Shown one piece after another: positions 1 through 64,000 of a stretch of 64,000 nucleotides of DNA. The notes beneath the pieces are model-generated. The model saw only the letters and a program-made list of their open reading frames with translations. It did not search any database and was not told where the DNA came from. This DNA comes from an uncultured Verrucomicrobiota bacterium (GTDB lineage Bacteria; Verrucomicrobiota; Verrucomicrobiia; Opitutales; Intestinicryptomonadaceae). The DNA lies in NCBI GenBank assembly GCA_949283955.1, contig CASDUP010000008.1, positions 1 to 64,000 on the forward strand, read 5' to 3'. A program made the position numbers and the translations under genes. The first letter of the stretch is position 1; each line of letters starts with the position of its first letter.

Positions 1-4
1 AAAA

Positions 5-32
5 AGCCGCCCATTCGGGCGGCTTTTTTTTG
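5..32. terminator. Bidirectional intrinsic terminator
   Basis: A GC-rich stem (AGCCGCCC, four-base loop, GGGCGGCT) is flanked by an A-run on the left and a T-run on the right, so it can stop transcription in both directions. It presumably ends a gene lying before the window. Confidence 0.8.
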
Positions 33-192
33 CTTCAACGCTTAAACTCTTCGGAAAAATTTTTTTAAACCGGCGACCGGGCAGAAACACTTTAAAATAG
101 TCCATTCCAAGCGAAAAACAACATGCGCTGGCAACACAGAAACCATGCCGCATTTATTGTCAATTCTAAGGTAAAAAAGAGAATATGCGCTG

Positions 193-357
193 ACTTAATT
201 AAAATTGCTTGACAAAGAATAGGGGAAATTTTTTACTGCTTTCATATTTAAGGTAGACTTAAATAAATAAAAAGCAACATACACAAACTTAATTAAAATC
301 ACTTGACAAACAAAAAATTTTACTGAATATATATTTAACGTAGACTTAAATAAATAG
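193..357 (+). promoter_or_regulatory. Tandemly duplicated promoter/operator
   Basis: Two imperfect direct repeats (193-270 and 287-357) each hold the block ACTTAATTAAAAT, a perfect -35 box TTGACA (209-214 and 303-308), and a distal inverted repeat (TATTTAAG, short spacer, CTTAAATA) at about 245-265, with one mismatch in the second copy at 332-353. The -10 boxes are less certain: TTTACT at 232-237 has a 17-base spacer, and the second copy has TATATA at 328-333. The palindrome looks like a regulator site just upstream of the PEP-CTERM gene. The regulator is unknown. Confidence 0.6.
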
Positions 358-366
358 GGGCACAAT

Positions 367-1923
367 ATGAAACATTCCACTATACTCACAATGAGGGTCT
401 TATTGACACTTGGATTAGTTTTAATTTTTTCTTCCGCATCTTTTGCGTTGGAAAATTATTATTGGATAAGGGGGGCTTCGGATACGACCTCTTCCAATTT
501 TTACGCAAATGGGACGGAACTTTCCCAGCGCTTATTCTATGTTGGGAGCGCCCTTCAAATTGGGGAAGTAGATAGTAAATATGCCTCGTACTTCGACGAG
601 AACGGCGTATTAAAATCGCCGCAGGTAATTGATCCACTTCCCGAGCAAAGCCAGTTCCACATAGGCTATTACAACAGCGCGTTTGCGGGATCGGACTCGT
701 CGTTTTCTGAAAAGCAGGCTATAATAATGAACAACGACGTAACGTTCACGAGAATGGTCTATGAAAACACCGCCACGAACCAGAATTCTCCTACCGTAAT
801 AACTTCGCTTTACACCGACACAGATGGGAGTGTGAAAGATTACAAAACCATACTTTCCATTATTAACGATTCGGTCCAATGGCAAAACTTTTTCTTCCGC
901 AATGCTGCAAAGAACGGCTACAGAGCAGAGTTGACGTTTGATATAGACGTGGTTCTGGATATGGGCACGAATGCAAGCAGTATAAATTATGGTTTCACGA
1001 TTCAAGACAACAAAATGAATTTTGGAACTGCCGAAAACAACAGGGTGCTTGAGATTCGAGCGACAAATTATAGCGGTTCGAATAATTTAGTTTTATTTCA
1101 TTCCGACGATTACTCCCTGCATACTTCGCGTCCGATTGTTAATATGTACGCGCAGATGATTAATGTTTCTGGTGTGGAGATGAGGATATGCCACGAAAAT
1201 ATGACGGACGCCATTGTAAACTTTAAGGGGACATCAGTTAATCTCTCGAATGCCTATATAGGATTTAGAGCGGCAGTTTACAACTGCATGAAGGAAGACG
1301 GCGGGAAGGTCATGACTTGGGACAGTCAATATTACATGGGCATAGGGAATGGAGGAACGGTTAATCTATTTGGCGAGAACCAATTTGGCGAAGCCAGGCT
1401 CGGCATTTGGGCCGGCGGAGGAACTTTAAATTTGAACGGGCACAGTATAACATCTTTGTATGCCGTAGATGGCAGCAACAACTTCGTTTTGGATTTTGGA
1501 ATGGAAAACAGCCGCATGTCCGCAGAAGACATGCTCGAATGCGGAATTACTTCAGATATGGTTTCGCTTACTGGAGCGGGCAAAAAGCAAGTGTTTCTTG
1601 TCACGAATGATAACATAAACACTCCCACTACTATAAAGAATTTTATAGCCGGGGAGGATGTGATTTTGACGAAAACCGCTATTTCTTTCGACGAGGAGAA
1701 TTACGAAAATAACAAGGTTGTTTTCGACCTGTCGACGCTCGGATACACGGCGGATAACTACGGGAAAACCGACGGAGAGTGGTACATTACCCAGATTGAA
1801 GGAGTGGAGTACGAGGGAGAGGAATATTACTCGTACACGTATGTAATCATTCCGGAGCCGGCGGTTGCTGCTGCGCTTCTCGGGCTTGTATCGCTGCTGT
1901 TGGGAGTGTTAAAGAGAAAATAG
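367..1923 (+). CDS. PEP-CTERM sorting-domain exported protein
   Basis: This 518-aa protein has an N-terminal signal peptide (hydrophobic residues about 11-22, likely cut after SFA near residue 27) and a C-terminal sorting tail: PEP at 496-498, a hydrophobic helix, then the basic end LKRK. By family knowledge, such proteins are processed by exosortase and delivered to the outer surface or the matrix. The body is rich in Asn, Gly, Ser and Thr and looks like a beta-helix repeat protein, but I recognise no catalytic domain. The ATG has an AGGGG ribosome site six bases upstream. It is followed within 3 bases by an exported phosphoesterase. The exosortase itself is not in the window. Confidence 0.85.
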   Translation: MKHSTILTMRVLLTLGLVLIFSSASFALENYYWIRGASDTTSSNFYANGTELSQRLFYVGSALQIGEVDSKYASYFDENGVLKSPQVIDPLPEQSQFHIGYYNSAFAGSDSSFSEKQAIIMNNDVTFTRMVYENTATNQNSPTVITSLYTDTDGSVKDYKTILSIINDSVQWQNFFFRNAAKNGYRAELTFDIDVVLDMGTNASSINYGFTIQDNKMNFGTAENNRVLEIRATNYSGSNNLVLFHSDDYSLHTSRPIVNMYAQMINVSGVEMRICHENMTDAIVNFKGTSVNLSNAYIGFRAAVYNCMKEDGGKVMTWDSQYYMGIGNGGTVNLFGENQFGEARLGIWAGGGTLNLNGHSITSLYAVDGSNNFVLDFGMENSRMSAEDMLECGITSDMVSLTGAGKKQVFLVTNDNINTPTTIKNFIAGEDVILTKTAISFDEENYENNKVVFDLSTLGYTADNYGKTDGEWYITQIEGVEYEGEEYYSYTYVIIPEPAVAAALLGLVSLLLGVLKRK

Positions 1924-1926
1924 TAT

Positions 1927-3069
1927 ATGATGGGAAATTGTTTAGCGCGGAGTTTTGCCGTTTTTGCGTGTTCGCTTATTTTGACGGCGCCGGCTTTTTC
2001 TTCAAATGAACCCGCTCCTTCGGGAGCGGGCGATTTGAAGAAAGCAAGCTGCGATAATAATTCTTTTAGTTTTGTTCTTATCGGAGATATTCAGGACATG
2101 ACAAAGTGGCGCCACAAGCAGCCTCTTTGCGAGTATCTGTTTGGCTGGGCAGTTCAAAACAAAGGCGATCTCAACCTGAAGGCGGTTTTGTGCACGGGAG
2201 ATCTGGTTGAATACAATCAGAGCATGGCAAGCACAAAAAGCCGCTACCTTCACAGGGGAATGCAGAACGGAAACATGGATTCGGAGGGTCAATGGAAGGC
2301 GATTTCCGACATTTGCAGCCGGCAGCTCGACGGATTTATTCCCTATATTTTTTGCACGGGCAACCACGATTACGGCCACAGATGCGGGGACGGGGCGAGG
2401 CGTTTTAGTCAATTTGGGAGGTACTTTCCGGCGAATAAAAATCCGCTTTGGAATGATTGCGTGGTCGAAATGTTTCCAAATTACGACGGGGTGGAGACAC
2501 TCGAAAACGCCATTTACAGGTTCGACACAGACACGTGGGGAACTTTGTACGTTATGGCCCTCGAGTTTGCTCCAAGAGACGAAGTTTTGGAATGGGCGGA
2601 TAAAAAGTTAAAGTCGAGCCGCCTTGCGAATTCGCGTGTGGTTTTGATTACGCATTCGATTATAGACGGCCGCGGGGAGTTCATACGCGACAGGTATTCG
2701 ATTTTGGCAAGAGAAGGTCGGGAAGGTGGAGTTTTCGAGACGGGCAAGGCGATATGGGAAAAGGTGATAAAGCCCAATAAAAACGTGGTGCTTGCGATAT
2801 GCGGCCATGCCGGTCCCAATACCAACAAAGTGGAAGTTCGCCCCGACGGGAGCGGAGTGCTCATAACCATGTTTAACATGCAGGGAATATGCGGCTGGGG
2901 AGCCGGAGGAGGGGAGCTTCCGGTGGAGATAATCGAATTTAAACCGGACGGGGAAACGATTTCGTTTCGGACTTTTTATCCGCTGTACCACTATTCTCCA
3001 AAAACGCGCGAGAAGTCGTTTGGGAAAAAATTTGAGTATCGGAGATTTTCGGATTCCCTTTCGAAATAA
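1927..3069 (+). CDS. Exported calcineurin-like metallophosphoesterase
   Basis: A 380-aa protein with a signal peptide (cut near residue 26). The metallophosphoesterase fold is shown by GDIQD at 53-57, GDLVE at 91-95, GNHDYGH at 145-151, ITHS near 240 and GHAG near 290. These are the usual dimetal ligand blocks, except that the first motif lacks the DxH histidine (D-I-Q here). Substrate unknown; phosphodiesters or phosphorylated surface polymers are possible. It starts 3 bases after the PEP-CTERM gene and is surely cotranscribed with it from the duplicated promoter. Confidence 0.85.
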   Translation: MMGNCLARSFAVFACSLILTAPAFSSNEPAPSGAGDLKKASCDNNSFSFVLIGDIQDMTKWRHKQPLCEYLFGWAVQNKGDLNLKAVLCTGDLVEYNQSMASTKSRYLHRGMQNGNMDSEGQWKAISDICSRQLDGFIPYIFCTGNHDYGHRCGDGARRFSQFGRYFPANKNPLWNDCVVEMFPNYDGVETLENAIYRFDTDTWGTLYVMALEFAPRDEVLEWADKKLKSSRLANSRVVLITHSIIDGRGEFIRDRYSILAREGREGGVFETGKAIWEKVIKPNKNVVLAICGHAGPNTNKVEVRPDGSGVLITMFNMQGICGWGAGGGELPVEIIEFKPDGETISFRTFYPLYHYSPKTREKSFGKKFEYRRFSDSLSK

Positions 3070-3080
3070 TTTCGGCCGGA

Positions 3081-3116
3081 GAGCGCCCTAAATTTTTTTT
3101 TGGGGCGTTCTTTCGG
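3081..3116. terminator. Probable terminator between convergent genes
   Basis: Arms GAGCGCCC (3081-3088) and GGGCGTTC (3103-3110) enclose a T-rich loop and are followed by a short T stretch. The hairpin separates the phosphoesterase gene from convergent surE. Confidence 0.45.
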
Positions 3117-3119
3117 TGC

Positions 3120-3890
3120 CTATATAATTATTTCTGATACGCTCGCTTTTCCCGAATATACGCACTCCCAGTCGCTGTTTTTTACCGATGGATCCAAGAC
3201 TCTTCCGGCTGAATACGAAAACGTAAAAAGTCCTTTTCCCTCGTTTTTAAACAAGGGCGACAGTTCCATTCTGGCTGGGGTGGTGCGTTCCACGTGAGTC
3301 GATTCCGAGAAGTTGTCGGGGTAATTCACGTTGAACACCCTTATTTTGCCGTCGGGACAAATGGGATTTTCCCCGATCAATTTATTCGCCACAAAGTCCG
3401 CCGCGTGTTTGCAAGCCGACGATAAAACCGGCCTTATTTCCTTCGGAACTTCCAAATGGCGAGTGCGGCAAGCTTCGTAGAACTCTTTCGAAATTCTGAG
3501 CGAAAATGCCCCCGAAGGAATTCCGAATCCCGCGGATTCCATAGCCGCCGCGAAAGTTCCGCTGCTCCATAAAATCGGGAAACCGAGATTATGGCCTATA
3601 TTTAGTCCGGAAGCGACAGCGTCTGGGCGCCTCTTGCACAAGTGGGATATCGCTATGTTTGCGCAATCTGCGGGAGTTCCCGATACCGAAAAGCACGGTA
3701 TTCCGCAAATGTCCGGAAGCGTGTCAACGCGAATTTCTCCATGCCTGTTGTGGGCGTGCCCGATCCAGCTTTGCTCTCCCGACGGAACAACTACTACTGC
3801 GTCTCCGATTTTTCCGATTTCCTCGGCGAATTTTGGAAGGAAAGGGGAGTTTATTCCGTCGTCGTTGCAAATGAGAATGAGAGGTCGCAT
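3120..3890 (-). CDS. surE: 5'/3'-nucleotidase SurE
   Basis: SurE is a metal-dependent nucleoside 5'-monophosphate phosphatase that also acts on 3'-nucleotides. The 256-aa product has the diagnostic N-terminal metal motif CNDDG (residues 8-12), the GTPADC block and the SSGTFAAAMES stretch equivalent to the canonical SGTVGAAMEG. The start is the ATG at 3890; a longer frame to 3935 adds an unrelated peptide outside the fold. It stands alone on the minus strand, divergent from xseB. Confidence 0.92.
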   Translation of the reverse strand: MRPLILICNDDGINSPFLPKFAEEIGKIGDAVVVVPSGEQSWIGHAHNRHGEIRVDTLPDICGIPCFSVSGTPADCANIAISHLCKRRPDAVASGLNIGHNLGFPILWSSGTFAAAMESAGFGIPSGAFSLRISKEFYEACRTRHLEVPKEIRPVLSSACKHAADFVANKLIGENPICPDGKIRVFNVNYPDNFSESTHVERTTPARMELSPLFKNEGKGLFTFSYSAGRVLDPSVKNSDWECVYSGKASVSEIII

Positions 3891-3982
3891 GAGTTTTTTT
3901 CTGTTTGAAGTGCAAGGGTATTCAAGTCGGTCCAAAGGTCAACATATACGCTTCGATTTTTTTGCGGCGGGGGAATTTTAAC

Positions 3983-4010
3983 TTGAGAAAAGTCTATTTT
4001 TTTTGATACT
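3983..4010 (+). promoter_or_regulatory. Candidate promoter for xseB-dxs
   Basis: TTGAGA at 3983-3988 and GATACT at 4005-4010 with a 16-base spacer lie just upstream of xseB. The match is moderate. Confidence 0.4.
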
Positions 4011-4019
4011 TTCTGGAAA

Positions 4020-4235
4020 ATGGGCGACGATTTACGCGAAAAATCCTTCGAGGAAAACCTCGAAGAACTGGAGGGCATATTGGAAGAGCTTGAGAACTCC
4101 CAGTTGCCCCTTTCCGACCTCGTCAAAAAATACGAGCGGGCGAAGCTTTGTCTGGCCGAGTGCCGCAAGCGTTTGGACGAGGCCGAACTCTCGATAAAAA
4201 AGTTGAATCCCGACGGGAGTAAGGAAGATTTTTGA
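4020..4235 (+). CDS. xseB: Exodeoxyribonuclease VII small subunit
   Basis: This 71-aa helical protein has the typical XseB order: SFEENLEELE, then LP-LSDLVKKYERA, and a late helix with L-x-x-C-R-K-R-L-D-E-A-E. It coats the XseA catalytic subunit of the nuclease that degrades single-stranded DNA. xseA is not in the window. It lies just upstream of dxs, the same xseB-dxs neighbourhood seen in many Gram-negative bacteria. Confidence 0.93.
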   Translation: MGDDLREKSFEENLEELEGILEELENSQLPLSDLVKKYERAKLCLAECRKRLDEAELSIKKLNPDGSKEDF

Positions 4236-4287
4236 TTTTCTCGGGAGGCGGTTAAATCCGTTGGTGGCCCGTTTTTCGCATAATAAG

Positions 4288-6183
4288 ATGAGCACAATTT
4301 TAGACAGAATCGCGTCTCCGGCCGATGTGAAGAATTTGAGAGCCGAGCTTTTGCCGGTTCTCGCCCAGGAGATACGAGATAAAATCATCAGCGTGACGTC
4401 GAAAAACGGCGGCCACGTCAGTCCGAATCTTGGAGTTGTTGAATTGAGCATAGCCCTGCACAGGGTTTTCGAGACGCCCAAGGACAAGATTATATTCGAC
4501 GTTTCGCACCAGTGCTACACGCACAAGCTGCTGACCGGCCGCGGCGGAGAGCGCTTCGAGGGGCTCCGCCAGACGGGGGGAATATCTGGATTTTGCAATA
4601 GGACTGAGAGTTCCCACGATGCGTTCGGAGCGGGGCACGCGGGAACGGCGGCTTCGGCAGCTTTGGGACTTGCGGTCGGCAGGGACAGAAGGGGATCGAA
4701 CGAAAATGTGGTGGCGGTTTTGGGAGATGCTGCTCTAACAAACGGAGTGACATTCGAGGCGATAAACAACATAGCCACTAGCACAAAGAAAATGATTGTC
4801 GTTTTAAACGACAACGAGATGTCTATCGCGAAGAATGTAGGAGCAATAGCAAAGTATCTCAACGAGGTCATAACGAATCCTGCCTACAATAAAATTTACG
4901 AGGATATAAACTCTTTCCTCAAAAAGCTTCCCTCAGGAGAGGCCATGGCCAAGCTTGCCGAAAAAAAGGCTACCACCGCCAAGGCGTTTTTTTTGGAGGC
5001 TTCGTCTCTTTTCGAATACTTTGGCTTTTTGTATCTTGGCCCGATCGACGGGCACAACATCGCCCTATTGGAGCGCTATCTGAATTATTGCAAGACGGCT
5101 ACCCGTCCCGTGTTGCTCCACATCATAACTAAAAAGGGCAAGGGGCTGGACGTGGCGATGAAAAATCCCGAAAAGTTCCACGGGGCAAGTCCCTACGATA
5201 TAGTCACGGGGGAATCGACCGCCCCGAAATCGGACAAGCCCGTTCTTAATTGGCAGGACGTGATGGGAAAATCGCTTCTCAAGTTTGCCAAGAAAGACGG
5301 CAAGATTTTGGGAATAACGGCAGCAATGGCTTCTGGAACCGGGTTGTCGTATTTGAAGAAGGAGTTGCCGGGACAGTTTTTCGACGTGGGAATAGCGGAG
5401 GAACATGCGGCGATTTTTGCGGCGGGTTTGGCGTGCCAGGGATTTAAGCCGGTGGTGGCTATATATTCCACGTTCATGCAGAGGGCGTTCGACTGTGCAA
5501 TGCACGACGTGTGCTTGCAGGACCTTCCCGTCACCTTCTGCTTGGACAGAGCCGGTCTCTCCCCGAACGACGGGGCAACCCACCACGGACTTTTCGACAT
5601 AGCGTATTTGCGCTGCTTGCCGAGGGCAATCATAATGCAGCCTTCCGACGAAAACGAGCTTGCCGATATGCTCTACACTTCCATCAACAGCGGCAAATGC
5701 TGCTTTATACGCTATCCGAGGGGAAGAGCGGCGGGTGTGGAAATAAAGGAGGAACCGGAGGCGATAGAAATAGGGAAGTCGAAAATACTTTTCGAGGGGA
5801 ACGGAAAAGTGTGCCTGTTTGCTCTCGGGAACATGGTAGAAACCGCGAAAAAGGTAGCGGACATTTTGGCGGAAAAATCGAAAATCAAAGCTTCCATTGT
5901 CGATGCGCGCTTTGCAAAGCCTCTCGACGAGGAGGCGATTCTTCGCATGGCAAAGTCGAACAAGCTGTTTGTGACGCTCGAAGACCATGTCGTTGCCGGA
6001 GGTTTTGGCTCGGCGGTCGGCGAGCTGTTCATGGAAAACAAAGTGCGAACTCCGCTCGAAATGATAGGCTGGCCCGACAAATACATACCTCACGGGTCGG
6101 ACGTAAAGGCTCTAAGGGAGATGTTCGGTTTGGGAGAATCCCAAATAGCCGACAGGATTTTAAAGGTCTATTCCGAAATTTAG
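4288..6183 (+). CDS. dxs: 1-deoxy-D-xylulose-5-phosphate synthase
   Basis: A thiamine-diphosphate enzyme that condenses pyruvate and glyceraldehyde 3-phosphate, the first step of the MEP isoprenoid pathway. The 631-aa product aligns by eye over the whole family: GGHVSPNLGVVEL, the HK-LTGR block, LNDNEMSI, FHGASPYD, and the catalytic glutamate in IAEEHAAIFAAGLA. Several conserved positions differ: the ThDP motif is GDA (146-148) instead of GDG, DVSHQ replaces DVGHQ, and AEEHA replaces AEQHA. The ATG at 4288 is preferred over an upstream TTG at 4261 because MSTILDRI is the usual N-terminus. Downstream of xseB. Confidence 0.93.
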   Translation: MSTILDRIASPADVKNLRAELLPVLAQEIRDKIISVTSKNGGHVSPNLGVVELSIALHRVFETPKDKIIFDVSHQCYTHKLLTGRGGERFEGLRQTGGISGFCNRTESSHDAFGAGHAGTAASAALGLAVGRDRRGSNENVVAVLGDAALTNGVTFEAINNIATSTKKMIVVLNDNEMSIAKNVGAIAKYLNEVITNPAYNKIYEDINSFLKKLPSGEAMAKLAEKKATTAKAFFLEASSLFEYFGFLYLGPIDGHNIALLERYLNYCKTATRPVLLHIITKKGKGLDVAMKNPEKFHGASPYDIVTGESTAPKSDKPVLNWQDVMGKSLLKFAKKDGKILGITAAMASGTGLSYLKKELPGQFFDVGIAEEHAAIFAAGLACQGFKPVVAIYSTFMQRAFDCAMHDVCLQDLPVTFCLDRAGLSPNDGATHHGLFDIAYLRCLPRAIIMQPSDENELADMLYTSINSGKCCFIRYPRGRAAGVEIKEEPEAIEIGKSKILFEGNGKVCLFALGNMVETAKKVADILAEKSKIKASIVDARFAKPLDEEAILRMAKSNKLFVTLEDHVVAGGFGSAVGELFMENKVRTPLEMIGWPDKYIPHGSDVKALREMFGLGESQIADRILKVYSEI

Positions 6184-6217
6184 TTTGCAAGAAAATGGGG
6201 AAAAGAAAGGAAACAAA

Positions 6218-7078
6218 ATGAAAAAGACTATAATATTGGCAGTGGCCGGAGCCGCTTTGGCGTTGGCCGGATGTAACGATATGTGTGGAGGTCAAAAACA
6301 CACATTGTATATGCACGCGCATAGAGGAGAACCGTCTCTTGCGCCCCAAAACACGAGGGAGAGCATAAAGCTCGCCTTCGATCTCGGAGCTAGAATGATA
6401 GAGACAGATTGCCATCTTACCAAAGAGGGACAGATAATCATCGTTCACGCCAAAAAGGAGATGAAAAATGTTTGGGGAATGAACAAGGATCCCAAAGACT
6501 TAACTCTTGACGAGCTTAAGAATACCAAGCTAGCCCATCCCGAAAACTATGATGCGAAGTATGCGAATTGCCGCATGCCCACTTTAGAGGAACTTTTTGC
6601 GGTCATGCCCAAAGACAAGAAGTTCGAAGTGGAAATCAAAACCTACGGTCCCGAATTCGCGAAGAAGCTCGACGACGCCAGGGCGAAGTACGGCTTAAAG
6701 AGGGAAAATATTTACATTACCAGCTTCCAGGGAGACGCTGTAAAAGATTTCAAAAAGCAGTATCCCGACTATACGACTCTATTTATAGTCCATATGAAAA
6801 AGGATAAGGAAGGTAAACTTCCCTATACGGCCGAATCGCTCATAGCCAAGGCAAAAGATCTCGGTGTGGAGCAGGTTGCCTTGGGCGGATACAGGAATGT
6901 GGATAGGGAATTCGTAAAGAAATTGCAGGACGCCGGATTTGTGGTGGGCATTTGGCAGGTTGAAAATCTCGACGATTTGGCTTATGCCGCGAAATTGAAA
7001 GTCGACAGGATTTGCAGCAATTTCGCCTCCAAACTCCGCGACGAATACAATACGATAAAAAATTTAGAGCTTAAATAG
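6218..7078 (+). CDS. GDPD-family phosphodiesterase lipoprotein (copy 1)
   Basis: A 286-aa glycerophosphodiester phosphodiesterase-like lipoprotein, with signal peptide and lipobox LAGC (cysteine near residue 18). It keeps the AHRGE start of the barrel, the acidic pair in IETDCHLT, a second histidine in VHAKKE, and EIKTYG, so the core catalytic and metal residues are present. The usual PENT reads PQNT and the Asp of VHD is Ala. Predicted to hydrolyse glycerophosphodiesters or a related polymer at the envelope. It has a good ribosome site (AAAGAAAGG) and a closely related copy follows. Confidence 0.85.
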   Translation: MKKTIILAVAGAALALAGCNDMCGGQKHTLYMHAHRGEPSLAPQNTRESIKLAFDLGARMIETDCHLTKEGQIIIVHAKKEMKNVWGMNKDPKDLTLDELKNTKLAHPENYDAKYANCRMPTLEELFAVMPKDKKFEVEIKTYGPEFAKKLDDARAKYGLKRENIYITSFQGDAVKDFKKQYPDYTTLFIVHMKKDKEGKLPYTAESLIAKAKDLGVEQVALGGYRNVDREFVKKLQDAGFVVGIWQVENLDDLAYAAKLKVDRICSNFASKLRDEYNTIKNLELK

Positions 7079-7101
7079 TTTCGATTTTTCCTAATATTCG
7101 G

Positions 7102-7136
7102 ACCGATTCGGTGAAAGCCGGGTCGGTTCTTTTTTT
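7102..7136 (+). terminator. Intrinsic terminator between GDPD copies
   Basis: Stem ACCGATTCGG / CCGGGTCGGT (with G-T pairs), followed by a T-run at 7129-7136. Confidence 0.75.
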
Positions 7137-7226
7137 GGGGAGTTAAATGCTTGACTTGTGCGTAGCCGGCGGTCATATACTTATTGCGGTCTATGGGCCG
7201 TTCGTGATATAAGAAAAGAGGTTTAT

Positions 7227-8078
7227 ATGGTGAGAATATTGGCTATTTCGGCCGCGGGGATAATAGCGTCGGCTGTTTTTGGATTGAATTGCTGCGGGGG
7301 TGAGCTGTACATGCATGCGCATAGGGGTGAAGCTTCCATCGCGCCACAGAATACGAGGGAGAGCATAAAGCTCGCCTACGATCTCGGTGCGAGAATGATA
7401 GAGACGGATTGCCATCTTACCGAGGAGGGCGAGATGATAATCATGCACGGCAGGAAGGAGGCAAAAGAAGTTTGGGGTTTGGATAAGGATCCGAAGACGA
7501 TAACTTTGAAGGAAGTAAAGAATAGCAGGCTTGCCCATCCCGAAAAATACGACGCCAAGTACGCCAACTGTCGCATTCCCACCCTCGACGAGCTTTTTGC
7601 CGTGATGCCGAAGGACAAATTATTCGAGTTTGAGATAAAGACGTATGGTCCGTCGTTTGCGAAAAAGTTCGACGATACGCGGGCGAAATACGGTCTCAAA
7701 AAAGAAAACATATATGTGACGAGCGGCAAGGCCGACGCGATAAAGGATTTTAAAAAGCAGTATCCTGAATACACTACGATTTACATTCTGTACGTAAAAA
7801 AGGACAAGAACGGCAAGCTGTCCCACGATCCGGAATCTCTCATAGCAAAGGCCAAGGAGTTGGGGGTCAGCCAGCTAAATATAGGGGGATATAGGAATTT
7901 GGACAGAGAGTTCGTTAAGAAGATACAAGATGCGGGTTTTCCGGTTTGCGTTTGGCAAGTGAACAATCTCGACGATTTGGCTTACGCGGCAAAGCTGAAA
8001 GTTGACAGGATTTGTAGCGACTTTGCTTCGAATCTTCGCGGAGATTACAATACGATAAAAAATTTGGAGCTGAAATAG
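7227..8078 (+). CDS. GDPD-family phosphodiesterase, exported (copy 2)
   Basis: A 283-aa paralogue of the preceding gene, nearly collinear with it (AHRGEASIAPQNTRES, IETDCHLT, EIKTYG, and a shared C-terminus ending NTIKNLELK). The signal peptide ends in GLNCCGGE, a poor lipobox because Asn precedes the first Cys, so it may be anchored differently or released. The second histidine motif reads MHGRKE. The start at 7227 has the ribosome site AAGAAAAGAGG. It has its own terminator, so the two copies can be regulated apart. Confidence 0.83.
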   Translation: MVRILAISAAGIIASAVFGLNCCGGELYMHAHRGEASIAPQNTRESIKLAYDLGARMIETDCHLTEEGEMIIMHGRKEAKEVWGLDKDPKTITLKEVKNSRLAHPEKYDAKYANCRIPTLDELFAVMPKDKLFEFEIKTYGPSFAKKFDDTRAKYGLKKENIYVTSGKADAIKDFKKQYPEYTTIYILYVKKDKNGKLSHDPESLIAKAKELGVSQLNIGGYRNLDREFVKKIQDAGFPVCVWQVNNLDDLAYAAKLKVDRICSDFASNLRGDYNTIKNLELK

Positions 8079-8103
8079 GAGCTTTTGGAGATTTTATCTG
8101 GAG

Positions 8104-8129
8104 GCGGGAATTTTATTCCCGCTTTTTTT
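8104..8129 (+). terminator. Intrinsic terminator
   Basis: GCGGGAA / TTCCCGC stem with a short loop and seven T residues, after GDPD copy 2. Confidence 0.85.
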
Positions 8130-8230
8130 GTTTCAAGCGAGTAATAAAACAGACTTTGCCAGATTGCGGTTTTCTGGGAAATTAAAAAATTGTTCGTGCG
8201 GAGTTTTGCCTGATATAAGAGTGCTAGCAG

Positions 8231-9295
8231 CTAAACCGAAGTAGTTGCCGCCTCCAATTCCACTTCAAACATCAAGTCGTCCCTGCAGACTATGGAATGA
8301 GCCGGAACATGGGGAATGGCGGAATCGCCCTGCCATTTGGAAAAGCGGGGATAATATTCCGGTTCGCGGCAGTATATGGTGGCCCTTACGGTGTCGCGGA
8401 AATCCATGCCGCGCGCGAGCAATATTTCCCTGATGACGCGCATAGTAAGATCTATCTGCTTGTCTATGTCTCCGAAGTGGAGAGTTTTTCCGTCCGGGGA
8501 AATGCTTGCGCTGCCCGAAACCAATATCCTTCTGTGGAATGGGGTTTTTATCTCGACAGCCCTCGAAAACGAACTGCCGTATTTTGTTGCTCCGCATTGC
8601 AGAGGAGAATCGGCTTCGGAGGCTTTCCATTCTCCCGAGCATCCTTCGGAATTCATCGCCAGCATTCCGCTCATTATAAGGGCGCCGTTAAAATTCGCCG
8701 CCCCTATGCCGGTGCTTGCCGGAAGAAGAGACTCGAAAATCTTTTTCTCATTCCAGAACTCGGTTCTGGCCTTGTTGAAGTCTCCGTACCACGACAGTAT
8801 GTCGTCGTTGTAAAACCAAGTTCTTACTATGTCTGTGAATTTGAACCCAGCCTCTCTCAAAACTTCGTCCATCTTCTCCAGATTTTTTTTGGCGTGCTCG
8901 TAGGGTTCTCCTCCCGGGTTGTCCGAACATATTCCGAAGGATCTAAACCAGTTCGCAAATCCGTCCGAAACAGTCGACGATTTTATTCCCCCTGAATGTT
9001 GAAGATATTTTACATTTGCACCCGATACGGCCGCGATATGGATTCCTCCGAGGGAGGAATTTTCGCCAAGGGGAAGAATGTGGTTTACGGGAAATTTCGA
9101 ATTCGGGAAAACTTTATCAAGAAGCGGCTTTGCCCATTTTGGGGCGAAAATTTCGGCGGATAAAACATCGGCGCGGTTCTTTTCGAGCTCCCCGCGCAGG
9201 TTTAACAATTTTTCAAGGGCGTCAGTTGGAGAATCGAAAGACTCGTTCCATCTAAGTTCGACGGCCTCTTTGTTCAAAGGTATTTTTCTCACCAT
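8231..9295 (-). CDS. Two-domain YjgF/Rid-fold protein, chorismatase-like layout
   Basis: A 354-aa cytoplasmic protein. The C-terminal half (about 235-350) resembles RidA/YjgF proteins: RRILVSGSASISPDG, GDIDKQIDLTMRVIREIL, and FRDTVRATIYC. The N-terminal half has a more distant version of the same pattern (AKKNLEKMDEVLREAGFKFTDIVRTWFY). Such tandem architecture is known in chorismatases of the FkbO/Hyg5 type and in uncharacterised Rid relatives. Rid proteins hydrolyse reactive enamines or imines made by PLP enzymes. It lies downstream of a PLP decarboxylase-like gene on the same strand, 67 bases away, which fits either role. Confidence 0.65.
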   Translation of the reverse strand: MVRKIPLNKEAVELRWNESFDSPTDALEKLLNLRGELEKNRADVLSAEIFAPKWAKPLLDKVFPNSKFPVNHILPLGENSSLGGIHIAAVSGANVKYLQHSGGIKSSTVSDGFANWFRSFGICSDNPGGEPYEHAKKNLEKMDEVLREAGFKFTDIVRTWFYNDDILSWYGDFNKARTEFWNEKKIFESLLPASTGIGAANFNGALIMSGMLAMNSEGCSGEWKASEADSPLQCGATKYGSSFSRAVEIKTPFHRRILVSGSASISPDGKTLHFGDIDKQIDLTMRVIREILLARGMDFRDTVRATIYCREPEYYPRFSKWQGDSAIPHVPAHSIVCRDDLMFEVELEAATTSV

Positions 9296-9362
9296 ATAAA
9301 ATCACTTCCCCCCAAGACGAACATGGTATTTATTTTTGAAATTTGTCAATGTGTTTTAGATT

Positions 9363-10532
9363 TCAAACTCCCGAAATCTCGTCCGCGAGTTTTTCCGCAA
9401 AGTCTTTTGTGAAGTATTGCATCACCACGATGTGCGACAAATTCCCCTCAATGGCGTCTGTGTTGCAGGCTAGTGCGTATTTTCGAACTATCTTATCGCT
9501 TGGGCGTGGGAAATAGACTGTATTCGAATAGGGATTTCTCTTGGCGCCAACTCCCCGTTTTACGAGCGCGCTCTGTAGAAATTTTGCTGTGTCTAACATT
9601 TGTTTTGCCTGGACTTTAAATCCCTCTTCTCCCGTCGACTTTATCATCCAGTAAAATTTTAGAGCGTCGAAACCGCTGCGCGAACAGCTGACAGTCGGGA
9701 CGTCTCCGTTGAGGTATGGAACGGGGCTAAACTTGACGCTTTCGTGCACTTCGGGTTTGCAAATAAAAAGTCCCGCTGGTTCGTTGAGAGAGAGGAATTT
9801 GTGTCCGGATATTGCTATGGAGTCGAATCCCATAGTAGAGGAATCGACTATTTCTGCTGCTGAAGGATCCTCGAGAAAAGGGAGGTATCCCCCGAAAAGT
9901 GCGGCGTCCAAATGTCTGTAAACAGCAGGGGGATTTTTTTCGTTTAGGATTTTTCCTATTTCGCGCTGGTCGTCTATGGCGCCTTTGAAGGTCCCTCCTA
10001 TTGCTATGGCTACGAGTGCGGGCCGGGAGGAGTCGAGTTTTACCCGGAAATCTTCCGTATCCATCTGTCCGGATTTTCTTGCGGATATAGTTTTCGTTTC
10101 GATGTTGAGAACATCTCCGAGCTTTTTAACCGAGTAATGAGCCTCTTCGGAAACGTACAGAACTGGGGGGATTTTAGTTTTAGACTCCAAATATTTTCTG
10201 CCGAAATATACTCCGTGCATATTACCGTCCGTTCCTCCGTTGGAAATCACTCCCCAATGTCCGTTTTTAAAGCCGAATTTTTCGGCGTAGAAGTCCAGGC
10301 TTTCCCTTTCGAACTCGTCCGAATTCAGCATGTCCCATTCCTCTTTGTAGGGATCGGCAACGTTTATCAAGGTTATGTCGCCCAGTCCGGTTTTTGCGAG
10401 CCACTCGTAAAAAGAAGACATTCCCGTGTCTTGGTTGAAGGGGTATCCGAGCTGGTTGCGTTTTCTTTCCACAATGCGGTACGCGGCGTCGTTTAGTTTG
10501 TCGAGCGATTCTTTATCGGGAAAAAGATTCAT
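9363..10532 (-). CDS. PLP-dependent histidine decarboxylase-like enzyme
   Basis: A 389-aa group II decarboxylase-fold protein. PLP contacts are visible: SNGGTDGN (98-104), histidine in SEEAHYS (about 132), aspartate in HLDAALFGGY (209), and the Schiff-base lysine in SGHKF (245). Length and the NSDEFERESLDFYA stretch best match the Gram-negative PLP-type histidine decarboxylases, which turn histidine into histamine and CO2. Another amino acid substrate cannot be excluded. It is followed on the same strand by a Rid-fold protein. Confidence 0.75.
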   Translation of the reverse strand: MNLFPDKESLDKLNDAAYRIVERKRNQLGYPFNQDTGMSSFYEWLAKTGLGDITLINVADPYKEEWDMLNSDEFERESLDFYAEKFGFKNGHWGVISNGGTDGNMHGVYFGRKYLESKTKIPPVLYVSEEAHYSVKKLGDVLNIETKTISARKSGQMDTEDFRVKLDSSRPALVAIAIGGTFKGAIDDQREIGKILNEKNPPAVYRHLDAALFGGYLPFLEDPSAAEIVDSSTMGFDSIAISGHKFLSLNEPAGLFICKPEVHESVKFSPVPYLNGDVPTVSCSRSGFDALKFYWMIKSTGEEGFKVQAKQMLDTAKFLQSALVKRGVGAKRNPYSNTVYFPRPSDKIVRKYALACNTDAIEGNLSHIVVMQYFTKDFAEKLADEISGV

Positions 10533-10678
10533 ATTTGGCGATACTGGAGATATTCCGGTTTTTCGTCGAGCTTTAAGAAGTGGAGCTTATATGTTGTGGG
10601 AAAACAAAAGTTTGGGCTGCCAAAAAAAGACTTGCGTTTGAAAAACGAAATAATAAAGTGCGGTCTTTTATTTCAGAT

Positions 10679-10754
<76 letters not shown>

Positions 10755-10763
10755 TGTAAAAAA

Positions 10764-10796
10764 GCCCGCAAATAAAGGCCTTGCGGGCGTTTTTTG
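10764..10796 (+). terminator. Intrinsic terminator after tRNA-Lys
   Basis: GCCCGCAA / TTGCGGGC stem followed by a T-run. Confidence 0.85.
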
Positions 10797-11417
10797 TAGG
10801 TGATAGCTGGCTTTGCGGGCTATAAGACCGAGCAAATAATGCGCGTTTGATATGCGTACAATATGTGTTTTTGCGCTTGAAAAGTCCTCACTTTTCCCCC
10901 TGTTAATCTTTTTTGATTATTTTTATTTCATTTACATTTTGCCAGAAATGCAACTTTTGCAACCATGAGCGGTCTCCGCGCTGTTCCGGCAATCTATTCT
11001 GGTTTTCATGGAATAATCTTTGCGTTCTATAGATATAATTTAGTTGTCGCTCCTATTGATAAAATTTTTACCATTTTTTCGATAGCACGATAAAAAATAA
11101 TTTTCTTTGCTTTCGTTCCTACTTTGATTGCAGAAATCACTTAAATAGAATAATCAGTTTTTATAGGCTTGTTTCGTTCCTTTTGTCTTTTTTAATTAAA
11201 TGTTTTTCTTTTGCTATTTTTAGGGTTTATTTAGGTCTTGCTGATAAATTCTTTTAGAGAGTAGTTAATATTACTTCCATTTTTTGCTTCGTCGGTCACG
11301 TGTTCCGTTTTTTCTCTTCGCAATCGCGGGGTTGCGAAGTATATCATATTTGCCATACTTTTTTTAATTTTAAAAAAGATTGAAAGGACATCTTATATTT
11401 TATAATCATTATGTATA
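10797..11417 (+). other. AT-rich non-coding stretch
   Basis: About 620 bases with no supportable gene. Composition drops well below the flanking genes and T-tracts are frequent. A weak promoter (TTGAAA at 11380-11385, TATAAT at 11401-11406, 15-base spacer) precedes the exonuclease gene. No copy of the tRNA-Lys 3' end was found that would mark an attachment site. Confidence 0.6.
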
Positions 11418-12308
11418 ATGAAAATAACCTTTATTGATTTCGAAACCGCCAATAGAGAACGAACTTCCATTTGTTCCGTCGGAGTTTCCGTTCAAGAAAA
11501 TGGTAGGGAAGTTGATTCGTTTTATTCGTTAATAAAGCCTGATCCATTCAATGTTGAAGAGATGTGTAAGAAGGCACATGGATTAGATTATTGTGATCTT
11601 ATAAATGCGCCAGATTTTTTAGAAGTTTATGACACTATAATATCCTATTTTAATAATATCGTAGTTGCACACAATGCATCATTTGATATGGATTGCTTGT
11701 CGACGTTGTTATACAAGTTAGAACTTCCTTTCCCATCGTTTTATTATTTAGACTCTCTACAGGTTGCGAGATCGCGTTTTGCAAATGCCGATTTGGAAAC
11801 ACTGGCGTCACATTATAATATTGGGCTTGAAAATCATCACAATGCGCTTTCTGACGCTAGGGTTTTGGGATATATATACTGGAACTTAAGGAAGGATTTA
11901 ACTCCCGAATTTTGCAGGAATTTTTTGAAAGATTTTAGAGAGCGTTTTTATATTGAAGTTGATCAGGAGTATAGAGACCTGATTTCTCCAAAGAAACATT
12001 TATCAGATGTCACTTTGACAAAAGGTGATCTTCCTTTTACAAATCCCGAAAATATTGAATTTTTCGGTAAAAGATTTGTAGTTACGGGAAATTTTGCGCA
12101 TATGTCTCGAAAGTCGATTGAGGATAAAATAATATCGAAGGGTGGAGTAATACAAAATACAGTTAACGGGAAAACAAATTATATGATAATTGGAAGCATA
12201 GCATCTTCAGGTTGGGCGAACGGAAATTATGGGCGCAAAATCGAGACAGCTTTAACTCTTCCAAACGTTATTTTTATAGACGAATCTAATTTTATAAAAT
12301 ACATCTAA
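11418..12308 (+). CDS. DEDDh 3'-5' exonuclease with C-terminal BRCT domain
   Basis: A 296-aa protein. Residues 1-165 are a DnaQ-like exonuclease: FIDFETA (catalytic D and E), VVAHNASFDMDCL, and HNALSDARVLG with the histidine and last aspartate of the DEDDh set. Residues about 212-296 form a BRCT module (FGKRFVVTGNF, GGVI, KTNYMIIG, GRKIETAL) like that in NAD-dependent DNA ligase. Probably a DNA repair or proofreading-type nuclease. There is no clear ribosome site; an in-frame stop at 11403 rules out a longer ATG start. The gene is clearly more AT-rich than its neighbours and sits beside tRNA-Lys, which suggests acquisition by transfer. Confidence 0.85.
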   Translation: MKITFIDFETANRERTSICSVGVSVQENGREVDSFYSLIKPDPFNVEEMCKKAHGLDYCDLINAPDFLEVYDTIISYFNNIVVAHNASFDMDCLSTLLYKLELPFPSFYYLDSLQVARSRFANADLETLASHYNIGLENHHNALSDARVLGYIYWNLRKDLTPEFCRNFLKDFRERFYIEVDQEYRDLISPKKHLSDVTLTKGDLPFTNPENIEFFGKRFVVTGNFAHMSRKSIEDKIISKGGVIQNTVNGKTNYMIIGSIASSGWANGNYGRKIETALTLPNVIFIDESNFIKYI

Positions 12309-12558
12309 TTCTCCGTTACACACGCAAGATGAAGGCATTTTGCAACTAAAAACTCCGACTTGTTTTTTATTCTAGGTTTCAAGTTCCATGCCGGGGAGTT
12401 TTTGGGAATAGAGCGGCGCAGTGCAGGCTCCGGTGGGAATTTTCTTGGCATGGTTCTTGATTTCCGCTTCGCCGTGGGATTTCTATGGAGCACATAAAAG
12501 CGGGGCGTTTTTCTGGGGGGAGATTTTCGCTTGTAAGGTGCGGTTGATCTTGAGTCTA

Positions 12559-13020
12559 TTAGCCCGGCTTCTTTGTCAAAAATTTCAATAAGGCGCGGCA
12601 GCCCTCGTCGATATCCCTCCAGGTCGATTCAAAATCGTTTGTGTACCACGGATCCTCAACTTCGCGCGGGCGGTTTGTAAAATCCATCAGAAGTTTTAAT
12701 TTGCCGAGAGGGTCTCCTCCGAACAGCCTAAACATGTTGCGCATGTTTGCCCTGTCCATTCCGATTAAAAAATCGTATTTGCCGTAATCCGATTTTTCGA
12801 GCATCCGGGCGGTTTTTCCCGAGCAGTCTATTCCGTGTTCGGCGAGCTTTCTCTTTGCGGGAGGATAGACGGGCGACCCGAGTTCCTCAGAACTGGTGGC
12901 TGCAGATTCAATCAAAAAATTTTTTTCTTCGCCCGACTCCCGGGCGAGCCGCTTCATGGCAAACTCCGCCATGGGGCTTCTGCAGATGTTTCCATGGCAC
13001 ACAAACAGTAGCTTTGTCAT
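12559..13020 (-). CDS. Low-molecular-weight protein-tyrosine phosphatase
   Basis: A 153-aa protein opening with the phosphatase P-loop CHGNICRSPMAE (catalytic Cys and Arg) and carrying the general acid in EDPWYTND. It removes phosphate from protein tyrosine, often in control of surface polysaccharide export. The residue after GN is Ile, as in tyrosine phosphatases, not the Thr of arginine phosphatases. The start is ATG 13020. It is the first of two such enzymes in the window and follows tRNA-Arg on the same strand. Confidence 0.9.
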   Translation of the reverse strand: MTKLLFVCHGNICRSPMAEFAMKRLARESGEEKNFLIESAATSSEELGSPVYPPAKRKLAEHGIDCSGKTARMLEKSDYGKYDFLIGMDRANMRNMFRLFGGDPLGKLKLLMDFTNRPREVEDPWYTNDFESTWRDIDEGCRALLKFLTKKPG

Positions 13021-13032
13021 GTTTAAATATCG

Positions 13033-13107
13033 TGGCACTCTCGGAGGGACTCGAACCCTCATTGACGGTACCGGAAACCGTAGTCCTATCCATTGAACGA
13101 CGAGAGC
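13033..13107 (-). tRNA. tRNA-Arg(CCG)
   Basis: On the minus strand: acceptor GCTCTCG / CGAGAGT, D-arm GTTC/GGAC, anticodon stem ACGGT/ACCGT with loop TTCCGGT (anticodon CCG), a TTCGAGT T-loop, discriminator G, and CCA encoded at 13035-13033. Confidence 0.93.
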
Positions 13108-13112
13108 GTAGC

Positions 13113-13484
13113 TTAAACGGAACGGCAGTCGTCCTCGTTTTTCTCGACGTATCCGGAGTCCTGCCTATTGTGGTTTATGAGATTTTTTTTGGCGTACGCC
13201 TGGTAAAAATCTTCCGCGGTCATTCCTATCACTTGCGCGGCCGAGACGAGAAAATGCAGAATGTCTATTATCTCAACCTTTGCGTTTTGCGCGTCGAACT
13301 TCTGGTATTTGGCCCACCACTTCCACGGAACGGAATCGACAAGCTCGCTGTTTTCCTGGGCGATGGCTCTGCTGTAGTTTAAGAGCCATTTTATTTTTTC
13401 TTCGTCGCTCATGGCGGAAGTGTCAACACCTATGCGCTTGTTGAGTTCAAACTGCATCTTAAATATTTCTTCGAGCCTGTCCAT
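13113..13484 (-). CDS. Dimeric all-alpha dUTPase-like / MazG-type protein
   Basis: A 123-aa protein resembling dimeric dUTPases of the all-alpha NTP pyrophosphohydrolase fold: QFELNKRIG, WLLNYSRAIAQENSELVDSVPWKWW, and KVEIIDILHFLVSAAQVIGM. The E-x-x-E and E-x-x-D pairs are the expected Mg2+ ligands. It would convert dUTP to dUMP, or a related NTP. The ATG at 13484 is preferred; a TTG at 13547 would overlap the debranching gene and add a basic tail. It is probably the last gene of the ftsB-like operon. Confidence 0.75.
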   Translation of the reverse strand: MDRLEEIFKMQFELNKRIGVDTSAMSDEEKIKWLLNYSRAIAQENSELVDSVPWKWWAKYQKFDAQNAKVEIIDILHFLVSAAQVIGMTAEDFYQAYAKKNLINHNRQDSGYVEKNEDDCRSV

Positions 13485-13531
13485 AACTCGATACAGATTG
13501 GATTTTTCGCCCCTCCTCGTCAAGGAAACGC

Positions 13532-15964
13532 TTATTTTTCGGTCCAAATTTCGAGCGAAACTGGAGCGAGAAGAATAGAGGTAACTCTACCTTTTTTTTC
13601 GTCGTTGGCAGAGACGATTTCGCTCCACGAATCCAGGCCTTTGGGGTCGAATCTGTCTATGTCGGCGATTAGCTTAAAGTCGGAGGCCAGGTCCAAGTCC
13701 ATATTTATTCTTTGAAAATCCCCTCCGGGATTGTACAGAGCCAAAATTTTCTTTGCTCCATGCAGCGATTTGTCGGCATTGAAGAGTACTCCACCTGACG
13801 ATGCCCCTGCGCTGAAAAATTTGAAGAAAGAATCTTTCGGAGGGTCGAACAATCTCAGTGCGCGCGCGCCTTCCGACAATCTGAACGCAATAAACTTTCG
13901 CACCCATTCTCCCGTTCCGGAAAATCTGCTTCCCCTGTGGTAGTCGAGAGCGTTTGCTTGGCCGTTTTTATAAGTGTTGCTGAGGCCTCCTTTTGTTCGG
14001 GCCAAATCGCATCCTTCGGCCAGCATTGGCAGTCCTATCGACACGAGCACGAGCGACAAAGCCATTCTATATCTTCTCAACTCCTCTTCGGAGGGTTTTT
14101 CCTTATTTCCGACGATCCTGTCAAACAGGCACATGTCGTCGTGGCTTTCGAGGTAGTTAACGGTTTGCGAGGGAAACCTATAATCTTCTCCTCTCGATCC
14201 CGACACAAAGAATTTAAAGCCGTCGAAATTTCCCTGATTTAGGGCGTACTTCAGCATGAACTCCCTAAAGCCGTCGTTCCAAGAGGCCCAGCCGGTGTTT
14301 GCGAGCGCGCGCGTCAGGCGTCCTCTAAAGCTCCACGGTTCGGCTATCAGAATTATGGACGGCTTGATTTTTTTTAGGCGGCTTTCAATTTCGAGCAGAG
14401 TTGGAAGTCCTAACAGTTCTGCCAAGTCGAATCTAAATCCGTCGACGTCGAAATGCTTCACAAGATACGTCAGCGAATCTATTATCATTCTGCGGGACAT
14501 TGGTGCGTCGGGTTTGAAGTCGTTTCCGCACCCGCTGTAATTCATGAATGATCCGGAGCCGGAGAGCTCGAAATAATACTCTTTGTCGATTCTGGCGAGG
14601 TAGTTTGGCTCTCCGACATGGTTGTAAACCACGTCCAAAATTACGGCAAGCCCCGCGGAATGGAACGCCTCCACGAGCTTTGCAAAATCTTCGCGCGCGG
14701 AAATTCCCGGTTCTTTTGAGTAGGAGCTTGCGGGCGAAAACCAATTTACGGGCATGTATCCCCATTCGTAGTCCGAGCGGTTTTTCGCCGTGAACTCCTG
14801 TATGGGTTGGAGTTCCACGCAGTTTGCTCCCAATTTTCTCAAGTAGCAGTCAGGGTCGGAGAGCCACTTTGTCAAACCGTCGAACGTGAGCCTTTCCGAC
14901 GGCAAAAGAGAGACTTTTGCATTTGCCAAAACGTCCCTCAAATGAATCTCGACTATCACAAGGTCGTGCCAAGCTGGAGGGCAAAAGCAAGCGGAGGGAG
15001 ATTCGTTTTCGTAGGCGACGACGCATTCTCCGTCCGACGAATACATGGAGAGCGCGTACGGATCCGCCACGGGGGCTTCGGGGTCGAAATTTGTCGAGGA
15101 GTCGAAGTTTTGTCCTTCTATTCTCCACATGTAGCAGGCTCCCGAAAGATCCTCGGAGGCGTCGGCTATCCATACCGCACCGTCTTCCAGATATGCGGGT
15201 ATTTCCCTTTCGACGTTTTCCGAAGGCCTTCTCCATACAACCTTGGCTTCTTTGGCGCGCGGGGCGAAAATGGAGAAGCGGGTTTTTCCCTTGTGAAGTT
15301 TGGCTCCAAGCGGTTTGTCCGAGTAGAGATGCCTCAGCAAAATTCCGGAGTCGACCGGAACTTCGGAGTCTCCCGCCGACATTCGCATGGGGGAGAGCCA
15401 GTCGCAATGGGATTCGAAGCGAACCTCTATCATGTGGGTTCCACCGCGTTCCTTAAAGACTTTCAAGTTTTGATGCCCGAAGCCGTCCACGCTTACGTTT
15501 GGAGCAAAAGATGCAGGCTCTAACCATCTGCCTTTGCAGTCGGCGAATTTGAAAAGAATATCTCCCCGCTTGGAAGAGTCTATAAACGCTCCACCGTCGG
15601 AAAATCTCGAATAAGGAACTGTGAGAACAAATTCCTTTCCGATTTTCGACATCTTCCAATCGGGATTTCCAATCGCGTTTTCCCAATCGTTAAACGAGCC
15701 GCAAACGTAATAACCGCAATCGAAGTTTAGAGGCGACCTCTGGGCGGATCTAAGAACAAAAGTTATTTTTCCGTTTTCGAAAAAGTACGACGAGTATTCC
15801 GAAAACAATTTTTTATCCGCGGCGGAAACTTCGAATTTTCCAACGTTGCCATTCCCGAAAAATTTTATCTCGGGAATTTTGGAAAGGTCCGACTCGAAAA
15901 TCGCCAGAACTCTATTCGAGGAATGCCACCAGGCTTTTAAAATTTTCGGTTTCTTAGTTTCCAT
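13532..15964 (-). CDS. GH13 pullulanase/isoamylase-type debranching enzyme
   Basis: An 810-aa protein without a signal peptide, so likely cytoplasmic glycogen or maltodextrin debranching of alpha-1,6 links. An extra N-terminal glycogen-binding-like unit (around 85-130, CGSFNDWEN) comes before a second CBM48-like unit (FSIFAPRAKEAKVVW, around 230). The GH13 barrel follows: DVVYNHVGEPN, FRFDLAELLG with the nucleophile Asp, LIAEPWSF with the acid/base Glu, and LESHDD with the third carboxylate. Its ATG directly follows the stop of the FtsB-like gene, so translation is probably coupled. Confidence 0.87.
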   Translation of the reverse strand: METKKPKILKAWWHSSNRVLAIFESDLSKIPEIKFFGNGNVGKFEVSAADKKLFSEYSSYFFENGKITFVLRSAQRSPLNFDCGYYVCGSFNDWENAIGNPDWKMSKIGKEFVLTVPYSRFSDGGAFIDSSKRGDILFKFADCKGRWLEPASFAPNVSVDGFGHQNLKVFKERGGTHMIEVRFESHCDWLSPMRMSAGDSEVPVDSGILLRHLYSDKPLGAKLHKGKTRFSIFAPRAKEAKVVWRRPSENVEREIPAYLEDGAVWIADASEDLSGACYMWRIEGQNFDSSTNFDPEAPVADPYALSMYSSDGECVVAYENESPSACFCPPAWHDLVIVEIHLRDVLANAKVSLLPSERLTFDGLTKWLSDPDCYLRKLGANCVELQPIQEFTAKNRSDYEWGYMPVNWFSPASSYSKEPGISAREDFAKLVEAFHSAGLAVILDVVYNHVGEPNYLARIDKEYYFELSGSGSFMNYSGCGNDFKPDAPMSRRMIIDSLTYLVKHFDVDGFRFDLAELLGLPTLLEIESRLKKIKPSIILIAEPWSFRGRLTRALANTGWASWNDGFREFMLKYALNQGNFDGFKFFVSGSRGEDYRFPSQTVNYLESHDDMCLFDRIVGNKEKPSEEELRRYRMALSLVLVSIGLPMLAEGCDLARTKGGLSNTYKNGQANALDYHRGSRFSGTGEWVRKFIAFRLSEGARALRLFDPPKDSFFKFFSAGASSGGVLFNADKSLHGAKKILALYNPGGDFQRINMDLDLASDFKLIADIDRFDPKGLDSWSEIVSANDEKKGRVTSILLAPVSLEIWTEK

Positions 15965-16552
15965 CTATTTGAATCGCTCCGATATTCTCACGGCCCGTTC
16001 GGCTTCGGGAGACAATTTTTTCTTTTTTGCGGAGCTGCGAGATAATTTTTTCTCCGGCTGCGTAGTTTCGTTGCCGACGGATTCTATTTTTTTCGGAAGT
16101 ACGAAGTCTTCGCTTTTGGGTGGATTTGGCGACGCAAATTCCAAGCTTTCCGTCTCCTTAGGTTTCTTTTCGGTTTCGGATTTTTCCACGGGGGATTTTT
16201 TTATTTCGCCTTCGTTCTCGGTTAGGCTGTTATCTTCCCTCTTTTCCAAAACCTTGGGGGATTCGGAATCCTCGAATCTAAAAACCAGTTCCCCGGAACC
16301 CACGTAGCCGAGCTTTTCCCTTATTATTCTGTCGGCGAATTCGTCGTCGTGTATCAGCCTGTAATAGTATTCCTGCTTGTAGCTCCTCTCTTTGTCGAGC
16401 TTCTCGAGTTGGTTGTCGAGCCGGAGTTTCGAATTTCTCAACTGCCTGTTTTCCTGTCTTATTTCGCGAAGGGAAAATGTCAAAAACACGAGGATTCCCG
16501 CTACGGCAAGTAGCGCTATCACGGACAATCCCTTCAAAACTCCCTTTCTCAT
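15965..16552 (-). CDS. FtsB/DivIC-family septum protein with long tail
   Basis: A 195-aa protein with one N-terminal membrane helix (about 8-27), a coiled coil (about 28-62, R-x-I-R-Q-E-N-R-Q-L) and the family block DDEFADRIIREKLGYVGSGELVFRF. This places it with the FtsB/DivIC septum-formation initiators. The family is usually near 100 aa; here about 95 further residues, rich in Lys, Glu, Ser and Pro, follow. Upstream of the debranching gene. Confidence 0.85.
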   Translation of the reverse strand: MRKGVLKGLSVIALLAVAGILVFLTFSLREIRQENRQLRNSKLRLDNQLEKLDKERSYKQEYYYRLIHDDEFADRIIREKLGYVGSGELVFRFEDSESPKVLEKREDNSLTENEGEIKKSPVEKSETEKKPKETESLEFASPNPPKSEDFVLPKKIESVGNETTQPEKKLSRSSAKKKKLSPEAERAVRISERFK

Positions 16553-16611
16553 CCTTTTACGATATTTTCAATAGCGCGGCTTTCTGTAAAGCATTTTTGA
16601 TTCGCCGTGGC

Positions 16612-16643
16612 AACGCGCAAAAAAAGCGCCCGCATTCGGGCGC
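16612..16643 (-). terminator. Intrinsic terminator of the PpiD-like gene
   Basis: Read on the minus strand, the stem GCGCCCG / CGGGCGC (16643-16626) is followed by a T-run. It closes the gene ending at 16668. Confidence 0.8.
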
Positions 16644-16667
16644 CTTCTTGCGTACTCGCGGACAACT

Positions 16668-18311
16668 CTATTTTTCCTCGTCGGTTTTCTGGAGGCTTAG
16701 TAGCATGTCCTGGACCACCACCGCTCCGGATATTGCGGCAGTTTTCTCGCGGACGTTTTCCGCAAACTTTTTAAACTCTTCGGACTTCACGTCGAGCTTG
16801 GGTTCGGAATACTTCGACACCCACACCACAAATCCCTCGTTGCCCAGAACGAACATCTGGGAAACTTCGCCTTGTTTCATCGAGGGAAGTTTGGAATAGA
16901 GGAATCCCGCGGCCTGGCCTGCTTTTTCCATGTCCGGGCTGGGCTTTGTCAGGGAGACGTTCGTGAGTTTCTCCACCTTCGCGCCTCCCGATTCCATCAC
17001 TTCGGAGAAGCTCTTGTTTTCGGATATAGCCTTCTTTGCATTTTCCACCAGCTTCGCTCCGGCTTCCGTAAATGCCTTCATTTTTGCGTCGGACAGCCAA
17101 TCCTCTTCGACCTTTTTCTTGACGTCCGCAAACGGAGGTATAAACGACGCCTCTTTCTTTACGAAAAATACGAGCCATACTCCTCCGGGAGTTGCTATCG
17201 TGTCGGAGTAGAAATGGTCGTCGTCCAGTCTCACGGCCGCCTCAAGAGCCTTCATCGGAAGTTGGGAGAGCGTATCGCGCTTGTCGGCGCGTATGGGGTC
17301 GAGGCGGCGAAGAGAAATATTCGCTTCGGAAAGGATTTTCTTCACCTCTTCAGAATCCTTTTTCGCCTTGGAATCGAAAATCTTCATCACGGCGTCCTCG
17401 AGCTTGGCGACTGCCATCGAGGTTGCCATGGAGGATATGTAGTCGGCCTTAACCTTTTCCAGAACCTTTGAAAGGGGCGGCGTTTCAAATTTTCCGTTTT
17501 CCGACACCGAATAGTTGGAGGCGTTTGCGTTGTAGTAAGCCTTCAGGTCGTCCTCGGATGGGGCTGCGACTTTACCCTTGTAGGAGTCGGAGGGCTCGAA
17601 CGCTACGTCGAATACGAAGGCTTCGGGAATTCGATACGATTCGGAATTTGCCTTGTAGAATTTTTCGAGTTCGGATTCGTTCGGTTTTTTGTCGAACTTG
17701 AATTTATCAAGAGAAAGTTCTGCCAACGACAAATTCCATGTTCCATAAATGGAAGTGTAAAGTTTTTCGATTTCCTTTTCGGATATGAATCCGGGTCCTC
17801 CCACTAGCCTGGAAGCTTTTTCCACGAGGGCGTTGTTGGACAAAATGGAGTTTAGATTGTCTATTGAAAGTTGTTGGGTGTATTCGGAGAGAAATTTTTT
17901 CCAGAGTCCGTCGTCGAAACTTCCGGAGGCCGTCATGAATGCGGGGCGGCTTTTTATGTAGGAGTCGAGTTCCGCTTGGGAGACGCTCTCTATTCCGAGG
18001 GAGCGGGCTATGGAAAGCAGGCATGCCTGCCTCTTTATCATAATGTCGAATTGCTCGTCGGATTCGGCTCTCATTCCGTCCGTGAGCATTTCGAAATAGA
18101 CGCAAGTCTGGAAGCGCCGGGCGACGTCGGGATTGGAGAAGTCGTATCCAAAAATGCTTTTCTTTTCGGCGTCGTAATGGCCCGAATTTCGGTTTCCGAG
18201 GAAGGGAACGGAACCCACCGTGAATACGAAAGCTATGATTATGACAACCAGCAGCACGCTGAACACCGATTTGTGGTGTTTTTGAAGAACGGTTTGAATC
18301 CAAGTGATCAT
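16668..18311 (-). CDS. SurA-N/PpiD-like periplasmic folding factor
   Basis: A 547-aa protein with a short cytoplasmic start, one membrane helix (about 19-38) and a large periplasmic region. The N-terminal layout (ITWIQTVLQKHHKSVF, GYDFSNPDVARRFQ, then helices) matches SurA_N_3/PpiD-type chaperones of outer-membrane protein folding. The C-terminal part has the PpiD-like stretch PPFADVKKKVEEDWL, but I cannot find a convincing parvulin active site. Start ATG 18311; a frame to 18344 adds 11 residues of no family character. Confidence 0.75.
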   Translation of the reverse strand: MITWIQTVLQKHHKSVFSVLLVVIIIAFVFTVGSVPFLGNRNSGHYDAEKKSIFGYDFSNPDVARRFQTCVYFEMLTDGMRAESDEQFDIMIKRQACLLSIARSLGIESVSQAELDSYIKSRPAFMTASGSFDDGLWKKFLSEYTQQLSIDNLNSILSNNALVEKASRLVGGPGFISEKEIEKLYTSIYGTWNLSLAELSLDKFKFDKKPNESELEKFYKANSESYRIPEAFVFDVAFEPSDSYKGKVAAPSEDDLKAYYNANASNYSVSENGKFETPPLSKVLEKVKADYISSMATSMAVAKLEDAVMKIFDSKAKKDSEEVKKILSEANISLRRLDPIRADKRDTLSQLPMKALEAAVRLDDDHFYSDTIATPGGVWLVFFVKKEASFIPPFADVKKKVEEDWLSDAKMKAFTEAGAKLVENAKKAISENKSFSEVMESGGAKVEKLTNVSLTKPSPDMEKAGQAAGFLYSKLPSMKQGEVSQMFVLGNEGFVVWVSKYSEPKLDVKSEEFKKFAENVREKTAAISGAVVVQDMLLSLQKTDEEK

Positions 18312-18425
18312 ATTATATTCGAAAGTGAATTTTAAATGGAACACTCTAAGGGTACGGCGTTTAGTGTCAACATTCTAAACGTGTTCAGAGATGTCGTTTT
18401 TATATTTTTTTGTGAAACAAGAGGC

Positions 18426-18452
18426 TTGACTGGTTGTCCAAAAAAATAGAGT
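18426..18452 (+). promoter_or_regulatory. Candidate promoter for the TRL lipoprotein
   Basis: TTGACT at 18426-18431 and TAGAGT at 18447-18452 with a 15-base spacer. The match is weak. Confidence 0.35.
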
Positions 18453-18503
18453 TTTAAACCGGGCGAGGGGGAGTGCTCCCGCCGAAACAAAAAGGAAATG
18501 TAT

Positions 18504-18824
18504 ATGAAAAAAGTATTACCCTTAATTCTTGGTTTAGCCGCTGCGTCCGTATTCTCCGGATGCGCGTCGTCCATTCCGATGGGCGCGTTTTACACGGACG
18601 TTCAACTTCCGGTGGCGGCATCTGAAAGCAATCTCGATCTGTCGAAAATGAAGGTCGGAACTGCCACCTGCAAGAGCTACGTGGGGGTTGTTGCCATAGG
18701 CGATGCCACGGTTTCTACCGCCCAGAAAAATGGCGGAATCAAGAAGATTCACGCCGTGGATTGGAAGGCCAAGAGCATTCTTGGTTTGGTCGGGGAGTAC
18801 ACGACCATCGTTTACGGGGAATAA
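18504..18824 (+). CDS. TRL-family small lipoprotein
   Basis: A 106-aa lipoprotein with signal peptide and lipobox (SGC at about 18-20). The C-terminal part is diagnostic of the TRL family: VGVVAIGDATVSTAQKNGGI, KKIHAVDWK and EYTTIVYGE. The function of TRL proteins is not established; they are envelope lipoproteins, named for a gene next to a tRNA-Leu locus. It has the ribosome site AAAGGA, is monocistronic and has a strong terminator. Confidence 0.88.
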   Translation: MKKVLPLILGLAAASVFSGCASSIPMGAFYTDVQLPVAASESNLDLSKMKVGTATCKSYVGVVAIGDATVSTAQKNGGIKKIHAVDWKAKSILGLVGEYTTIVYGE

Positions 18825-18844
18825 CTGGGCTTGCTTAAAAACAA

Positions 18845-18878
18845 GCGACGCGGGTTCTTGTCCGCGTCGCTTTTTTTT
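18845..18878. terminator. Bidirectional terminator between convergent genes
   Basis: A nine-base stem GCGACGCGG / CCGCGTCGC with T-runs on both sides when read on either strand. Confidence 0.88.
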
Positions 18879-18887
18879 TAGTTTTTC

Positions 18888-19451
18888 CTATGCGAATTTT
18901 TCGAGCACGTCGACTCGAGCCGGAGGCAAGTTTCTAAAGACCTTTATTGTGTTAAGACTTTTCATGTGCTTAAAGCCTATCGCTTCGGGCTTTCTCATCA
19001 GGTTGTAGGTAAACTGAATGAATCGGGCTCCTTCCGGCATTGCGTTTTCCACCTCCGAAACTATTCGCTTGGACATGTCCGGAGGAAGGCTGAGAAAAGG
19101 CAGGCTCGACACTACCGCGACAAGCTTGGAAGCCCTGTCGCCGAGAATTTTCTTCACGTTTTCTGCGCTGTCGTTTACCACCTCCACTTCGGGATATTTT
19201 TTTGAAAGGTATTCAGCCAGCTTTGGGTCGTATTCCACGCTGATGAGGTTTTTCGAGTATCCCCTCTCCACGAGGGCGTTCGTTACGGCTCCGCTTCCCG
19301 CTCCAAGTTCGAGAATTATTCCTTCTTTGCCGTTCGGAATTCCGGAAATCATGGCTCTTGCCAGATACTTGGAGGAGGGGCAAACCGCTCCTTTTATCTT
19401 CGGGTTTCTCGCGCAACCGGCAATAAATACAAAGGTGTCCTTGAACTTCAT
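18888..19451 (-). CDS. PmtA-like phospholipid/SAM-dependent methyltransferase
   Basis: A 187-aa class I methyltransferase. The SAM-binding motif LELGAGSGAVTNALVERG (about 48-65) and acidic VEYDPKLAEYL follow, then VVSSLPFLSLP in the position of the catalytic motif IV, and FIQFTYNLMRKP near the end. This pattern is that of PmtA-type phosphatidylethanolamine N-methyltransferases and their relatives related to the rRNA dimethylase fold. Substrate not proven. It follows kdsD by one base, so it belongs to the Kdo operon. Confidence 0.78.
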   Translation of the reverse strand: MKFKDTFVFIAGCARNPKIKGAVCPSSKYLARAMISGIPNGKEGIILELGAGSGAVTNALVERGYSKNLISVEYDPKLAEYLSKKYPEVEVVNDSAENVKKILGDRASKLVAVVSSLPFLSLPPDMSKRIVSEVENAMPEGARFIQFTYNLMRKPEAIGFKHMKSLNTIKVFRNLPPARVDVLEKFA

Positions 19452-19452
19452 A

Positions 19453-20421
19453 TTACTGCGATTGGTATATGTCGTGCAGCCCTATAAGGCCGAGGAACAT
19501 TCCCTCGCCGTCCACCACCGGGAGAACGGAAATTTTGGAAGGGCGATTTTCCATCAAATTTATCGCCTCCACCAGATGGGCTTCCGGTTTTACGCAAACA
19601 GGATTTTTTGTCATTATGTCGGCGCATTTGAGTTCGTCGAGATTGACGACCTTTTGGAGCATTCTGCGCAGATCTCCCTCAGTTATTATTCCGGAAAGTT
19701 TTCCGCTTTCGTCCACCACGCAGGCGGCTCCGAGCGGCTTGCTTGTCATCTCTATCACTACTTTCCTTATGGGAGTTTCGGCAAGCACCACGGGGCATAC
19801 GTCCGCGCGGTGCATTACTTCGTCCACGCTCAAAGTGATGCTTCTGCCAAGTTGTCCTGCCGGATGGGATCTCGCGTAGTCGGTGAGGGTGTAGTTTCTT
19901 GCCTTCATCAAGGCGCAAACGAGCGCGTCTCCGTATGCCATGGCGCACACCGCCGAGTTTGTCGGAACTATCTTTAACGGATCCGCCTCGCCGCCGTCGG
20001 CAGTGGCGTCCAAAACGATGTCGGCGTCGCGACCCATGGGAGAGTTCAAATTTCCTATCAGGGCTATTATAGTGGCCCCGAACTTCCTAAAGATGGGGAA
20101 GAGGCGCAGGCATTCCGACGTCGACCCGCTGTTGGAGACGACTATTACCACGTTTCCCTTTTCATACACGCCCAAATCGCCGTGTACGGCTTCGCAGGCG
20201 TGCATGAACATTGCGGGGGTGCCTGTGCTAGAAAGCGTGACGGCTATCTTTTTCCCGACTATTCCCGACTTTCCGACCCCGGTGACGATTACCTTTCCGG
20301 AACTTTTTAATATGGCTTCGACTGCTTTGTTAAAGTTGTCGTCCAATCTGGAGGCCATTTTGGAAATGGAGGAGGACTCCTTTTCCAGCGCTTCGACGGC
20401 GATATTCCTCATATCTTTCAT
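19453..20421 (-). CDS. kdsD: Arabinose-5-phosphate isomerase
   Basis: KpsF/GutQ-family enzyme that turns ribulose 5-phosphate into arabinose 5-phosphate, the first step to Kdo. The 322-aa product has a SIS domain (TGVGKSGIVGKKIAVTLSSTGTPA, then SNSGSTSE) and two C-terminal CBS domains (about 205-322), the standard length and order. Its start overlaps the end of kdsB by 4 bases. Confidence 0.93.
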   Translation of the reverse strand: MKDMRNIAVEALEKESSSISKMASRLDDNFNKAVEAILKSSGKVIVTGVGKSGIVGKKIAVTLSSTGTPAMFMHACEAVHGDLGVYEKGNVVIVVSNSGSTSECLRLFPIFRKFGATIIALIGNLNSPMGRDADIVLDATADGGEADPLKIVPTNSAVCAMAYGDALVCALMKARNYTLTDYARSHPAGQLGRSITLSVDEVMHRADVCPVVLAETPIRKVVIEMTSKPLGAACVVDESGKLSGIITEGDLRRMLQKVVNLDELKCADIMTKNPVCVKPEAHLVEAINLMENRPSKISVLPVVDGEGMFLGLIGLHDIYQSQ

Positions 20422-21497
20422 ATTTGTCCTTCAAGGGTTCTAAGAAATTCTTCCGCTTTTTTCAAGTCGTCCTCGGTGTCTATCCCTATCGACGAGTGCG
20501 AGGTTTCTACTACGTCGAATTTTTTTCCTGCCGCAACAAATCTCAACTGTTCGAGCATTTCGCATTTTTCCATTTCCGGAACGGGAAGTTCCGAGTAGAG
20601 GGCTATGGATTTTGCGGAGTATCCATATATTCCAATATGCCTCCAATACGATGTTCTTTTGAGCCATTCCGAAAGGTCTTCCGTTCCCCGGACAAAGGGA
20701 AGCGGTGAGCGGCTGAAATATATCGCATCGCCTGACCCGTCTCTCAGAACTTTAACCACGTTGGGATTTTTCAAAAGTTCGGGATCCTCTATTTTCGAAA
20801 CGGCGGTGACGAGTTCGGAATTTGCGTCTTTTCTGCGCGATATTATGCAGTCTATCAAATCGGGAGATACGAAAGGTTCGTCTCCCTGCACGTTGACGAC
20901 GAAATCTGCACCCAATTCCCCTATTGCTTCCACTATTCTTTCGGTTCCCGAGGAGCAATTTGGGGAGGTCATGGAACAGTCGGCCCCTATCGATTTTGCA
21001 AAGTCGGATATCTCGGAGCTGTCGGTAAGAATCACGACCTTGTCGGCTAGTTTGCTCTTCTTGCAAGACTCCCAAACGCGCTCTATGACTCTTTTCCCGC
21101 CGAGTTTTGCGAGCGGTTTGCCGGGAAATCTCGTCGAGCCCATTCTTGCTGGAATGGCGATTGCGGCCAACAGGGAAAACGACATGCTAAATAGCTTGTC
21201 CAATTTTTCGTCTTTTTTGTTTATTTCCTCTAAAAATTCCCTGCTTTCCGCGTTTTCCGGATCTGGTTCGGCGATGTAGAATCTCCAAAACAGGAAACAG
21301 GCAAGCACGAAGAAAAACACTCCCACGAGCCTGAAAGTGAGTTTGTATTTGCCGTACTTTATTCCGAGAAATTTGAATTTGGACGAGGCGTACTTGTCTT
21401 TGTACTTCTCCTCCGATCTGAAGAGGTACAAAAACGAGACGAACAGCGGTATGCATATACAGGCAACCTCGAGTATTGTGAAAACAACTTTTCTCAT
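20418..21497 (-). CDS. kdsB: CMP-Kdo synthetase with N-terminal membrane domain
   Basis: KdsB activates Kdo with CTP. Residues about 105-359 are a full KdsB (IPARMGSTRFPGKPLAKLGGKRVIERV, VNVQGDEPF, SRSPLPF, HIGIYGY, GIDTEDDL). Residues 1-104, in one open frame, hold two hydrophobic helices (about 4-26 and 55-73) joined by a basic loop, then a charged linker. Bacterial KdsB is normally about 250 aa and soluble, so this is a fusion to a membrane anchor, unless translation starts at the internal ATG 21185 with a poorly spaced GGA site. Overlaps kdsD. Confidence 0.85.
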   Translation of the reverse strand: MRKVVFTILEVACICIPLFVSFLYLFRSEEKYKDKYASSKFKFLGIKYGKYKLTFRLVGVFFFVLACFLFWRFYIAEPDPENAESREFLEEINKKDEKLDKLFSMSFSLLAAIAIPARMGSTRFPGKPLAKLGGKRVIERVWESCKKSKLADKVVILTDSSEISDFAKSIGADCSMTSPNCSSGTERIVEAIGELGADFVVNVQGDEPFVSPDLIDCIISRRKDANSELVTAVSKIEDPELLKNPNVVKVLRDGSGDAIYFSRSPLPFVRGTEDLSEWLKRTSYWRHIGIYGYSAKSIALYSELPVPEMEKCEMLEQLRFVAAGKKFDVVETSHSSIGIDTEDDLKKAEEFLRTLEGQI

Positions 21498-21553
21498 GGG
21501 CGTCTTGTTTCTATCGCGGGTTATTGGTGTCCGTCAAACGTTTTTAGGAGTAG

Positions 21554-22684
21554 TCACTTTCGGGCGACTGCCTCCTTCAGGGCTTTTGCCACCGCTTCGA
21601 GGCGTTCTTGTCCGAGTTCGGGATAGATGGGAAGCGCGAGGCTGTGAGCTGCCGCGTACTCTGAATTGGGCATGTCTCCCTTCTTGTATCCGAGGGGTGC
21701 GAAGCATTCCTGCATGTGTAGCGCCAAGGGGTAATATATTTCGCAGCCTATCCCCGCAGCTTTAAGCTTTTCCATGCATTCGTCCCTGTTTGGAACGCAT
21801 ACGACGTATTGGTTGTATATCGAATAGTTTTCCGGAAGTATTTTTGGAGTTTTTATTTCCGGAACTTCCGAGAAGGCGAGGTCGTAGAATGCCGCGTTTT
21901 GCCGGCGCATTCTTCCCCAGTCGTCCAAGTGGGGCAACTTGACTAGAAGGGCGGCCGCTTGGATTGCGTCCAAGCGGAAGTTTCCGCCAACATGCTTGTG
22001 GAAGTATTTCGGCTCCATTCCGTGGTTTCGAATTTCGCGCACTTTCTTCAAAAGCGCTTCGTCGTTGGATATGACCATTCCGCCGTCGCCTATTCCGCCG
22101 AGATTTTTGGTCGGGAAGAAGCTGAGGGCTGCGCAGTCTCCAAAGTTTCCAACTTTCAATCCGTTCCTGACCGCGCCTATCGCTTGCGCGCCGTCTTCGA
22201 CTATTTTCAGTCCATGGGAGTCGGCAATTCTCTTGATTTCCTCCATGCGGGCAACCTGCCCGAACAGATGGACGGGTATTATGGCTTTAGTCTTGGGTGT
22301 GATTTTAGATTCCAGCTGGTCGGGATCCAAATTGAAGGTGTCCGGGTCTATGTCGCAAAACACCGGTTTTGCTCCCACTCTCCAGACGCATCCGGCTGTG
22401 GCAAAGAAGGTGTAAGCCGGAATTATCACTTCGTCGGGTTCATCTCGATCCAGCGGAGAGCGAAATATTCCGAGCCCCATCAGGGAGGCTATGAGGGCGT
22501 CCGTTCCGCTAGAAACCCCGACTGCTCCCTTTACTTCGGAGTATTCGGCAACCCGCCTTTCTATCTCTTCTACCTTGGGCCCGCCTATGAAATATTGGCT
22601 GTCCAAAATTTCGTCCAAAGCGTTTCTCGTTTCCTCCCTTATGGAGGAGTATTGCGCTTTCAAATCTAAAAGAGGGACTTTCAT
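21554..22684 (-). CDS. DegT/DnrJ/EryC1-family sugar aminotransferase
   Basis: A 376-aa PLP enzyme of the nucleotide-sugar/keto-sugar aminotransferase family: PLLDLKAQYSSI start, GVSSGTDAL for phosphate binding, PAYTFFATAG, EDGAQAIGA with the aspartate, and the lysine in SFFPTKNLGGIGDGG. It transfers an amino group from glutamate to a keto-sugar. The ribosome site AAAGGA precedes the ATG. It lies directly upstream of kdsB and 13 bases downstream of valS, all on one strand. Confidence 0.88.
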   Translation of the reverse strand: MKVPLLDLKAQYSSIREETRNALDEILDSQYFIGGPKVEEIERRVAEYSEVKGAVGVSSGTDALIASLMGLGIFRSPLDRDEPDEVIIPAYTFFATAGCVWRVGAKPVFCDIDPDTFNLDPDQLESKITPKTKAIIPVHLFGQVARMEEIKRIADSHGLKIVEDGAQAIGAVRNGLKVGNFGDCAALSFFPTKNLGGIGDGGMVISNDEALLKKVREIRNHGMEPKYFHKHVGGNFRLDAIQAAALLVKLPHLDDWGRMRRQNAAFYDLAFSEVPEIKTPKILPENYSIYNQYVVCVPNRDECMEKLKAAGIGCEIYYPLALHMQECFAPLGYKKGDMPNSEYAAAHSLALPIYPELGQERLEAVAKALKEAVARK

Positions 22685-22697
22685 TCGATTCCTTTCT

Positions 22698-25394
22698 TTA
22701 GGCTCCGAATGCCTTTAGCAGCCTGTCGAGTTCGGCAAGGCGGGCCTCGCAGTCGGAGAGTTGTTTTTTGGCTCCTTCTATGACTTTAGCCGGGGCCTTT
22801 GAGACGAACGCCTCGTTCGACAATCTGGATTTTGCCGAATTTATGGCGGACAAAACTTTCACCTTTTCCTTTTGCAGTTTTTCTACTTCCGCCTTCGAAT
22901 CGACCAATCCTGAAACGTAGATGGTTCCCAAAGCGGATATTACCGCCGGGGAATTGTCGGCCCAGTCGGGCTTTCCTTCGATTATTTCTCCGGCTCCGAC
23001 AAGCTTCAAAAGCTTGGCGGAATTTTCCGATAGAAGCCTTTTCGAGCATGCGTCCGTAGTTTCGAGGGCGAACTTTGCGTTCTTGCTTGAGGATAGTCCG
23101 TATTGCGCTTTCAAGGCGCGGGCCTTCGAGGCAAAATCCTTCAATTTCGATATTCTTTCCGCGGCATTTTCGTCGACGGAGATTCCGAGAGACTCCAACT
23201 TGTCCGAGAAATCGGGCGATTCGTTTTGGATAAACTCCCCTTCCTTTCCGAATCCCATAGAGTGCCACAGCTCTTCGGTGATAAAGGGTGCGAAGGGATG
23301 GAGAAGAAGAAGGGTCTGCCTTAGGCAGAGATCTTGAATCGCGAGGGCGGTATGCTTGGAGCCGCTCGAGCGGGCCTTTGCCGTTTCGAGATACCAGTCG
23401 CAAAAGTCGGTCCAGAAGAAGGAGTAGAGCCTTTGCGTGATCGAATTGAACTGGTATTCGGAGTAGTCCTCGGCTATCCCTTCCGAACAGCGTATCAACG
23501 ACGACAAAATTGCGTGGTCGTCGTCGTCTAGCTTATTGACGTCTATTCTTGCTGCTATCTTTTCAAGAGAGGAGTTGTCGAAGGTCTCCCCGGACATCTG
23601 CCTAAATCTGCAGGCGTTCCAAAGCTTGTTGCAGAAATTCCTTCCGAGCTCAACTCTCTCCGTGCTGAAGAGTATATCCTGCCCTTGTGGGGCGCAGCTC
23701 ATGATGCCGAAACGGAGTCCGTCCGCGCCGAATTCGGATATTATTTCGAGCGGATCGGGGGAGTTTCCGAGGCTTTTGGACATCTTCCTTCCTTGCATGT
23801 CCCTTATTATCCCAGTGAAATAGACGTTCTTGAACGGTATGCGCGAACTCATGGTTCCGGGCAGGAATTCGAGACCGGCCATTATCATGCGGGCAACCCA
23901 GAAGAATATGATGTCCGGGCCCGTCACCAAGTCCGAAGTGGGGTAGAAAAAGTCGAATCCCCTCTCCTTCATTTTTTCCTTGTCTGGCCAACCGAGAGTT
24001 GCAAACGGCCACAACCACGAACTTGCCCAAGTGTCGAGTGAGTCCTCGTCCTGAATCCAATTTTCCGAATCGGGCGGCGGGGTAAGCCCGACGTACACTT
24101 CGTTCGGATTATCTGAATTCGGATTTTTCACTCCCTTGCGATACCACACGGGAATCCTATGTCCCCACCAAATTTGCCGGCTTATGCACCAGTCTCTGAT
24201 GTTGTCCAGCCAGTTTTTGTAGGTTTTTTCCCATCTTTGGGGCCAGAATTTTATTGCGCCGGATTCCACGGCGGCCTTTGCCTCCTCTATTTTGGGATAC
24301 TTCAAAAACCATTGATCGGAAAGCCTGGGCTCTATAGGAACCCCCCCGCGCTCGGAAAACCCTACGTTGTTCTCGTAGTCTTCCACCGAAACCAAGAGCC
24401 CCATCTCGTCCAATTTCTTGACCGCAAGCTCCCTAGCTTTGAATCTGTCTATGCCTTCGAAATCTTTTCCTGCCAGGGAATTCATGGTCCCGTCGGGATT
24501 CATAACGTCTATGACTTCCAGATTGTGCCGCTTGCCCAGTTCAAAGTCGGCGGGATCGTGCGCGGGGGTCACTTTGAGAACCCCGGTTCCGAATGATTTG
24601 TCGACGTATTCGTCTCCTATTATCGGAATTCTTGCTTCGGGGAAGGGCCTGAGGGCGAACTTGCCCACTAAGTGGGAGTAGCGCTCGTCTGTCGGATTGA
24701 CGGCTACTGCCGTGTCTCCCATTATAGTTTCGGGTCGGGTTGTGCAAATTTCCAAATACTTTCCGCGCTCGTCGGCAAGCTCGTAGCGCATTTTGTAGAG
24801 CTTGCTCTTTTGCGGCTTCATTATCACTTCTTCGTCGGAAAGCGCGGTTTTGTTGACGGGGCACCAGTTCACCATTCTCTTGCCGCGGTATATTCTCCCT
24901 TCTTTAAACAGCTTTACGAACGCCGTAAGAACCGCCTTGGAATAATCCTCGTCGAGCGTGTGAACCAGCCTGTCCCAATCGCACGAGGCTCCGAGCTTTT
25001 TCAGCTGCTCTATTATGATGCCTCCGTGTTCGTCTCTCCAAGCCTTCGCCGCCTCGAGGAATTTTTCGCGGCCCATTTTTCGGGGATCCTTACCCTCTTT
25101 TCGGAGGGCCGATTCCACTTTCGTTTGGGTGGCTACACCCGCGTGGTCCGTTCCGGGAATCCACACTACCGACTTCCCTTTCTGCCTGGCTCGCCGCACG
25201 AGTATGTCCTGTATGGTGTTATTCAGGACGTGTCCCATCGTTAGAATTCCGGTGACGTTCGGAGGGGGTATTACTATGGAAAAAGCCTCCTTCGATTTGT
25301 CCGGTTTTCCCTTGAAGCAGCCCGCCTTAATCCATTCTGCGTACCACTTGTCCTCCACTTCGGAAGGATTGTATGCTTTTGAGATATCGCCCAT
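22698..25394 (-). CDS. valS: Valyl-tRNA synthetase
   Basis: An 898-aa class I synthetase. The HIGH-equivalent is MGHVLNN (about 53-59) after PPPNVTGIL. The editing domain carries CTTRPETIMGDTAVAV and GTGVLKVTPAHD, and KMSKSLGNSPDP follows. The C-terminal coiled coil (VEKLQKEKVKVLSAINSAKSRL) is the usual ValS tRNA-binding arm. All parts are complete. Confidence 0.97.
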   Translation of the reverse strand: MGDISKAYNPSEVEDKWYAEWIKAGCFKGKPDKSKEAFSIVIPPPNVTGILTMGHVLNNTIQDILVRRARQKGKSVVWIPGTDHAGVATQTKVESALRKEGKDPRKMGREKFLEAAKAWRDEHGGIIIEQLKKLGASCDWDRLVHTLDEDYSKAVLTAFVKLFKEGRIYRGKRMVNWCPVNKTALSDEEVIMKPQKSKLYKMRYELADERGKYLEICTTRPETIMGDTAVAVNPTDERYSHLVGKFALRPFPEARIPIIGDEYVDKSFGTGVLKVTPAHDPADFELGKRHNLEVIDVMNPDGTMNSLAGKDFEGIDRFKARELAVKKLDEMGLLVSVEDYENNVGFSERGGVPIEPRLSDQWFLKYPKIEEAKAAVESGAIKFWPQRWEKTYKNWLDNIRDWCISRQIWWGHRIPVWYRKGVKNPNSDNPNEVYVGLTPPPDSENWIQDEDSLDTWASSWLWPFATLGWPDKEKMKERGFDFFYPTSDLVTGPDIIFFWVARMIMAGLEFLPGTMSSRIPFKNVYFTGIIRDMQGRKMSKSLGNSPDPLEIISEFGADGLRFGIMSCAPQGQDILFSTERVELGRNFCNKLWNACRFRQMSGETFDNSSLEKIAARIDVNKLDDDDHAILSSLIRCSEGIAEDYSEYQFNSITQRLYSFFWTDFCDWYLETAKARSSGSKHTALAIQDLCLRQTLLLLHPFAPFITEELWHSMGFGKEGEFIQNESPDFSDKLESLGISVDENAAERISKLKDFASKARALKAQYGLSSSKNAKFALETTDACSKRLLSENSAKLLKLVGAGEIIEGKPDWADNSPAVISALGTIYVSGLVDSKAEVEKLQKEKVKVLSAINSAKSRLSNEAFVSKAPAKVIEGAKKQLSDCEARLAELDRLLKAFGA

Positions 25395-25550
25395 TTTATG
25401 TTTTTCTCCAGCAGTATATAAAAGGTGGAAACGACGAGAATCTCAAACCGGCAAAAAGAGTCAATGAAAAACTCGGGCTCTATTCCCGGCGGTTTTTGTC
25501 CGGAATTTTTTCTTTTAAAACCGGCGAGAATTTGCGTTAACTTTTCGTCC

Positions 25551-26153
25551 ATGGAAGTGCTTGCCTATTCGAACGGAAAAGAAGCCGAGAAATTGTCTAA
25601 AATCAGCCCTAATTTCGCCCGCGCGATTAAAAAATACGGAACGGTTAGAAAAAAACTCAGCGGCAGCAGATTTGAAATTTTTTGTCAAATTGTTGTCCAA
25701 CAGCAAATTTCCGGAAGAGCCGCAGAGAGTATATGGGGGAAATTGAAGGGGAAATTCGGAAGAATCACTCCGGAAATAGTTTTGAAGGCGGAGTCGCTCG
25801 AGGGATTGTCGTTTGGGAAAGCTTCGTGCCTGCGGGGGGCGGCGGAGGCGGTTTTAACGGGAAAATTGAATTTCTCAAAACTTGCCAAACTTTCGGATTC
25901 GGAGATTTCAGATTTTTTAATCGGATTGGGAGGAGTGGGGAAATGGACTGCGGAAATGGCGCTCATATTCGCATTTCAACGCCCGGATGTTTTGAGCTTT
26001 TCGGATTTTGGAATAAGGGTTGGTGCGGCTAAAATTCTCGGCGTGGAAAAACTGGAGAAGGCTGAGTTTGAAATGTTGAGGAAAAAGTGCTCCCCATTCG
26101 GAACGGCGGCGTCTCTTTGGATATGGGAGGCGGCTGGCGATTCGGATTTTTAA
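25551..26153 (+). CDS. AlkA-like 3-methyladenine DNA glycosylase
   Basis: A 200-aa helix-hairpin-helix glycosylase. FEIFCQIVVQQQIS opens the fold, GLGGVGKWTAEMALIFAF is the hairpin motif, and the catalytic aspartate is in LSFSDFGIRVG. It lacks the N-terminal domain of E. coli AlkA, so it is of the compact MAG/AlkA type that removes alkylated purines. The start at ATG 25551 is chosen because the longer frame (25425) adds a peptide that does not fit the family. Divergent from valS. Confidence 0.88.
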   Translation: MEVLAYSNGKEAEKLSKISPNFARAIKKYGTVRKKLSGSRFEIFCQIVVQQQISGRAAESIWGKLKGKFGRITPEIVLKAESLEGLSFGKASCLRGAAEAVLTGKLNFSKLAKLSDSEISDFLIGLGGVGKWTAEMALIFAFQRPDVLSFSDFGIRVGAAKILGVEKLEKAEFEMLRKKCSPFGTAASLWIWEAAGDSDF

Positions 26154-28144
<1,991 letters not shown>

Positions 28145-28190
28145 TTTTCCCGCTTTTGGGAGAGAATTTTAAGATATGTTTAACGGCAAA

Positions 28191-28222
28191 AAAAATCCCC
28201 GAGCAGATTTCGGGGATTTTTT
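28191..28222. terminator. Bidirectional terminator between thiC and glnN
   Basis: AAATCCCCG / CGGGGATTT stem with T- and A-runs on the two sides; the genes converge here. Confidence 0.88.
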
Positions 28223-28227
28223 ATTTT

Positions 28228-30363
28228 TTAGTAAACGAAGAGCAGTTCGGAATACTTTGGAAGTTTCCAGCAAGAGTCGTCGACTATCAATTCGAGCTCG
28301 TCGGCAACCTCCCGGACTTTGGACATCGCCTCTAGCTTTTGTGCGGGTGTTCCCCTGAGTTTCGATTTGAGGGCCGAGCATGACTTCGAGAGTTTTTCCA
28401 TCTTCTTTGAGAGTTCGAGTGCTCTTGCCTTCAGTTCAGGGTTGGCAGGCAGTCCTGCGGATTTTGCGGAGGCCAACGCCGAGCTTAGCTTACCAAAGTA
28501 CTCTATGCACGAAGGCATTATTATGGTGTTTGCCATATTGAGAGTAAGCTCCGCTTCTATGTGGATCTTCTTCTCGTACTCCTCAAGCGAAACTTCATAG
28601 CGGGATTCCATTTCGCCCTCGCTGAACACTCCGTATTTGGCGAACAATTTGCGGTTGTCGGGGTTCATGAGCGGCTTGATCGCTTCGGGAGTGGTCTTGA
28701 GGTTGGGAAGTCCGCGCGCGGCTGCCTCCTTGACCCACGACCCGTCGTATCCATCCCCGTTGAAGACTATCCGCTTGTGCTTCTTTATTATTCCCTTTAA
28801 AATCTCCTGCAGGCCGTCGTGGAACTTTTCCTTGGGCAATTTTTCAAGGGCGGTTGCTATCTCGTCGAAACTTTCCGCGACTATCGTGTTCAATATCACG
28901 TTCGGACTCGAGCAGGATTGCGAGGAGCCAACCGCTCTGAATTCGAATTTATTTCCCGTAAAGGCGAACGGACTCGTGCGGTTTCTGTCCGTGACGTCGC
29001 ACGGAAGCGAGGGCAGGGCATCGACCCCTATCTTTAATATCTTGCCGTTTTTGGAGCTTTTTGCGCCGCCCTTTTCTATTTGCTCTATGATGTCGGTGAG
29101 CTGCTCGCCTAAAAATATCGATATTATTGCAGGGGGAGCTTCGTTTGCCCCGAGCCTATGGTCGTTTCCGGCGCTTGCGGTGGTGGCGCGGAGCAGATCG
29201 GCGTGGAGGTCGACCGCCCGGATTATAGCACAGAGAGTGGTGAGGAAAATCGCGTTCTCGTGCGGATTGCTTCCGGGATTTAGAAGATTTATATTGTCGA
29301 CGGAAATGGACCAGTTGTTGTGTTTGCCGGATCCATTGACTCCGTCGAAGGGCTTTTCGTGCATCAGGCAGACCAGCCCGTGCCTGTCGGCGACGACCCT
29401 CAGCGTTTCCATGATCAGCATGTTGTGGTCGTTGGCAAGATTCAGCTCTTCGAATACCGGGGCTATTTCGAACTGAGCAGGAGCGACTTCGTTGTGTCGG
29501 GTCTTGGCGGGTATTCCCATGCGCCAAAGCTCCCTGTCGACGTCGTCCATGAAGGACAGAACCCTCGGCTTTATCGAGCCGAAATAGTGGTCTTCGAGCT
29601 GCTGGTGCTTTTCGGGCGGGGCTCCAAATAGGGTTCTTCCTGTTTGCATGAGGTCGGGGCGCTGTATATATAGCGACTTGTCCACCAAAAAGTATTCCTG
29701 TTCGGCTCCGAGAGTCACGCGCGGTATGACGTGGTCCTTGTCTATACCGAAGCACTTCACTAGCCTCTTTGCCTGAACTCCCAAAACCTGTATCGAGCGC
29801 AAGAGGGGAGTTTTTTTGTCGAGAACCTCTCCCGTGTACGAGCAGAAAACCGTGGGTATGCAAAGAGTCGCCACTCCACCGGCACGCTTTATAAATGCGG
29901 GGGAGGTGGGATCCCATGCCGTATATCCGCGCGCTTCAAAAGTCGATCTCAATCCTCCCGAGGGAAAACTCGACGCGTCCGGCTCCCCTATTATCAGGTT
30001 CTTGCCGGAAAATCTGGATATTGCCCCTCCGTGCGAATCCGGCTCTATGAAGGAGTCGTGCTTTTCGGCGCTTGCCCCGGTCAGCGGAAAAAACCAGTGC
30101 GTGTAATGGGTGGCGCCGCGCTCCATGGCCCATCTTTTCATTCCGTGCGCGACGTCGTCGGCGACACGCTGGTCTAGAGGGGCTCCCTCGTCTATCGTTT
30201 CGAGAAGCTTCGTGTAAATCGGCTTGGAGAGCCTCTGCTCGAGGGCCTTCAGCCCGAAGGTATCGCAGCCGAACTCCGTGTCGACGTTGTACGGAGCGTT
30301 TTTTTCGACATAGTTGCGGACGGCGTTCGAGATGTTTGAGAGTGCTGATTTTCTCGCGTTCAT
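28228..30363 (-). CDS. glnN: Type III glutamine synthetase
   Basis: GSIII makes glutamine from glutamate, ammonia and ATP. The 711 aa fit the large GSIII class (about 700-730) and not GSI (about 450). Visible blocks: THWFFPLTGASAEKHDSF near the N-terminus, GAEQEYFLVD, KTRHNEVAPAQFE, NDHRLGANEAPPAI, NRTSPFAFTGNKFEFRAVG, and the helical C-terminal tail. It has a clear AGGAG site before ATG 30363. A PII gene sits about 7.6 kb away. Confidence 0.96.
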   Translation of the reverse strand: MNARKSALSNISNAVRNYVEKNAPYNVDTEFGCDTFGLKALEQRLSKPIYTKLLETIDEGAPLDQRVADDVAHGMKRWAMERGATHYTHWFFPLTGASAEKHDSFIEPDSHGGAISRFSGKNLIIGEPDASSFPSGGLRSTFEARGYTAWDPTSPAFIKRAGGVATLCIPTVFCSYTGEVLDKKTPLLRSIQVLGVQAKRLVKCFGIDKDHVIPRVTLGAEQEYFLVDKSLYIQRPDLMQTGRTLFGAPPEKHQQLEDHYFGSIKPRVLSFMDDVDRELWRMGIPAKTRHNEVAPAQFEIAPVFEELNLANDHNMLIMETLRVVADRHGLVCLMHEKPFDGVNGSGKHNNWSISVDNINLLNPGSNPHENAIFLTTLCAIIRAVDLHADLLRATTASAGNDHRLGANEAPPAIISIFLGEQLTDIIEQIEKGGAKSSKNGKILKIGVDALPSLPCDVTDRNRTSPFAFTGNKFEFRAVGSSQSCSSPNVILNTIVAESFDEIATALEKLPKEKFHDGLQEILKGIIKKHKRIVFNGDGYDGSWVKEAAARGLPNLKTTPEAIKPLMNPDNRKLFAKYGVFSEGEMESRYEVSLEEYEKKIHIEAELTLNMANTIIMPSCIEYFGKLSSALASAKSAGLPANPELKARALELSKKMEKLSKSCSALKSKLRGTPAQKLEAMSKVREVADELELIVDDSCWKLPKYSELLFVY

Positions 30364-30433
30364 GAAAAACTTCTCCTGTTTCTTTTTCGGTCGGATCGAA
30401 TCCGTCCGCCGAAGCGCGCCCGGATTGCGGATT

Positions 30434-30475
30434 CAAAAAAACAAAAACGGGGCGCGTTTTGCGGGCGTCCCGTTT
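30434..30475 (-). terminator. Intrinsic terminator after rpmG
   Basis: Read on the minus strand, AAACGGGA ... CCCCGTTT forms a stem with a GC-rich inner part, followed by TTTTTGTTTTTTT. Confidence 0.7.
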
Positions 30476-30481
30476 GGAGCT

Positions 30482-30655
30482 CTATTTCTTAATCTCGCGG
30501 TGCAGGGTTCTGCGCTTTAGAGAAGGATTGTATTTCATCTTTTCCACCTTCTCGGATCCCTGCTTCCTGAAATTGCGCGTGGTCATGTAGCGGGAGGGCG
30601 ATTTTCCCTCTTTGCGGGCTTCCGTGCATTCTATTATAACTATTTCTCTCGGCAT
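30482..30655 (-). CDS. rpmG: 50S ribosomal protein L33
   Basis: A 57-aa basic protein. The start [17 protein letters not shown], then [11 protein letters not shown] and [19 protein letters not shown], is the L33 pattern. It has only one cysteine, so it is the zinc-free (C-minus) form. A strong AGGAAGAGAG site precedes ATG 30655. It lies upstream of glnN on the same strand but is cut off by a terminator. Confidence 0.95.
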
Positions 30656-30766
30656 GATTCTCTCTTCCTAATTTGTAAAATTAAACCTTCAGTTTGCCTT
30701 ATCACCTCCCGAACTGCAACAATATTTTTTATCCCAAATTTTCTTCCCCAAACAGCCCGCTAGAAA

Positions 30767-31486
30767 TCAATCCAGGCAGTCCGTGTAAATCACGGCGTTT
30801 CTTGCCCTGTTTAAGATGTATGGAGCGGGAAGATGGTCGGGTGCGCGCTTGGAAACGAGCGACTTTACCATCTCCCTCTTCTGGAGGCCGAATATCGGAA
30901 CAAATATGTTTTTGGCGTTTAATATGAGGGTTCCTGTCATTGTGATTCTGACAGCTTTAGTCACGGGGTGGCTAGACACGGCAACTATCCGCTTGTCGGT
31001 CAGAAGTGTCAGGTTGTTCGTGAAAAGAGAGGCCGTGTGGTAGTCTGCCGAGACTCCCAAAATTATTCCGTCGAATCTTGGAATGTTCAACGAACCCGCG
31101 GAGGGAACATTCTTTTTTACTAGGGATTCGTACCTTATGGATTCCATGACCGGCTCCGATTCCCCGAACATTCTAAAGTAAGAATCCTCCGAAATGCCGA
31201 GGGGATCGAACAGGTGCGTCTTTGCTATTCCAAAATGGCTCTGGGGGGAAGTTTCCGCAACGCAGCGCTCGTCAACCCAGTAAAAATTTATCAGGTTCCA
31301 GTCCGGCGCTTCTCCCGGATTTTTCACCCAATGGTCGAAGGTTTTTTTTGCCGTCGAACCGCCTGCCAGAACAAGGTTGTATTTTCCTTCCCGACCGGAA
31401 GACTTGAAGGCTTCCAAACTTTTCTTGATGTCTTCCGTCATTTTTTTCACGGCGGAATCGGCGTCGGAGAATATTTCCGTAATCAT
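30767..31486 (-). CDS. pgl: 6-phosphogluconolactonase
   Basis: A 239-aa NagB/RpiA-fold hydrolase for the oxidative pentose phosphate pathway. LVLAGGSTAKKTFD, FYWVDERCVAETSPQSHFG and IILGVSADYHTASLF are the family's sugar-phosphate and active-site blocks; the last is usually GxGxDGHTASLF, so Tyr replaces Gly before the catalytic His. The ATG 31486 is chosen over the 31576 frame because the family begins about here. No zwf or gnd in the window. Confidence 0.87.
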   Translation of the reverse strand: MITEIFSDADSAVKKMTEDIKKSLEAFKSSGREGKYNLVLAGGSTAKKTFDHWVKNPGEAPDWNLINFYWVDERCVAETSPQSHFGIAKTHLFDPLGISEDSYFRMFGESEPVMESIRYESLVKKNVPSAGSLNIPRFDGIILGVSADYHTASLFTNNLTLLTDKRIVAVSSHPVTKAVRITMTGTLILNAKNIFVPIFGLQKREMVKSLVSKRAPDHLPAPYILNRARNAVIYTDCLD

Positions 31487-31760
31487 GATCTGTCCCGTTG
31501 GTTCAATTGTTTGTGTTAGGTGGAAACGACCCGCTTCCCATGTCGGGATATTGAAGGATTTTTTCAATAATATCAACGCAAATAAATAAAATATGTTTCA
31601 ATATTTTTACATAGGCTGCCTCAATGTTTTAAAATTTGCCTGAGGAAAATTTTTAATTTAAAAATTCCTCAAAATTCTTAAAATTTGGAGAATTTTGAAT
31701 CTTTCAAAAAAAAGTTGCGTTAATAATTGCGTGCTACAATAAACATTTTTTCGAATAAGT

Positions 31761-33056
31761 ATGATGAAAAAGAAGGGGAAACTTATATTCGCCGTCGCAG
31801 TGTTGGCGGCGTGCTTTGCTGTGTACAAGTGGTTTTTCGACGTCGAAGAGCCCGTCTCGTTTAAGACGGCGGAGGTGGTTCGCACAAACGTGGTGCAGAC
31901 AATAGACGCCACGGGAACCCTGGAGCCCGAAGATCTGATAGATGTGGGAGCCCGGGTCTCGGGGGAGATAGTGCTTTTCGGAAAGGACAAGAGCGGAAAG
32001 ACGATAGATTTCGGTTCGGAAGTGGTGGAGGGAGAGGTAATAGCGGTTATAGACGACACAATTCCGAAATCCAATTTGGCTCAGGCGGAGGCGAATTTGG
32101 CTCAGGCGGAAGCGAGCGTGCTTCAGGCGAAGGCAAACTTGAAGTACAACGAGGAGCAGCTGAAGCAGGCGGAGAGGAATTGGGCTAGGGCCCAAAAGCT
32201 GGGTGTTTCGGAGGCTTTGTCGCAGTCGGCGTACGACTCGTATCTCTCCGATTGGGAGACGGCGAGCGCCCAGATAGACATATCGAAGGCCCAGATAGCG
32301 CAGAGCGAGGCGGGAGTGCTTCAGGCCCAGGCGGAGCTGGAGGTGCAAAAGCGCAATTTGGACTACTGCATAATAAAGGCTCCGGTAAACGGGGTGGTGA
32401 TAGACAGGGTGGTCGACATAGGTCAGACGGTAGTTTCAAACATGAGCGCAAGCAGCCTGTTTTTGATAGCCAAAGATCTTTCGAAGATGGAAGTTTGGGC
32501 CTCGGTCAACGAGGCAGACATAGGCAGCATAACGAAGGGCCAGAAGGTGACGTTCACGGTGGACGCGTTTCCCTCGGAAACGTTTTCGGGGGTGGTTTCC
32601 AACGTGAGGCTGAACGCCACGATGTCCCAGAATGTGGTGACGTACATAGTCGAGGTTTCCACGGACAATTCGAACAAAAAGCTCCTTCCCTACCTGACCG
32701 CGAACTTGGAATTCGAAGTAAAGAGGGCCGACGGGGTTCTTGCCGTTCCGAATGGGGCGCTTCGCTGGAGGCCCACTTCTGAAAGCATGGTCGAGGGTGG
32801 CAACCAGGCGGAGATTCCGTCGGGAAGGAAAGTTTGGGTTTCGGCGGGCAAGGGAAAAGTTCGCCCGATTTCCGTAGAGACGGGAATAAGCGACGGAGTG
32901 CTGACGGAGGTAAAATCTCCGGACTTGTTGGAGGGAATGGAGGTTGTCACGGGAGTGGAATCTCTGAAGAGCTCCTCTTCGAATTCCGTCACAAATCCGT
33001 TTATGCCAAAGCCGCCGGCTCGCAAAAAAACGGGAAATTCGTCCAAGGAAAAGTAA
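31761..33056 (+). CDS. MacA-like periplasmic adaptor (HlyD family)
   Basis: A 431-aa membrane-fusion protein. A single N-terminal membrane helix (about 7-23) is followed by the lipoyl half-motif (TGTLEPEDLIDVGARVSGEI), a long alpha hairpin (about 105-200, rich in AQAEA repeats), the second half-motif (YCIIKAPVNGVVIDRVVDIGQTV) and beta-barrel domains. It links an inner-membrane MacB-type ABC pump to an outer-membrane channel; both follow in the same operon. Confidence 0.9.
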   Translation: MMKKKGKLIFAVAVLAACFAVYKWFFDVEEPVSFKTAEVVRTNVVQTIDATGTLEPEDLIDVGARVSGEIVLFGKDKSGKTIDFGSEVVEGEVIAVIDDTIPKSNLAQAEANLAQAEASVLQAKANLKYNEEQLKQAERNWARAQKLGVSEALSQSAYDSYLSDWETASAQIDISKAQIAQSEAGVLQAQAELEVQKRNLDYCIIKAPVNGVVIDRVVDIGQTVVSNMSASSLFLIAKDLSKMEVWASVNEADIGSITKGQKVTFTVDAFPSETFSGVVSNVRLNATMSQNVVTYIVEVSTDNSNKKLLPYLTANLEFEVKRADGVLAVPNGALRWRPTSESMVEGGNQAEIPSGRKVWVSAGKGKVRPISVETGISDGVLTEVKSPDLLEGMEVVTGVESLKSSSSNSVTNPFMPKPPARKKTGNSSKEK

Positions 33057-33070
33057 TCGGGGGGCTCGAG

Positions 33071-33766
33071 ATGGGAAGCCTTATTTCACTGAGGGATATA
33101 TGCAAAACCTACAACGTGGGCGATGTTCCCCTCAAAGTTTTAAAAAACGTGTCGCTCGACGTCGACAGGGGCGAGATGCTCGCCCTCACTGGAGCCAGCG
33201 GTTCCGGGAAGAGCACGCTGATGAACATCTTGGGCTGTCTCGACAGGCCGACTTCCGGCAGCTATATGCTCGACGGAGTGGAGGTGTCGAACTTGGACAA
33301 CGACGGCCGTGCAGACGTACGGAATAGGAAGATAGGTTTTGTGTTCCAGAACTTCAATCTGCTTCCGCGGACAAGCGCTTTGGAAAACGTGATAATGCCG
33401 CTCGGCTACACGGCTTCGCACCTTTCCGAAAAGGAGATGGTCCGGCTCGGCGAGAAGATGCTTAAGAAGGTCGGCTTGGAAGACAGAATGGCCCACGAGC
33501 CCTCGCAGCTATCCGGGGGCCAGCAGCAGAGGGTTGCCATAGCAAGGGCCCTCGTAAACAGCCCGAAAATTCTCTTTGCCGACGAGCCGACTGGGAATCT
33601 CGACTCGAAGATGAGCGAAGAGATTATGAAAATTTTTAGGGAGATAAACGAGGTGGAGGGAGTGACGATTATTCTCGTCACGCACGAGCCGGACATAGCC
33701 GCATGCGCCAAGCGGGTGGTAAAGATAAAGGACGGGGAGGTCGGATCCGACACTATTCTGCGATGA
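33071..33766 (+). CDS. MacB/LolD-type ABC transporter ATPase
   Basis: A 231-aa ATPase: Walker A GASGSGKST, Q-loop in GFVFQNFNLLPR, signature LSGGQQQR, Walker B ILFADEPTGNLDS, and the H-loop histidine in VTHEPD. In E. coli MacB the ATPase and permease are one chain; here they are split, and this gene overlaps the permease start (ATGA at 33763). The start is ATG 33071; a longer frame is a shadow within the adaptor gene. Confidence 0.93.
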   Translation: MGSLISLRDICKTYNVGDVPLKVLKNVSLDVDRGEMLALTGASGSGKSTLMNILGCLDRPTSGSYMLDGVEVSNLDNDGRADVRNRKIGFVFQNFNLLPRTSALENVIMPLGYTASHLSEKEMVRLGEKMLKKVGLEDRMAHEPSQLSGGQQQRVAIARALVNSPKILFADEPTGNLDSKMSEEIMKIFREINEVEGVTIILVTHEPDIAACAKRVVKIKDGEVGSDTILR

Positions 33767-35115
33767 AGAAGGAATTGAGAATCATAAGATACGCCCTGAG
33801 CTCCATCGCGAGAAATCCGATGAGGACGTTTTTGACCATGTTGGGTATTGTGATAGGCATAGCGTCGGTCATAGCGCTTATGGAGATAGGGAACGGAGTC
33901 CAGAAACTCACCGCCGAGAGGATAGCGTCAATGGGTGTAAACAGCATCACCATACGTCCCGGAGCGGCGTTTTCAGGGGGAATAAGCAGCGGTTCCGGGA
34001 ACAAGGTGACGATTACCGTCCGGGACGCGGAGGAAATACTGAAGAATTGCGAACACGTCCAGGCAATAACTCCCGTAGTGGGTGTGAGGGGACAGTTGAT
34101 TTACGGAGGAAAGAATTGGAATCCGTTTTCGATAAACGGAGTAAACGAGGAATTTCTTACGATAGGCAGTTGGGAGATGGGCGACGGGGAATTTTTCTCC
34201 AGGAGGGATGTCGTTCGAGGAGCGAAGGTTTGCGTGATAGGAACTACCGTTCAGAGGGAACTTTTCGGAGAGGAGGATCCGATAGGCAAGGATTTGAGAA
34301 TCCAAAATGTGAATTTCAAAATAGTCGGGATATTGAAATCGAAGGGAGCAAATTCGATGGGCTTCGACCAGGACGACGTGGTTTTGGCCCCGTGGACGGC
34401 GGTGAAGGCGAGATTAAAAGGAGCGGGAAGCTCTTCGGCTACAGCCTCCTCGTCGAACAGCACGACTTCCGTTTCGGGAAGTTCAATCTACACCGACGGA
34501 GTGTCGTTCTATCCTCCCGAGAATTCGACGAGGCAAATGCCTCCCGTGAGATTTCAAAACGTCGACAGGTTGAACGCATGGGCTACATCGCCCGAAGATG
34601 TGCAGCTTGCGGTAAAAGAGATAGCAATTTCCCTTCGCGCCTCGCACAAGCTCTCAGACGACGAGGACGACGATTTCAACATAAGAACGATGTCGGAATT
34701 TGCCAACTTCTTGGAGTCACAGACGAAAAATATGACGAATTTGCTTTTGTGCGTGGCGTTCGTTTTGCTGTTGGTTGGAGGGGTAGGGATAATGAACATA
34801 ATGCTCGTGTCCGTTACGGAGAGGACGCGCGAGATAGGTCTTAGAATGGCGGTGGGGGCTAGATCCAAGGACATATTGAGACAGTTTTTGCTCGAGGCGG
34901 TCGTTCTGTGCCTTGCGGGGGGAATTACTGGAATATTTTTCGGCCACGGACTTTCCATGTTGCTGTCAGGCCTGATGGGTTGGCCCTCGGAAGTTTCCTA
35001 TGCGGCGATAATTTTGTCCGTGGGGGTTTCGGCCCTCGTGGGAATTTTGTTCGGTTTTTATCCGGCGTGGAAGGCCTCGAGGCTCGATCCCATAGACGCC
35101 CTCAGGTACGAATAA
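33763..35115 (+). CDS. MacB-type ABC transporter permease (FtsX fold)
   Basis: A 450-aa inner-membrane protein with a first helix at about 18-42 (TFLTMLGIVIGIASVIALMEIG), a long periplasmic MacB_PCD domain (about 45-320) and three C-terminal helices with GGVGIMNIMLVSVTERTREIGLRMAVGARSKDI between them, the FtsX/MacB hallmark. The Ser/Thr-rich insertion near 225-245 is unusual. It forms a tripartite pump, for example for macrolides, lipids or peptides, with its neighbours. Confidence 0.92.
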   Translation: MKKELRIIRYALSSIARNPMRTFLTMLGIVIGIASVIALMEIGNGVQKLTAERIASMGVNSITIRPGAAFSGGISSGSGNKVTITVRDAEEILKNCEHVQAITPVVGVRGQLIYGGKNWNPFSINGVNEEFLTIGSWEMGDGEFFSRRDVVRGAKVCVIGTTVQRELFGEEDPIGKDLRIQNVNFKIVGILKSKGANSMGFDQDDVVLAPWTAVKARLKGAGSSSATASSSNSTTSVSGSSIYTDGVSFYPPENSTRQMPPVRFQNVDRLNAWATSPEDVQLAVKEIAISLRASHKLSDDEDDDFNIRTMSEFANFLESQTKNMTNLLLCVAFVLLLVGGVGIMNIMLVSVTERTREIGLRMAVGARSKDILRQFLLEAVVLCLAGGITGIFFGHGLSMLLSGLMGWPSEVSYAAIILSVGVSALVGILFGFYPAWKASRLDPIDALRYE

Positions 35116-35126
35116 GAGGAGGAGAT

Positions 35127-36581
35127 ATGAAATTAAAATTGTTGTTTTCGATTGCATGTTCGGCGCTGTGTGCTTCCTGCACCGTGGGTCCCGACTTCGA
35201 GAAGCCGGAAGCGAAAAATATTCCCGAGGAGTGGTCCATAAAGAAGGCTTCGGACAACGAATCCATAGCGGAGTGGTGGAAGCTTTTCGGAGACGAAAAA
35301 CTTTCGGAGCTTGTCGAAAGAGCCCTTGAGAACAACTACGATATGCGCGCGGCCGCTTCGAGAATACAGCAGGCAAGGGCCAGCTTGGGAATATCCGTTG
35401 GGGGCTGGCTGCCTGTCATCGACGCAAACGGCTCCATTAGCGAATCCGGAAGCGGGGGAGTTTCGGCGAACGGATCCAATGTTCCCACCTCCCCGTCCTA
35501 CAATGTCGGAGCGGGAGCTTCGTGGGAAATAGACGTGTTTGGTGGAACCAGAAGAGGTGTCGAGTCTTACTACGCCCTCTACGAATATTCCCTTGCCGAC
35601 AAGTGCGCCACCAGACTTGCCGTGGCCGCAGAGGTAGCCCAAAACTACTTCCAATACAGGGCTCTTCAAAGGGAGCTTTCGATAGTTAAATTCAATCTCG
35701 AGACGCAGAAGAGAACCCTCGAAGTTATAAAAAGCAGAAAAATGGCTGGTTTAGTTTCCGAACTAGATTTGGCAAGATCCGCGGCTCAGGTGGCGAGTAC
35801 CTCCTCCGAAATTCCCTCCATCGAAAGCCAGTTGAAACAGACCCAGCACGCCCTCGAATATCTTCTTGCTACACCCGTAGGATCGCTCGAGGAGACGCTA
35901 AAGGAGTACAAAGAACTTCCGTCGCTGAAAGAGTACATTCCTTCCGGAGTTCCCGCGGATCTATTGGAGCGCAGGCCCGATATCATCATGGCGGAGCTGA
36001 AATACCATTCGGCGTTCGCTAAAATCGGAGAGGCTTACGCCGACTTTTTCCCGAAATTTTCCGTGGCCGGGAATATTTCCTACACCGCTCCAGATGCGGG
36101 AAATATTCTGCAAAAACAATACGGGTCGTGGTCGGTGGGCCCGACGGTCTCGTGGAACATATTTAATGCTTTTAAGACTCTCAACAACGTAAGGCTCCAA
36201 AAGGCCGTTTCGGAGGAGGCTGGAATCTCCTGGGAGTCGACCGTTCAATCCGCAATAAAAGAGGTTGAGGACTACCTCATTGCGGTAAACAAGGAAGTGG
36301 AACGCCTGAGAAGCCTCGACGAAGTTGTGAAGAAATACAGAAAATCCTTCGAACTTTCAAAGACTCTCTACCAAGAGGGCGAGATAGAATTTCTCGATTT
36401 GCTCGACGCCCAGCGTTCGATGCTCTCCGCCGAAAGAACCCAGACCGAGAGCATGAAGCTTATAATAGTTGACATGATTCTCCTCTACAAGGCTCTCGGG
36501 GGGGGCTGGGATTATCAACGATCCCTCTTTTACGAGGATCCGAAAAACGAAAACTTGGAAATTTCCGGTTCCGTTCTTTAA
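35127..36581 (+). CDS. Outer-membrane efflux lipoprotein, NodT/OprM family
   Basis: A 484-aa TolC-like channel subunit. The signal peptide ends in a lipobox (ASC near residue 16) and the mature start is TVGPDFEKPE. Family blocks are visible: WWKLFGDEKLSELVERAL, RIQQARASLG, SWEIDVFGGTRR, LLERRPDI and FNAFKTLNNV. It has the strong site AGAGGAGGAG and lies 11 bases after the permease. It completes the MacA-MacB-OprM pump. Confidence 0.93.
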   Translation: MKLKLLFSIACSALCASCTVGPDFEKPEAKNIPEEWSIKKASDNESIAEWWKLFGDEKLSELVERALENNYDMRAAASRIQQARASLGISVGGWLPVIDANGSISESGSGGVSANGSNVPTSPSYNVGAGASWEIDVFGGTRRGVESYYALYEYSLADKCATRLAVAAEVAQNYFQYRALQRELSIVKFNLETQKRTLEVIKSRKMAGLVSELDLARSAAQVASTSSEIPSIESQLKQTQHALEYLLATPVGSLEETLKEYKELPSLKEYIPSGVPADLLERRPDIIMAELKYHSAFAKIGEAYADFFPKFSVAGNISYTAPDAGNILQKQYGSWSVGPTVSWNIFNAFKTLNNVRLQKAVSEEAGISWESTVQSAIKEVEDYLIAVNKEVERLRSLDEVVKKYRKSFELSKTLYQEGEIEFLDLLDAQRSMLSAERTQTESMKLIIVDMILLYKALGGGWDYQRSLFYEDPKNENLEISGSVL

Positions 36582-36585
36582 AAAA

Positions 36586-36618
36586 ATTCCCCGAGAAATA
36601 TCGGGGAATTTTTTTTTG
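36586..36618 (+). terminator. Intrinsic terminator of the efflux operon
   Basis: ATTCCCCGA / TCGGGGAAT stem followed by nine T residues. Confidence 0.9.
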
Positions 36619-36701
36619 CAACTTATTTTCGATGTCGAAGCAGGGAAGATGTCTTTAGGAAAACGGAGATTTTGTGGAAATATGCCATTTTCGTATTTTT
36701 C

Positions 36702-36707
36702 TTGACA
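36702..36707 (+). promoter_or_regulatory. Candidate -35 box
   Basis: A perfect TTGACA lies 63 bases upstream of the next gene. No convincing -10 was found at the normal distance. Confidence 0.3.
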
Positions 36708-36770
36708 AGGTTGATAGGAAGTAAAACAGTGCCAAACAGGAGAAATATTAATAGATAAAAAGGTATAAAA

Positions 36771-37403
36771 ATGAAAACATTGAAACATGCAGTGATTTTC
36801 GTTTTATCTGTTTTAGTAGCGGGCGCATCTTTGCGGGCGGACACTTTTTCAGGGGATAAGGATCCTGTCGGAGAAGTTGAAAGCGTTGCGGGAGGCAAGA
36901 ATTTTTTTAAGGCGTTTGAAGGTCTGGCTGGAAATTTCTTCGATATGAGTTTTCTTTGTTCGGCTGGCGGAAACGGAAAAAGCGTGAATAAAGTGTTGCC
37001 CATCCCGGAAAGCGATAAAAATTTTGTTAAAATCGATGAAAAAATAGCCTCGGGAGATACGTTAAAAAGTTTCAAAGAGGACGTTTCCTCTTCGAAAAAT
37101 AATTCCGATTCCGAATTTGAGGAGTCGGTAAGCGAGGATTTTAAACGGGTAGAATATTCCCCCGGATATTTAGATGACGGATCTTCCGTCGTTTTGAGCT
37201 CTCTGAGCGGAGATTCCTCTTTGGATCTGTCAGATTTTTCCGTATATGGCAAGTTTGTGGTGGAGATTTCTGAAGATGACGAAGAGCGTCCTGTCGACGT
37301 TTCTTATACGCGGGAATATTTCTTCCAGAGCCTCAAATATCTTGGGGTAAAATTATTCGAGGATTCGTACCGATTTTATACGAGTTCGCCGAAGGCGCGC
37401 TGA
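36771..37403 (+). CDS. Unknown acidic exported protein
   Basis: Not recognised. This 210-aa protein has a clear signal peptide (residues 1-23, cut near LRA). The mature part has few aromatic residues, is very rich in Ser, Asp and Glu (especially 90-170), and ends in a more ordered part (VSYTREYFFQSLKYLGVKLF). An AAAAAGG ribosome site lies before the ATG. Monocistronic, between two terminators. Two cysteines or fewer, no lipobox, no repeat. Confidence 0.65.
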   Translation: MKTLKHAVIFVLSVLVAGASLRADTFSGDKDPVGEVESVAGGKNFFKAFEGLAGNFFDMSFLCSAGGNGKSVNKVLPIPESDKNFVKIDEKIASGDTLKSFKEDVSSSKNNSDSEFEESVSEDFKRVEYSPGYLDDGSSVVLSSLSGDSSLDLSDFSVYGKFVVEISEDDEERPVDVSYTREYFFQSLKYLGVKLFEDSYRFYTSSPKAR

Positions 37404-37418
37404 GGGCGCGCTTTTTTT
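37395..37418 (+). terminator. Intrinsic terminator overlapping the stop codon
   Basis: GCGCGC / GCGCGC stem that includes the TGA of the preceding gene, followed by seven T residues. Confidence 0.75.
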
Positions 37419-37442
37419 GTCGGTCTGCAAAGAGGGTATGCT

Positions 37443-37609
37443 ACCTTATAAGTTTGTCCGATGCGCCCGATTAAATCGAATCGGTTGCATGTATTACGCC
37501 GCATTGAAATTTTCAAATCTTGCAGCATTGAGGCGATTTTTTGCCCATTTCGTTTTTATAACTCTTTTTCGGAATAAAGGGAAAAGATTTTCCTAATTTC
37601 TTATAAGGT
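37443..37609. repeat. Distant inverted repeat around an intergenic region
   Basis: ACCTTATAAG at 37443-37452 and its exact reverse complement CTTATAAGGT at 37600-37609 frame 147 bases without a gene. Each arm contains the palindrome CTTATAAG. Confidence 0.5.
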
Positions 37610-37643
37610 GAAGCCCCGCGGCCTAAAAAAACCGCGGGGCTTC
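37610..37643. repeat. Strong GC-rich hairpin next to tRNA-Tyr
   Basis: A perfect 12-base stem (GAAGCCCCGCGG / CCGCGGGGCTTC) lies 4 bases from the 3' end of tRNA-Tyr. It lacks a T-run on either side, but is well placed to define the tRNA 3' end or stop transcription. Confidence 0.6.
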
Positions 37644-37647
37644 AAAG

Positions 37648-37734
37648 TGGTGGTGGGGACTGGATTCGAACCAGTGAACATCATAGATGAACGGATTTAC
37701 AGTCCGCGCCCTTTAGCCACTTGGATACCCCACC
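37648..37734 (-). tRNA. tRNA-Tyr(GTA)
   Basis: Minus-strand cloverleaf of the long-variable-arm class: acceptor GGTGGGG / CCCCACC, anticodon loop CTGTAAA (GTA), T-loop TTCGAAT, discriminator A, CCA encoded at 37650-37648. Confidence 0.95.
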
Positions 37735-37873
37735 GAAAAAATTAAAGCCCCGAATATAGCCGGCGGTGTTTGGCGTTCAAGCATTTTTTTTAAATAAAAT
37801 CTCAAGAGTATTGTTAGCGGCATGCGTATGCGGAAGCGTTTTTTAGCAGGAGAGCGGGATTGAAAAAATTTGA

Positions 37874-38305
<432 letters not shown>

Positions 38306-38384
38306 TTTCCGCAGGGGGATTGTTTTCGGAGCGGTTGGGGGGCTTCATTTCTCGAAGCCGGGGAAGCTCGCGTGGGCTGTCGTG

Positions 38385-39638
38385 CTACTTTTTTCCCTCT
38401 TCCTTAACCTCCTCAAATTCCTGCTTTATTATGGGAGTCATGTCTTTGACGGCGGCCTTTGGAATATCTCCGTGTTCGAGCGCGTAAATGCAATACTTTC
38501 TAACCAGATCTATGTCGTAGGAATTCTGGGCGAGAGTCATCATGGAAGCCTTGTAGAGCATTCCGAAGAACAGGTTGTCCCACTCCAGGGGGGAGGCGGG
38601 CTTTCGCCTTTGGGCAAGCATTTCTTCGGCGGCTTTGGCCTCTTTGTAAAATGATAGGGCGTCCATCATTCTGCGTATCGGGGCGTAGGTTCCGTTCGCG
38701 AAAAACTCCCCCCAGAGCATGTCGAGCTGCGCAGCCCCGAGAACCGCGTCCCAGCTTTTGTGCGGATCCTTGGGTATGGCTTTTCTTATGGCGTCCTGGT
38801 ACTTTATCTCGTAGTCCCTCAATTTCTGTTCGGGAAGCGGGGGATTGTTCATAATTGCGGCCAGAAATATTATCTTAGCCCTGTCGACCGGCTTGGCCTT
38901 TTCGAACTTTTCCGCGAGTTTGGGTTCGAGAAATTGGTTTTGTTGGAACGCAGCCCTGAGAAATCCGATGAAAATGTAATTCAAACCGTTCGGGGCGTTT
39001 TTTTGCTCCAAATTCAGGTCGTCCGAAAAGAATATCGACCACAGGGTTTCGGGGCTTGGCTGGAGATAGTAGTTCTTTATATATTCGTTGACGATTTTCG
39101 TATCTTTCATTGGGGTCGGTTCGGACCACTCGGCGACGTCGAACCATGTTTCGGTTTCGGCGGTTTTTCCGGAAATCTCGTCGAGAAGAATCATTTTCAT
39201 GAAATATTTTCCCGGTTTGAAATCGGCCGAGGAAACCGTTCCCATTAGTACGTCCGGGCACGCTTGGACCACGGAGACCAATTCTTTTTTCCCTTCGAAC
39301 AGGGCGTTGTCGACCATCGTTTTGCGTTTTCCGTCGGGGGATACGAGGTAAATCGAGTATTTTAATTTGAATTTTCCGTCTTTTACCGCGGCGTTTTCCA
39401 CGAAGGGAAACACCGAGAAATCCTGCCCAATTACAAGTTTTCTCGTCTGTCCGACATGTGGGGAGGAATTTCGAGGTATTTTATACCACCAATCCTGAGT
39501 AGAACTTTGTTGGCTGATGAAGAGCATGCAGCGCAGTTTTTCGGAGGAGTCGGTTTTTGCGGACGTCTCCGAAAATGAAAGCGCCGGGGCTATCGCCGCG
39601 GCCAGAAAAACGGCCAACTTTACAATTATTGAGCGCAT
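38385..39638 (-). CDS. Unknown exported protein
   Basis: Not recognised. This 417-aa protein has a signal peptide (about 1-22). Residues about 40-165 look like a beta-sandwich sensing or binding domain (LVIGQDFSVFPFVEN, GKYFMKMILLDEISGK). Residues 170-417 are mainly helical (NEYIKNYYLQPSPETLW, FFANGTYAPIRRMMDALSFYKEAK) and may be TPR-like. No enzyme motif seen. The ATG 39638 is preferred to a TTG at 39650. Upstream is the nucleotidyltransferase gene on the same strand. Confidence 0.7.
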   Translation of the reverse strand: MRSIIVKLAVFLAAAIAPALSFSETSAKTDSSEKLRCMLFISQQSSTQDWWYKIPRNSSPHVGQTRKLVIGQDFSVFPFVENAAVKDGKFKLKYSIYLVSPDGKRKTMVDNALFEGKKELVSVVQACPDVLMGTVSSADFKPGKYFMKMILLDEISGKTAETETWFDVAEWSEPTPMKDTKIVNEYIKNYYLQPSPETLWSIFFSDDLNLEQKNAPNGLNYIFIGFLRAAFQQNQFLEPKLAEKFEKAKPVDRAKIIFLAAIMNNPPLPEQKLRDYEIKYQDAIRKAIPKDPHKSWDAVLGAAQLDMLWGEFFANGTYAPIRRMMDALSFYKEAKAAEEMLAQRRKPASPLEWDNLFFGMLYKASMMTLAQNSYDIDLVRKYCIYALEHGDIPKAAVKDMTPIIKQEFEEVKEEGKK

Positions 39639-39708
39639 GGAATTTTTCAATGTAGGGTTAAAATCGGAAAATTTTCATCGGAGAGAAGTCATGTTCGATT
39701 TTTTTGGA

Positions 39709-40566
39709 TCAAATTCTTCCGATTTCCGCCAGAAATTTTTCAGCTTCCGGAATGTCCTCTTTGTAGGTCACTCCCTGCCACTTTTCATTAGTTGGAAGTA
39801 TTTTCGCAGAAGCTTTTCCGCTCTTTGCGGCGGAATCGACAGGGGTGATTATGTAAAATTCTGCCGAGGAGCTTTTGGAGTTTTCCCGCATAAAATTGTC
39901 GAACTCCTCCCCGAGCGTCTCCATAAACTCCTTTGGAAACGCCCAAAAATTCATCGACACTAGCGAGTCACCTCCGAAAATCTTTCCGGAATCGTCCCGA
40001 ACCGAATCGGAATTTTCGTCGAGAGCAACCAATCCTTTCCTCTCGTCTATTTCCAGAAGGTTGAGTTTTGAATCCGCGCGGCAAATTCCCCTCGAAACTC
40101 CGCCGTTTTTTGACAGGGTGTTTCTCAATTTGTATCCGGCAAGGGCGTACAGATCTGCCCGGGGGGAATTTAGAAATTTTGCCAGAATCCTAAAAGGATC
40201 TTTTCCGTAGTAGTCGTCGGCATTTATCGCCGTGAACGCCCCGTCCACTAGATCCGAACACGCGAGCACGGCGTGTCCCGTTCCCCACGGTTTTGTTCTG
40301 CCAGACGGAAGCCTCTCTCCGCTTTCCTCTTGGAAAACGTAATGAGTATCCACCAGATTTTCGTATTTGCGGGAAAATTCGTCCCTGAAAACCTTTTCTA
40401 TGTCGCGCCGAATAACAAAAATCGCCTTCCCGAATCCCGCTTCGAGGGCGTCCTCCATGGAAAAATCCAACATGGTTTTTCCCGATTTTCCGAATTTGCA
40501 GACCTGTTTTAGTCCTCCGAATCGGCTGCCCATTCCGGCGGCCATAGCTATTATAGTTTTAGTCAT
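39709..40566 (-). CDS. Sugar-phosphate nucleotidyltransferase
   Basis: A 285-aa NTP_transferase-fold protein. IIAMAAGMGSRFGGLKQ is the nucleotide-binding loop, FTAINADDYYG holds the metal-binding aspartate, and WGTGHAVLA lies between. Such enzymes join NTP and a sugar 1-phosphate to make an NDP-sugar. The exact nucleotide and sugar cannot be told from the sequence. It follows ruvC by 6 bases. Confidence 0.83.
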   Translation of the reverse strand: MTKTIIAMAAGMGSRFGGLKQVCKFGKSGKTMLDFSMEDALEAGFGKAIFVIRRDIEKVFRDEFSRKYENLVDTHYVFQEESGERLPSGRTKPWGTGHAVLACSDLVDGAFTAINADDYYGKDPFRILAKFLNSPRADLYALAGYKLRNTLSKNGGVSRGICRADSKLNLLEIDERKGLVALDENSDSVRDDSGKIFGGDSLVSMNFWAFPKEFMETLGEEFDNFMRENSKSSSAEFYIITPVDSAAKSGKASAKILPTNEKWQGVTYKEDIPEAEKFLAEIGRI

Positions 40567-40572
40567 CTGGAT

Positions 40573-41211
40573 TTAGCTTTTGAACGTGAAAATGTGCGTC
40601 AAAGCGGCTGCTGTGGCGTCGGCTTCGTCGAAGGGCAGAAGTGGTGCGTTTGGAATAAGAGATTTTACAGAGGCGCTCACTTGTTCCTTGCTGGCTCTCC
40701 CGTAGCCTATTACAGCCTGCTTAATTCGAAGAGGGGGATATTCGAAAATTTCCAATCCCGCCGAGGCGACTGCTGCTATAGCGGCTCCCCTTGCGGATCC
40801 AAGCGTCATGGCGATCCTGAAATTTTGGACGTACACGCTCGATTCTATGGCGGCGCACACGGGTTTGTAGAGCTTTATGAAAGAGTCTGTTATTCTAAAT
40901 ATTTCTCCGAGGCAGTCGGAAAAACAAACGGCGGGTCTATTTTTTATAGTGGTAGATGCCAAATACCTGAGGGATCCGTTTTTAATTTCCACCACCGACA
41001 ATCCCGTTCCCCTCAGGCTCGGATCTATTCCCAGAACCACTCCGGAAAATTTTTTTCCTGTGATTTTTCTTATTTCCGAGATTTCCCGGCTTTTGTTCGA
41101 CTTTGAAAATTTTACGCCTTTCTCCGGCAAGTTTCCGGAGAGCTTGGCCTCCCAAAGTTTTCTGGTTCGCAGGGACATTTTCTTTCGGTTGATAGACCTC
41201 TTGGATTTCAA
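40573..41211 (-). CDS. ruvC: Holliday junction resolvase RuvC, N-terminally extended
   Basis: RuvC cuts four-way junctions during recombination. The core (about 57-212) has the four acidic residues: D in GIDPSLRGTGL, E in CAAIESSVYVQN, and the two D in PFDEADATAAALTH. RuvC usually starts within a few residues of the first Asp; here about 55 Lys/Arg-rich residues come first, unless translation starts later inside the frame. ATG at 41178 (MSLRTRKLW) is an alternative. Confidence 0.87.
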   Translation of the reverse strand: MKSKRSINRKKMSLRTRKLWEAKLSGNLPEKGVKFSKSNKSREISEIRKITGKKFSGVVLGIDPSLRGTGLSVVEIKNGSLRYLASTTIKNRPAVCFSDCLGEIFRITDSFIKLYKPVCAAIESSVYVQNFRIAMTLGSARGAAIAAVASAGLEIFEYPPLRIKQAVIGYGRASKEQVSASVKSLIPNAPLLPFDEADATAAALTHIFTFKS

Positions 41212-41219
41212 ATGGAAGC

Positions 41220-41951
41220 TTAAAAATTTCGCTCGAACAAATTTGAGACTATGGAAAGCGACGCAATCGCGGCGGAATCGGTTCTCAACACTCTTTTGCC
41301 TAGGCTTGCGAGGACAAATCCCTTCGACTTTAGAATCTGCCTGTCCGATTGCGAAAATCCCCTCTCGCCTCCGATTGTAAGGATTGCGGATTTGGGCGGT
41401 TTTGATGTTCCGACCGCATCGAAGAGAGAAATCGAAGCTTCGTAAACATCTGGAGCCAGTCTGATGGGAGACTTGGACAGCGACTCGGCTTCCGACAGGG
41501 CGCTTTCGAGGGAGTCGCGCGTGTAAAGCGAGGGGAGCTGGGAGGAGCAGGCTTGTTCGGCTCCTTTCAATAGAATTTTCCGGTATTCACCCGAGTACAG
41601 GGAGCTTTTCGAATATGACAAATCGCCTTTTTCTGAGGCGTAGAAAATTATGGACTTCACTCCGAAACACGCCGAATCAAACATTATTCGCTTGGCTATT
41701 TGCGGTCTGGAAAAGGGTGTGCACAGCACTATCGGCAAAAGGGGCGGCGACGGTATTTCACCCTCCCTCTCGAAACTAAACGAACCGTCGGAATTCGGCA
41801 AAACTTTGGCAAAAAACATCTCTTCCCCGGCTATTCCGGCGAATATTTTGTCTCCGGGTTTTACCTTCAATACCTCTCTCAAATGCCTAGCCCCGTCCGA
41901 GTCGGGTGCGAAAAACATCGGTTCGTTTTTTTCGAATAAAACGCAGTTCAT
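41220..41951 (-). CDS. rsmE: 16S rRNA m3U1498 methyltransferase
   Basis: A 243-aa SPOUT methyltransferase. The N-terminal PUA-like part (HLREVLKVKPGDKIFAG) and the knot with LTIGGERGFS, then LGKRVLRTDSAAIASLSIV, are diagnostic of RsmE, which methylates N3 of U1498. It ends 8 bases before ruvC begins. Confidence 0.93.
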   Translation of the reverse strand: MNCVLFEKNEPMFFAPDSDGARHLREVLKVKPGDKIFAGIAGEEMFFAKVLPNSDGSFSFEREGEIPSPPLLPIVLCTPFSRPQIAKRIMFDSACFGVKSIIFYASEKGDLSYSKSSLYSGEYRKILLKGAEQACSSQLPSLYTRDSLESALSEAESLSKSPIRLAPDVYEASISLFDAVGTSKPPKSAILTIGGERGFSQSDRQILKSKGFVLASLGKRVLRTDSAAIASLSIVSNLFERNF

Positions 41952-42097
41952 TAGGGGAAAGGGGTTATTGAATCGCCGGATTTTTCGACGCTTTTCCCTT
42001 ACGCTCTTTTCCGCGGAGTTTTTTTGCCGAAAAAAAGAAAAAGGGAGGGGTTTTTAGTGGTTGAAAAACTTCGGCTCTTATGTTGCAATGCGGAGGT

Positions 42098-42469
42098 ATG
42101 AATTGTCAAAACTTTACTGCGGAAGATGAACAGGCTCTCAGAGAATCACTTAAACGCTGCTCGCCCGAAACCATAGAAAAGGCCGTCGAGTACAGAAAGA
42201 CGGGAAATGTCGATCTGCTCGGTGACGTGGTTATCGGTATAATAAGCCGATTCGTCGAATCCGATATGCGGGGCAAACTCGTCAATGCTCCGGACTCCAT
42301 GGTTCTCGTCGACGAACTCGGATTGGACTCCCTGACTATGGTGGAAATAGTGCTCTCCGTCGAAGACGCCCTCGGAACGAAGATAGAAAACGACGAAATC
42401 CAGTCGCTTCGCACTCTCGGGGACATAAAGGGGTTCATTAGAAACAAGGCCCAGGAGGGTTCGAAATAG
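42098..42469 (+). CDS. Acyl carrier protein with N-terminal extension
   Basis: A 123-aa phosphopantetheine carrier. The attachment Ser is in DELGLDSLTMVEIVLSVEDAL and the usual acidic helix follows. The ACP core begins near residue 45; before it lies an extension (AEDEQALRESLKRCSPETIEKAVEYRKTG) longer than typical 80-aa ACPs. Start uncertain: ATG 42098 has GGAGG almost touching it, and ATG 42080 adds six residues. Upstream of, and possibly cotranscribed with, the Gld-like ABC genes. Confidence 0.85.
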   Translation: MNCQNFTAEDEQALRESLKRCSPETIEKAVEYRKTGNVDLLGDVVIGIISRFVESDMRGKLVNAPDSMVLVDELGLDSLTMVEIVLSVEDALGTKIENDEIQSLRTLGDIKGFIRNKAQEGSK

Positions 42470-42554
42470 CTCTCGAGCGGCGGGAATGAAGAAGCATTCC
42501 GAAACTTTACAAATTTTTTAAACGGCGTTTGTCGTTTGAAACCCGAAAGGCAAG

Positions 42555-43655
42555 ATGTCCGAAACTCCGGAAAATCCAAACACTGTAATAGTCAGAAGAC
42601 TCACGAAAATCTACGGCGGAATAAAGGTTGTGGACAACGTGTCGTTTCGCATAGGCAAGGGGGAGATACTTGGCTTTTTGGGTCCCAACGGAGCGGGCAA
42701 GAGCACAACCATGAAAATTCTTTCGGGAATGTGTCCCGCAACTTCCGGAAGCGCGTACGTTTGCGGGGTGAGCGTCGCGAACAATCCGGGAGAAGTCAGG
42801 CGGCACATAGGATACATGCCCGAAAACAATCCCCTGCCCGAGGATTTGAGGGTGAGCGAATATCTCCGATACCGCGCCGGATTGAAAGAGGTTCCGGTTC
42901 GGGAGACCTCCAGAAGGGTTGAGGAGGCCATGGAAATATGCCAGCTCAACCGCAAGGCCAAGCGCAAGATAATAGGCAATTTGTCCAAAGGTTTTAGGCA
43001 GAGGGTTGGTATAGCCGACGCTATCCTTTCAAAGCCGGACCTGATAATTATGGACGAGCCGACCATAGGTTTGGATCCGCATCAAATAATAGCCATAAGA
43101 AGCTTGATAAACTCCCTGAGGGGGAAGATGAGCGTGATAATCAGCTCGCACATACTTCCGGAAATCGAACTCGTTTGCGACAGGGTGATAATAATAAACC
43201 AGGGAAGAATAGTAGCGAGCGGCTCGTCGGAGAGCCTCAGAAAGGAATTCATATCGTCCGACAAGTACGGGGTCGGAGTGAAATGCCCTCCGGAGGAATT
43301 CGGGAAATACTGCTCGGTAATGGGAAACGGCCTGAGAATTTCCTCCCACTCCAAGTCGGCGGATGCCGACGGGTATTGGGACTACGTTCTCGAATCGGAC
43401 ATAGGCAGCGATCTTGGCCGATCGCTTATAGGGGAGCTGTCGAAAGACACCAGGCTTGCGGTTCGCGAGGTGTCCAGGTTGAAGCCCAATCTGGAGGAGA
43501 TTTTTATGGCGGCCACCCGCAGAAGCTGGGAGGAGGTTCGCGGAGTGAAGGATAAGGGTGCGGATCTCGAGGTCGACGATCTGAGAAAAAGAAGGGACGT
43601 CAGATTCGCTCCGAGCTCCGACGACGCATCTTCAACCGAGGAGGGCGGAAAATGA
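42555..43655 (+). CDS. GldA-like ABC transporter ATPase
   Basis: A 366-aa ATPase of the ABC-2 type. Walker A GPNGAGKST, Q-loop region GYMPENNPLPEDL, signature LSKGFRQRVG, Walker B LIIMDEPTIGLDP, and H-loop SSHILPE. About 60 extra residues at the C-terminus are charged. GldA relatives act with GldF and GldG, which follow here. Start overlaps nothing upstream; its stop overlaps the next start (ATGA). Confidence 0.9.
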   Translation: MSETPENPNTVIVRRLTKIYGGIKVVDNVSFRIGKGEILGFLGPNGAGKSTTMKILSGMCPATSGSAYVCGVSVANNPGEVRRHIGYMPENNPLPEDLRVSEYLRYRAGLKEVPVRETSRRVEEAMEICQLNRKAKRKIIGNLSKGFRQRVGIADAILSKPDLIIMDEPTIGLDPHQIIAIRSLINSLRGKMSVIISSHILPEIELVCDRVIIINQGRIVASGSSESLRKEFISSDKYGVGVKCPPEEFGKYCSVMGNGLRISSHSKSADADGYWDYVLESDIGSDLGRSLIGELSKDTRLAVREVSRLKPNLEEIFMAATRRSWEEVRGVKDKGADLEVDDLRKRRDVRFAPSSDDASSTEEGGK

Positions 43656-44419
43656 GAGGTTTCAAAACTCTTTTGAGCTGGCAGTTGCATTCGCTTTTCG
43701 TGTCGGCTTCGACGTATTTTACTATATTTTTGTTCCTAGTTTTGACGGGGGCGTTTTATCTGCTGGCTCTGATAGACGTCAGCAAGGCTCCGTCGGAAAT
43801 CTCGCCCACGGCGAGCTTTTTGAGCGTGTTTTGGTTCCCGGTTTTGTTCATGGTTCCTCTCATAACCATGAGAAGCCTTGCCGAAGAGAGAAGGCAGGGA
43901 ACTTTGGGCGCGATGATGACAACCCATGTTTCGGCTTGGCAGGTGGTGTTGGCGAAATTTTTTGCCGCGTATTTTCTCTATGTATTCATGTGGCTTCTGA
44001 CGCTTTCGTTTCCGCTGGTGACGGCGTGGACTTTGCCGGGTGCAACTTCCGACAGCAAGCTGTTTTCCATTCCCGAGATAGTGAGCGGATACGGTTTCGT
44101 GTTTTTGAGCGGAACGACGTACATAGCGATAGGAATATTCGCAAGTTCTCTTACCCGCACCACTCTCGTGGCGGGAATGTTGTCCACGGGAATGCTGTTT
44201 TTTGCGATAGCAGGCGCGGCTCTTATAGCGAAAATTCCGGTTACGGGAAATTGGTATGTGGATTGGATAGCGGCTCACGGGGGCTATTTGCAGACGTTTA
44301 GGCAGCTGGAGGAGTTTAGGTCGGCCCTTCTGGACACGAGGCCCCTCTTCCTATATCTGAGCGCCACGGCGGTTATAATCTCGGTCACTTCGCTAATTAC
44401 GGAGGCGAAAAAATCATGA
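43652..44419 (+). CDS. GldF-like ABC-2 permease
   Basis: A 255-aa membrane protein with about six helices (for example 18-40, 55-75, 100-130, 145-170, 180-200, 230-250). FWFPVLFMVPLITMRSLAEERRQGT is the ABC-2 permease hallmark. It overlaps both neighbours by 4 bases. Confidence 0.88.
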   Translation: MRGFKTLLSWQLHSLFVSASTYFTIFLFLVLTGAFYLLALIDVSKAPSEISPTASFLSVFWFPVLFMVPLITMRSLAEERRQGTLGAMMTTHVSAWQVVLAKFFAAYFLYVFMWLLTLSFPLVTAWTLPGATSDSKLFSIPEIVSGYGFVFLSGTTYIAIGIFASSLTRTTLVAGMLSTGMLFFAIAGAALIAKIPVTGNWYVDWIAAHGGYLQTFRQLEEFRSALLDTRPLFLYLSATAVIISVTSLITEAKKS

Positions 44420-45903
44420 ACGCTTACGACGATTTTAAAATTGCGGAGAGGTTGAGAAAGTTCAACTTGTGGGCGCAGATACTACTCGGAACTTTGTTCG
44501 TTGCGGGATTGAATTATGTTGCGGCGAGGCACTATGTGAAGTGGGACGCCTCGGCGGGAATGGGCAATTCGCTGTCTCCGGAGAGCGCGGCGTACGTGAG
44601 GTCGCTGAATGCCCCGGTTGAGATTTTTGTGGTGATATCGAAAGGCGTGGGATATTCCAAGGCGGACAAAATAGAGAGGGATTTGCGCTCGCTTATGGAG
44701 AGGTACGTCTATGCCTCTTCGAGCAACAAGGCGGGGAAAATATCCGTTACGTTTGTAAATCCCCAGATAGAGACGAAGGCCGCGCAGGGGCTTGTCGAGA
44801 GGTTTGGCAACGACATAGAGGACATGGTGATAGTTGCTTCCGGAAACAACCACAAAAAAATTCCGATAGGAGATTTTTACGAAGAGTCCGGGGACGGCCA
44901 AACGAGGGTATTTAAGGGGGAGCAGATGGTGAGTTCGTCGCTTCTCAATGTTTCCAGCGGCAAGGTAAACAAGATATACTTCCTAAAGGGTCACGGTGAG
45001 ATGTCCTTCAGGGCGTCAGATCCGATGAGGGGCTTGTCGGAGTTGGCGGGTAGGCTGGAGTCTAGGAACTACGAGCTTGCGGAGCTGGACTTAAGTTTGA
45101 CGAAGAGGGTTCCGGAGGATGCCGGACTTCTTGTGATAGCGTCGCCCCAGCTTGAAATTCTGCCGAGGGAGATAGAGGCAATACGCAAGTATCTTCTGAA
45201 GGACAATGGAAATGTGGCAATATTTCTCGGAATGGGATCTCTGTGCGGATTGGAGGAAATTTTGTTCGAGTGGGGAATGAGGGCCGACGACATGCTGATT
45301 TTGGACAACAGCGGGGACTACGAGAGTTCGTCGGGGGACTTGATAGTAAGGACATTTCCCGAGAGGGCCCACGACATAGTCAGATATTTCATATCAAGCG
45401 GAGCCGCGCTCCAGTTTGGATCTACCCGTCCCGTCAGGGAGGACCTGGGAGCCCCGATGGACGAAAACTTGAAATTGGCCCCGCTCTTTTTCAGCGCCCG
45501 CGGAACGAGTTGGGCTGAGAAATCCTACCAGAAGGCGGGGGTTCAAAAGTACGACAACGACTCCGATCTTCCCGGTCCCGTTCCGCTCGGAATGGCAGCC
45601 ACCCGCGCGGCAGGTTCGGATTTGGGAGTGAACATTCCTGGGGGAAAGCTCGTGGTATTCGGGGACGACAATTTTATCGCCAACCGATGGTTCGAGCGGC
45701 TGGGCAACTCTAAGCTTGCCCTGAACACTGTTGGGTGGATGTTCGACGAGGACAACGTGCTGAACATTCCTCCGAGGTCTCTCAAAACATATAGCCTTAC
45801 CCTGAGCGTAAACGACACAAGCAAGCTCGCTCTTCGCTTCATGATTCTTCCATCGCTCGTGCTTCTGTTCGGAATCGCGGCGTATTTCGTGCGAAAAAAT
45901 TGA
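44416..45903 (+). CDS. GldG-like ABC transporter auxiliary protein
   Basis: A 495-aa protein anchored at both ends (helices about 19-37 and 474-491) with a large extracytoplasmic domain. The N-terminal region (NYVAARHYVKWDASAG) and FLKGHGEMSFRAS match GldG/ABC_transp_aux proteins. In Bacteroidetes GldG belongs to a gliding/secretion-linked ABC complex; in Verrucomicrobiota its role is unknown. Overlaps the permease gene. Confidence 0.87.
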   Translation: MNAYDDFKIAERLRKFNLWAQILLGTLFVAGLNYVAARHYVKWDASAGMGNSLSPESAAYVRSLNAPVEIFVVISKGVGYSKADKIERDLRSLMERYVYASSSNKAGKISVTFVNPQIETKAAQGLVERFGNDIEDMVIVASGNNHKKIPIGDFYEESGDGQTRVFKGEQMVSSSLLNVSSGKVNKIYFLKGHGEMSFRASDPMRGLSELAGRLESRNYELAELDLSLTKRVPEDAGLLVIASPQLEILPREIEAIRKYLLKDNGNVAIFLGMGSLCGLEEILFEWGMRADDMLILDNSGDYESSSGDLIVRTFPERAHDIVRYFISSGAALQFGSTRPVREDLGAPMDENLKLAPLFFSARGTSWAEKSYQKAGVQKYDNDSDLPGPVPLGMAATRAAGSDLGVNIPGGKLVVFGDDNFIANRWFERLGNSKLALNTVGWMFDEDNVLNIPPRSLKTYSLTLSVNDTSKLALRFMILPSLVLLFGIAAYFVRKN

Positions 45904-45915
45904 CATAGGAACAAG

Positions 45916-47835
45916 ATGCGGTTCAGATTTACAATTATCCTGTTGGTGGCGAACATAGCGCTTTTTCTCGCGATCTGGAGATTGGAGTCGGGAGGAGGGG
46001 GCTCTAACGTTTCGGCGGCGTCTGGCATAGACATATCCAAGCTTGTCATAGAGGGAAAGAACATAGCTTCTCCGCGGGTTGTGGAGCGCAAAAACAACAA
46101 ATGGAAAATAACCTCTCCTCTCGATTGGCCGGCGAATTCGTTTTCCGTCAACAGGATTCGGAACCAGCTTGAGTTTCTCGACAAAGAGACGAGTTTTCCC
46201 GTCTCCGAAATTTCCAGATACGGAAACACTCTTTCCGACTACGGGCTCGATTCTCCCTCCTTTACAATCAAGTACGGGAACGGAAAGACAATGCGCACTT
46301 TGAAGATAGGTTCCAACGCTCCCGTGGGCGGTAGAATCTACATGCTGGACGAGGACGGAGGGAGAATATTTGTAGTCGACAGGCAGTTTGCGGACAATTT
46401 TGCGGTTGATATGGACCATTTGAGGGACCAGTCGGTATTTTCCGTATCCAACTTTGAAATAACCGCTTTTTCCGTCATGATTCCCAGGGAATCCGGTTCG
46501 AGGGAGGGAATAAAGAGGCTTGGTCTTCGCAAGGACGGAGGAGTGTGGAAAATGGAAACTCCGGTGGTTGCCGCGGCGGACCAAAGGGAGGTCGACAATT
46601 TTCTGAACAATCTATGCTCCATTCAGGCGAAGAGCTTTTCTGTTCCCGCCTCGGCTAGAACGGGATTTGAAAAGTCGGCGCTTTCCGCCTCGATAACGCT
46701 CGAGGGAACAAATAGGAGGGACGAGCTCAAACTGGGAAATTTTACGGACGACGGTTCCAGAATCTACGCCAAACTGGAGGGTAATCCGACCGTGTTTACT
46801 TTGGATTCGTCCATGTTCAAAAATTTGGGTTCTCTCCAGACTGCCCTAAGAGACAAGGCTTTTGCGGGAGTGGATCCCGACACTACTACAGGGTTGGATA
46901 TTTCCGTAGATGGAAGGACGATAAAGCTCCGCAAGCTCAGGGGTGAACTTGGGGTGGGCGGAATATGGGACGTGGTGGAGGCTCTTCCCGACGGAAAGAT
47001 AGCAACGGCCATGGCGGATATGGGCGTGGTGCAGGACTTGCTTCGAAGGTTTCAAAATGTAAGGGCTAGGGATTTTGTCTCGAGCGCTCCAACCCCGGAG
47101 GAATTGAAAAAATTCGGCCTGACCGGAAAGGATACCGTGAGAATAACCGACATACAGTCGGATAAAAACTCGAGAACTCTCGCGATAGGCGACCAGTATG
47201 CCTACGGCGGGGCTACATTGCGCTACGCCATGATAGAAGGGGAGCCGCACGTGTATGGAATTTCGGAAGAGCTGCCTTCCGCTTTGAGTTCGGATTTTCT
47301 CCATTACAGGTCGAAGCGCTTGGAGATGTTCTCGGAGAAGATAAAAGTTCTATCGGTGAAAATATCGGACGCGGAGACGGGAGAGACTATATTTGAAGCG
47401 TCGTCCGATTCGGGGAATTGGAATTCGGAGTACGAGAAGCTTCCCGCTCGCAAGGCGGCGGCGCTGAAGGAGCTGGTGGCCGGATTGAAGGCTTTTAACG
47501 TAAAGGATTATGTCCGCCAGTCGTTTTCGAAGGACGGGGTCAAGATATCCGACGTCGAAAACGAAAAGTGGAGATACAAGCTTTCCGCGGTTTTCGGGGA
47601 AACCGGGAACGGGAAGTCTCCGGTGGAAGAAAGGACTCTATACTTTTCGAAAAGATTGGGAGGTGGAATGCAGTACGGCGGATCCGAACGGGCGGGGGCG
47701 ACGTTCGTTCCGACCCGGTCTTTTATAAACGCGTTTAGCGAGCTTACGATCGAAATAAAAGCTCCGAGCGAGACGAACCATCGGTCGCCCGAACCTCCGT
47801 CTTTGGAGGTTCCGCAAAAAGCACCCGAAAAGTGA
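45916..47835 (+). CDS. DUF4340-domain protein
   Basis: A 639-aa protein with one N-terminal membrane helix (about 4-20) and repeats of a beta-rich unit (NNKWKITSPLDWPANSFSVN, GLDSPSFTIKYGNGKTMRTLKIG, and again near 380-410) typical of DUF4340. It follows GldG in many Verrucomicrobiota and Planctomycetes; its task is unknown. C-terminal tail rich in Pro. Twelve bases after GldG. Confidence 0.87.
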   Translation: MRFRFTIILLVANIALFLAIWRLESGGGGSNVSAASGIDISKLVIEGKNIASPRVVERKNNKWKITSPLDWPANSFSVNRIRNQLEFLDKETSFPVSEISRYGNTLSDYGLDSPSFTIKYGNGKTMRTLKIGSNAPVGGRIYMLDEDGGRIFVVDRQFADNFAVDMDHLRDQSVFSVSNFEITAFSVMIPRESGSREGIKRLGLRKDGGVWKMETPVVAAADQREVDNFLNNLCSIQAKSFSVPASARTGFEKSALSASITLEGTNRRDELKLGNFTDDGSRIYAKLEGNPTVFTLDSSMFKNLGSLQTALRDKAFAGVDPDTTTGLDISVDGRTIKLRKLRGELGVGGIWDVVEALPDGKIATAMADMGVVQDLLRRFQNVRARDFVSSAPTPEELKKFGLTGKDTVRITDIQSDKNSRTLAIGDQYAYGGATLRYAMIEGEPHVYGISEELPSALSSDFLHYRSKRLEMFSEKIKVLSVKISDAETGETIFEASSDSGNWNSEYEKLPARKAAALKELVAGLKAFNVKDYVRQSFSKDGVKISDVENEKWRYKLSAVFGETGNGKSPVEERTLYFSKRLGGGMQYGGSERAGATFVPTRSFINAFSELTIEIKAPSETNHRSPEPPSLEVPQKAPEK

Positions 47836-50669
47836 GCGGCAACCATAAAAGAAGCCTCTTGACGTTTGCGCTGAACATGTTTTGGCGTTCGCTCTACCCG
47901 TTCAATTTTTTTTTGGGAGCGGTTTTTATTTTTCTGGCGTGCGTTTATTGCGCCCTAAGATTTGCGGGGGAGTTTTCGCTTCCGGAATCGCTGAGGGAGA
48001 GAATAGAGGAGGAGGCGGCGGAGATGGGCCTGGCGCTTTCTTTCGACAAGTCCTTCGTGGGAATATCGGGATACTTCTACGCCAGCGACGTAAGGTTGCG
48101 CTTGGCCGGCACTCCAAACGACGTGTTCAGGGCGCAAAAAATGAAGGTCAATTTTTTGTGGACGGATTTGCTCTCCGGAAAATTTTCGATTTCCTCCGTC
48201 GAGGTGTTCGACGGGAGCGTGGCTCCAAGCTACGGGGATTTCGACACTGAGCCTGTGGTAAGCAGGCTGAACATGCGCATAAGAAAGTCTGGAGCAAAGT
48301 GGAGGGTGGATTTTCTGGATTTCAAGATAGACTCTCTGTACGTGTGGGCGAGGGGAACGGTAAGGGAAAATTTTTCCCCGGACAAGATGGCGGCAAAATG
48401 CGGTTTCGGGGATTTTATGCCTGCCAGCGAAAGCTCGGGTAAAAAAGAAGAGAAGCCGGTGGCGGCAATAGGAAAAAACATAGACTCTTTTTTCGCGTTT
48501 TTCGACAAGAACAAAAATCTGCTCGACGTGTTTGCAGACCCGATGGCGGAAGTGTCCTTCGATCTCGAAGAGGACGAGGGCTTTGCGGAGGTGGTGATAG
48601 GTTCGCCCTACGCCGGATACGAACTGTCTAAAGATAAGTTGGGGGAAAATTCTTCGGTGAGGGCATCGGGGATACGCGCAAAACTGCTGTTGGAATCGGG
48701 ATCCAAGTCGAGTTCGGCTAAATATTCCGTTTTTGCCGGGAAGGTGTTTTGCGGAAAGGATTTTTCCGCGGAGGGATTTTCGGTCGACGGCGAGATAGTT
48801 CCGCAGAGCGGAAGGCTGGCTTTGAAAAACTTCGAGGCAGTTTGCGCCACTTTCGTTTACGACGGTATAGAGTTTAAAAATTTGAGCGTCCGCAACGACT
48901 GGCTCGACGAAAAAAATTATAAAGAAGGCTGGATAGTTTGCGCCGGCACTGGCGGAAAAACTCTTGCGGCGCAGGTCGACGTGAAGGAGGACGGCAGAGC
49001 AGACATTGTAGCGGAGGGTGGGGTGAGCCCCGAGTACATACTTTCGGCGGGGGCTCTCGCGAAGATAGAGGAGATGAGGGATTTTTCCTTTCCTAGCGGA
49101 ATTTTTTTGGAGCTCAAAGCAAGCTTAAATCTGTCGAAGTTTGCCGTTAGAGCGGAGGGTTCCTTCGATACCGGTTCGGCGGTAATCTACAGAATGCCGG
49201 TTAAATTCGCGCGCGGAGAGTTTTCATACGACACCTCCACAAATATTTTCGACGCGCGCAATCTCGACGTAAAAAGCGAGGAGGGTTGGAGGGTGAAAGG
49301 AGGATTCAAGCAGTCTTTCAACGACAACAGGTATTTTATAAACGTCGCCGGTGACATACGCCCAATGGCCATAGCGCATTTTATGGAGCATTGGTGGGCG
49401 AAAGTTTTTTCCTCCGTGAAATTCGAGGGCGAAAAGAATTTCGGAGAGGCGGACGCCTTCGTGGAAGGGGTTTGGGGAAAGCCAGAAAATATATGGGCGT
49501 TTGTAGGAGTGAAGGGAAAAAATGCCTCTTACAACGGATCTTTTTTCGACAATTTTTCGCTCAAGGTGTGGATTAATCCCGAGAGGATAACTTTGTTTGA
49601 CGTAAATTTGAGCAGGGAATCCAGAACGGCCCATGCGGTTTTGGAATGGCTTTACGGAAGTTCCGGACTGACGCAATACGAGAGGCAGTCGATTTTTTTG
49701 GAGTCGAATCTGAATACCTCCGAATTGGCGTCGCTCGGGGGGAGGGAGGCGGAGGATGTGCTTGAAGTGGTGCGCTTCAGCGAAGCCCCCCGGCTTACTT
49801 TGAACGCGGTTTTGTACAATCCTTCGAACAATCCCATTCGCAGAAGGGACGTTTTTAACGCCGAAATTTTCGCGGGAGGCGAGACGCAGATAGAGAACTT
49901 TGCCAAAGTTATGAATATGCGCTGCGAAGCCCGGAGCGACGGAGTGGCTACCCAAATAACAAATGCAAGCTTCGGATTTTGCGATGGAAACGGAGAGGGC
50001 GGAGTGAGGGTGGAAAAGATGGATAAGGGAAGGATTTGGTTCGACGCGGACATGAGGTTCGACTCGATGAACCAGGGGGAGTTTGTAAAATTTTTGTGCT
50101 CTCTAGATCCTTCGGTGGAGGGCGACTCCGACAATAAGGAGGCGTCGTGGAAGATAGAAATGGAGAATGGGGAAGTGGATCTTTCCGCAAAGCTGAGGGG
50201 TTTTACGGACGACGGAGCGAGCATTTCGGGAGGGGGCTATGTTTCGTTGGACAACGCGGAGTTAATGAGGCTAAATCTTTTCGGGGCGCTGTCGAGGGCT
50301 CTTTCCGCGCTGAAGCTTCCTCTCGGAAGCTTCGACTTGACCTATATGAAGTCGCCCTTCGAGATGGAAGGGGGGGTGGTTAAGTTCCCCCAGCTTGAGA
50401 TAGGCGGCGACGTGATGAGAATTAAGGGAGGGGCGGCGTACAACTTCTTGAAAGACGATTTGACGGCGGCATTTTTCGTGTCTCCGTTCGGGGGGATTTC
50501 GAAGGGGCTGGTCGGAAAGTTTGTGTCGGCCATAAACCCGATAACAAACATAGTGGAAGTCGAGATAAAAGGCACTTTGGACGATCCTGACGTCTCCATA
50601 AAAATGGATCCGTCGCACATGTTAAAGAGCGACAAAAAAATAATAAACGGAATAAGGGAGGCGTTTTAA
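47832..50669 (+). CDS. AsmA-like large membrane protein
   Basis: A 945-aa protein with one N-terminal helix (about 20-42) and a very long beta-rich extracytoplasmic region. The end (KGTLDDPDVSIKMDPSHMLK after LVGKFVSAINPITNIVEVEI) and the layered repeats fit AsmA/DUF3971-type proteins, thought to bridge or move lipids between membranes. GTG start, overlapping the DUF4340 stop. Last-but-one gene of the cluster. Confidence 0.78.
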   Translation: MSGNHKRSLLTFALNMFWRSLYPFNFFLGAVFIFLACVYCALRFAGEFSLPESLRERIEEEAAEMGLALSFDKSFVGISGYFYASDVRLRLAGTPNDVFRAQKMKVNFLWTDLLSGKFSISSVEVFDGSVAPSYGDFDTEPVVSRLNMRIRKSGAKWRVDFLDFKIDSLYVWARGTVRENFSPDKMAAKCGFGDFMPASESSGKKEEKPVAAIGKNIDSFFAFFDKNKNLLDVFADPMAEVSFDLEEDEGFAEVVIGSPYAGYELSKDKLGENSSVRASGIRAKLLLESGSKSSSAKYSVFAGKVFCGKDFSAEGFSVDGEIVPQSGRLALKNFEAVCATFVYDGIEFKNLSVRNDWLDEKNYKEGWIVCAGTGGKTLAAQVDVKEDGRADIVAEGGVSPEYILSAGALAKIEEMRDFSFPSGIFLELKASLNLSKFAVRAEGSFDTGSAVIYRMPVKFARGEFSYDTSTNIFDARNLDVKSEEGWRVKGGFKQSFNDNRYFINVAGDIRPMAIAHFMEHWWAKVFSSVKFEGEKNFGEADAFVEGVWGKPENIWAFVGVKGKNASYNGSFFDNFSLKVWINPERITLFDVNLSRESRTAHAVLEWLYGSSGLTQYERQSIFLESNLNTSELASLGGREAEDVLEVVRFSEAPRLTLNAVLYNPSNNPIRRRDVFNAEIFAGGETQIENFAKVMNMRCEARSDGVATQITNASFGFCDGNGEGGVRVEKMDKGRIWFDADMRFDSMNQGEFVKFLCSLDPSVEGDSDNKEASWKIEMENGEVDLSAKLRGFTDDGASISGGGYVSLDNAELMRLNLFGALSRALSALKLPLGSFDLTYMKSPFEMEGGVVKFPQLEIGGDVMRIKGGAAYNFLKDDLTAAFFVSPFGGISKGLVGKFVSAINPITNIVEVEIKGTLDDPDVSIKMDPSHMLKSDKKIINGIREAF

Positions 50670-50693
50670 GGAGGTCCGCACAGGAGGATTGAA

Positions 50694-51434
50694 TTGAAAG
50701 GCTCGGGAAAAACAGGCCGCGGCAAATCCTCGAAGTTTTGGGCGAAATTTCGAGCGGCGCTTGTTTGCGTTTTTGCCGTGTGGCTGCTGTGGTATTTTTC
50801 CCCGAGATATTCCGGAGAGTATTCGAGGAGAACTTCGGAGGAAATAGAATATTTAAATTCGCTCAGGCAAAAATACTCCGGAAAAAATAGGGAATTGTCC
50901 GCTTCTTCAGTAATGTCGGCCATCAGCGCGGCGTGCTCCTTTTTAGACGGAGTTGAGGACAACGATTCGGAATACGGAAGCGCGGCGGCTCGGGCCTTGC
51001 TGTTCGGTACGGCGTACGTGGAAAGCGGTTTTTTCCCGCGCTTTCAGGATTCCGGGGGAGACGCGATAGGGTTGTTTCAGATAGAGTACGGAACTTTTCG
51101 CGACTTGTGGAGCAGGGGAATAAAGACCAACCACCCGAAAATTTGGGAGGCGATAAAACTCCGATACGGAACGAACGGAAAAATAACCTTCGAAGATTTG
51201 CAGACAAACGACGTTCTGTGCGCGATATTTGCCAGAATGAAATACGCTTCGCTCAAAATGCCAATACCTCCGGCCTCGGACTTGAACGCCCAGGCGGAAT
51301 ACTATAAGGAGTTTTACAATACCCACAGGGGAAAAGGTTCTGTCGAAGGTTATGTGAGGAAAGTTTCCGATTTGCTCGATGACCTAAAGGGAGAGATCTC
51401 GTGGGGATACGACGCGGAGAAGGCGAAAAAATGA
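50694..51434 (+). CDS. Membrane-anchored lysozyme-fold protein
   Basis: A 246-aa protein with one N-terminal helix (about 20-36). The domain around 95-215 resembles lytic transglycosylases/lysozymes: a candidate catalytic Glu at 110 in YVESGFF, then GLFQIEYGTFRDLW, which resembles the G-x-x-Q-I/E motif of goose-type and phage cell-wall hydrolases. Peptidoglycan cleavage is inferred, not certain. TTG start at 50694 is well supported by CAGGAGGA. It follows the AsmA-like gene by 24 bases. Confidence 0.65.
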   Translation: MKGSGKTGRGKSSKFWAKFRAALVCVFAVWLLWYFSPRYSGEYSRRTSEEIEYLNSLRQKYSGKNRELSASSVMSAISAACSFLDGVEDNDSEYGSAAARALLFGTAYVESGFFPRFQDSGGDAIGLFQIEYGTFRDLWSRGIKTNHPKIWEAIKLRYGTNGKITFEDLQTNDVLCAIFARMKYASLKMPIPPASDLNAQAEYYKEFYNTHRGKGSVEGYVRKVSDLLDDLKGEISWGYDAEKAKK

Positions 51435-51437
51435 CGT

Positions 51438-51470
51438 TCGGCGAGGGGCTGTAAAAACTCCGCTTTTTTT
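51438..51470 (+). terminator. Weak terminator at cluster end
   Basis: A short, imperfect GCGAG / CTCCGC hairpin followed by seven T residues. Confidence 0.4.
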
Positions 51471-51496
51471 GTCGGTTTTAGTCGAGGGAATCTACC

Positions 51497-51527
51497 TTGA
51501 CAAAGTTTGGGGTTTGGGAGAACATAT
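51497..51527 (+). promoter_or_regulatory. Promoter candidate for the scaffold/GGGtGRT pair
   Basis: A perfect TTGACA (51497-51502) lies 61 bases before the scaffold gene. The -10 is poor (ACATAT at 51522-51527, 19-base spacer). Confidence 0.45.
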
Positions 51528-51562
51528 CCGTTCGATTTTTACAACGCATAAAGGAACAAAAC

Positions 51563-52267
51563 ATGGCCTGTAAAATAAGTTATTCAAACGAGGTTCAGAG
51601 AATGTGTCCCGTCGCCAAGGGCGCCAGGCACGATCCCGCCCCGATTCCCGAGGAGGGAAAATGGGTTAAATCCAAAGAGATAAAAGATGTAAGCGGCCTT
51701 ACACACGGGGTGGGCTGGTGCGCTCCGCAACAGGGAGCTTGCAAGCTTACTTTGAATGTGAAGGACGGAGTGATAGAGGAGGCTCTCGTGGAGACTCTCG
51801 GATGTTCCGGAATGACCCATTCCGCGGCAATGGCAGCGGAGATTCTTCCCGGAAAGACTATACTTGAGGCTCTCAACTCCGATTTGGTTTGCGACGCGAT
51901 AAACGTGGCAATGAGAGAACTTTTCCTCCAGATAGTTTACGGGCGCTCGCAGACGGCTTTCTCGGAGAACGGCCTTCCCGTTGGAGCCGGGCTCGAGGAT
52001 CTCGGAAAGGGCCTTCGCTCGCAGGTTGGCACGATGTTCTCCACAAAGGAGAAGGGAGTCCGCTACCTCGAAATGGCCGAAGGATACATTCTCGAAGAGG
52101 GCCTGGACGCCAACAATGAAACTTGCGGATACAAGTTCGTCCATCTTGGAAAAATGATGGAGGCGATTCGCAAGGGAATGGACCCGAAAGAGGCGTTTGA
52201 AAAGTTTACCGGAACCTACGGCAGATTTGCAGAGGCCGTGAAGAAAATCGATCCGCGCAAAGAATAA
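51563..52267 (+). CDS. NifU-like iron-sulfur scaffold protein
   Basis: A 234-aa protein related to the NifU/IscU N-terminal scaffold fold: LTLNVKDGVIEEALVETLGCSGMTHSAAMAAEILPGKTILEAL. Cysteines at 53, 60, 81 and 110 are candidate cluster ligands (Cys81 equals the middle NifU cysteine). The C-terminal 100 residues are additional to the scaffold. Start ATG 51563 with AAAGGA; the longer frame is a shadow. The next gene follows in 14 bases, with which it is nearly always paired in anaerobes. Confidence 0.85.
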   Translation: MACKISYSNEVQRMCPVAKGARHDPAPIPEEGKWVKSKEIKDVSGLTHGVGWCAPQQGACKLTLNVKDGVIEEALVETLGCSGMTHSAAMAAEILPGKTILEALNSDLVCDAINVAMRELFLQIVYGRSQTAFSENGLPVGAGLEDLGKGLRSQVGTMFSTKEKGVRYLEMAEGYILEEGLDANNETCGYKFVHLGKMMEAIRKGMDPKEAFEKFTGTYGRFAEAVKKIDPRKE

Positions 52268-52281
52268 GGAGGACGTCAGTC

Positions 52282-53280
52282 ATGGCTAATTTTGAAGGAT
52301 ACGAAAGGCGCATAGCAAAAATCGAAAAGTGCCTGAAGGAATACGGAATAGAATCTCTCGACGCCGCCCGCCAGCTTTGCTTGGACAAGGGAGTCGACGT
52401 GGAGAAGATAGTAAAGGGGATACAGCCCATAGCGTTTGAGAACGCGGTGTGGGCGTACACTCTCGGAGCTGCCGTTGCGTTCAAAAAGAACAGCAAGAGC
52501 GCGGCGGAGGCAGCCGAAAATATCGGTATAGGATTGCAGGCGTTCTGCATTCCCGGATCCGTGGCGGACAGCCGCGAGGTTGGAATAGGGCACGGAAATC
52601 TGGGTGCCATGCTTCTTCGCGAGGAGACTAAGTGCTTCTGCTTCCTGGCCGGGCACGAGAGTTTTGCTGCCGCCGAAGGTGCGATAGGAATAGCTCGCAC
52701 AGCCAACAAGGTTCGCAAGGAGCCGCTCAGGGTTATTCTCAACGGGCTTGGAAAAGACGCGGCGTACATCATTTCCCGCATAAACGGATTTACGAGCGTC
52801 GAGACCGAATACGACTATTACACTGGGGAGCTGAAGGTAGTAAAGGAAACCCCCTTCTCCGACGGCGAAAAGGCCAAAGTGAAGGTTTACGGAGCAGACG
52901 ACGTATCCGAAGGCGTGGCGATAATGATACACGAGGGAGTCGACGTTTCCATTACCGGCAATTCCACGAATCCCACCCGCTTCCAGCATCCCGTTGCCGG
53001 AACGTACAAGAAGTGGGCCACCGAGCATGGTAAGAAGTATTTCTCAGTCGCTTCGGGCGGAGGAACCGGAAGGACTCTCCACCCCGACAACATGGCTGCC
53101 GGTCCCGCCTCCTACGGAATGACCGACACGATGGGCAGAATGCACGGTGACGCACAGTTTGCGGGTTCCTCCTCTGTTCCTGCGCACGTCGAGATGATGG
53201 GCCTTATCGGAATGGGGAACAATCCCATGGTGGGAGCTACCGTTGCAGTGGCTGTTGCCGTTGAGGAGGCTTCCAAATAG
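52282..53280 (+). CDS. GGGtGRT protein
   Basis: A 332-aa protein of the GGGtGRT family, named for the motif ASGGGTGRTLHPDN near residue 260. Other features: GSVADSREVGIGHGNLGAM, FLAGHESFAAAEGA, and a Gly-rich end (MMGLIGMGNNPMVGATVAVAV). No signal peptide. The biochemical role is unknown. AAGGAGGA lies before the ATG. Cotranscribed with the NifU-like gene. Confidence 0.9.
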   Translation: MANFEGYERRIAKIEKCLKEYGIESLDAARQLCLDKGVDVEKIVKGIQPIAFENAVWAYTLGAAVAFKKNSKSAAEAAENIGIGLQAFCIPGSVADSREVGIGHGNLGAMLLREETKCFCFLAGHESFAAAEGAIGIARTANKVRKEPLRVILNGLGKDAAYIISRINGFTSVETEYDYYTGELKVVKETPFSDGEKAKVKVYGADDVSEGVAIMIHEGVDVSITGNSTNPTRFQHPVAGTYKKWATEHGKKYFSVASGGGTGRTLHPDNMAAGPASYGMTDTMGRMHGDAQFAGSSSVPAHVEMMGLIGMGNNPMVGATVAVAVAVEEASK

Positions 53281-53299
53281 CTTTCGATAAAAACTAAAA

Positions 53300-53330
53300 A
53301 ACGCGCCCGGTTTTTCGGGCGCGTTTTTTT
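53300..53330 (+). terminator. Intrinsic terminator
   Basis: CGCGCCCG / CGGGCGCG stem with a T-rich loop and seven T residues after the GGGtGRT gene. Confidence 0.9.
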
Positions 53331-53344
53331 ATTCGCAGAAAAGA

Positions 53345-55399
53345 TCAATTCGGCATTTCTTCTTCCGCAGCGGCCACGAGAAAATGCGCCGTTATCCACA
53401 GTACGGTCCACTGTTCGGCGTATCCTCCGCGCAGGGATTGGAGAGGGGCGTTCTTGAAAAATTGTCCGAAGTTTGTCTGTTGAATTTGCTCTCCCTGGGA
53501 TCCGTTTTCGTCCATTAGTTGTCCGCAGGATCTATACATAACTTCAGCTAGCTTTTCGTACTCGGGCCTTTTTAGCAGTTTGCCCAGCTTTTTAACCACC
53601 GGAGTGTAGAGCACTCCATAGACGTCGAGGTGGTTGTTTTGAGGCGAAACCGCCGTCCAACCACGGCTCTTGAATCCGGCGTCTCCAAGCCTCGAACCGT
53701 TAAACGGTACGTCCCAAACCATGGTGTAGCTCAGAACTATATCGGAGGCGTGCTTTGCGTAGTCCAAATATTTCTTGTCTCCGCTAAGCTCGTAAGCGGC
53801 CATGAACGCTTGGAGGGCTCCCCACGCTCCCTCCTTGTCCTCGCAGCGCGCGTCGAGGGTTCCTCCCCAATAGGGCTCGTCCATGCTCAGGTGTCTCGAC
53901 GCGTAATAGTCAGCCACTTTTAAGGCGGCGGATTTGAACTCTTCCTTGCCGAACAGCCTGTGCGCCTTAGCAAGCGGGGCCGCGAAAAACGCTTCGCTGG
54001 TGGAGACTGTTTTCCATTCGGGCGACAAAATTCTCCTCGAATGGAATTCTGACGCCTGAAGCAAAAAATCCTCCCACTTTTTGGTGTTCAATTTTTTCTC
54101 TTTTTTGGCGTATTCTATGTTGAGGGCCATATTGAACATTCCTTGTCCTTGCGAGAGCCAATCGGGATCTCCGGCCTTCGTGAATTGGTCCTGCCATACT
54201 CCTTTCTCGAGATCGTACACCACCGTAAAGCCCCTGTTGCTGAATTTCGCGGAGCTTAGAAAGTCGAGGGTTTTCTGGACTTTGTCCAAATCTTCCGGAG
54301 TCTTTGAAAAACATTGAAACGCGAGGGGTACAGCCGCTGCCTGTCCGCACCAGCCGAAAACTAAATGTCTTTTTTTCGAGCGTTTCGGATACATTTCAAA
54401 TCCGCATGCTTCTCCTTTTTCTATCCAGCGGGACTTGGCGAATTCCAGCTTCTTGGAGACGATTTTTTCTCGGGAGGGCAGATCTTCGGCGTAGTAGGGC
54501 TTAAAAATTTCTAGGCTTTGGGCTACAGCCTCTCCTGCGGCGTCTCCGCGCCTATCGACAGGATACGCTTGGAGAAAAAAAGTTTTTTCTATTACCGCTC
54601 CGTCGGGAACGGACATGCAGGCATTTTTAAAAATCTCCAATTTCCTCTGACCGCTCTTTACAGCGCCGTCTTGCCCGTTGCAGGAGAGGGGGCCGGAGGA
54701 GCTTGTGAGTTTTATCTTGCCTTTCCCGGAGTTTTCAAACCCGAGCGTCCACCATGTGTCGGGCTGTTTTGAGAAGGGAACGGGAGAGGGAATGGTGTGG
54801 ATTGCCGCCCCGTAAATCTTTCCTTCGGATTCAATTTCGGCCATTGCGAAGGGCATTGGAAGGCGGTGCTCCTCTACCAATAGTTTTTCGGAAGGTCCGG
54901 GTACGGCAATTTTCGCGTTTTTTACTCCAGATGGATTTCCGTAATAGTACAGGGAGGGCAAAAGGCAGCGTTCGGGTCTGGAGGAAACTTCAAAGGAATT
55001 TACCAAGACGGCGCTTTCGGATCCATTTTTACCCTCGAAGACGGCCCTTCGAGAACATTTAAATGCGCTTGGTGAAATTCGCTCGTAAACGTCTTTCATT
55101 TTCCAAACTCCGTCAGGAGTTTTTATTGAGCCTTCAAGAACGAGACTTCCGTCGGGGAGGGTTTTTTCGCTTGAGGCATTTGCCTCAAAGTACATTTCAG
55201 GGCTTTCATCTTTCCATCCGATCCCTATTTTCCACAGCCCGTCGGACGATAAAACCTCCTTTCCTCCAACCGACAACTTCACTCCTTTTCCGTTGTCGGA
55301 ATCGAATAGCGATAGTTCGGCTTTCCCGCTTTCAGCAAGCGCGCATGCTGCGCATGCAAAAAAAATAAATATTGATTTCAATAGAGTGCACATGTCCAT
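53345..55399 (-). CDS. Exported protein, probable six-hairpin glycosidase-like fold
   Basis: Not recognised with confidence. This 684-aa protein has a signal peptide (about 1-22, AALA|ES). The N-terminal third is beta-rich. The C-terminal half has repeated helix pairs (AFMAAYELSGDKKYLDYAKHA, SEWKTVSTSEAF-like stretches) resembling alpha/alpha-toroid enzymes that act on polysaccharides. No family was assigned and no catalytic pair was identified. It has no close operon partner. Confidence 0.6.
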   Translation of the reverse strand: MDMCTLLKSIFIFFACAACALAESGKAELSLFDSDNGKGVKLSVGGKEVLSSDGLWKIGIGWKDESPEMYFEANASSEKTLPDGSLVLEGSIKTPDGVWKMKDVYERISPSAFKCSRRAVFEGKNGSESAVLVNSFEVSSRPERCLLPSLYYYGNPSGVKNAKIAVPGPSEKLLVEEHRLPMPFAMAEIESEGKIYGAAIHTIPSPVPFSKQPDTWWTLGFENSGKGKIKLTSSSGPLSCNGQDGAVKSGQRKLEIFKNACMSVPDGAVIEKTFFLQAYPVDRRGDAAGEAVAQSLEIFKPYYAEDLPSREKIVSKKLEFAKSRWIEKGEACGFEMYPKRSKKRHLVFGWCGQAAAVPLAFQCFSKTPEDLDKVQKTLDFLSSAKFSNRGFTVVYDLEKGVWQDQFTKAGDPDWLSQGQGMFNMALNIEYAKKEKKLNTKKWEDFLLQASEFHSRRILSPEWKTVSTSEAFFAAPLAKAHRLFGKEEFKSAALKVADYYASRHLSMDEPYWGGTLDARCEDKEGAWGALQAFMAAYELSGDKKYLDYAKHASDIVLSYTMVWDVPFNGSRLGDAGFKSRGWTAVSPQNNHLDVYGVLYTPVVKKLGKLLKRPEYEKLAEVMYRSCGQLMDENGSQGEQIQQTNFGQFFKNAPLQSLRGGYAEQWTVLWITAHFLVAAAEEEMPN

Positions 55400-55424
55400 T
55401 TTTTGTTGATTTTTAACGTGTTAA

Positions 55425-55466
55425 CTAAAAAAGAAAAAACCGCCGTGCAATAGTTTTTTGGCGGTT
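55425..55466 (-). terminator. Intrinsic terminator of the transglutaminase-TPR gene
   Basis: Read on the minus strand, AACCGCC / GGCGGTT is followed by a broken T-run. Confidence 0.75.
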
Positions 55467-55492
55467 TTTCATGAATCTTTTTGAAGGGAGTT

Positions 55493-57142
55493 TTATTTCT
55501 TTGCTTTGGATTCTATATCGTCCAGCTGTTTCGACAAACTTTCTATTGCTGCCGAAAGTGAGGCGTCTTTGTCGCTCTTTAGAACCTGCTTGGTAAGTTT
55601 CATTATTTCGCGGGTTGCTTCGAATTTTTTATCTTTTAAGAGCTTGTTGAGTATTGGAACCGTTATTCCGTTTACCGCGGTTGCGGCGTCTCCCTTGAAC
55701 ATTCCGAGAAGTCGTTTGTAGGAGCTGTTCAGCCTATCCAGATTTCCCGCTTCTATCTCTTTTTCCAAATCGGATTTTGCGAAGTCCATAGCTATGTCGG
55801 GGCGGGCCCGCCTAGTCTTTATGATGACGGCTCCGGAAATTTTTTGTGCCAGGTCCCTGTCGCTTTCTCCGAGGGAATTTATCAGCTTTTTTCTGTATAG
55901 GGCCTCCAAGTCTGGATATCTTGAGAATGCTTTTGCGGCATTTTCGTAAATGGAGCGGATTTCTTTGTCGTCGGCTCCGGAGCCCTTCGCGGCTTCTATG
56001 AGAATGTCCCACGACTCCGCGTTTCTGGAGTCGGAGGCTATGGCCGCGCGCGCGGCGGCGGCGGCTTTTTTATAGTCCTTGTCTGCCAAAAATTTCTTGG
56101 CAAATTCCGTGTGGAGAAGGTTTGTCTTGTACTTTTTCCCGTCCCGAAAGCGCTCTCTCATGGAGTTTAGGGCGTGGTCGGAGGCGGGTTTCCATGTTTG
56201 AGGGTCGAGGGTGTGTCCGGTGACAAAGCGGGCTCCCTCGTATCTGCCGACATCGAAATTCCAATTTCCGGACTTCAACATGTACGCGGTCCACGCGTGG
56301 AATCCGTCTCCTCCGGCACCGGTGAATATGAAGGCCGGGACTCCCTTGCACTTGGCTGCCTCGGCGGTGAAATACGCCTGATCTACGCAAATTCCTCCGT
56401 TTTCCTTTATTGTTTCGAGGGAGTAGTCGGATCTTTCCCAGGTGAATTTTTTTGAATTCAGGCGCTCTTTGTCGTACACGATAGAAGGATATAGCTTTGC
56501 TATGTTCGGAAGATTTACCGATACGCTCTTTTTGACCCATGCGGAATCTTTTTCCGAAGCCAGGCTTGAAACGAGATACTTCGCCTCCTCTATCGAGAGC
56601 TTGTCGGGCGGTATCAGAGGCCTCGAAGATTTAGATGTTTTTGATTTGAACACTTCGACGGGATTCCCGAGCTTTCTCGGAAGAACCTTTTCGGGAACTT
56701 GGTTATGAGGCCATGCTTTTGGGGGAGGAGTGTCGAAAACCACGGCTATGGCGGCGGCTATTCTCGGGAATTTTTCAAACGAGTTAGGGTCGTCCGACCA
56801 TATAGATGAAAGTATTTCGAATACTTTTTCGATATTGTCGTGCGGGGATAAAGTTTGGGAGAATTCTTCGGAGAACTCGGTATTTTCTATCAGGTATTGC
56901 TTAAGCCCTTCGGGAATTTTCGGATTGCTCTTGAAAATTTTGTAGAGGTACAAATATTCCCGAGCGGAATCGAATTTCTTGTCGGAATATGCCTTTAGAG
57001 CCTTTTCCTCCAAAGATTGGGGATTTTCAATCGCCTTGCCGTCGGCGTTCGTTTCCGAACCCTGGGCGCGAGAGAAAAACGAGGCAAGAGCCGCAAAGCA
57101 AACAAAAAACAATTTTACCGCTCTTGAAGCACTTTGTAGCAT
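55493..57142 (-). CDS. Exported transglutaminase-like protein with TPR-like tail
   Basis: A 549-aa protein with a signal peptide (about 1-26). The catalytic triad of the transglutaminase/cysteine protease-like fold is visible: C252 in GGICVDQA, H282 in DGFHAWTAYM and D297 in WNFDVGRY. The C-terminal 200 residues are helical and TPR-like (DYKKAAAAARAAIASDSRNAESWDILIEAAKG). Bacterial members act as proteases, amidases or peptide cross-linkers; substrate unknown. Start ATG 57142 has AGGA upstream and lies 7 bases after the stop of the phosphohexomutase; a TTG at 57172 would overlap that gene. Confidence 0.8.
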   Translation of the reverse strand: MLQSASRAVKLFFVCFAALASFFSRAQGSETNADGKAIENPQSLEEKALKAYSDKKFDSAREYLYLYKIFKSNPKIPEGLKQYLIENTEFSEEFSQTLSPHDNIEKVFEILSSIWSDDPNSFEKFPRIAAAIAVVFDTPPPKAWPHNQVPEKVLPRKLGNPVEVFKSKTSKSSRPLIPPDKLSIEEAKYLVSSLASEKDSAWVKKSVSVNLPNIAKLYPSIVYDKERLNSKKFTWERSDYSLETIKENGGICVDQAYFTAEAAKCKGVPAFIFTGAGGDGFHAWTAYMLKSGNWNFDVGRYEGARFVTGHTLDPQTWKPASDHALNSMRERFRDGKKYKTNLLHTEFAKKFLADKDYKKAAAAARAAIASDSRNAESWDILIEAAKGSGADDKEIRSIYENAAKAFSRYPDLEALYRKKLINSLGESDRDLAQKISGAVIIKTRRARPDIAMDFAKSDLEKEIEAGNLDRLNSSYKRLLGMFKGDAATAVNGITVPILNKLLKDKKFEATREIMKLTKQVLKSDKDASLSAAIESLSKQLDDIESKAKK

Positions 57143-57149
57143 TGGAATC

Positions 57150-59105
57150 CTAATCTTTTGAGTAAAGTTCAAATTTCCTTTCGAGATCTTCTAGCACTTT
57201 GTCTAAAGTATTTCTTGCCGCAGCCTTCGCAGCCTTCAGATCTTTCGGATTTTTTGCGTTTTCCTGGGCAAATGCGTAGAACTTTATCTTGGGCTCGGTG
57301 CCGCTTCCGCGAATGGCGAAACTGTACCCGTTTTCGAGCGTGTAGAAGAAGAATTTTTCTTTTGGGATTCGGACATTGTCCGCGTCGAATATCTCGTCCT
57401 TGGCGAAATTTACCGACTTGGCAACCTTTATTCCCGCGACTTCCTCAAGCGGTTTTTCGTCGAGGACGTTTAGAAACGAGGATATTGCGGCGGCCCCTTT
57501 GGCTCCCTCCCTATACACGCTCTTTAAATCTTCGAGGAAATATCCGCACTTTAGATATATCTCGTCGAGAAATTCGTCGGCCGTTATTCCTTTCGATTTG
57601 AGCGAGGCCATCATCTCGCAAAACATCAAAGCGGCTGCGTTTGCATCCTTGTCGCGGGTGAGGTCGGTTCCGAGATAGCCGTAGCTTTCCTCTCCTCCGA
57701 ACACAAAGAAAGTGGAGTGCCTTTGGAACAGCTCAGCGCGTTTCGAGTAGGGCAGTTTTCTGAATCCGGACCCCGCTGCGGACTCCAGCTCGGATTCGTA
57801 TTTTGTGAGCCTCGATCCTATCCACTTGAACCCGGTCAGGCAATTCACGCATTTTATTCCGTGCCTTGCGGCTATCTTGTCTTGGAGGGGGGTTGTGACG
57901 AACGTCTTAATAATAGCGCAGTTGGCGGGGCTGGTTATGATGCCAAGCTCCTCCATCTTAGATGCCCTGTATTCGGCGAGCATGCAGCCGACCATGTTTC
58001 CAGTGAGCAGGCGCATCTTTCCGTTTCGGCAGCGAATTGCCGTTCCGAGCCTGTCGGAATCGGGATCGGTTGCCATGAGGAAGTCGGCTCCGGACTCTTC
58101 GGCTCTGGTGAGGGCCATTTGCAGGGTTTCGGAATACTCGGGATTGGGCTGTTTTACTGTGGGGAAACGGGGATCCATTTCCATCTGTTCCTCCACGAAC
58201 TCCGCCTTCACTCCGAATTTCTCGAGAATCTTCGGGCACATCACTGCTCCGGTTCCATGAACCGAAGTGAAAACCGCTTTCGGGGAAACCTTTTTGATTA
58301 TCTTTCCGTCTATGACGCTTTCTTCGATAGCTTTCAGATAGGCGTCTTCCGAGCTTTTGGGAACTTTTTTAACTTTCGACTTCGAAACTTTTAGAAATTT
58401 TGCGGTCTGGCTGAACTTAACCTTGGCGACTTCGGCGACTATTCCTTCCGCATGGGGGCTTGTAGCCTGGGCTCCGTCGGAAAAATAGACCTTGTATCCG
58501 TTGTCGTGGTATGGATTGTGCGAGGCGGTTATGACTATTCCGGCCATAGCCCCGAGATTTCTAACTGTAAAGGACAGCTGGGGCGTCGACCTCGGAGAAC
58601 CGAACACGAACGCCTCTCCTCCAAGCTTTGTCCATGTGGAGGCGGCAAGATCGCAAAAGTTCCCCGAAAAATGGCGCGTGTCGTGCGCTACCACCAATCT
58701 GGGAGACCCTTTCAAACCGGACTTTTTGGAGTACTTTTTGCAATAGTTGAAAAGGCCCATCGTGGCGCGGACAACATTGAAGTCGTTCATGTTGTTTGAA
58801 CCTACGGCGGCGTGTTCCGGAGTCCCCTGGGGGGAATTCCTTCCCAGTTCGGCAAATGCTGGAACTTTCCCTATCGTCCTTCCCCTCATGCCTCCGGTTC
58901 CAAACTCTATCCGCTTGAAGAACCTGTCGTTGAGCTCTTCAAAAGCCCTCCGGCGAAAAAGCTCCAGCAGGGCATTTTCCGCCCATTCGGGCAAAAATTT
59001 TTCCCCGAGCCACGCACCAATGTTTTCCGCCGACGATTTCATCAAAAAACCGCCCCTCTCCGCCTCCAAAAGCAGGCGTTTTAATTCCTTTGAATTTTTC
59101 GACAT
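57150..59105 (-). CDS. Phosphoglucomutase/phosphomannomutase family enzyme
   Basis: A 651-aa phospho-sugar mutase. The phosphoserine loop is in TASHNPYHDNGYKVYF, the metal loop is DPDSDRLG, and the sugar-binding GGEESYG is present, as is the C-terminal RGSGTEPKIKFY. It is longer than the 460-aa ManB group and fits the large PGM2-like class, so phosphoglucomutase is more likely. ATG 59105 has AAAGG upstream. It lies 38 bases downstream of glyA. Confidence 0.9.
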   Translation of the reverse strand: MSKNSKELKRLLLEAERGGFLMKSSAENIGAWLGEKFLPEWAENALLELFRRRAFEELNDRFFKRIEFGTGGMRGRTIGKVPAFAELGRNSPQGTPEHAAVGSNNMNDFNVVRATMGLFNYCKKYSKKSGLKGSPRLVVAHDTRHFSGNFCDLAASTWTKLGGEAFVFGSPRSTPQLSFTVRNLGAMAGIVITASHNPYHDNGYKVYFSDGAQATSPHAEGIVAEVAKVKFSQTAKFLKVSKSKVKKVPKSSEDAYLKAIEESVIDGKIIKKVSPKAVFTSVHGTGAVMCPKILEKFGVKAEFVEEQMEMDPRFPTVKQPNPEYSETLQMALTRAEESGADFLMATDPDSDRLGTAIRCRNGKMRLLTGNMVGCMLAEYRASKMEELGIITSPANCAIIKTFVTTPLQDKIAARHGIKCVNCLTGFKWIGSRLTKYESELESAAGSGFRKLPYSKRAELFQRHSTFFVFGGEESYGYLGTDLTRDKDANAAALMFCEMMASLKSKGITADEFLDEIYLKCGYFLEDLKSVYREGAKGAAAISSFLNVLDEKPLEEVAGIKVAKSVNFAKDEIFDADNVRIPKEKFFFYTLENGYSFAIRGSGTEPKIKFYAFAQENAKNPKDLKAAKAAARNTLDKVLEDLERKFELYSKD

Positions 59106-59143
59106 GTCTGCCTTTCCAAGCGCGGAGAACACCGCGCGAAGAA

Positions 59144-60415
59144 CTATTTTAAATCTCCGTAGGGGAGGGGACGCCTGGCGCAAATTTCAAGGGCTATACG
59201 CTTTGCCTCCTCTATTTTTTTCTCGTCGTTTATGTCGCTGAGAACGAGCGCTATCGCTTCCGCGATTTTGTCCATGTCCGCCTCGTCGAAACCTCTGCTC
59301 GTGACGGCCGCAGCTCCCATTCTAACTCCGCTCGTCTTGAACGGAGAGCGGGTCTCTCCGGGTATGGTGTTTTTGTTTGTGGTGATGTTTGCCTTGTCGA
59401 GGGCGTTTTGAACGTCCTTGCCCGTGAGGTCCGGGTGGCTCTTTCTGAGGTCCACTAGCAGCAGATGGTTGTCCGTTCCTCCCGAGACCAAGTCGAATCC
59501 GCGCCTTTTAAGGCCCTCGGCGAGCGCCGCCGTATTCTTGACGACCTGTTTCTGGTATTCCTTAAACGAATCCTTAAGAGCTTCTCCGAAGCAGAGGGCC
59601 TTGGCGGCTATGACGTGCATTAGAGGGCCTCCCTGGTTTCCGGGAAATATAGCGCTGTCTATGGCCTTGGCGTATTTTTCCTTGCAGAGAATCAAGCCTC
59701 CGCGCGGTCCGCGAAGAGTCTTGTGCGTGGTGGAAGTGACAAAATCGCAATAGGGAACGGGAGACGGATGCACTCCGGCAGCCACCAATCCCGCTATGTG
59801 GGCAATGTCGGCAAGTATCATGGCTCCGCATTTTTTCGCTATTTCAGCCATGCGAGGAAAATCTATCGTGCGGGGATATGCCGAGGCTCCCACCGTGATT
59901 AGCTTGGGCTTTTCTTCTAGGGCTATTTGCTCGAGCTTGTCGTAGTCTATTCTTCCCGTTTGTTCGTCGACGCCGTAGTTTACCACCTTATACAGCATTC
60001 CGGACATGTTCTTGGGGTGTCCGTGCGACAGGTGTCCGCCGTGTTCGAGCGACATCGTAAGAATCTTGTCTCCCGGTGTTAAAACCGCCGCGTACACGGC
60101 GAGGTTTGCCTGGGTTCCGGAGTGGGGCTGGACGTTGGCGTGCTCCGCGCCGAAGAGCTGCTTGGCCCTGTCTATTGCCAGCTGCTCCACCACGTCCACG
60201 AATTCGCAGCCGCCGTAGTAGCGCTTCTGTGGGTATCCTTCGGCGTACTTGTTCGTGAGGGTGGAACCCATAGCCTCCATTACGGCGGGCAACGTGAAGT
60301 TTTCGGAGGCGATAAGCTCGATATGAGTCTGCTGCCTCTTTGTTTCCTTGCCCATCGCGTCGTAAAGGGCGGGATCCAAATCTTTGAGCGATTCCGATGT
60401 TATGGCGTGGTTCAT
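59144..60415 (-). CDS. glyA: Serine hydroxymethyltransferase
   Basis: A PLP enzyme that converts serine and tetrahydrofolate to glycine and methylene-THF. The 423-aa product has the full family set: [47 protein letters not shown], the PLP lysine in [14 protein letters not shown] and [14 protein letters not shown] 60415 is preceded by AAAGGA. It follows rpiB by 25 bases. Confidence 0.97.
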
Positions 60416-60440
60416 TTTAATCCTTTCGTGTAAATGGGTT

Positions 60441-60893
60441 CTACTTTTGATCTTCAAATGCCATTAGCTTGGCGACTCTTCTGTCGTGCCTTCCTCCCTC
60501 CTCCTCGGTGGAGGAGAAAATTTCGACCAATTTTATCGCCTCTTCGGGGGACATGTATTTTTCGCCAAGGCAAATCACGTTAGCGTGGTTGTGCATTCTC
60601 GAGAAGCGTGCGGAGTCCTCGTTTAGAACGAGCGCGGCGCGTATTCCCCGGATTTTGTTGGCGGCTATCGACATTCCTATTCCGGAAGTGCACACCAAAA
60701 TCCCGAAGGAGGATTTTCCTTTCGTAACGTCGTCGCAGACGAGTTTCGCGTAGTCCGGGTAGTCGACCGAATCCTTTGTGAAGGATCCCTTGTCGTCGAC
60801 GGAAAAGCCCCTCTCTTTGAGAAGCCCGACCAACGCTCCTTTTAGTTCTACTCCGCCGTGATCGGCGGCTATGCTGACCGTCTTTTTAAACAT
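60441..60893 (-). CDS. rpiB: Ribose-5-phosphate isomerase B
   Basis: A 150-aa RpiB/LacAB-family isomerase interconverting ribose 5-phosphate and ribulose 5-phosphate. [13 protein letters not shown] opens it, and the catalytic Cys and Gly-loop are in [37 protein letters not shown] follows. Start overlaps the phosphatase end by 8 bases. Confidence 0.96.
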
Positions 60894-61380
60894 TGTTTTT
60901 CTCCAAGAATTTTATGAGGAAGGGAATCGCCGATACGATTTCGTCCCTTGCGTTCTCATATTCGTCGAGATTTCCTCCGTAGGGGTCGGGAACGTTTGCG
61001 TCTTCGGCTTTGGGATTGAACGAAAGAAGAGTGGCGAATATTTTGGGAAGTTCGGCGTCCGGAAATTCGAATTTTATGGCGTAGAGGTGCGATTGCTCCA
61101 TTGCTATTATAGCGGCCGCGCTTTCTATCATTTTTTTCGAAATTCTTTTGGCGGTCTTGTCGGATATGTCTATGCCGACTTTTTTTAGTGCGATTACAGA
61201 ATTTTCGCTGACCGAGATTCCGTCTATGGTGGAGGTTCCTGCCGAATCCACTTTTAGGGAGCGGATTTTCGAATTTTCAGGGAGAGACGAAATTCCCTTT
61301 CTGAACAGGGCTTCCGCCATGGGGGAGCGGCAAATGTTTCCCGTGCAGACAAACAGGATTGTATCGCGCTTTTCTTTCAT
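60886..61380 (-). CDS. Low-molecular-weight phosphatase (YwlE-like position)
   Basis: A 164-aa phosphatase. P-loop CTGNICRSPMAE with catalytic Cys and Arg, general acid in DPYGGNLDEYE. The order phosphatase-rpiB-glyA is that of Bacillus ywlE-rpiB-glyA, where YwlE removes phosphate from arginine. However, the YwlE-specific Thr after GN is Ile here, as in tyrosine phosphatases. Overlaps rpiB by 8 bases. ATG 61380 is chosen over the 61431 frame. Confidence 0.88.
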   Translation of the reverse strand: MKEKRDTILFVCTGNICRSPMAEALFRKGISSLPENSKIRSLKVDSAGTSTIDGISVSENSVIALKKVGIDISDKTAKRISKKMIESAAAIIAMEQSHLYAIKFEFPDAELPKIFATLLSFNPKAEDANVPDPYGGNLDEYENARDEIVSAIPFLIKFLEKNNV

Positions 61381-61473
61381 CTCAATAAAATGTAAGTGCG
61401 CGATTAAAGTTGAAGAAGCCCCGCCTTGCAACGCTATTTTCGATGGGGTATCGAAAAAAACGGAGGAGCTTTT

Positions 61474-61665
61474 TTACTGTTCGAAAGCGGGGGAATTGGG
61501 AACTTCCTTTTCAGAGGGAGTTCCGTTGTCCCAGGTTCTTACCGTGGTGGTGGCGTCCGCCTGGGGAGTGACGATATCCCGAACGGGAGTCCTGCTGAAT
61601 CCGGCGCTCTCGCATCCCGCCAAAAACGCCGAAAACGCAACCGCCAAAATAGCGAATTTTTCCAT
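61474..61665 (-). CDS. Small unknown lipoprotein
   Basis: A 63-aa protein with signal peptide and lipobox LAGC (Cys18). The mature part is about 46 residues, without a known fold (TPVRDIVTPQADATTT). A GGAG site lies before the ATG. It ends the LpoB operon, 13 bases after LpoB. Confidence 0.65.
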   Translation of the reverse strand: MEKFAILAVAFSAFLAGCESAGFSRTPVRDIVTPQADATTTVRTWDNGTPSEKEVPNSPAFEQ

Positions 61666-61678
61666 GGTCCAACTCCGT

Positions 61679-62248
61679 TTAAAATCCGAAGGAGCTCCTT
61701 TCGGATTGTTTTGTGATTTGCTTTTGGCCCTGCCAAATTGCCTTGCCTCCGGCGTTTACCTCGAGGAAAAACACGTAGGTCACTTCGTCCAAGTCGTCGT
61801 TGCTGTCTCTGTCCTCGATTATTTTTCCAGTCATCGTTATCTTGGGCGCGGATACCTTCTCGTTTTTCATGAACGCTTCGTACTCGGCGAGTTCTGAGGT
61901 GGCGGCGTCCTCGGATACGGTTTCGGCCTTTCCGGAGTTGTTCAGGACTATGCAAATTTGCCTCGTGAGGAGGTCGGTGTCTATTGCGTTGCTAGTGCGG
62001 TTTACAATCCGGCTGACCTTCATTTTCACCGGCTGCTTAAAACTTTCCAGCTTTCCGGAGGAGAGCAGTTCGTCGACGAGGGAGGAAGCGGCGTTGTTCC
62101 AGTCGGCCATATTTATTTTTCTTGTGGAAATCACAGAGCGGGAACCTCCCGTATCCACATAGCGCGCGTTGCCGCTCGAGCAACCCGCAAGAAGCGCCGC
62201 AACCGCGGCAGGAAAAATCGTCCAAATTGCAATTTTTTTCGCGTTCAT
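61679..62248 (-). CDS. LpoB-family lipoprotein
   Basis: A 189-aa lipoprotein (lipobox LAGC at about 20-23). The pattern MKVSRIVNRTSNAIDTDLLTRQI and the late EVTYVFFLEVNAGGKAIWQGQKQITK fit the penicillin-binding-protein activator LpoB family, which reaches from the outer membrane to class A PBPs in E. coli. Neighbour YcfL supports the call. AGAGGAAGAG before ATG. Confidence 0.82.
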   Translation of the reverse strand: MNAKKIAIWTIFPAAVAALLAGCSSGNARYVDTGGSRSVISTRKINMADWNNAASSLVDELLSSGKLESFKQPVKMKVSRIVNRTSNAIDTDLLTRQICIVLNNSGKAETVSEDAATSELAEYEAFMKNEKVSAPKITMTGKIIEDRDSNDDLDEVTYVFFLEVNAGGKAIWQGQKQITKQSERSSFGF

Positions 62249-62277
62249 AACTCTTCCTCTATTTCTTTATCCGGGCG

Positions 62278-62688
62278 TCAGTCGCGCACGTCCGGCATGA
62301 TTTTCAACAAAAAATCCTTCGCTTTGGGGCTAGCGGCAACCGCCGACACGTACTTCGACTCTCCGCCCTCGAGCGTGACCGTTTTCCATGGAGACGAAGG
62401 AATTTCCATTCCGTTTTCGTCTATCCAAACAAACTTGTAGTTGACGCTCCTGAATCCTGTGGTCGAATTTACTAGCTTCGCCTGGATTTTCAGAAGCCCT
62501 CCGACATTGCCTTCGTTTACTTCGGCAACGTACGCGTACTTGTTCAGCGAGTTGTCGGTTATTACTCGCTTGTCGTTTACCATTTTCGGCGAGCTTTGGG
62601 GAGTTTCCCTCTCCACGGTATTCACGGTGTCGCAGGATACCGCAAATATCGCCAGCAACAGTCCAAAACATATCAGAATCTTTTTCAT
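62278..62688 (-). CDS. YcfL/DUF1425-family lipoprotein
   Basis: A 136-aa lipoprotein (Cys in AVSC near residue 19). LKIQAKLVNSTTGFRSVNYKFVWIDENGMEI, then WKTVTLEGGESKYVSAVAASPKAKDFLLKI, is the DUF1425 core. In E. coli ycfL sits upstream of lpoB in the same way. AAGGAGG before ATG, 10 bases after the COG3014 gene. Confidence 0.86.
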   Translation of the reverse strand: MKKILICFGLLLAIFAVSCDTVNTVERETPQSSPKMVNDKRVITDNSLNKYAYVAEVNEGNVGGLLKIQAKLVNSTTGFRSVNYKFVWIDENGMEIPSSPWKTVTLEGGESKYVSAVAASPKAKDFLLKIMPDVRD

Positions 62689-62698
62689 TTCCGCCTCC

Positions 62699-64000
62699 TT
62701 ATTCTGTTTCTTTTTTGTCGAAGTCAAACCTTCTAATTTCCCCGAATTTTCCGAACACGCTCTTTAGCAGAACTACGTTCACGGCTCCAGGCTTTAAGTA
62801 TATTTCCCTTTGGTTTATAAAAATTTTTCCGTCGGGAGGCGTTGAAAATCGGGCTATTTTTATTCGCTTGGGAAGGGTGCTCCACGACCTGAGGTCGGCG
62901 TCGTTAGTCATGATTTGATAGACCGATCCGGCTATGATGACTGCAAGGCTCTCCCAGCCTCCTCCCGCCGCGCTTGCAAGCGCCGCTTGGGTTCCCGCCT
63001 TTACTGCCGACGAAATTAAAGTTTTCGTTATAATCGAGGGGAGTTCGTTTCTAAAATCCTCCGATATTATGGAGTCCATGTTCGCGACGATATAGAAGCG
63101 TGGGAAGTTTTTTCCCACCTTTACCGAGGGATCCGGAGTTTTCGAGAGCAGGGGCCTCAGGTACGGGAAATTCATCGACACGTGCGGAATGCTTTCGTTT
63201 ATCAGGTAAAGGGGAAGATCCAGCTTGAATTGGTCTCTTGCCGGAGCGATGTCCTCCTCGTACACTACGTAGCTTACGGGAGCCGGCGAACCCCCGTTGG
63301 CAGCCTCTTCGGCGCGCTTGAAATCCTCTTTGAAGATTGGAATGTCGACCATTTCCGACCCGAGCCTGAAAAAGTCCGATGCTTTTTGCCTGTCGGAATT
63401 GTCGTAGGCTGCATTCAAATAATACAGCCCCGCAAGCCAGTAAGCAAATGGGTTTACGTAGAGTCCGCGAGTCTTCTGAACAGGAGACAAAAATCCCTTC
63501 CCGTAAAATTTTTCGAATTTTTCAACGGAGTTCAAAATGGTTTTTTCGGTATCGCAATTAGCGTTTTTGTTTTCTTTTTTCGCCTGTTTTATCGCGGCGT
63601 TCGAATCTCTTATTTTCTCCTCGTTTTCCCGCTCCGCGTCGGCCTGCTTGTTCTCCATTCTGCGCAGCCAGACGGCGGCGGACTCGAAATTTTTAAGCTC
63701 CATTTCGTTTAGGGCCTGGTAGGCGCAAAGCATTATTTTTTCGTACGGCCTTCCTTTGTACGAAATGAAACTTTGGTTCGTCAAAATGGCGGCAGTTTCC
63801 TCGGATATGCTAATTTCGGAGGTGTATTGCTCGGAGTTTTCATACGCTTTTTCGAAGGCTTCGAGGCTCTTTTTCAGGTCGCCGGCAGCCCGCGCCGAAG
63901 CTCCCTCCTCAAGCCTCCAAACAAGCGCGTCTCCCGTGTCCGAGTTTTCCTCCGCAAGCTTGGAAAACAAAGCCGAAGCCTCTCCGAATTTTCCAGCGTT
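62699..64000 (-). CDS. COG3014-like protein with TPR-like N-terminus, 5' truncated by window edge
   Basis: The frame runs open to base 64000, so the true start lies outside. At least 433 aa are seen. The N-terminal part is helical and TPR-like (GDLKKSLEAFEKAYENS). The C-terminal half, with a Gly/Ala stretch (VKAGTQAALASAAGGGWESLAVI) and DLRSWSTLPKRIKIARF, matches COG3014 proteins, which accompany YcfL and LpoB in proteobacterial gene clusters. Function unknown. Confidence 0.72.
   Translation of the reverse strand, partial: NAGKFGEASALFSKLAEENSDTGDALVWRLEEGASARAAGDLKKSLEAFEKAYENSEQYTSEISISEETAAILTNQSFISYKGRPYEKIMLCAYQALNEMELKNFESAAVWLRRMENKQADAERENEEKIRDSNAAIKQAKKENKNANCDTEKTILNSVEKFEKFYGKGFLSPVQKTRGLYVNPFAYWLAGLYYLNAAYDNSDRQKASDFFRLGSEMVDIPIFKEDFKRAEEAANGGSPAPVSYVVYEEDIAPARDQFKLDLPLYLINESIPHVSMNFPYLRPLLSKTPDPSVKVGKNFPRFYIVANMDSIISEDFRNELPSIITKTLISSAVKAGTQAALASAAGGGWESLAVIIAGSVYQIMTNDADLRSWSTLPKRIKIARFSTPPDGKIFINQREIYLKPGAVNVVLLKSVFGKFGEIRRFDFDKKETE

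Follow-up and report, generated by a model that had tools for sequence, protein, structure and literature searches.

The locus lies in a window of 64,000 nucleotides, by which we mean the whole stretch of DNA that was analysed, and comes from a 1.65 Mb genome in 58 contigs that is 91% complete; among named genomes, Opitutales MAGs are its nearest relatives. The ORF listing gives an acyl carrier protein (ACP) gene on the plus strand and then six co-directional genes, five of which are marked below as core:

42098..42469 (alternative start 42080), plus strand, acyl carrier protein-like (Pfam PP-binding, E=6.6e-8)
42555..43655, plus strand, GldA-like ABC ATPase, core (Pfam ABC_tran, 2.2e-29)
43652..44419, plus strand, GldF-like ABC-2 permease, core (Pfam ABC2_membrane_3, 1e-10)
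44416..45903, plus strand, GldG-like ABC auxiliary protein, core (Pfam ABC_transp_aux, 8.6e-17, and DUF7088, 1.8e-7)
45916..47835, plus strand, DUF4340 protein, core (Pfam DUF4340, 3.4e-53, in three stretches)
47832..50669 (GTG start), plus strand, YhdP-type AsmA-like protein of 945 aa, core (relatives and hhalign to YhdP)
50694..51434 (TTG start), plus strand, membrane-anchored lysozyme-fold protein (sub-threshold SLT)

The gaps from the ACP gene to the lysozyme-fold gene are, in order, 85, -4, -4, +12, -4 and +24 bases. The original prediction had described a run of GldA/F/G-like, DUF4340, AsmA-like and lysozyme-fold genes with an ACP just ahead, and all of these are present and co-directional. 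Pfam agrees with its identities for the ABC parts, the ACP and the DUF4340 protein. The evidence for the other two identities is thinner than the prediction implied: no Pfam family matches the AsmA-like protein itself, which was placed via its relatives, and Pfam SLT scored the lysozyme-fold protein at 15.8 bits against a cut-off of 21.3 (E=0.01).

The ATPase motifs and the ABC-2 permease domain together mark the first three core proteins as an ABC-2 type exporter. The GldA-like protein has a Walker A motif GPNGAGKST at 43, the signature LSKGFRQR at 143 (LSKGYRQR in F. johnsoniae GldA) and LIIMDEPT at 163. The GldF-like permease has several hydrophobic segments, and the GldG-like protein ends in a transmembrane helix at 469-494. 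For all three subunits the top NCBIfam match is the gliding protein, with 278.5 bits for GldA (cut-off 402.6), 95.4 for GldF (cut-off 288.5) and 42.7 for GldG (cut-off 389.85). Because these scores fall below the curated cut-offs, a gliding function should not be implied by the names. The set also differs from Bacteroidota GldAFG, which the accessible part of one paper ties to gliding and GldJ/GldK stability (PMC9127263), in having DUF4340 and AsmA-like partners. At two loci GldF and GldG are fused into one 750-aa protein (L125:6847-9099 and L204:6714-8966). These were the only fusions among ORFs of at least 200 aa at 186 loci, with no DUF4340-AsmA or GldG-AsmA fusion. In a sequence search of solved structures, the GldG profile matched IFT52 at 5.1e-8.

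The DUF4340 protein is modelled with an N-terminal transmembrane helix and four alpha/beta units (AF2, pLDDT 91.3), and the four repeats are homologous to one another (hhalign probability 95.9-99.5). Against the PDB this model had no match at E<=0.001, and the best VIA Z was 8.2, covering one repeat. Neither the DUF4340 profile nor the AsmA profile gave anything useful when compared with the sequences of solved structures.

We assign the AsmA-like protein to the YhdP type of the AsmA-like superfamily on profile alignment and a predicted fold. In the family profile comparison with hhalign, its residues 666-922 align with E. coli YhdP 979-1254 (probability 92, E=6.6e-7), while the probabilities were 2.8 for TamB, 0.2 for YdbH and 0.2 for the TamA control. 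Pfam YhdP is matched by 28 of 54 family members and Pfam AsmA by 5 of the 54; there is also a weak NCBIfam match here to the GspN profile TIGR04411 (7.8e-5). The AF2 model (pLDDT 85, pTM 0.62) has a single predicted N-terminal membrane helix at 6-45 and then 48 strands that form a long antiparallel beta-groove, a layout that, like the C-terminal alignment, resembles E. coli YhdP. Hydrophobic alternation over 40 predicted strands was 2.35, as compared with 1.57 (SD 0.19) for shuffled sequences, and none of 1000 shuffles was as high. Foldseek returned weak global matches to LptD (E=1.7e-5, TM ~0.12) and ApoB100, and solved structures reached a VIA Z of at most 9.1 with an rmsd of 22.4. The protein is shorter than E. 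coli YhdP (945 aa versus 1266 aa), and it is encoded with an ABC exporter, whereas E. coli yhdP is not and has tldD and rng as neighbours.

We searched the relatives with one protein as the query for each of the AsmA-like and lysozyme-fold proteins, and rechecked absences in reduced genomes with a profile. The AsmA-like protein was matched in 47 of 54 relatives. Within up to 20 kb of sequence around each of 47 such loci, window included, DUF4340 adjoins AsmA at 41. Three of the six exceptions are on short contigs (L042, L049, L064), and the other three (L051, L071 and L072, from G029, G033 and G030) have GldG elsewhere in the genome. Counting these last three, we found split genes with AsmA still in the genome in G029, G030, G033, G339, G340 and G342. 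One genome of the same genus, G010, is 95% complete and returned zero candidates in seven genome searches; it is perhaps unsearchable rather than gene-less.

A sample of 288 genomes from the phylum had AsmA matches in 232 and GldG matches in 231 (E<=0.001). The two counted as linked when AsmA came after GldG, no more than 6 kb away and in the same orientation. Among the matches listed, 113 genomes have clear ones for both proteins, and 84 of these have the two linked in this way. Within the order this was 40 of 43 genomes, counted by eye from the listed matches, and outside it 44 of 70 genomes among the matches listed, from 19 families, with 26 of the 70 unlinked. The out-of-order set has AsmA E-values below ~1e-20 and comprises 84 rows from 82 genomes among the matches listed; twelve of the 82 had no GldG row among those matches and are outside the 70. 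Gene order and strand are constant across the 19 families. Scanning named genomes with GldG as the anchor yielded 80 loci. Of these, 63 had 3.5 kb or more of downstream sequence, and AsmA was found there in 56; Kiritimatiellae, Pontiellaceae and one Lentisphaerae MAG are among the linked cases. The five-gene module is solid: the conserved unit is gldA-gldF-gldG-DUF4340-asmA (42555-50669), and its conservation rules out chance as the reason for the arrangement.

The genes on either side of this unit fared differently. Matches to the lysozyme-fold protein were found in 10 of 54 relatives, all from one family, the window's own (f1), and only in the window is the gene beside AsmA, 24 bases after it. 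In seven of the other nine genomes it is on a different contig from AsmA; in G001 the two genes are 342 kb apart, and in G018 AsmA was unmatched. We conclude that the lysozyme-fold gene stands beside AsmA by chance, and it was rejected as a machine part. ACP clusters were found upstream of gldA on the same strand at 9 loci, all from the window's family, and the ACP profile had no match in 40 loci from outside that family, which rules the ACP out as a general part. The original prediction had proposed checking how often the six genes stay together, and had made conservation of both the AsmA-like and lysozyme-fold genes with the Gld part the test of its idea. The core passes with AsmA included, and the lysozyme-fold gene drops out. 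Since that gene is not conserved with AsmA, the proposed role for a wall-cleaving enzyme in opening a gap in the wall falls with it. A full seven-gene machine, which would include a dedicated ACP and a wall-cleaving enzyme that opens peptidoglycan, could draw on the contiguous and co-directional genes of the window and on the SLT-like Glu in the AYVESGF motif of the membrane-anchored protein. It is largely refuted by the lack of conservation of both outer genes, and we regard it as very improbable.

The other neighbours vary with the lineage. In the genus, AsmA is usually followed by a UDP-GlcNAc 3-dehydrogenase-like gene (below cut-off) and LpxB (183 bits against a 190 cut-off); at L033:11127-13249, for example, the dehydrogenase-like gene adjoins lpxB after AsmA. 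This neighbourhood may point to a diamino-type lipid A. The pair is missing at the spot taken by the window's lysozyme-fold gene. Elsewhere in the order, accB and accC often come after AsmA, with birA and coaX upstream. The recurrent neighbours that serve acyl-lipid synthesis are accB-accC, birA, coaX, LpxB and the ACP. As possible parts, we set aside accB-accC, birA and nadC (Opitutales) and PrmA and a DegP-like protease (other classes) as ordinary neighbours. A 1320-aa gene after AsmA in Opitutaceae, considered as an outer-membrane partner, is actually a hybrid histidine kinase; many Opitutaceae carry this kinase immediately after AsmA (L146:8555-12526 and similar).

The ABC part also occurs on its own. 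In the named scan, loci from a Deltaproteobacteria genome (L191), an Acidobacteria genome (L195) and Aminicenantes genomes (L198, L201, L203, L206) have GldAFG with no AsmA, plus DUF4340 if the contig extends far enough. This cassette has the same gene order, gldA-gldF-gldG-DUF4340, and differs in that no AsmA adjoins and in that its DUF4340 protein is ~456 aa, without repeat four, instead of ~640 aa. Across the phylum to which the Aminicenantes genome G335 belongs, GldG was found in 87 of 119 genomes. The AsmA profile matched none of the 20 GldG neighbourhoods fetched from Acidobacteriota-type genomes, and the 20 genomes themselves gave at most weak AsmA matches (best 1.8e-12, in G405). With a 54-row AsmA profile, AsmA was absent while GldG was present in the reduced Opitutales G024, G042, G046 and G051 (GldG weak in the last, 1.5e-14); the same profile did find AsmA in G029, G030, G033 and G043. 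The strongest evidence against a joint machine is that other phyla and reduced Opitutales have GldAFG-DUF4340 with no AsmA; the pump therefore has a function of its own, and AsmA may have been grafted onto it in Verrucomicrobiota.

The loci L202, L251, L252 and L253 are from reduced Opitutales of ~0.9 Mb that keep GldG and a shortened DUF4340, with AsmA unmatched.

The fourth repeat of DUF4340 tracks the presence of AsmA, in a pattern we consider suggestive. We used the reach of the full-length DUF4340 profile as the criterion for repeat four, collapsed duplicates of one locus, and left out copies cut at the end of a fetched stretch. Repeat four was found at 107 of 107 distinct linked Verrucomicrobiota loci, at 16 of 20 AsmA-unlinked Verrucomicrobiota loci (absent from the other four) and at both of two loci without room for judging AsmA linkage. 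It was found at none of three AsmA-less reduced Opitutales and in none of 22 copies from outside Verrucomicrobiota (0/18 Acidobacteriota-type and 0/4 others), where the profile match ends short of it. The median DUF4340 length is 456 aa in Acidobacteriota-type genomes versus 640 aa. A profile of the C-terminal region only did not separate the groups, with 13 of 19 Acidobacteriota-type copies still scoring, because the repeats are homologous to each other, and this is why the reach of the full-length profile was used instead. The pattern is no proof, since Verrucomicrobiota sequences, mostly from AsmA-linked loci, went into the profile and genome reduction shortens proteins; related genomes are also not independent of each other.

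The same observations bear on a rival reading, that the operon holds two independent modules: GldAFG-DUF4340 would be free-standing and the YhdP-like protein would work alone as in E. coli, with the shared operon explained by a need for both in fixed amounts during envelope growth. The AsmA-free cassettes and the unlinked genomes outside the order fit this, and the accessible part of PMC12977461 names DedD, which is not an ABC protein, as the partner of E. coli YhdP. Repeat four following AsmA, including in three AsmA-less lineages inside an AsmA-bearing order, and the constant order and strand across 19 families argue against it. We consider independent modules possible but doubtful.

We also looked for other lipid-transport systems. 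A TamB match turned up in one of 19 genomes, and nowhere in the window's genus, the window genome (G000) included; LptF/G was found in 18 of 19 and MlaD-type MCE in 17 of 19. The LptF/G matches of G000 are on contigs 10 and 21, whereas the window is on contig 8, and its single MCE protein is also elsewhere. Within the cluster there is no MCE domain and no LptF/LptG-type permease, the GldF-like protein matching ABC2_membrane. With TamB unmatched and LptF/G and MCE separate, the AsmA-like protein of the five-gene unit is the genus's only AsmA/TamB-type bridge that these models find. The cluster would share with Mla/MCE and TamAB the proposed task, lipid traffic between membranes, and differs from them in these components. 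In the Lpt system (LptB2FGC-A-DE), an ABC transporter is coupled to a periplasmic beta-groove. We use Lpt as a working analogy for this combination and claim no sequence homology to it here.

Our preferred reading is that the five genes encode an ATP-powered, YhdP-like intermembrane lipid transporter, and we give it roughly an even chance, with its substrate, coupling and direction being what we infer. An inner-membrane ABC exporter would feed or power a periplasm-spanning YhdP-like protein that moves lipids, most likely phospholipids, toward the outer membrane. ATP hydrolysis by GldA would drive the GldF permease with GldG as its partner subunit, a complex suggested by the ATPase motifs, the family assignment and the GldF-GldG fusions that are seen. 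Given its ABC-2 fold and its AsmA partner, the permease would then insert lipid into the outer leaflet of the inner membrane or extract it from there. GldG and the four-repeat DUF4340 protein may form a periplasmic adaptor in which repeat four docks the AsmA-like protein, as their correlated presence suggests. The predicted groove could finally let acyl chains travel along its hydrophobic face to the outer membrane, with transport and its direction both presumed. In favour of this reading we count the linkage, repeat four, the YhdP homology and the groove, the lack of TamB matches beside separate LptF/G and MCE, the acyl-lipid neighbours and the essential DUF4340 domain described below; against it stand the AsmA-free cassettes, the unlinked genomes outside the order, the four unlinked Verrucomicrobiota loci that lack repeat four and the weak Foldseek matches. 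A more specific version is that this is a dedicated ATP-driven phospholipid exporter, whose ABC-2 pump loads the YhdP-type bridge via DUF4340 and whose repeat four evolved as the AsmA dock; we hold this one only tentatively. The trans-envelope machine of the original prediction, perhaps for lipid, survives in part: the YhdP homology and the predicted groove favour it, and the enzyme for the wall gap is lost.

Glycans and lipids are common substrates of export by ABC-2 permeases. The cargo of a trans-envelope exporter could then be another amphiphile (a glycolipid, a hopanoid-like lipid, a lipid-linked glycan or a lipoprotein), with the AsmA-like groove as its conduit. Besides this export habit, the dehydrogenase-like and LpxB genes after AsmA in the genus would suit such a cargo, as would the weak match to GspN, a T2SS part which is reported in lipoprotein transport in the accessible part of PMC12802150. 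The separate LptF/G pair means that LPS export is already served, and no conserved glycan gene adjoins the core across the loci compared, so we think this reading unlikely.

The preferred transporter reading would bear on a question already raised for AsmA-like proteins. The accessible part of a 2024 study (PMC10900882) states that no energy-dependent extractor has been identified for their phospholipid loading, considers LptBFG and LolCDE unlikely in that role and allows that flux driven by synthesis might serve instead. A conserved operon of an ABC exporter and a YhdP-type protein makes the ATP need of AsmA-like loading directly testable. If the reading is true, the ABC-2 pump would supply the energised entry step that has been proposed for AsmA-like lipid transport and is so far missing, and the conserved ABC-YhdP-like linkage in Verrucomicrobiota points to a possible power source for intermembrane lipid transport. 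The phylum has a transposon essentiality map, and the accessible part of that work lists a DUF4340 domain, from a gene that may or may not belong to this operon, as essential in Verrucomicrobium spinosum (PMC12283558). DUF4340, rarely named in the literature searched, gains a concrete hypothesis. Our literature searches, with most subscription papers outside their reach, found no published description of the operon; in the literature searched, this five-gene envelope system is an undescribed, new combination of known parts.

Further along the window, at 51497-53280, there is a NifU-like protein (NifU_N, 5.2e-4) and then a 332-aa protein without an NCBIfam match, a pair that presumably resembles the Fe-S associated GGGtGRT pair.
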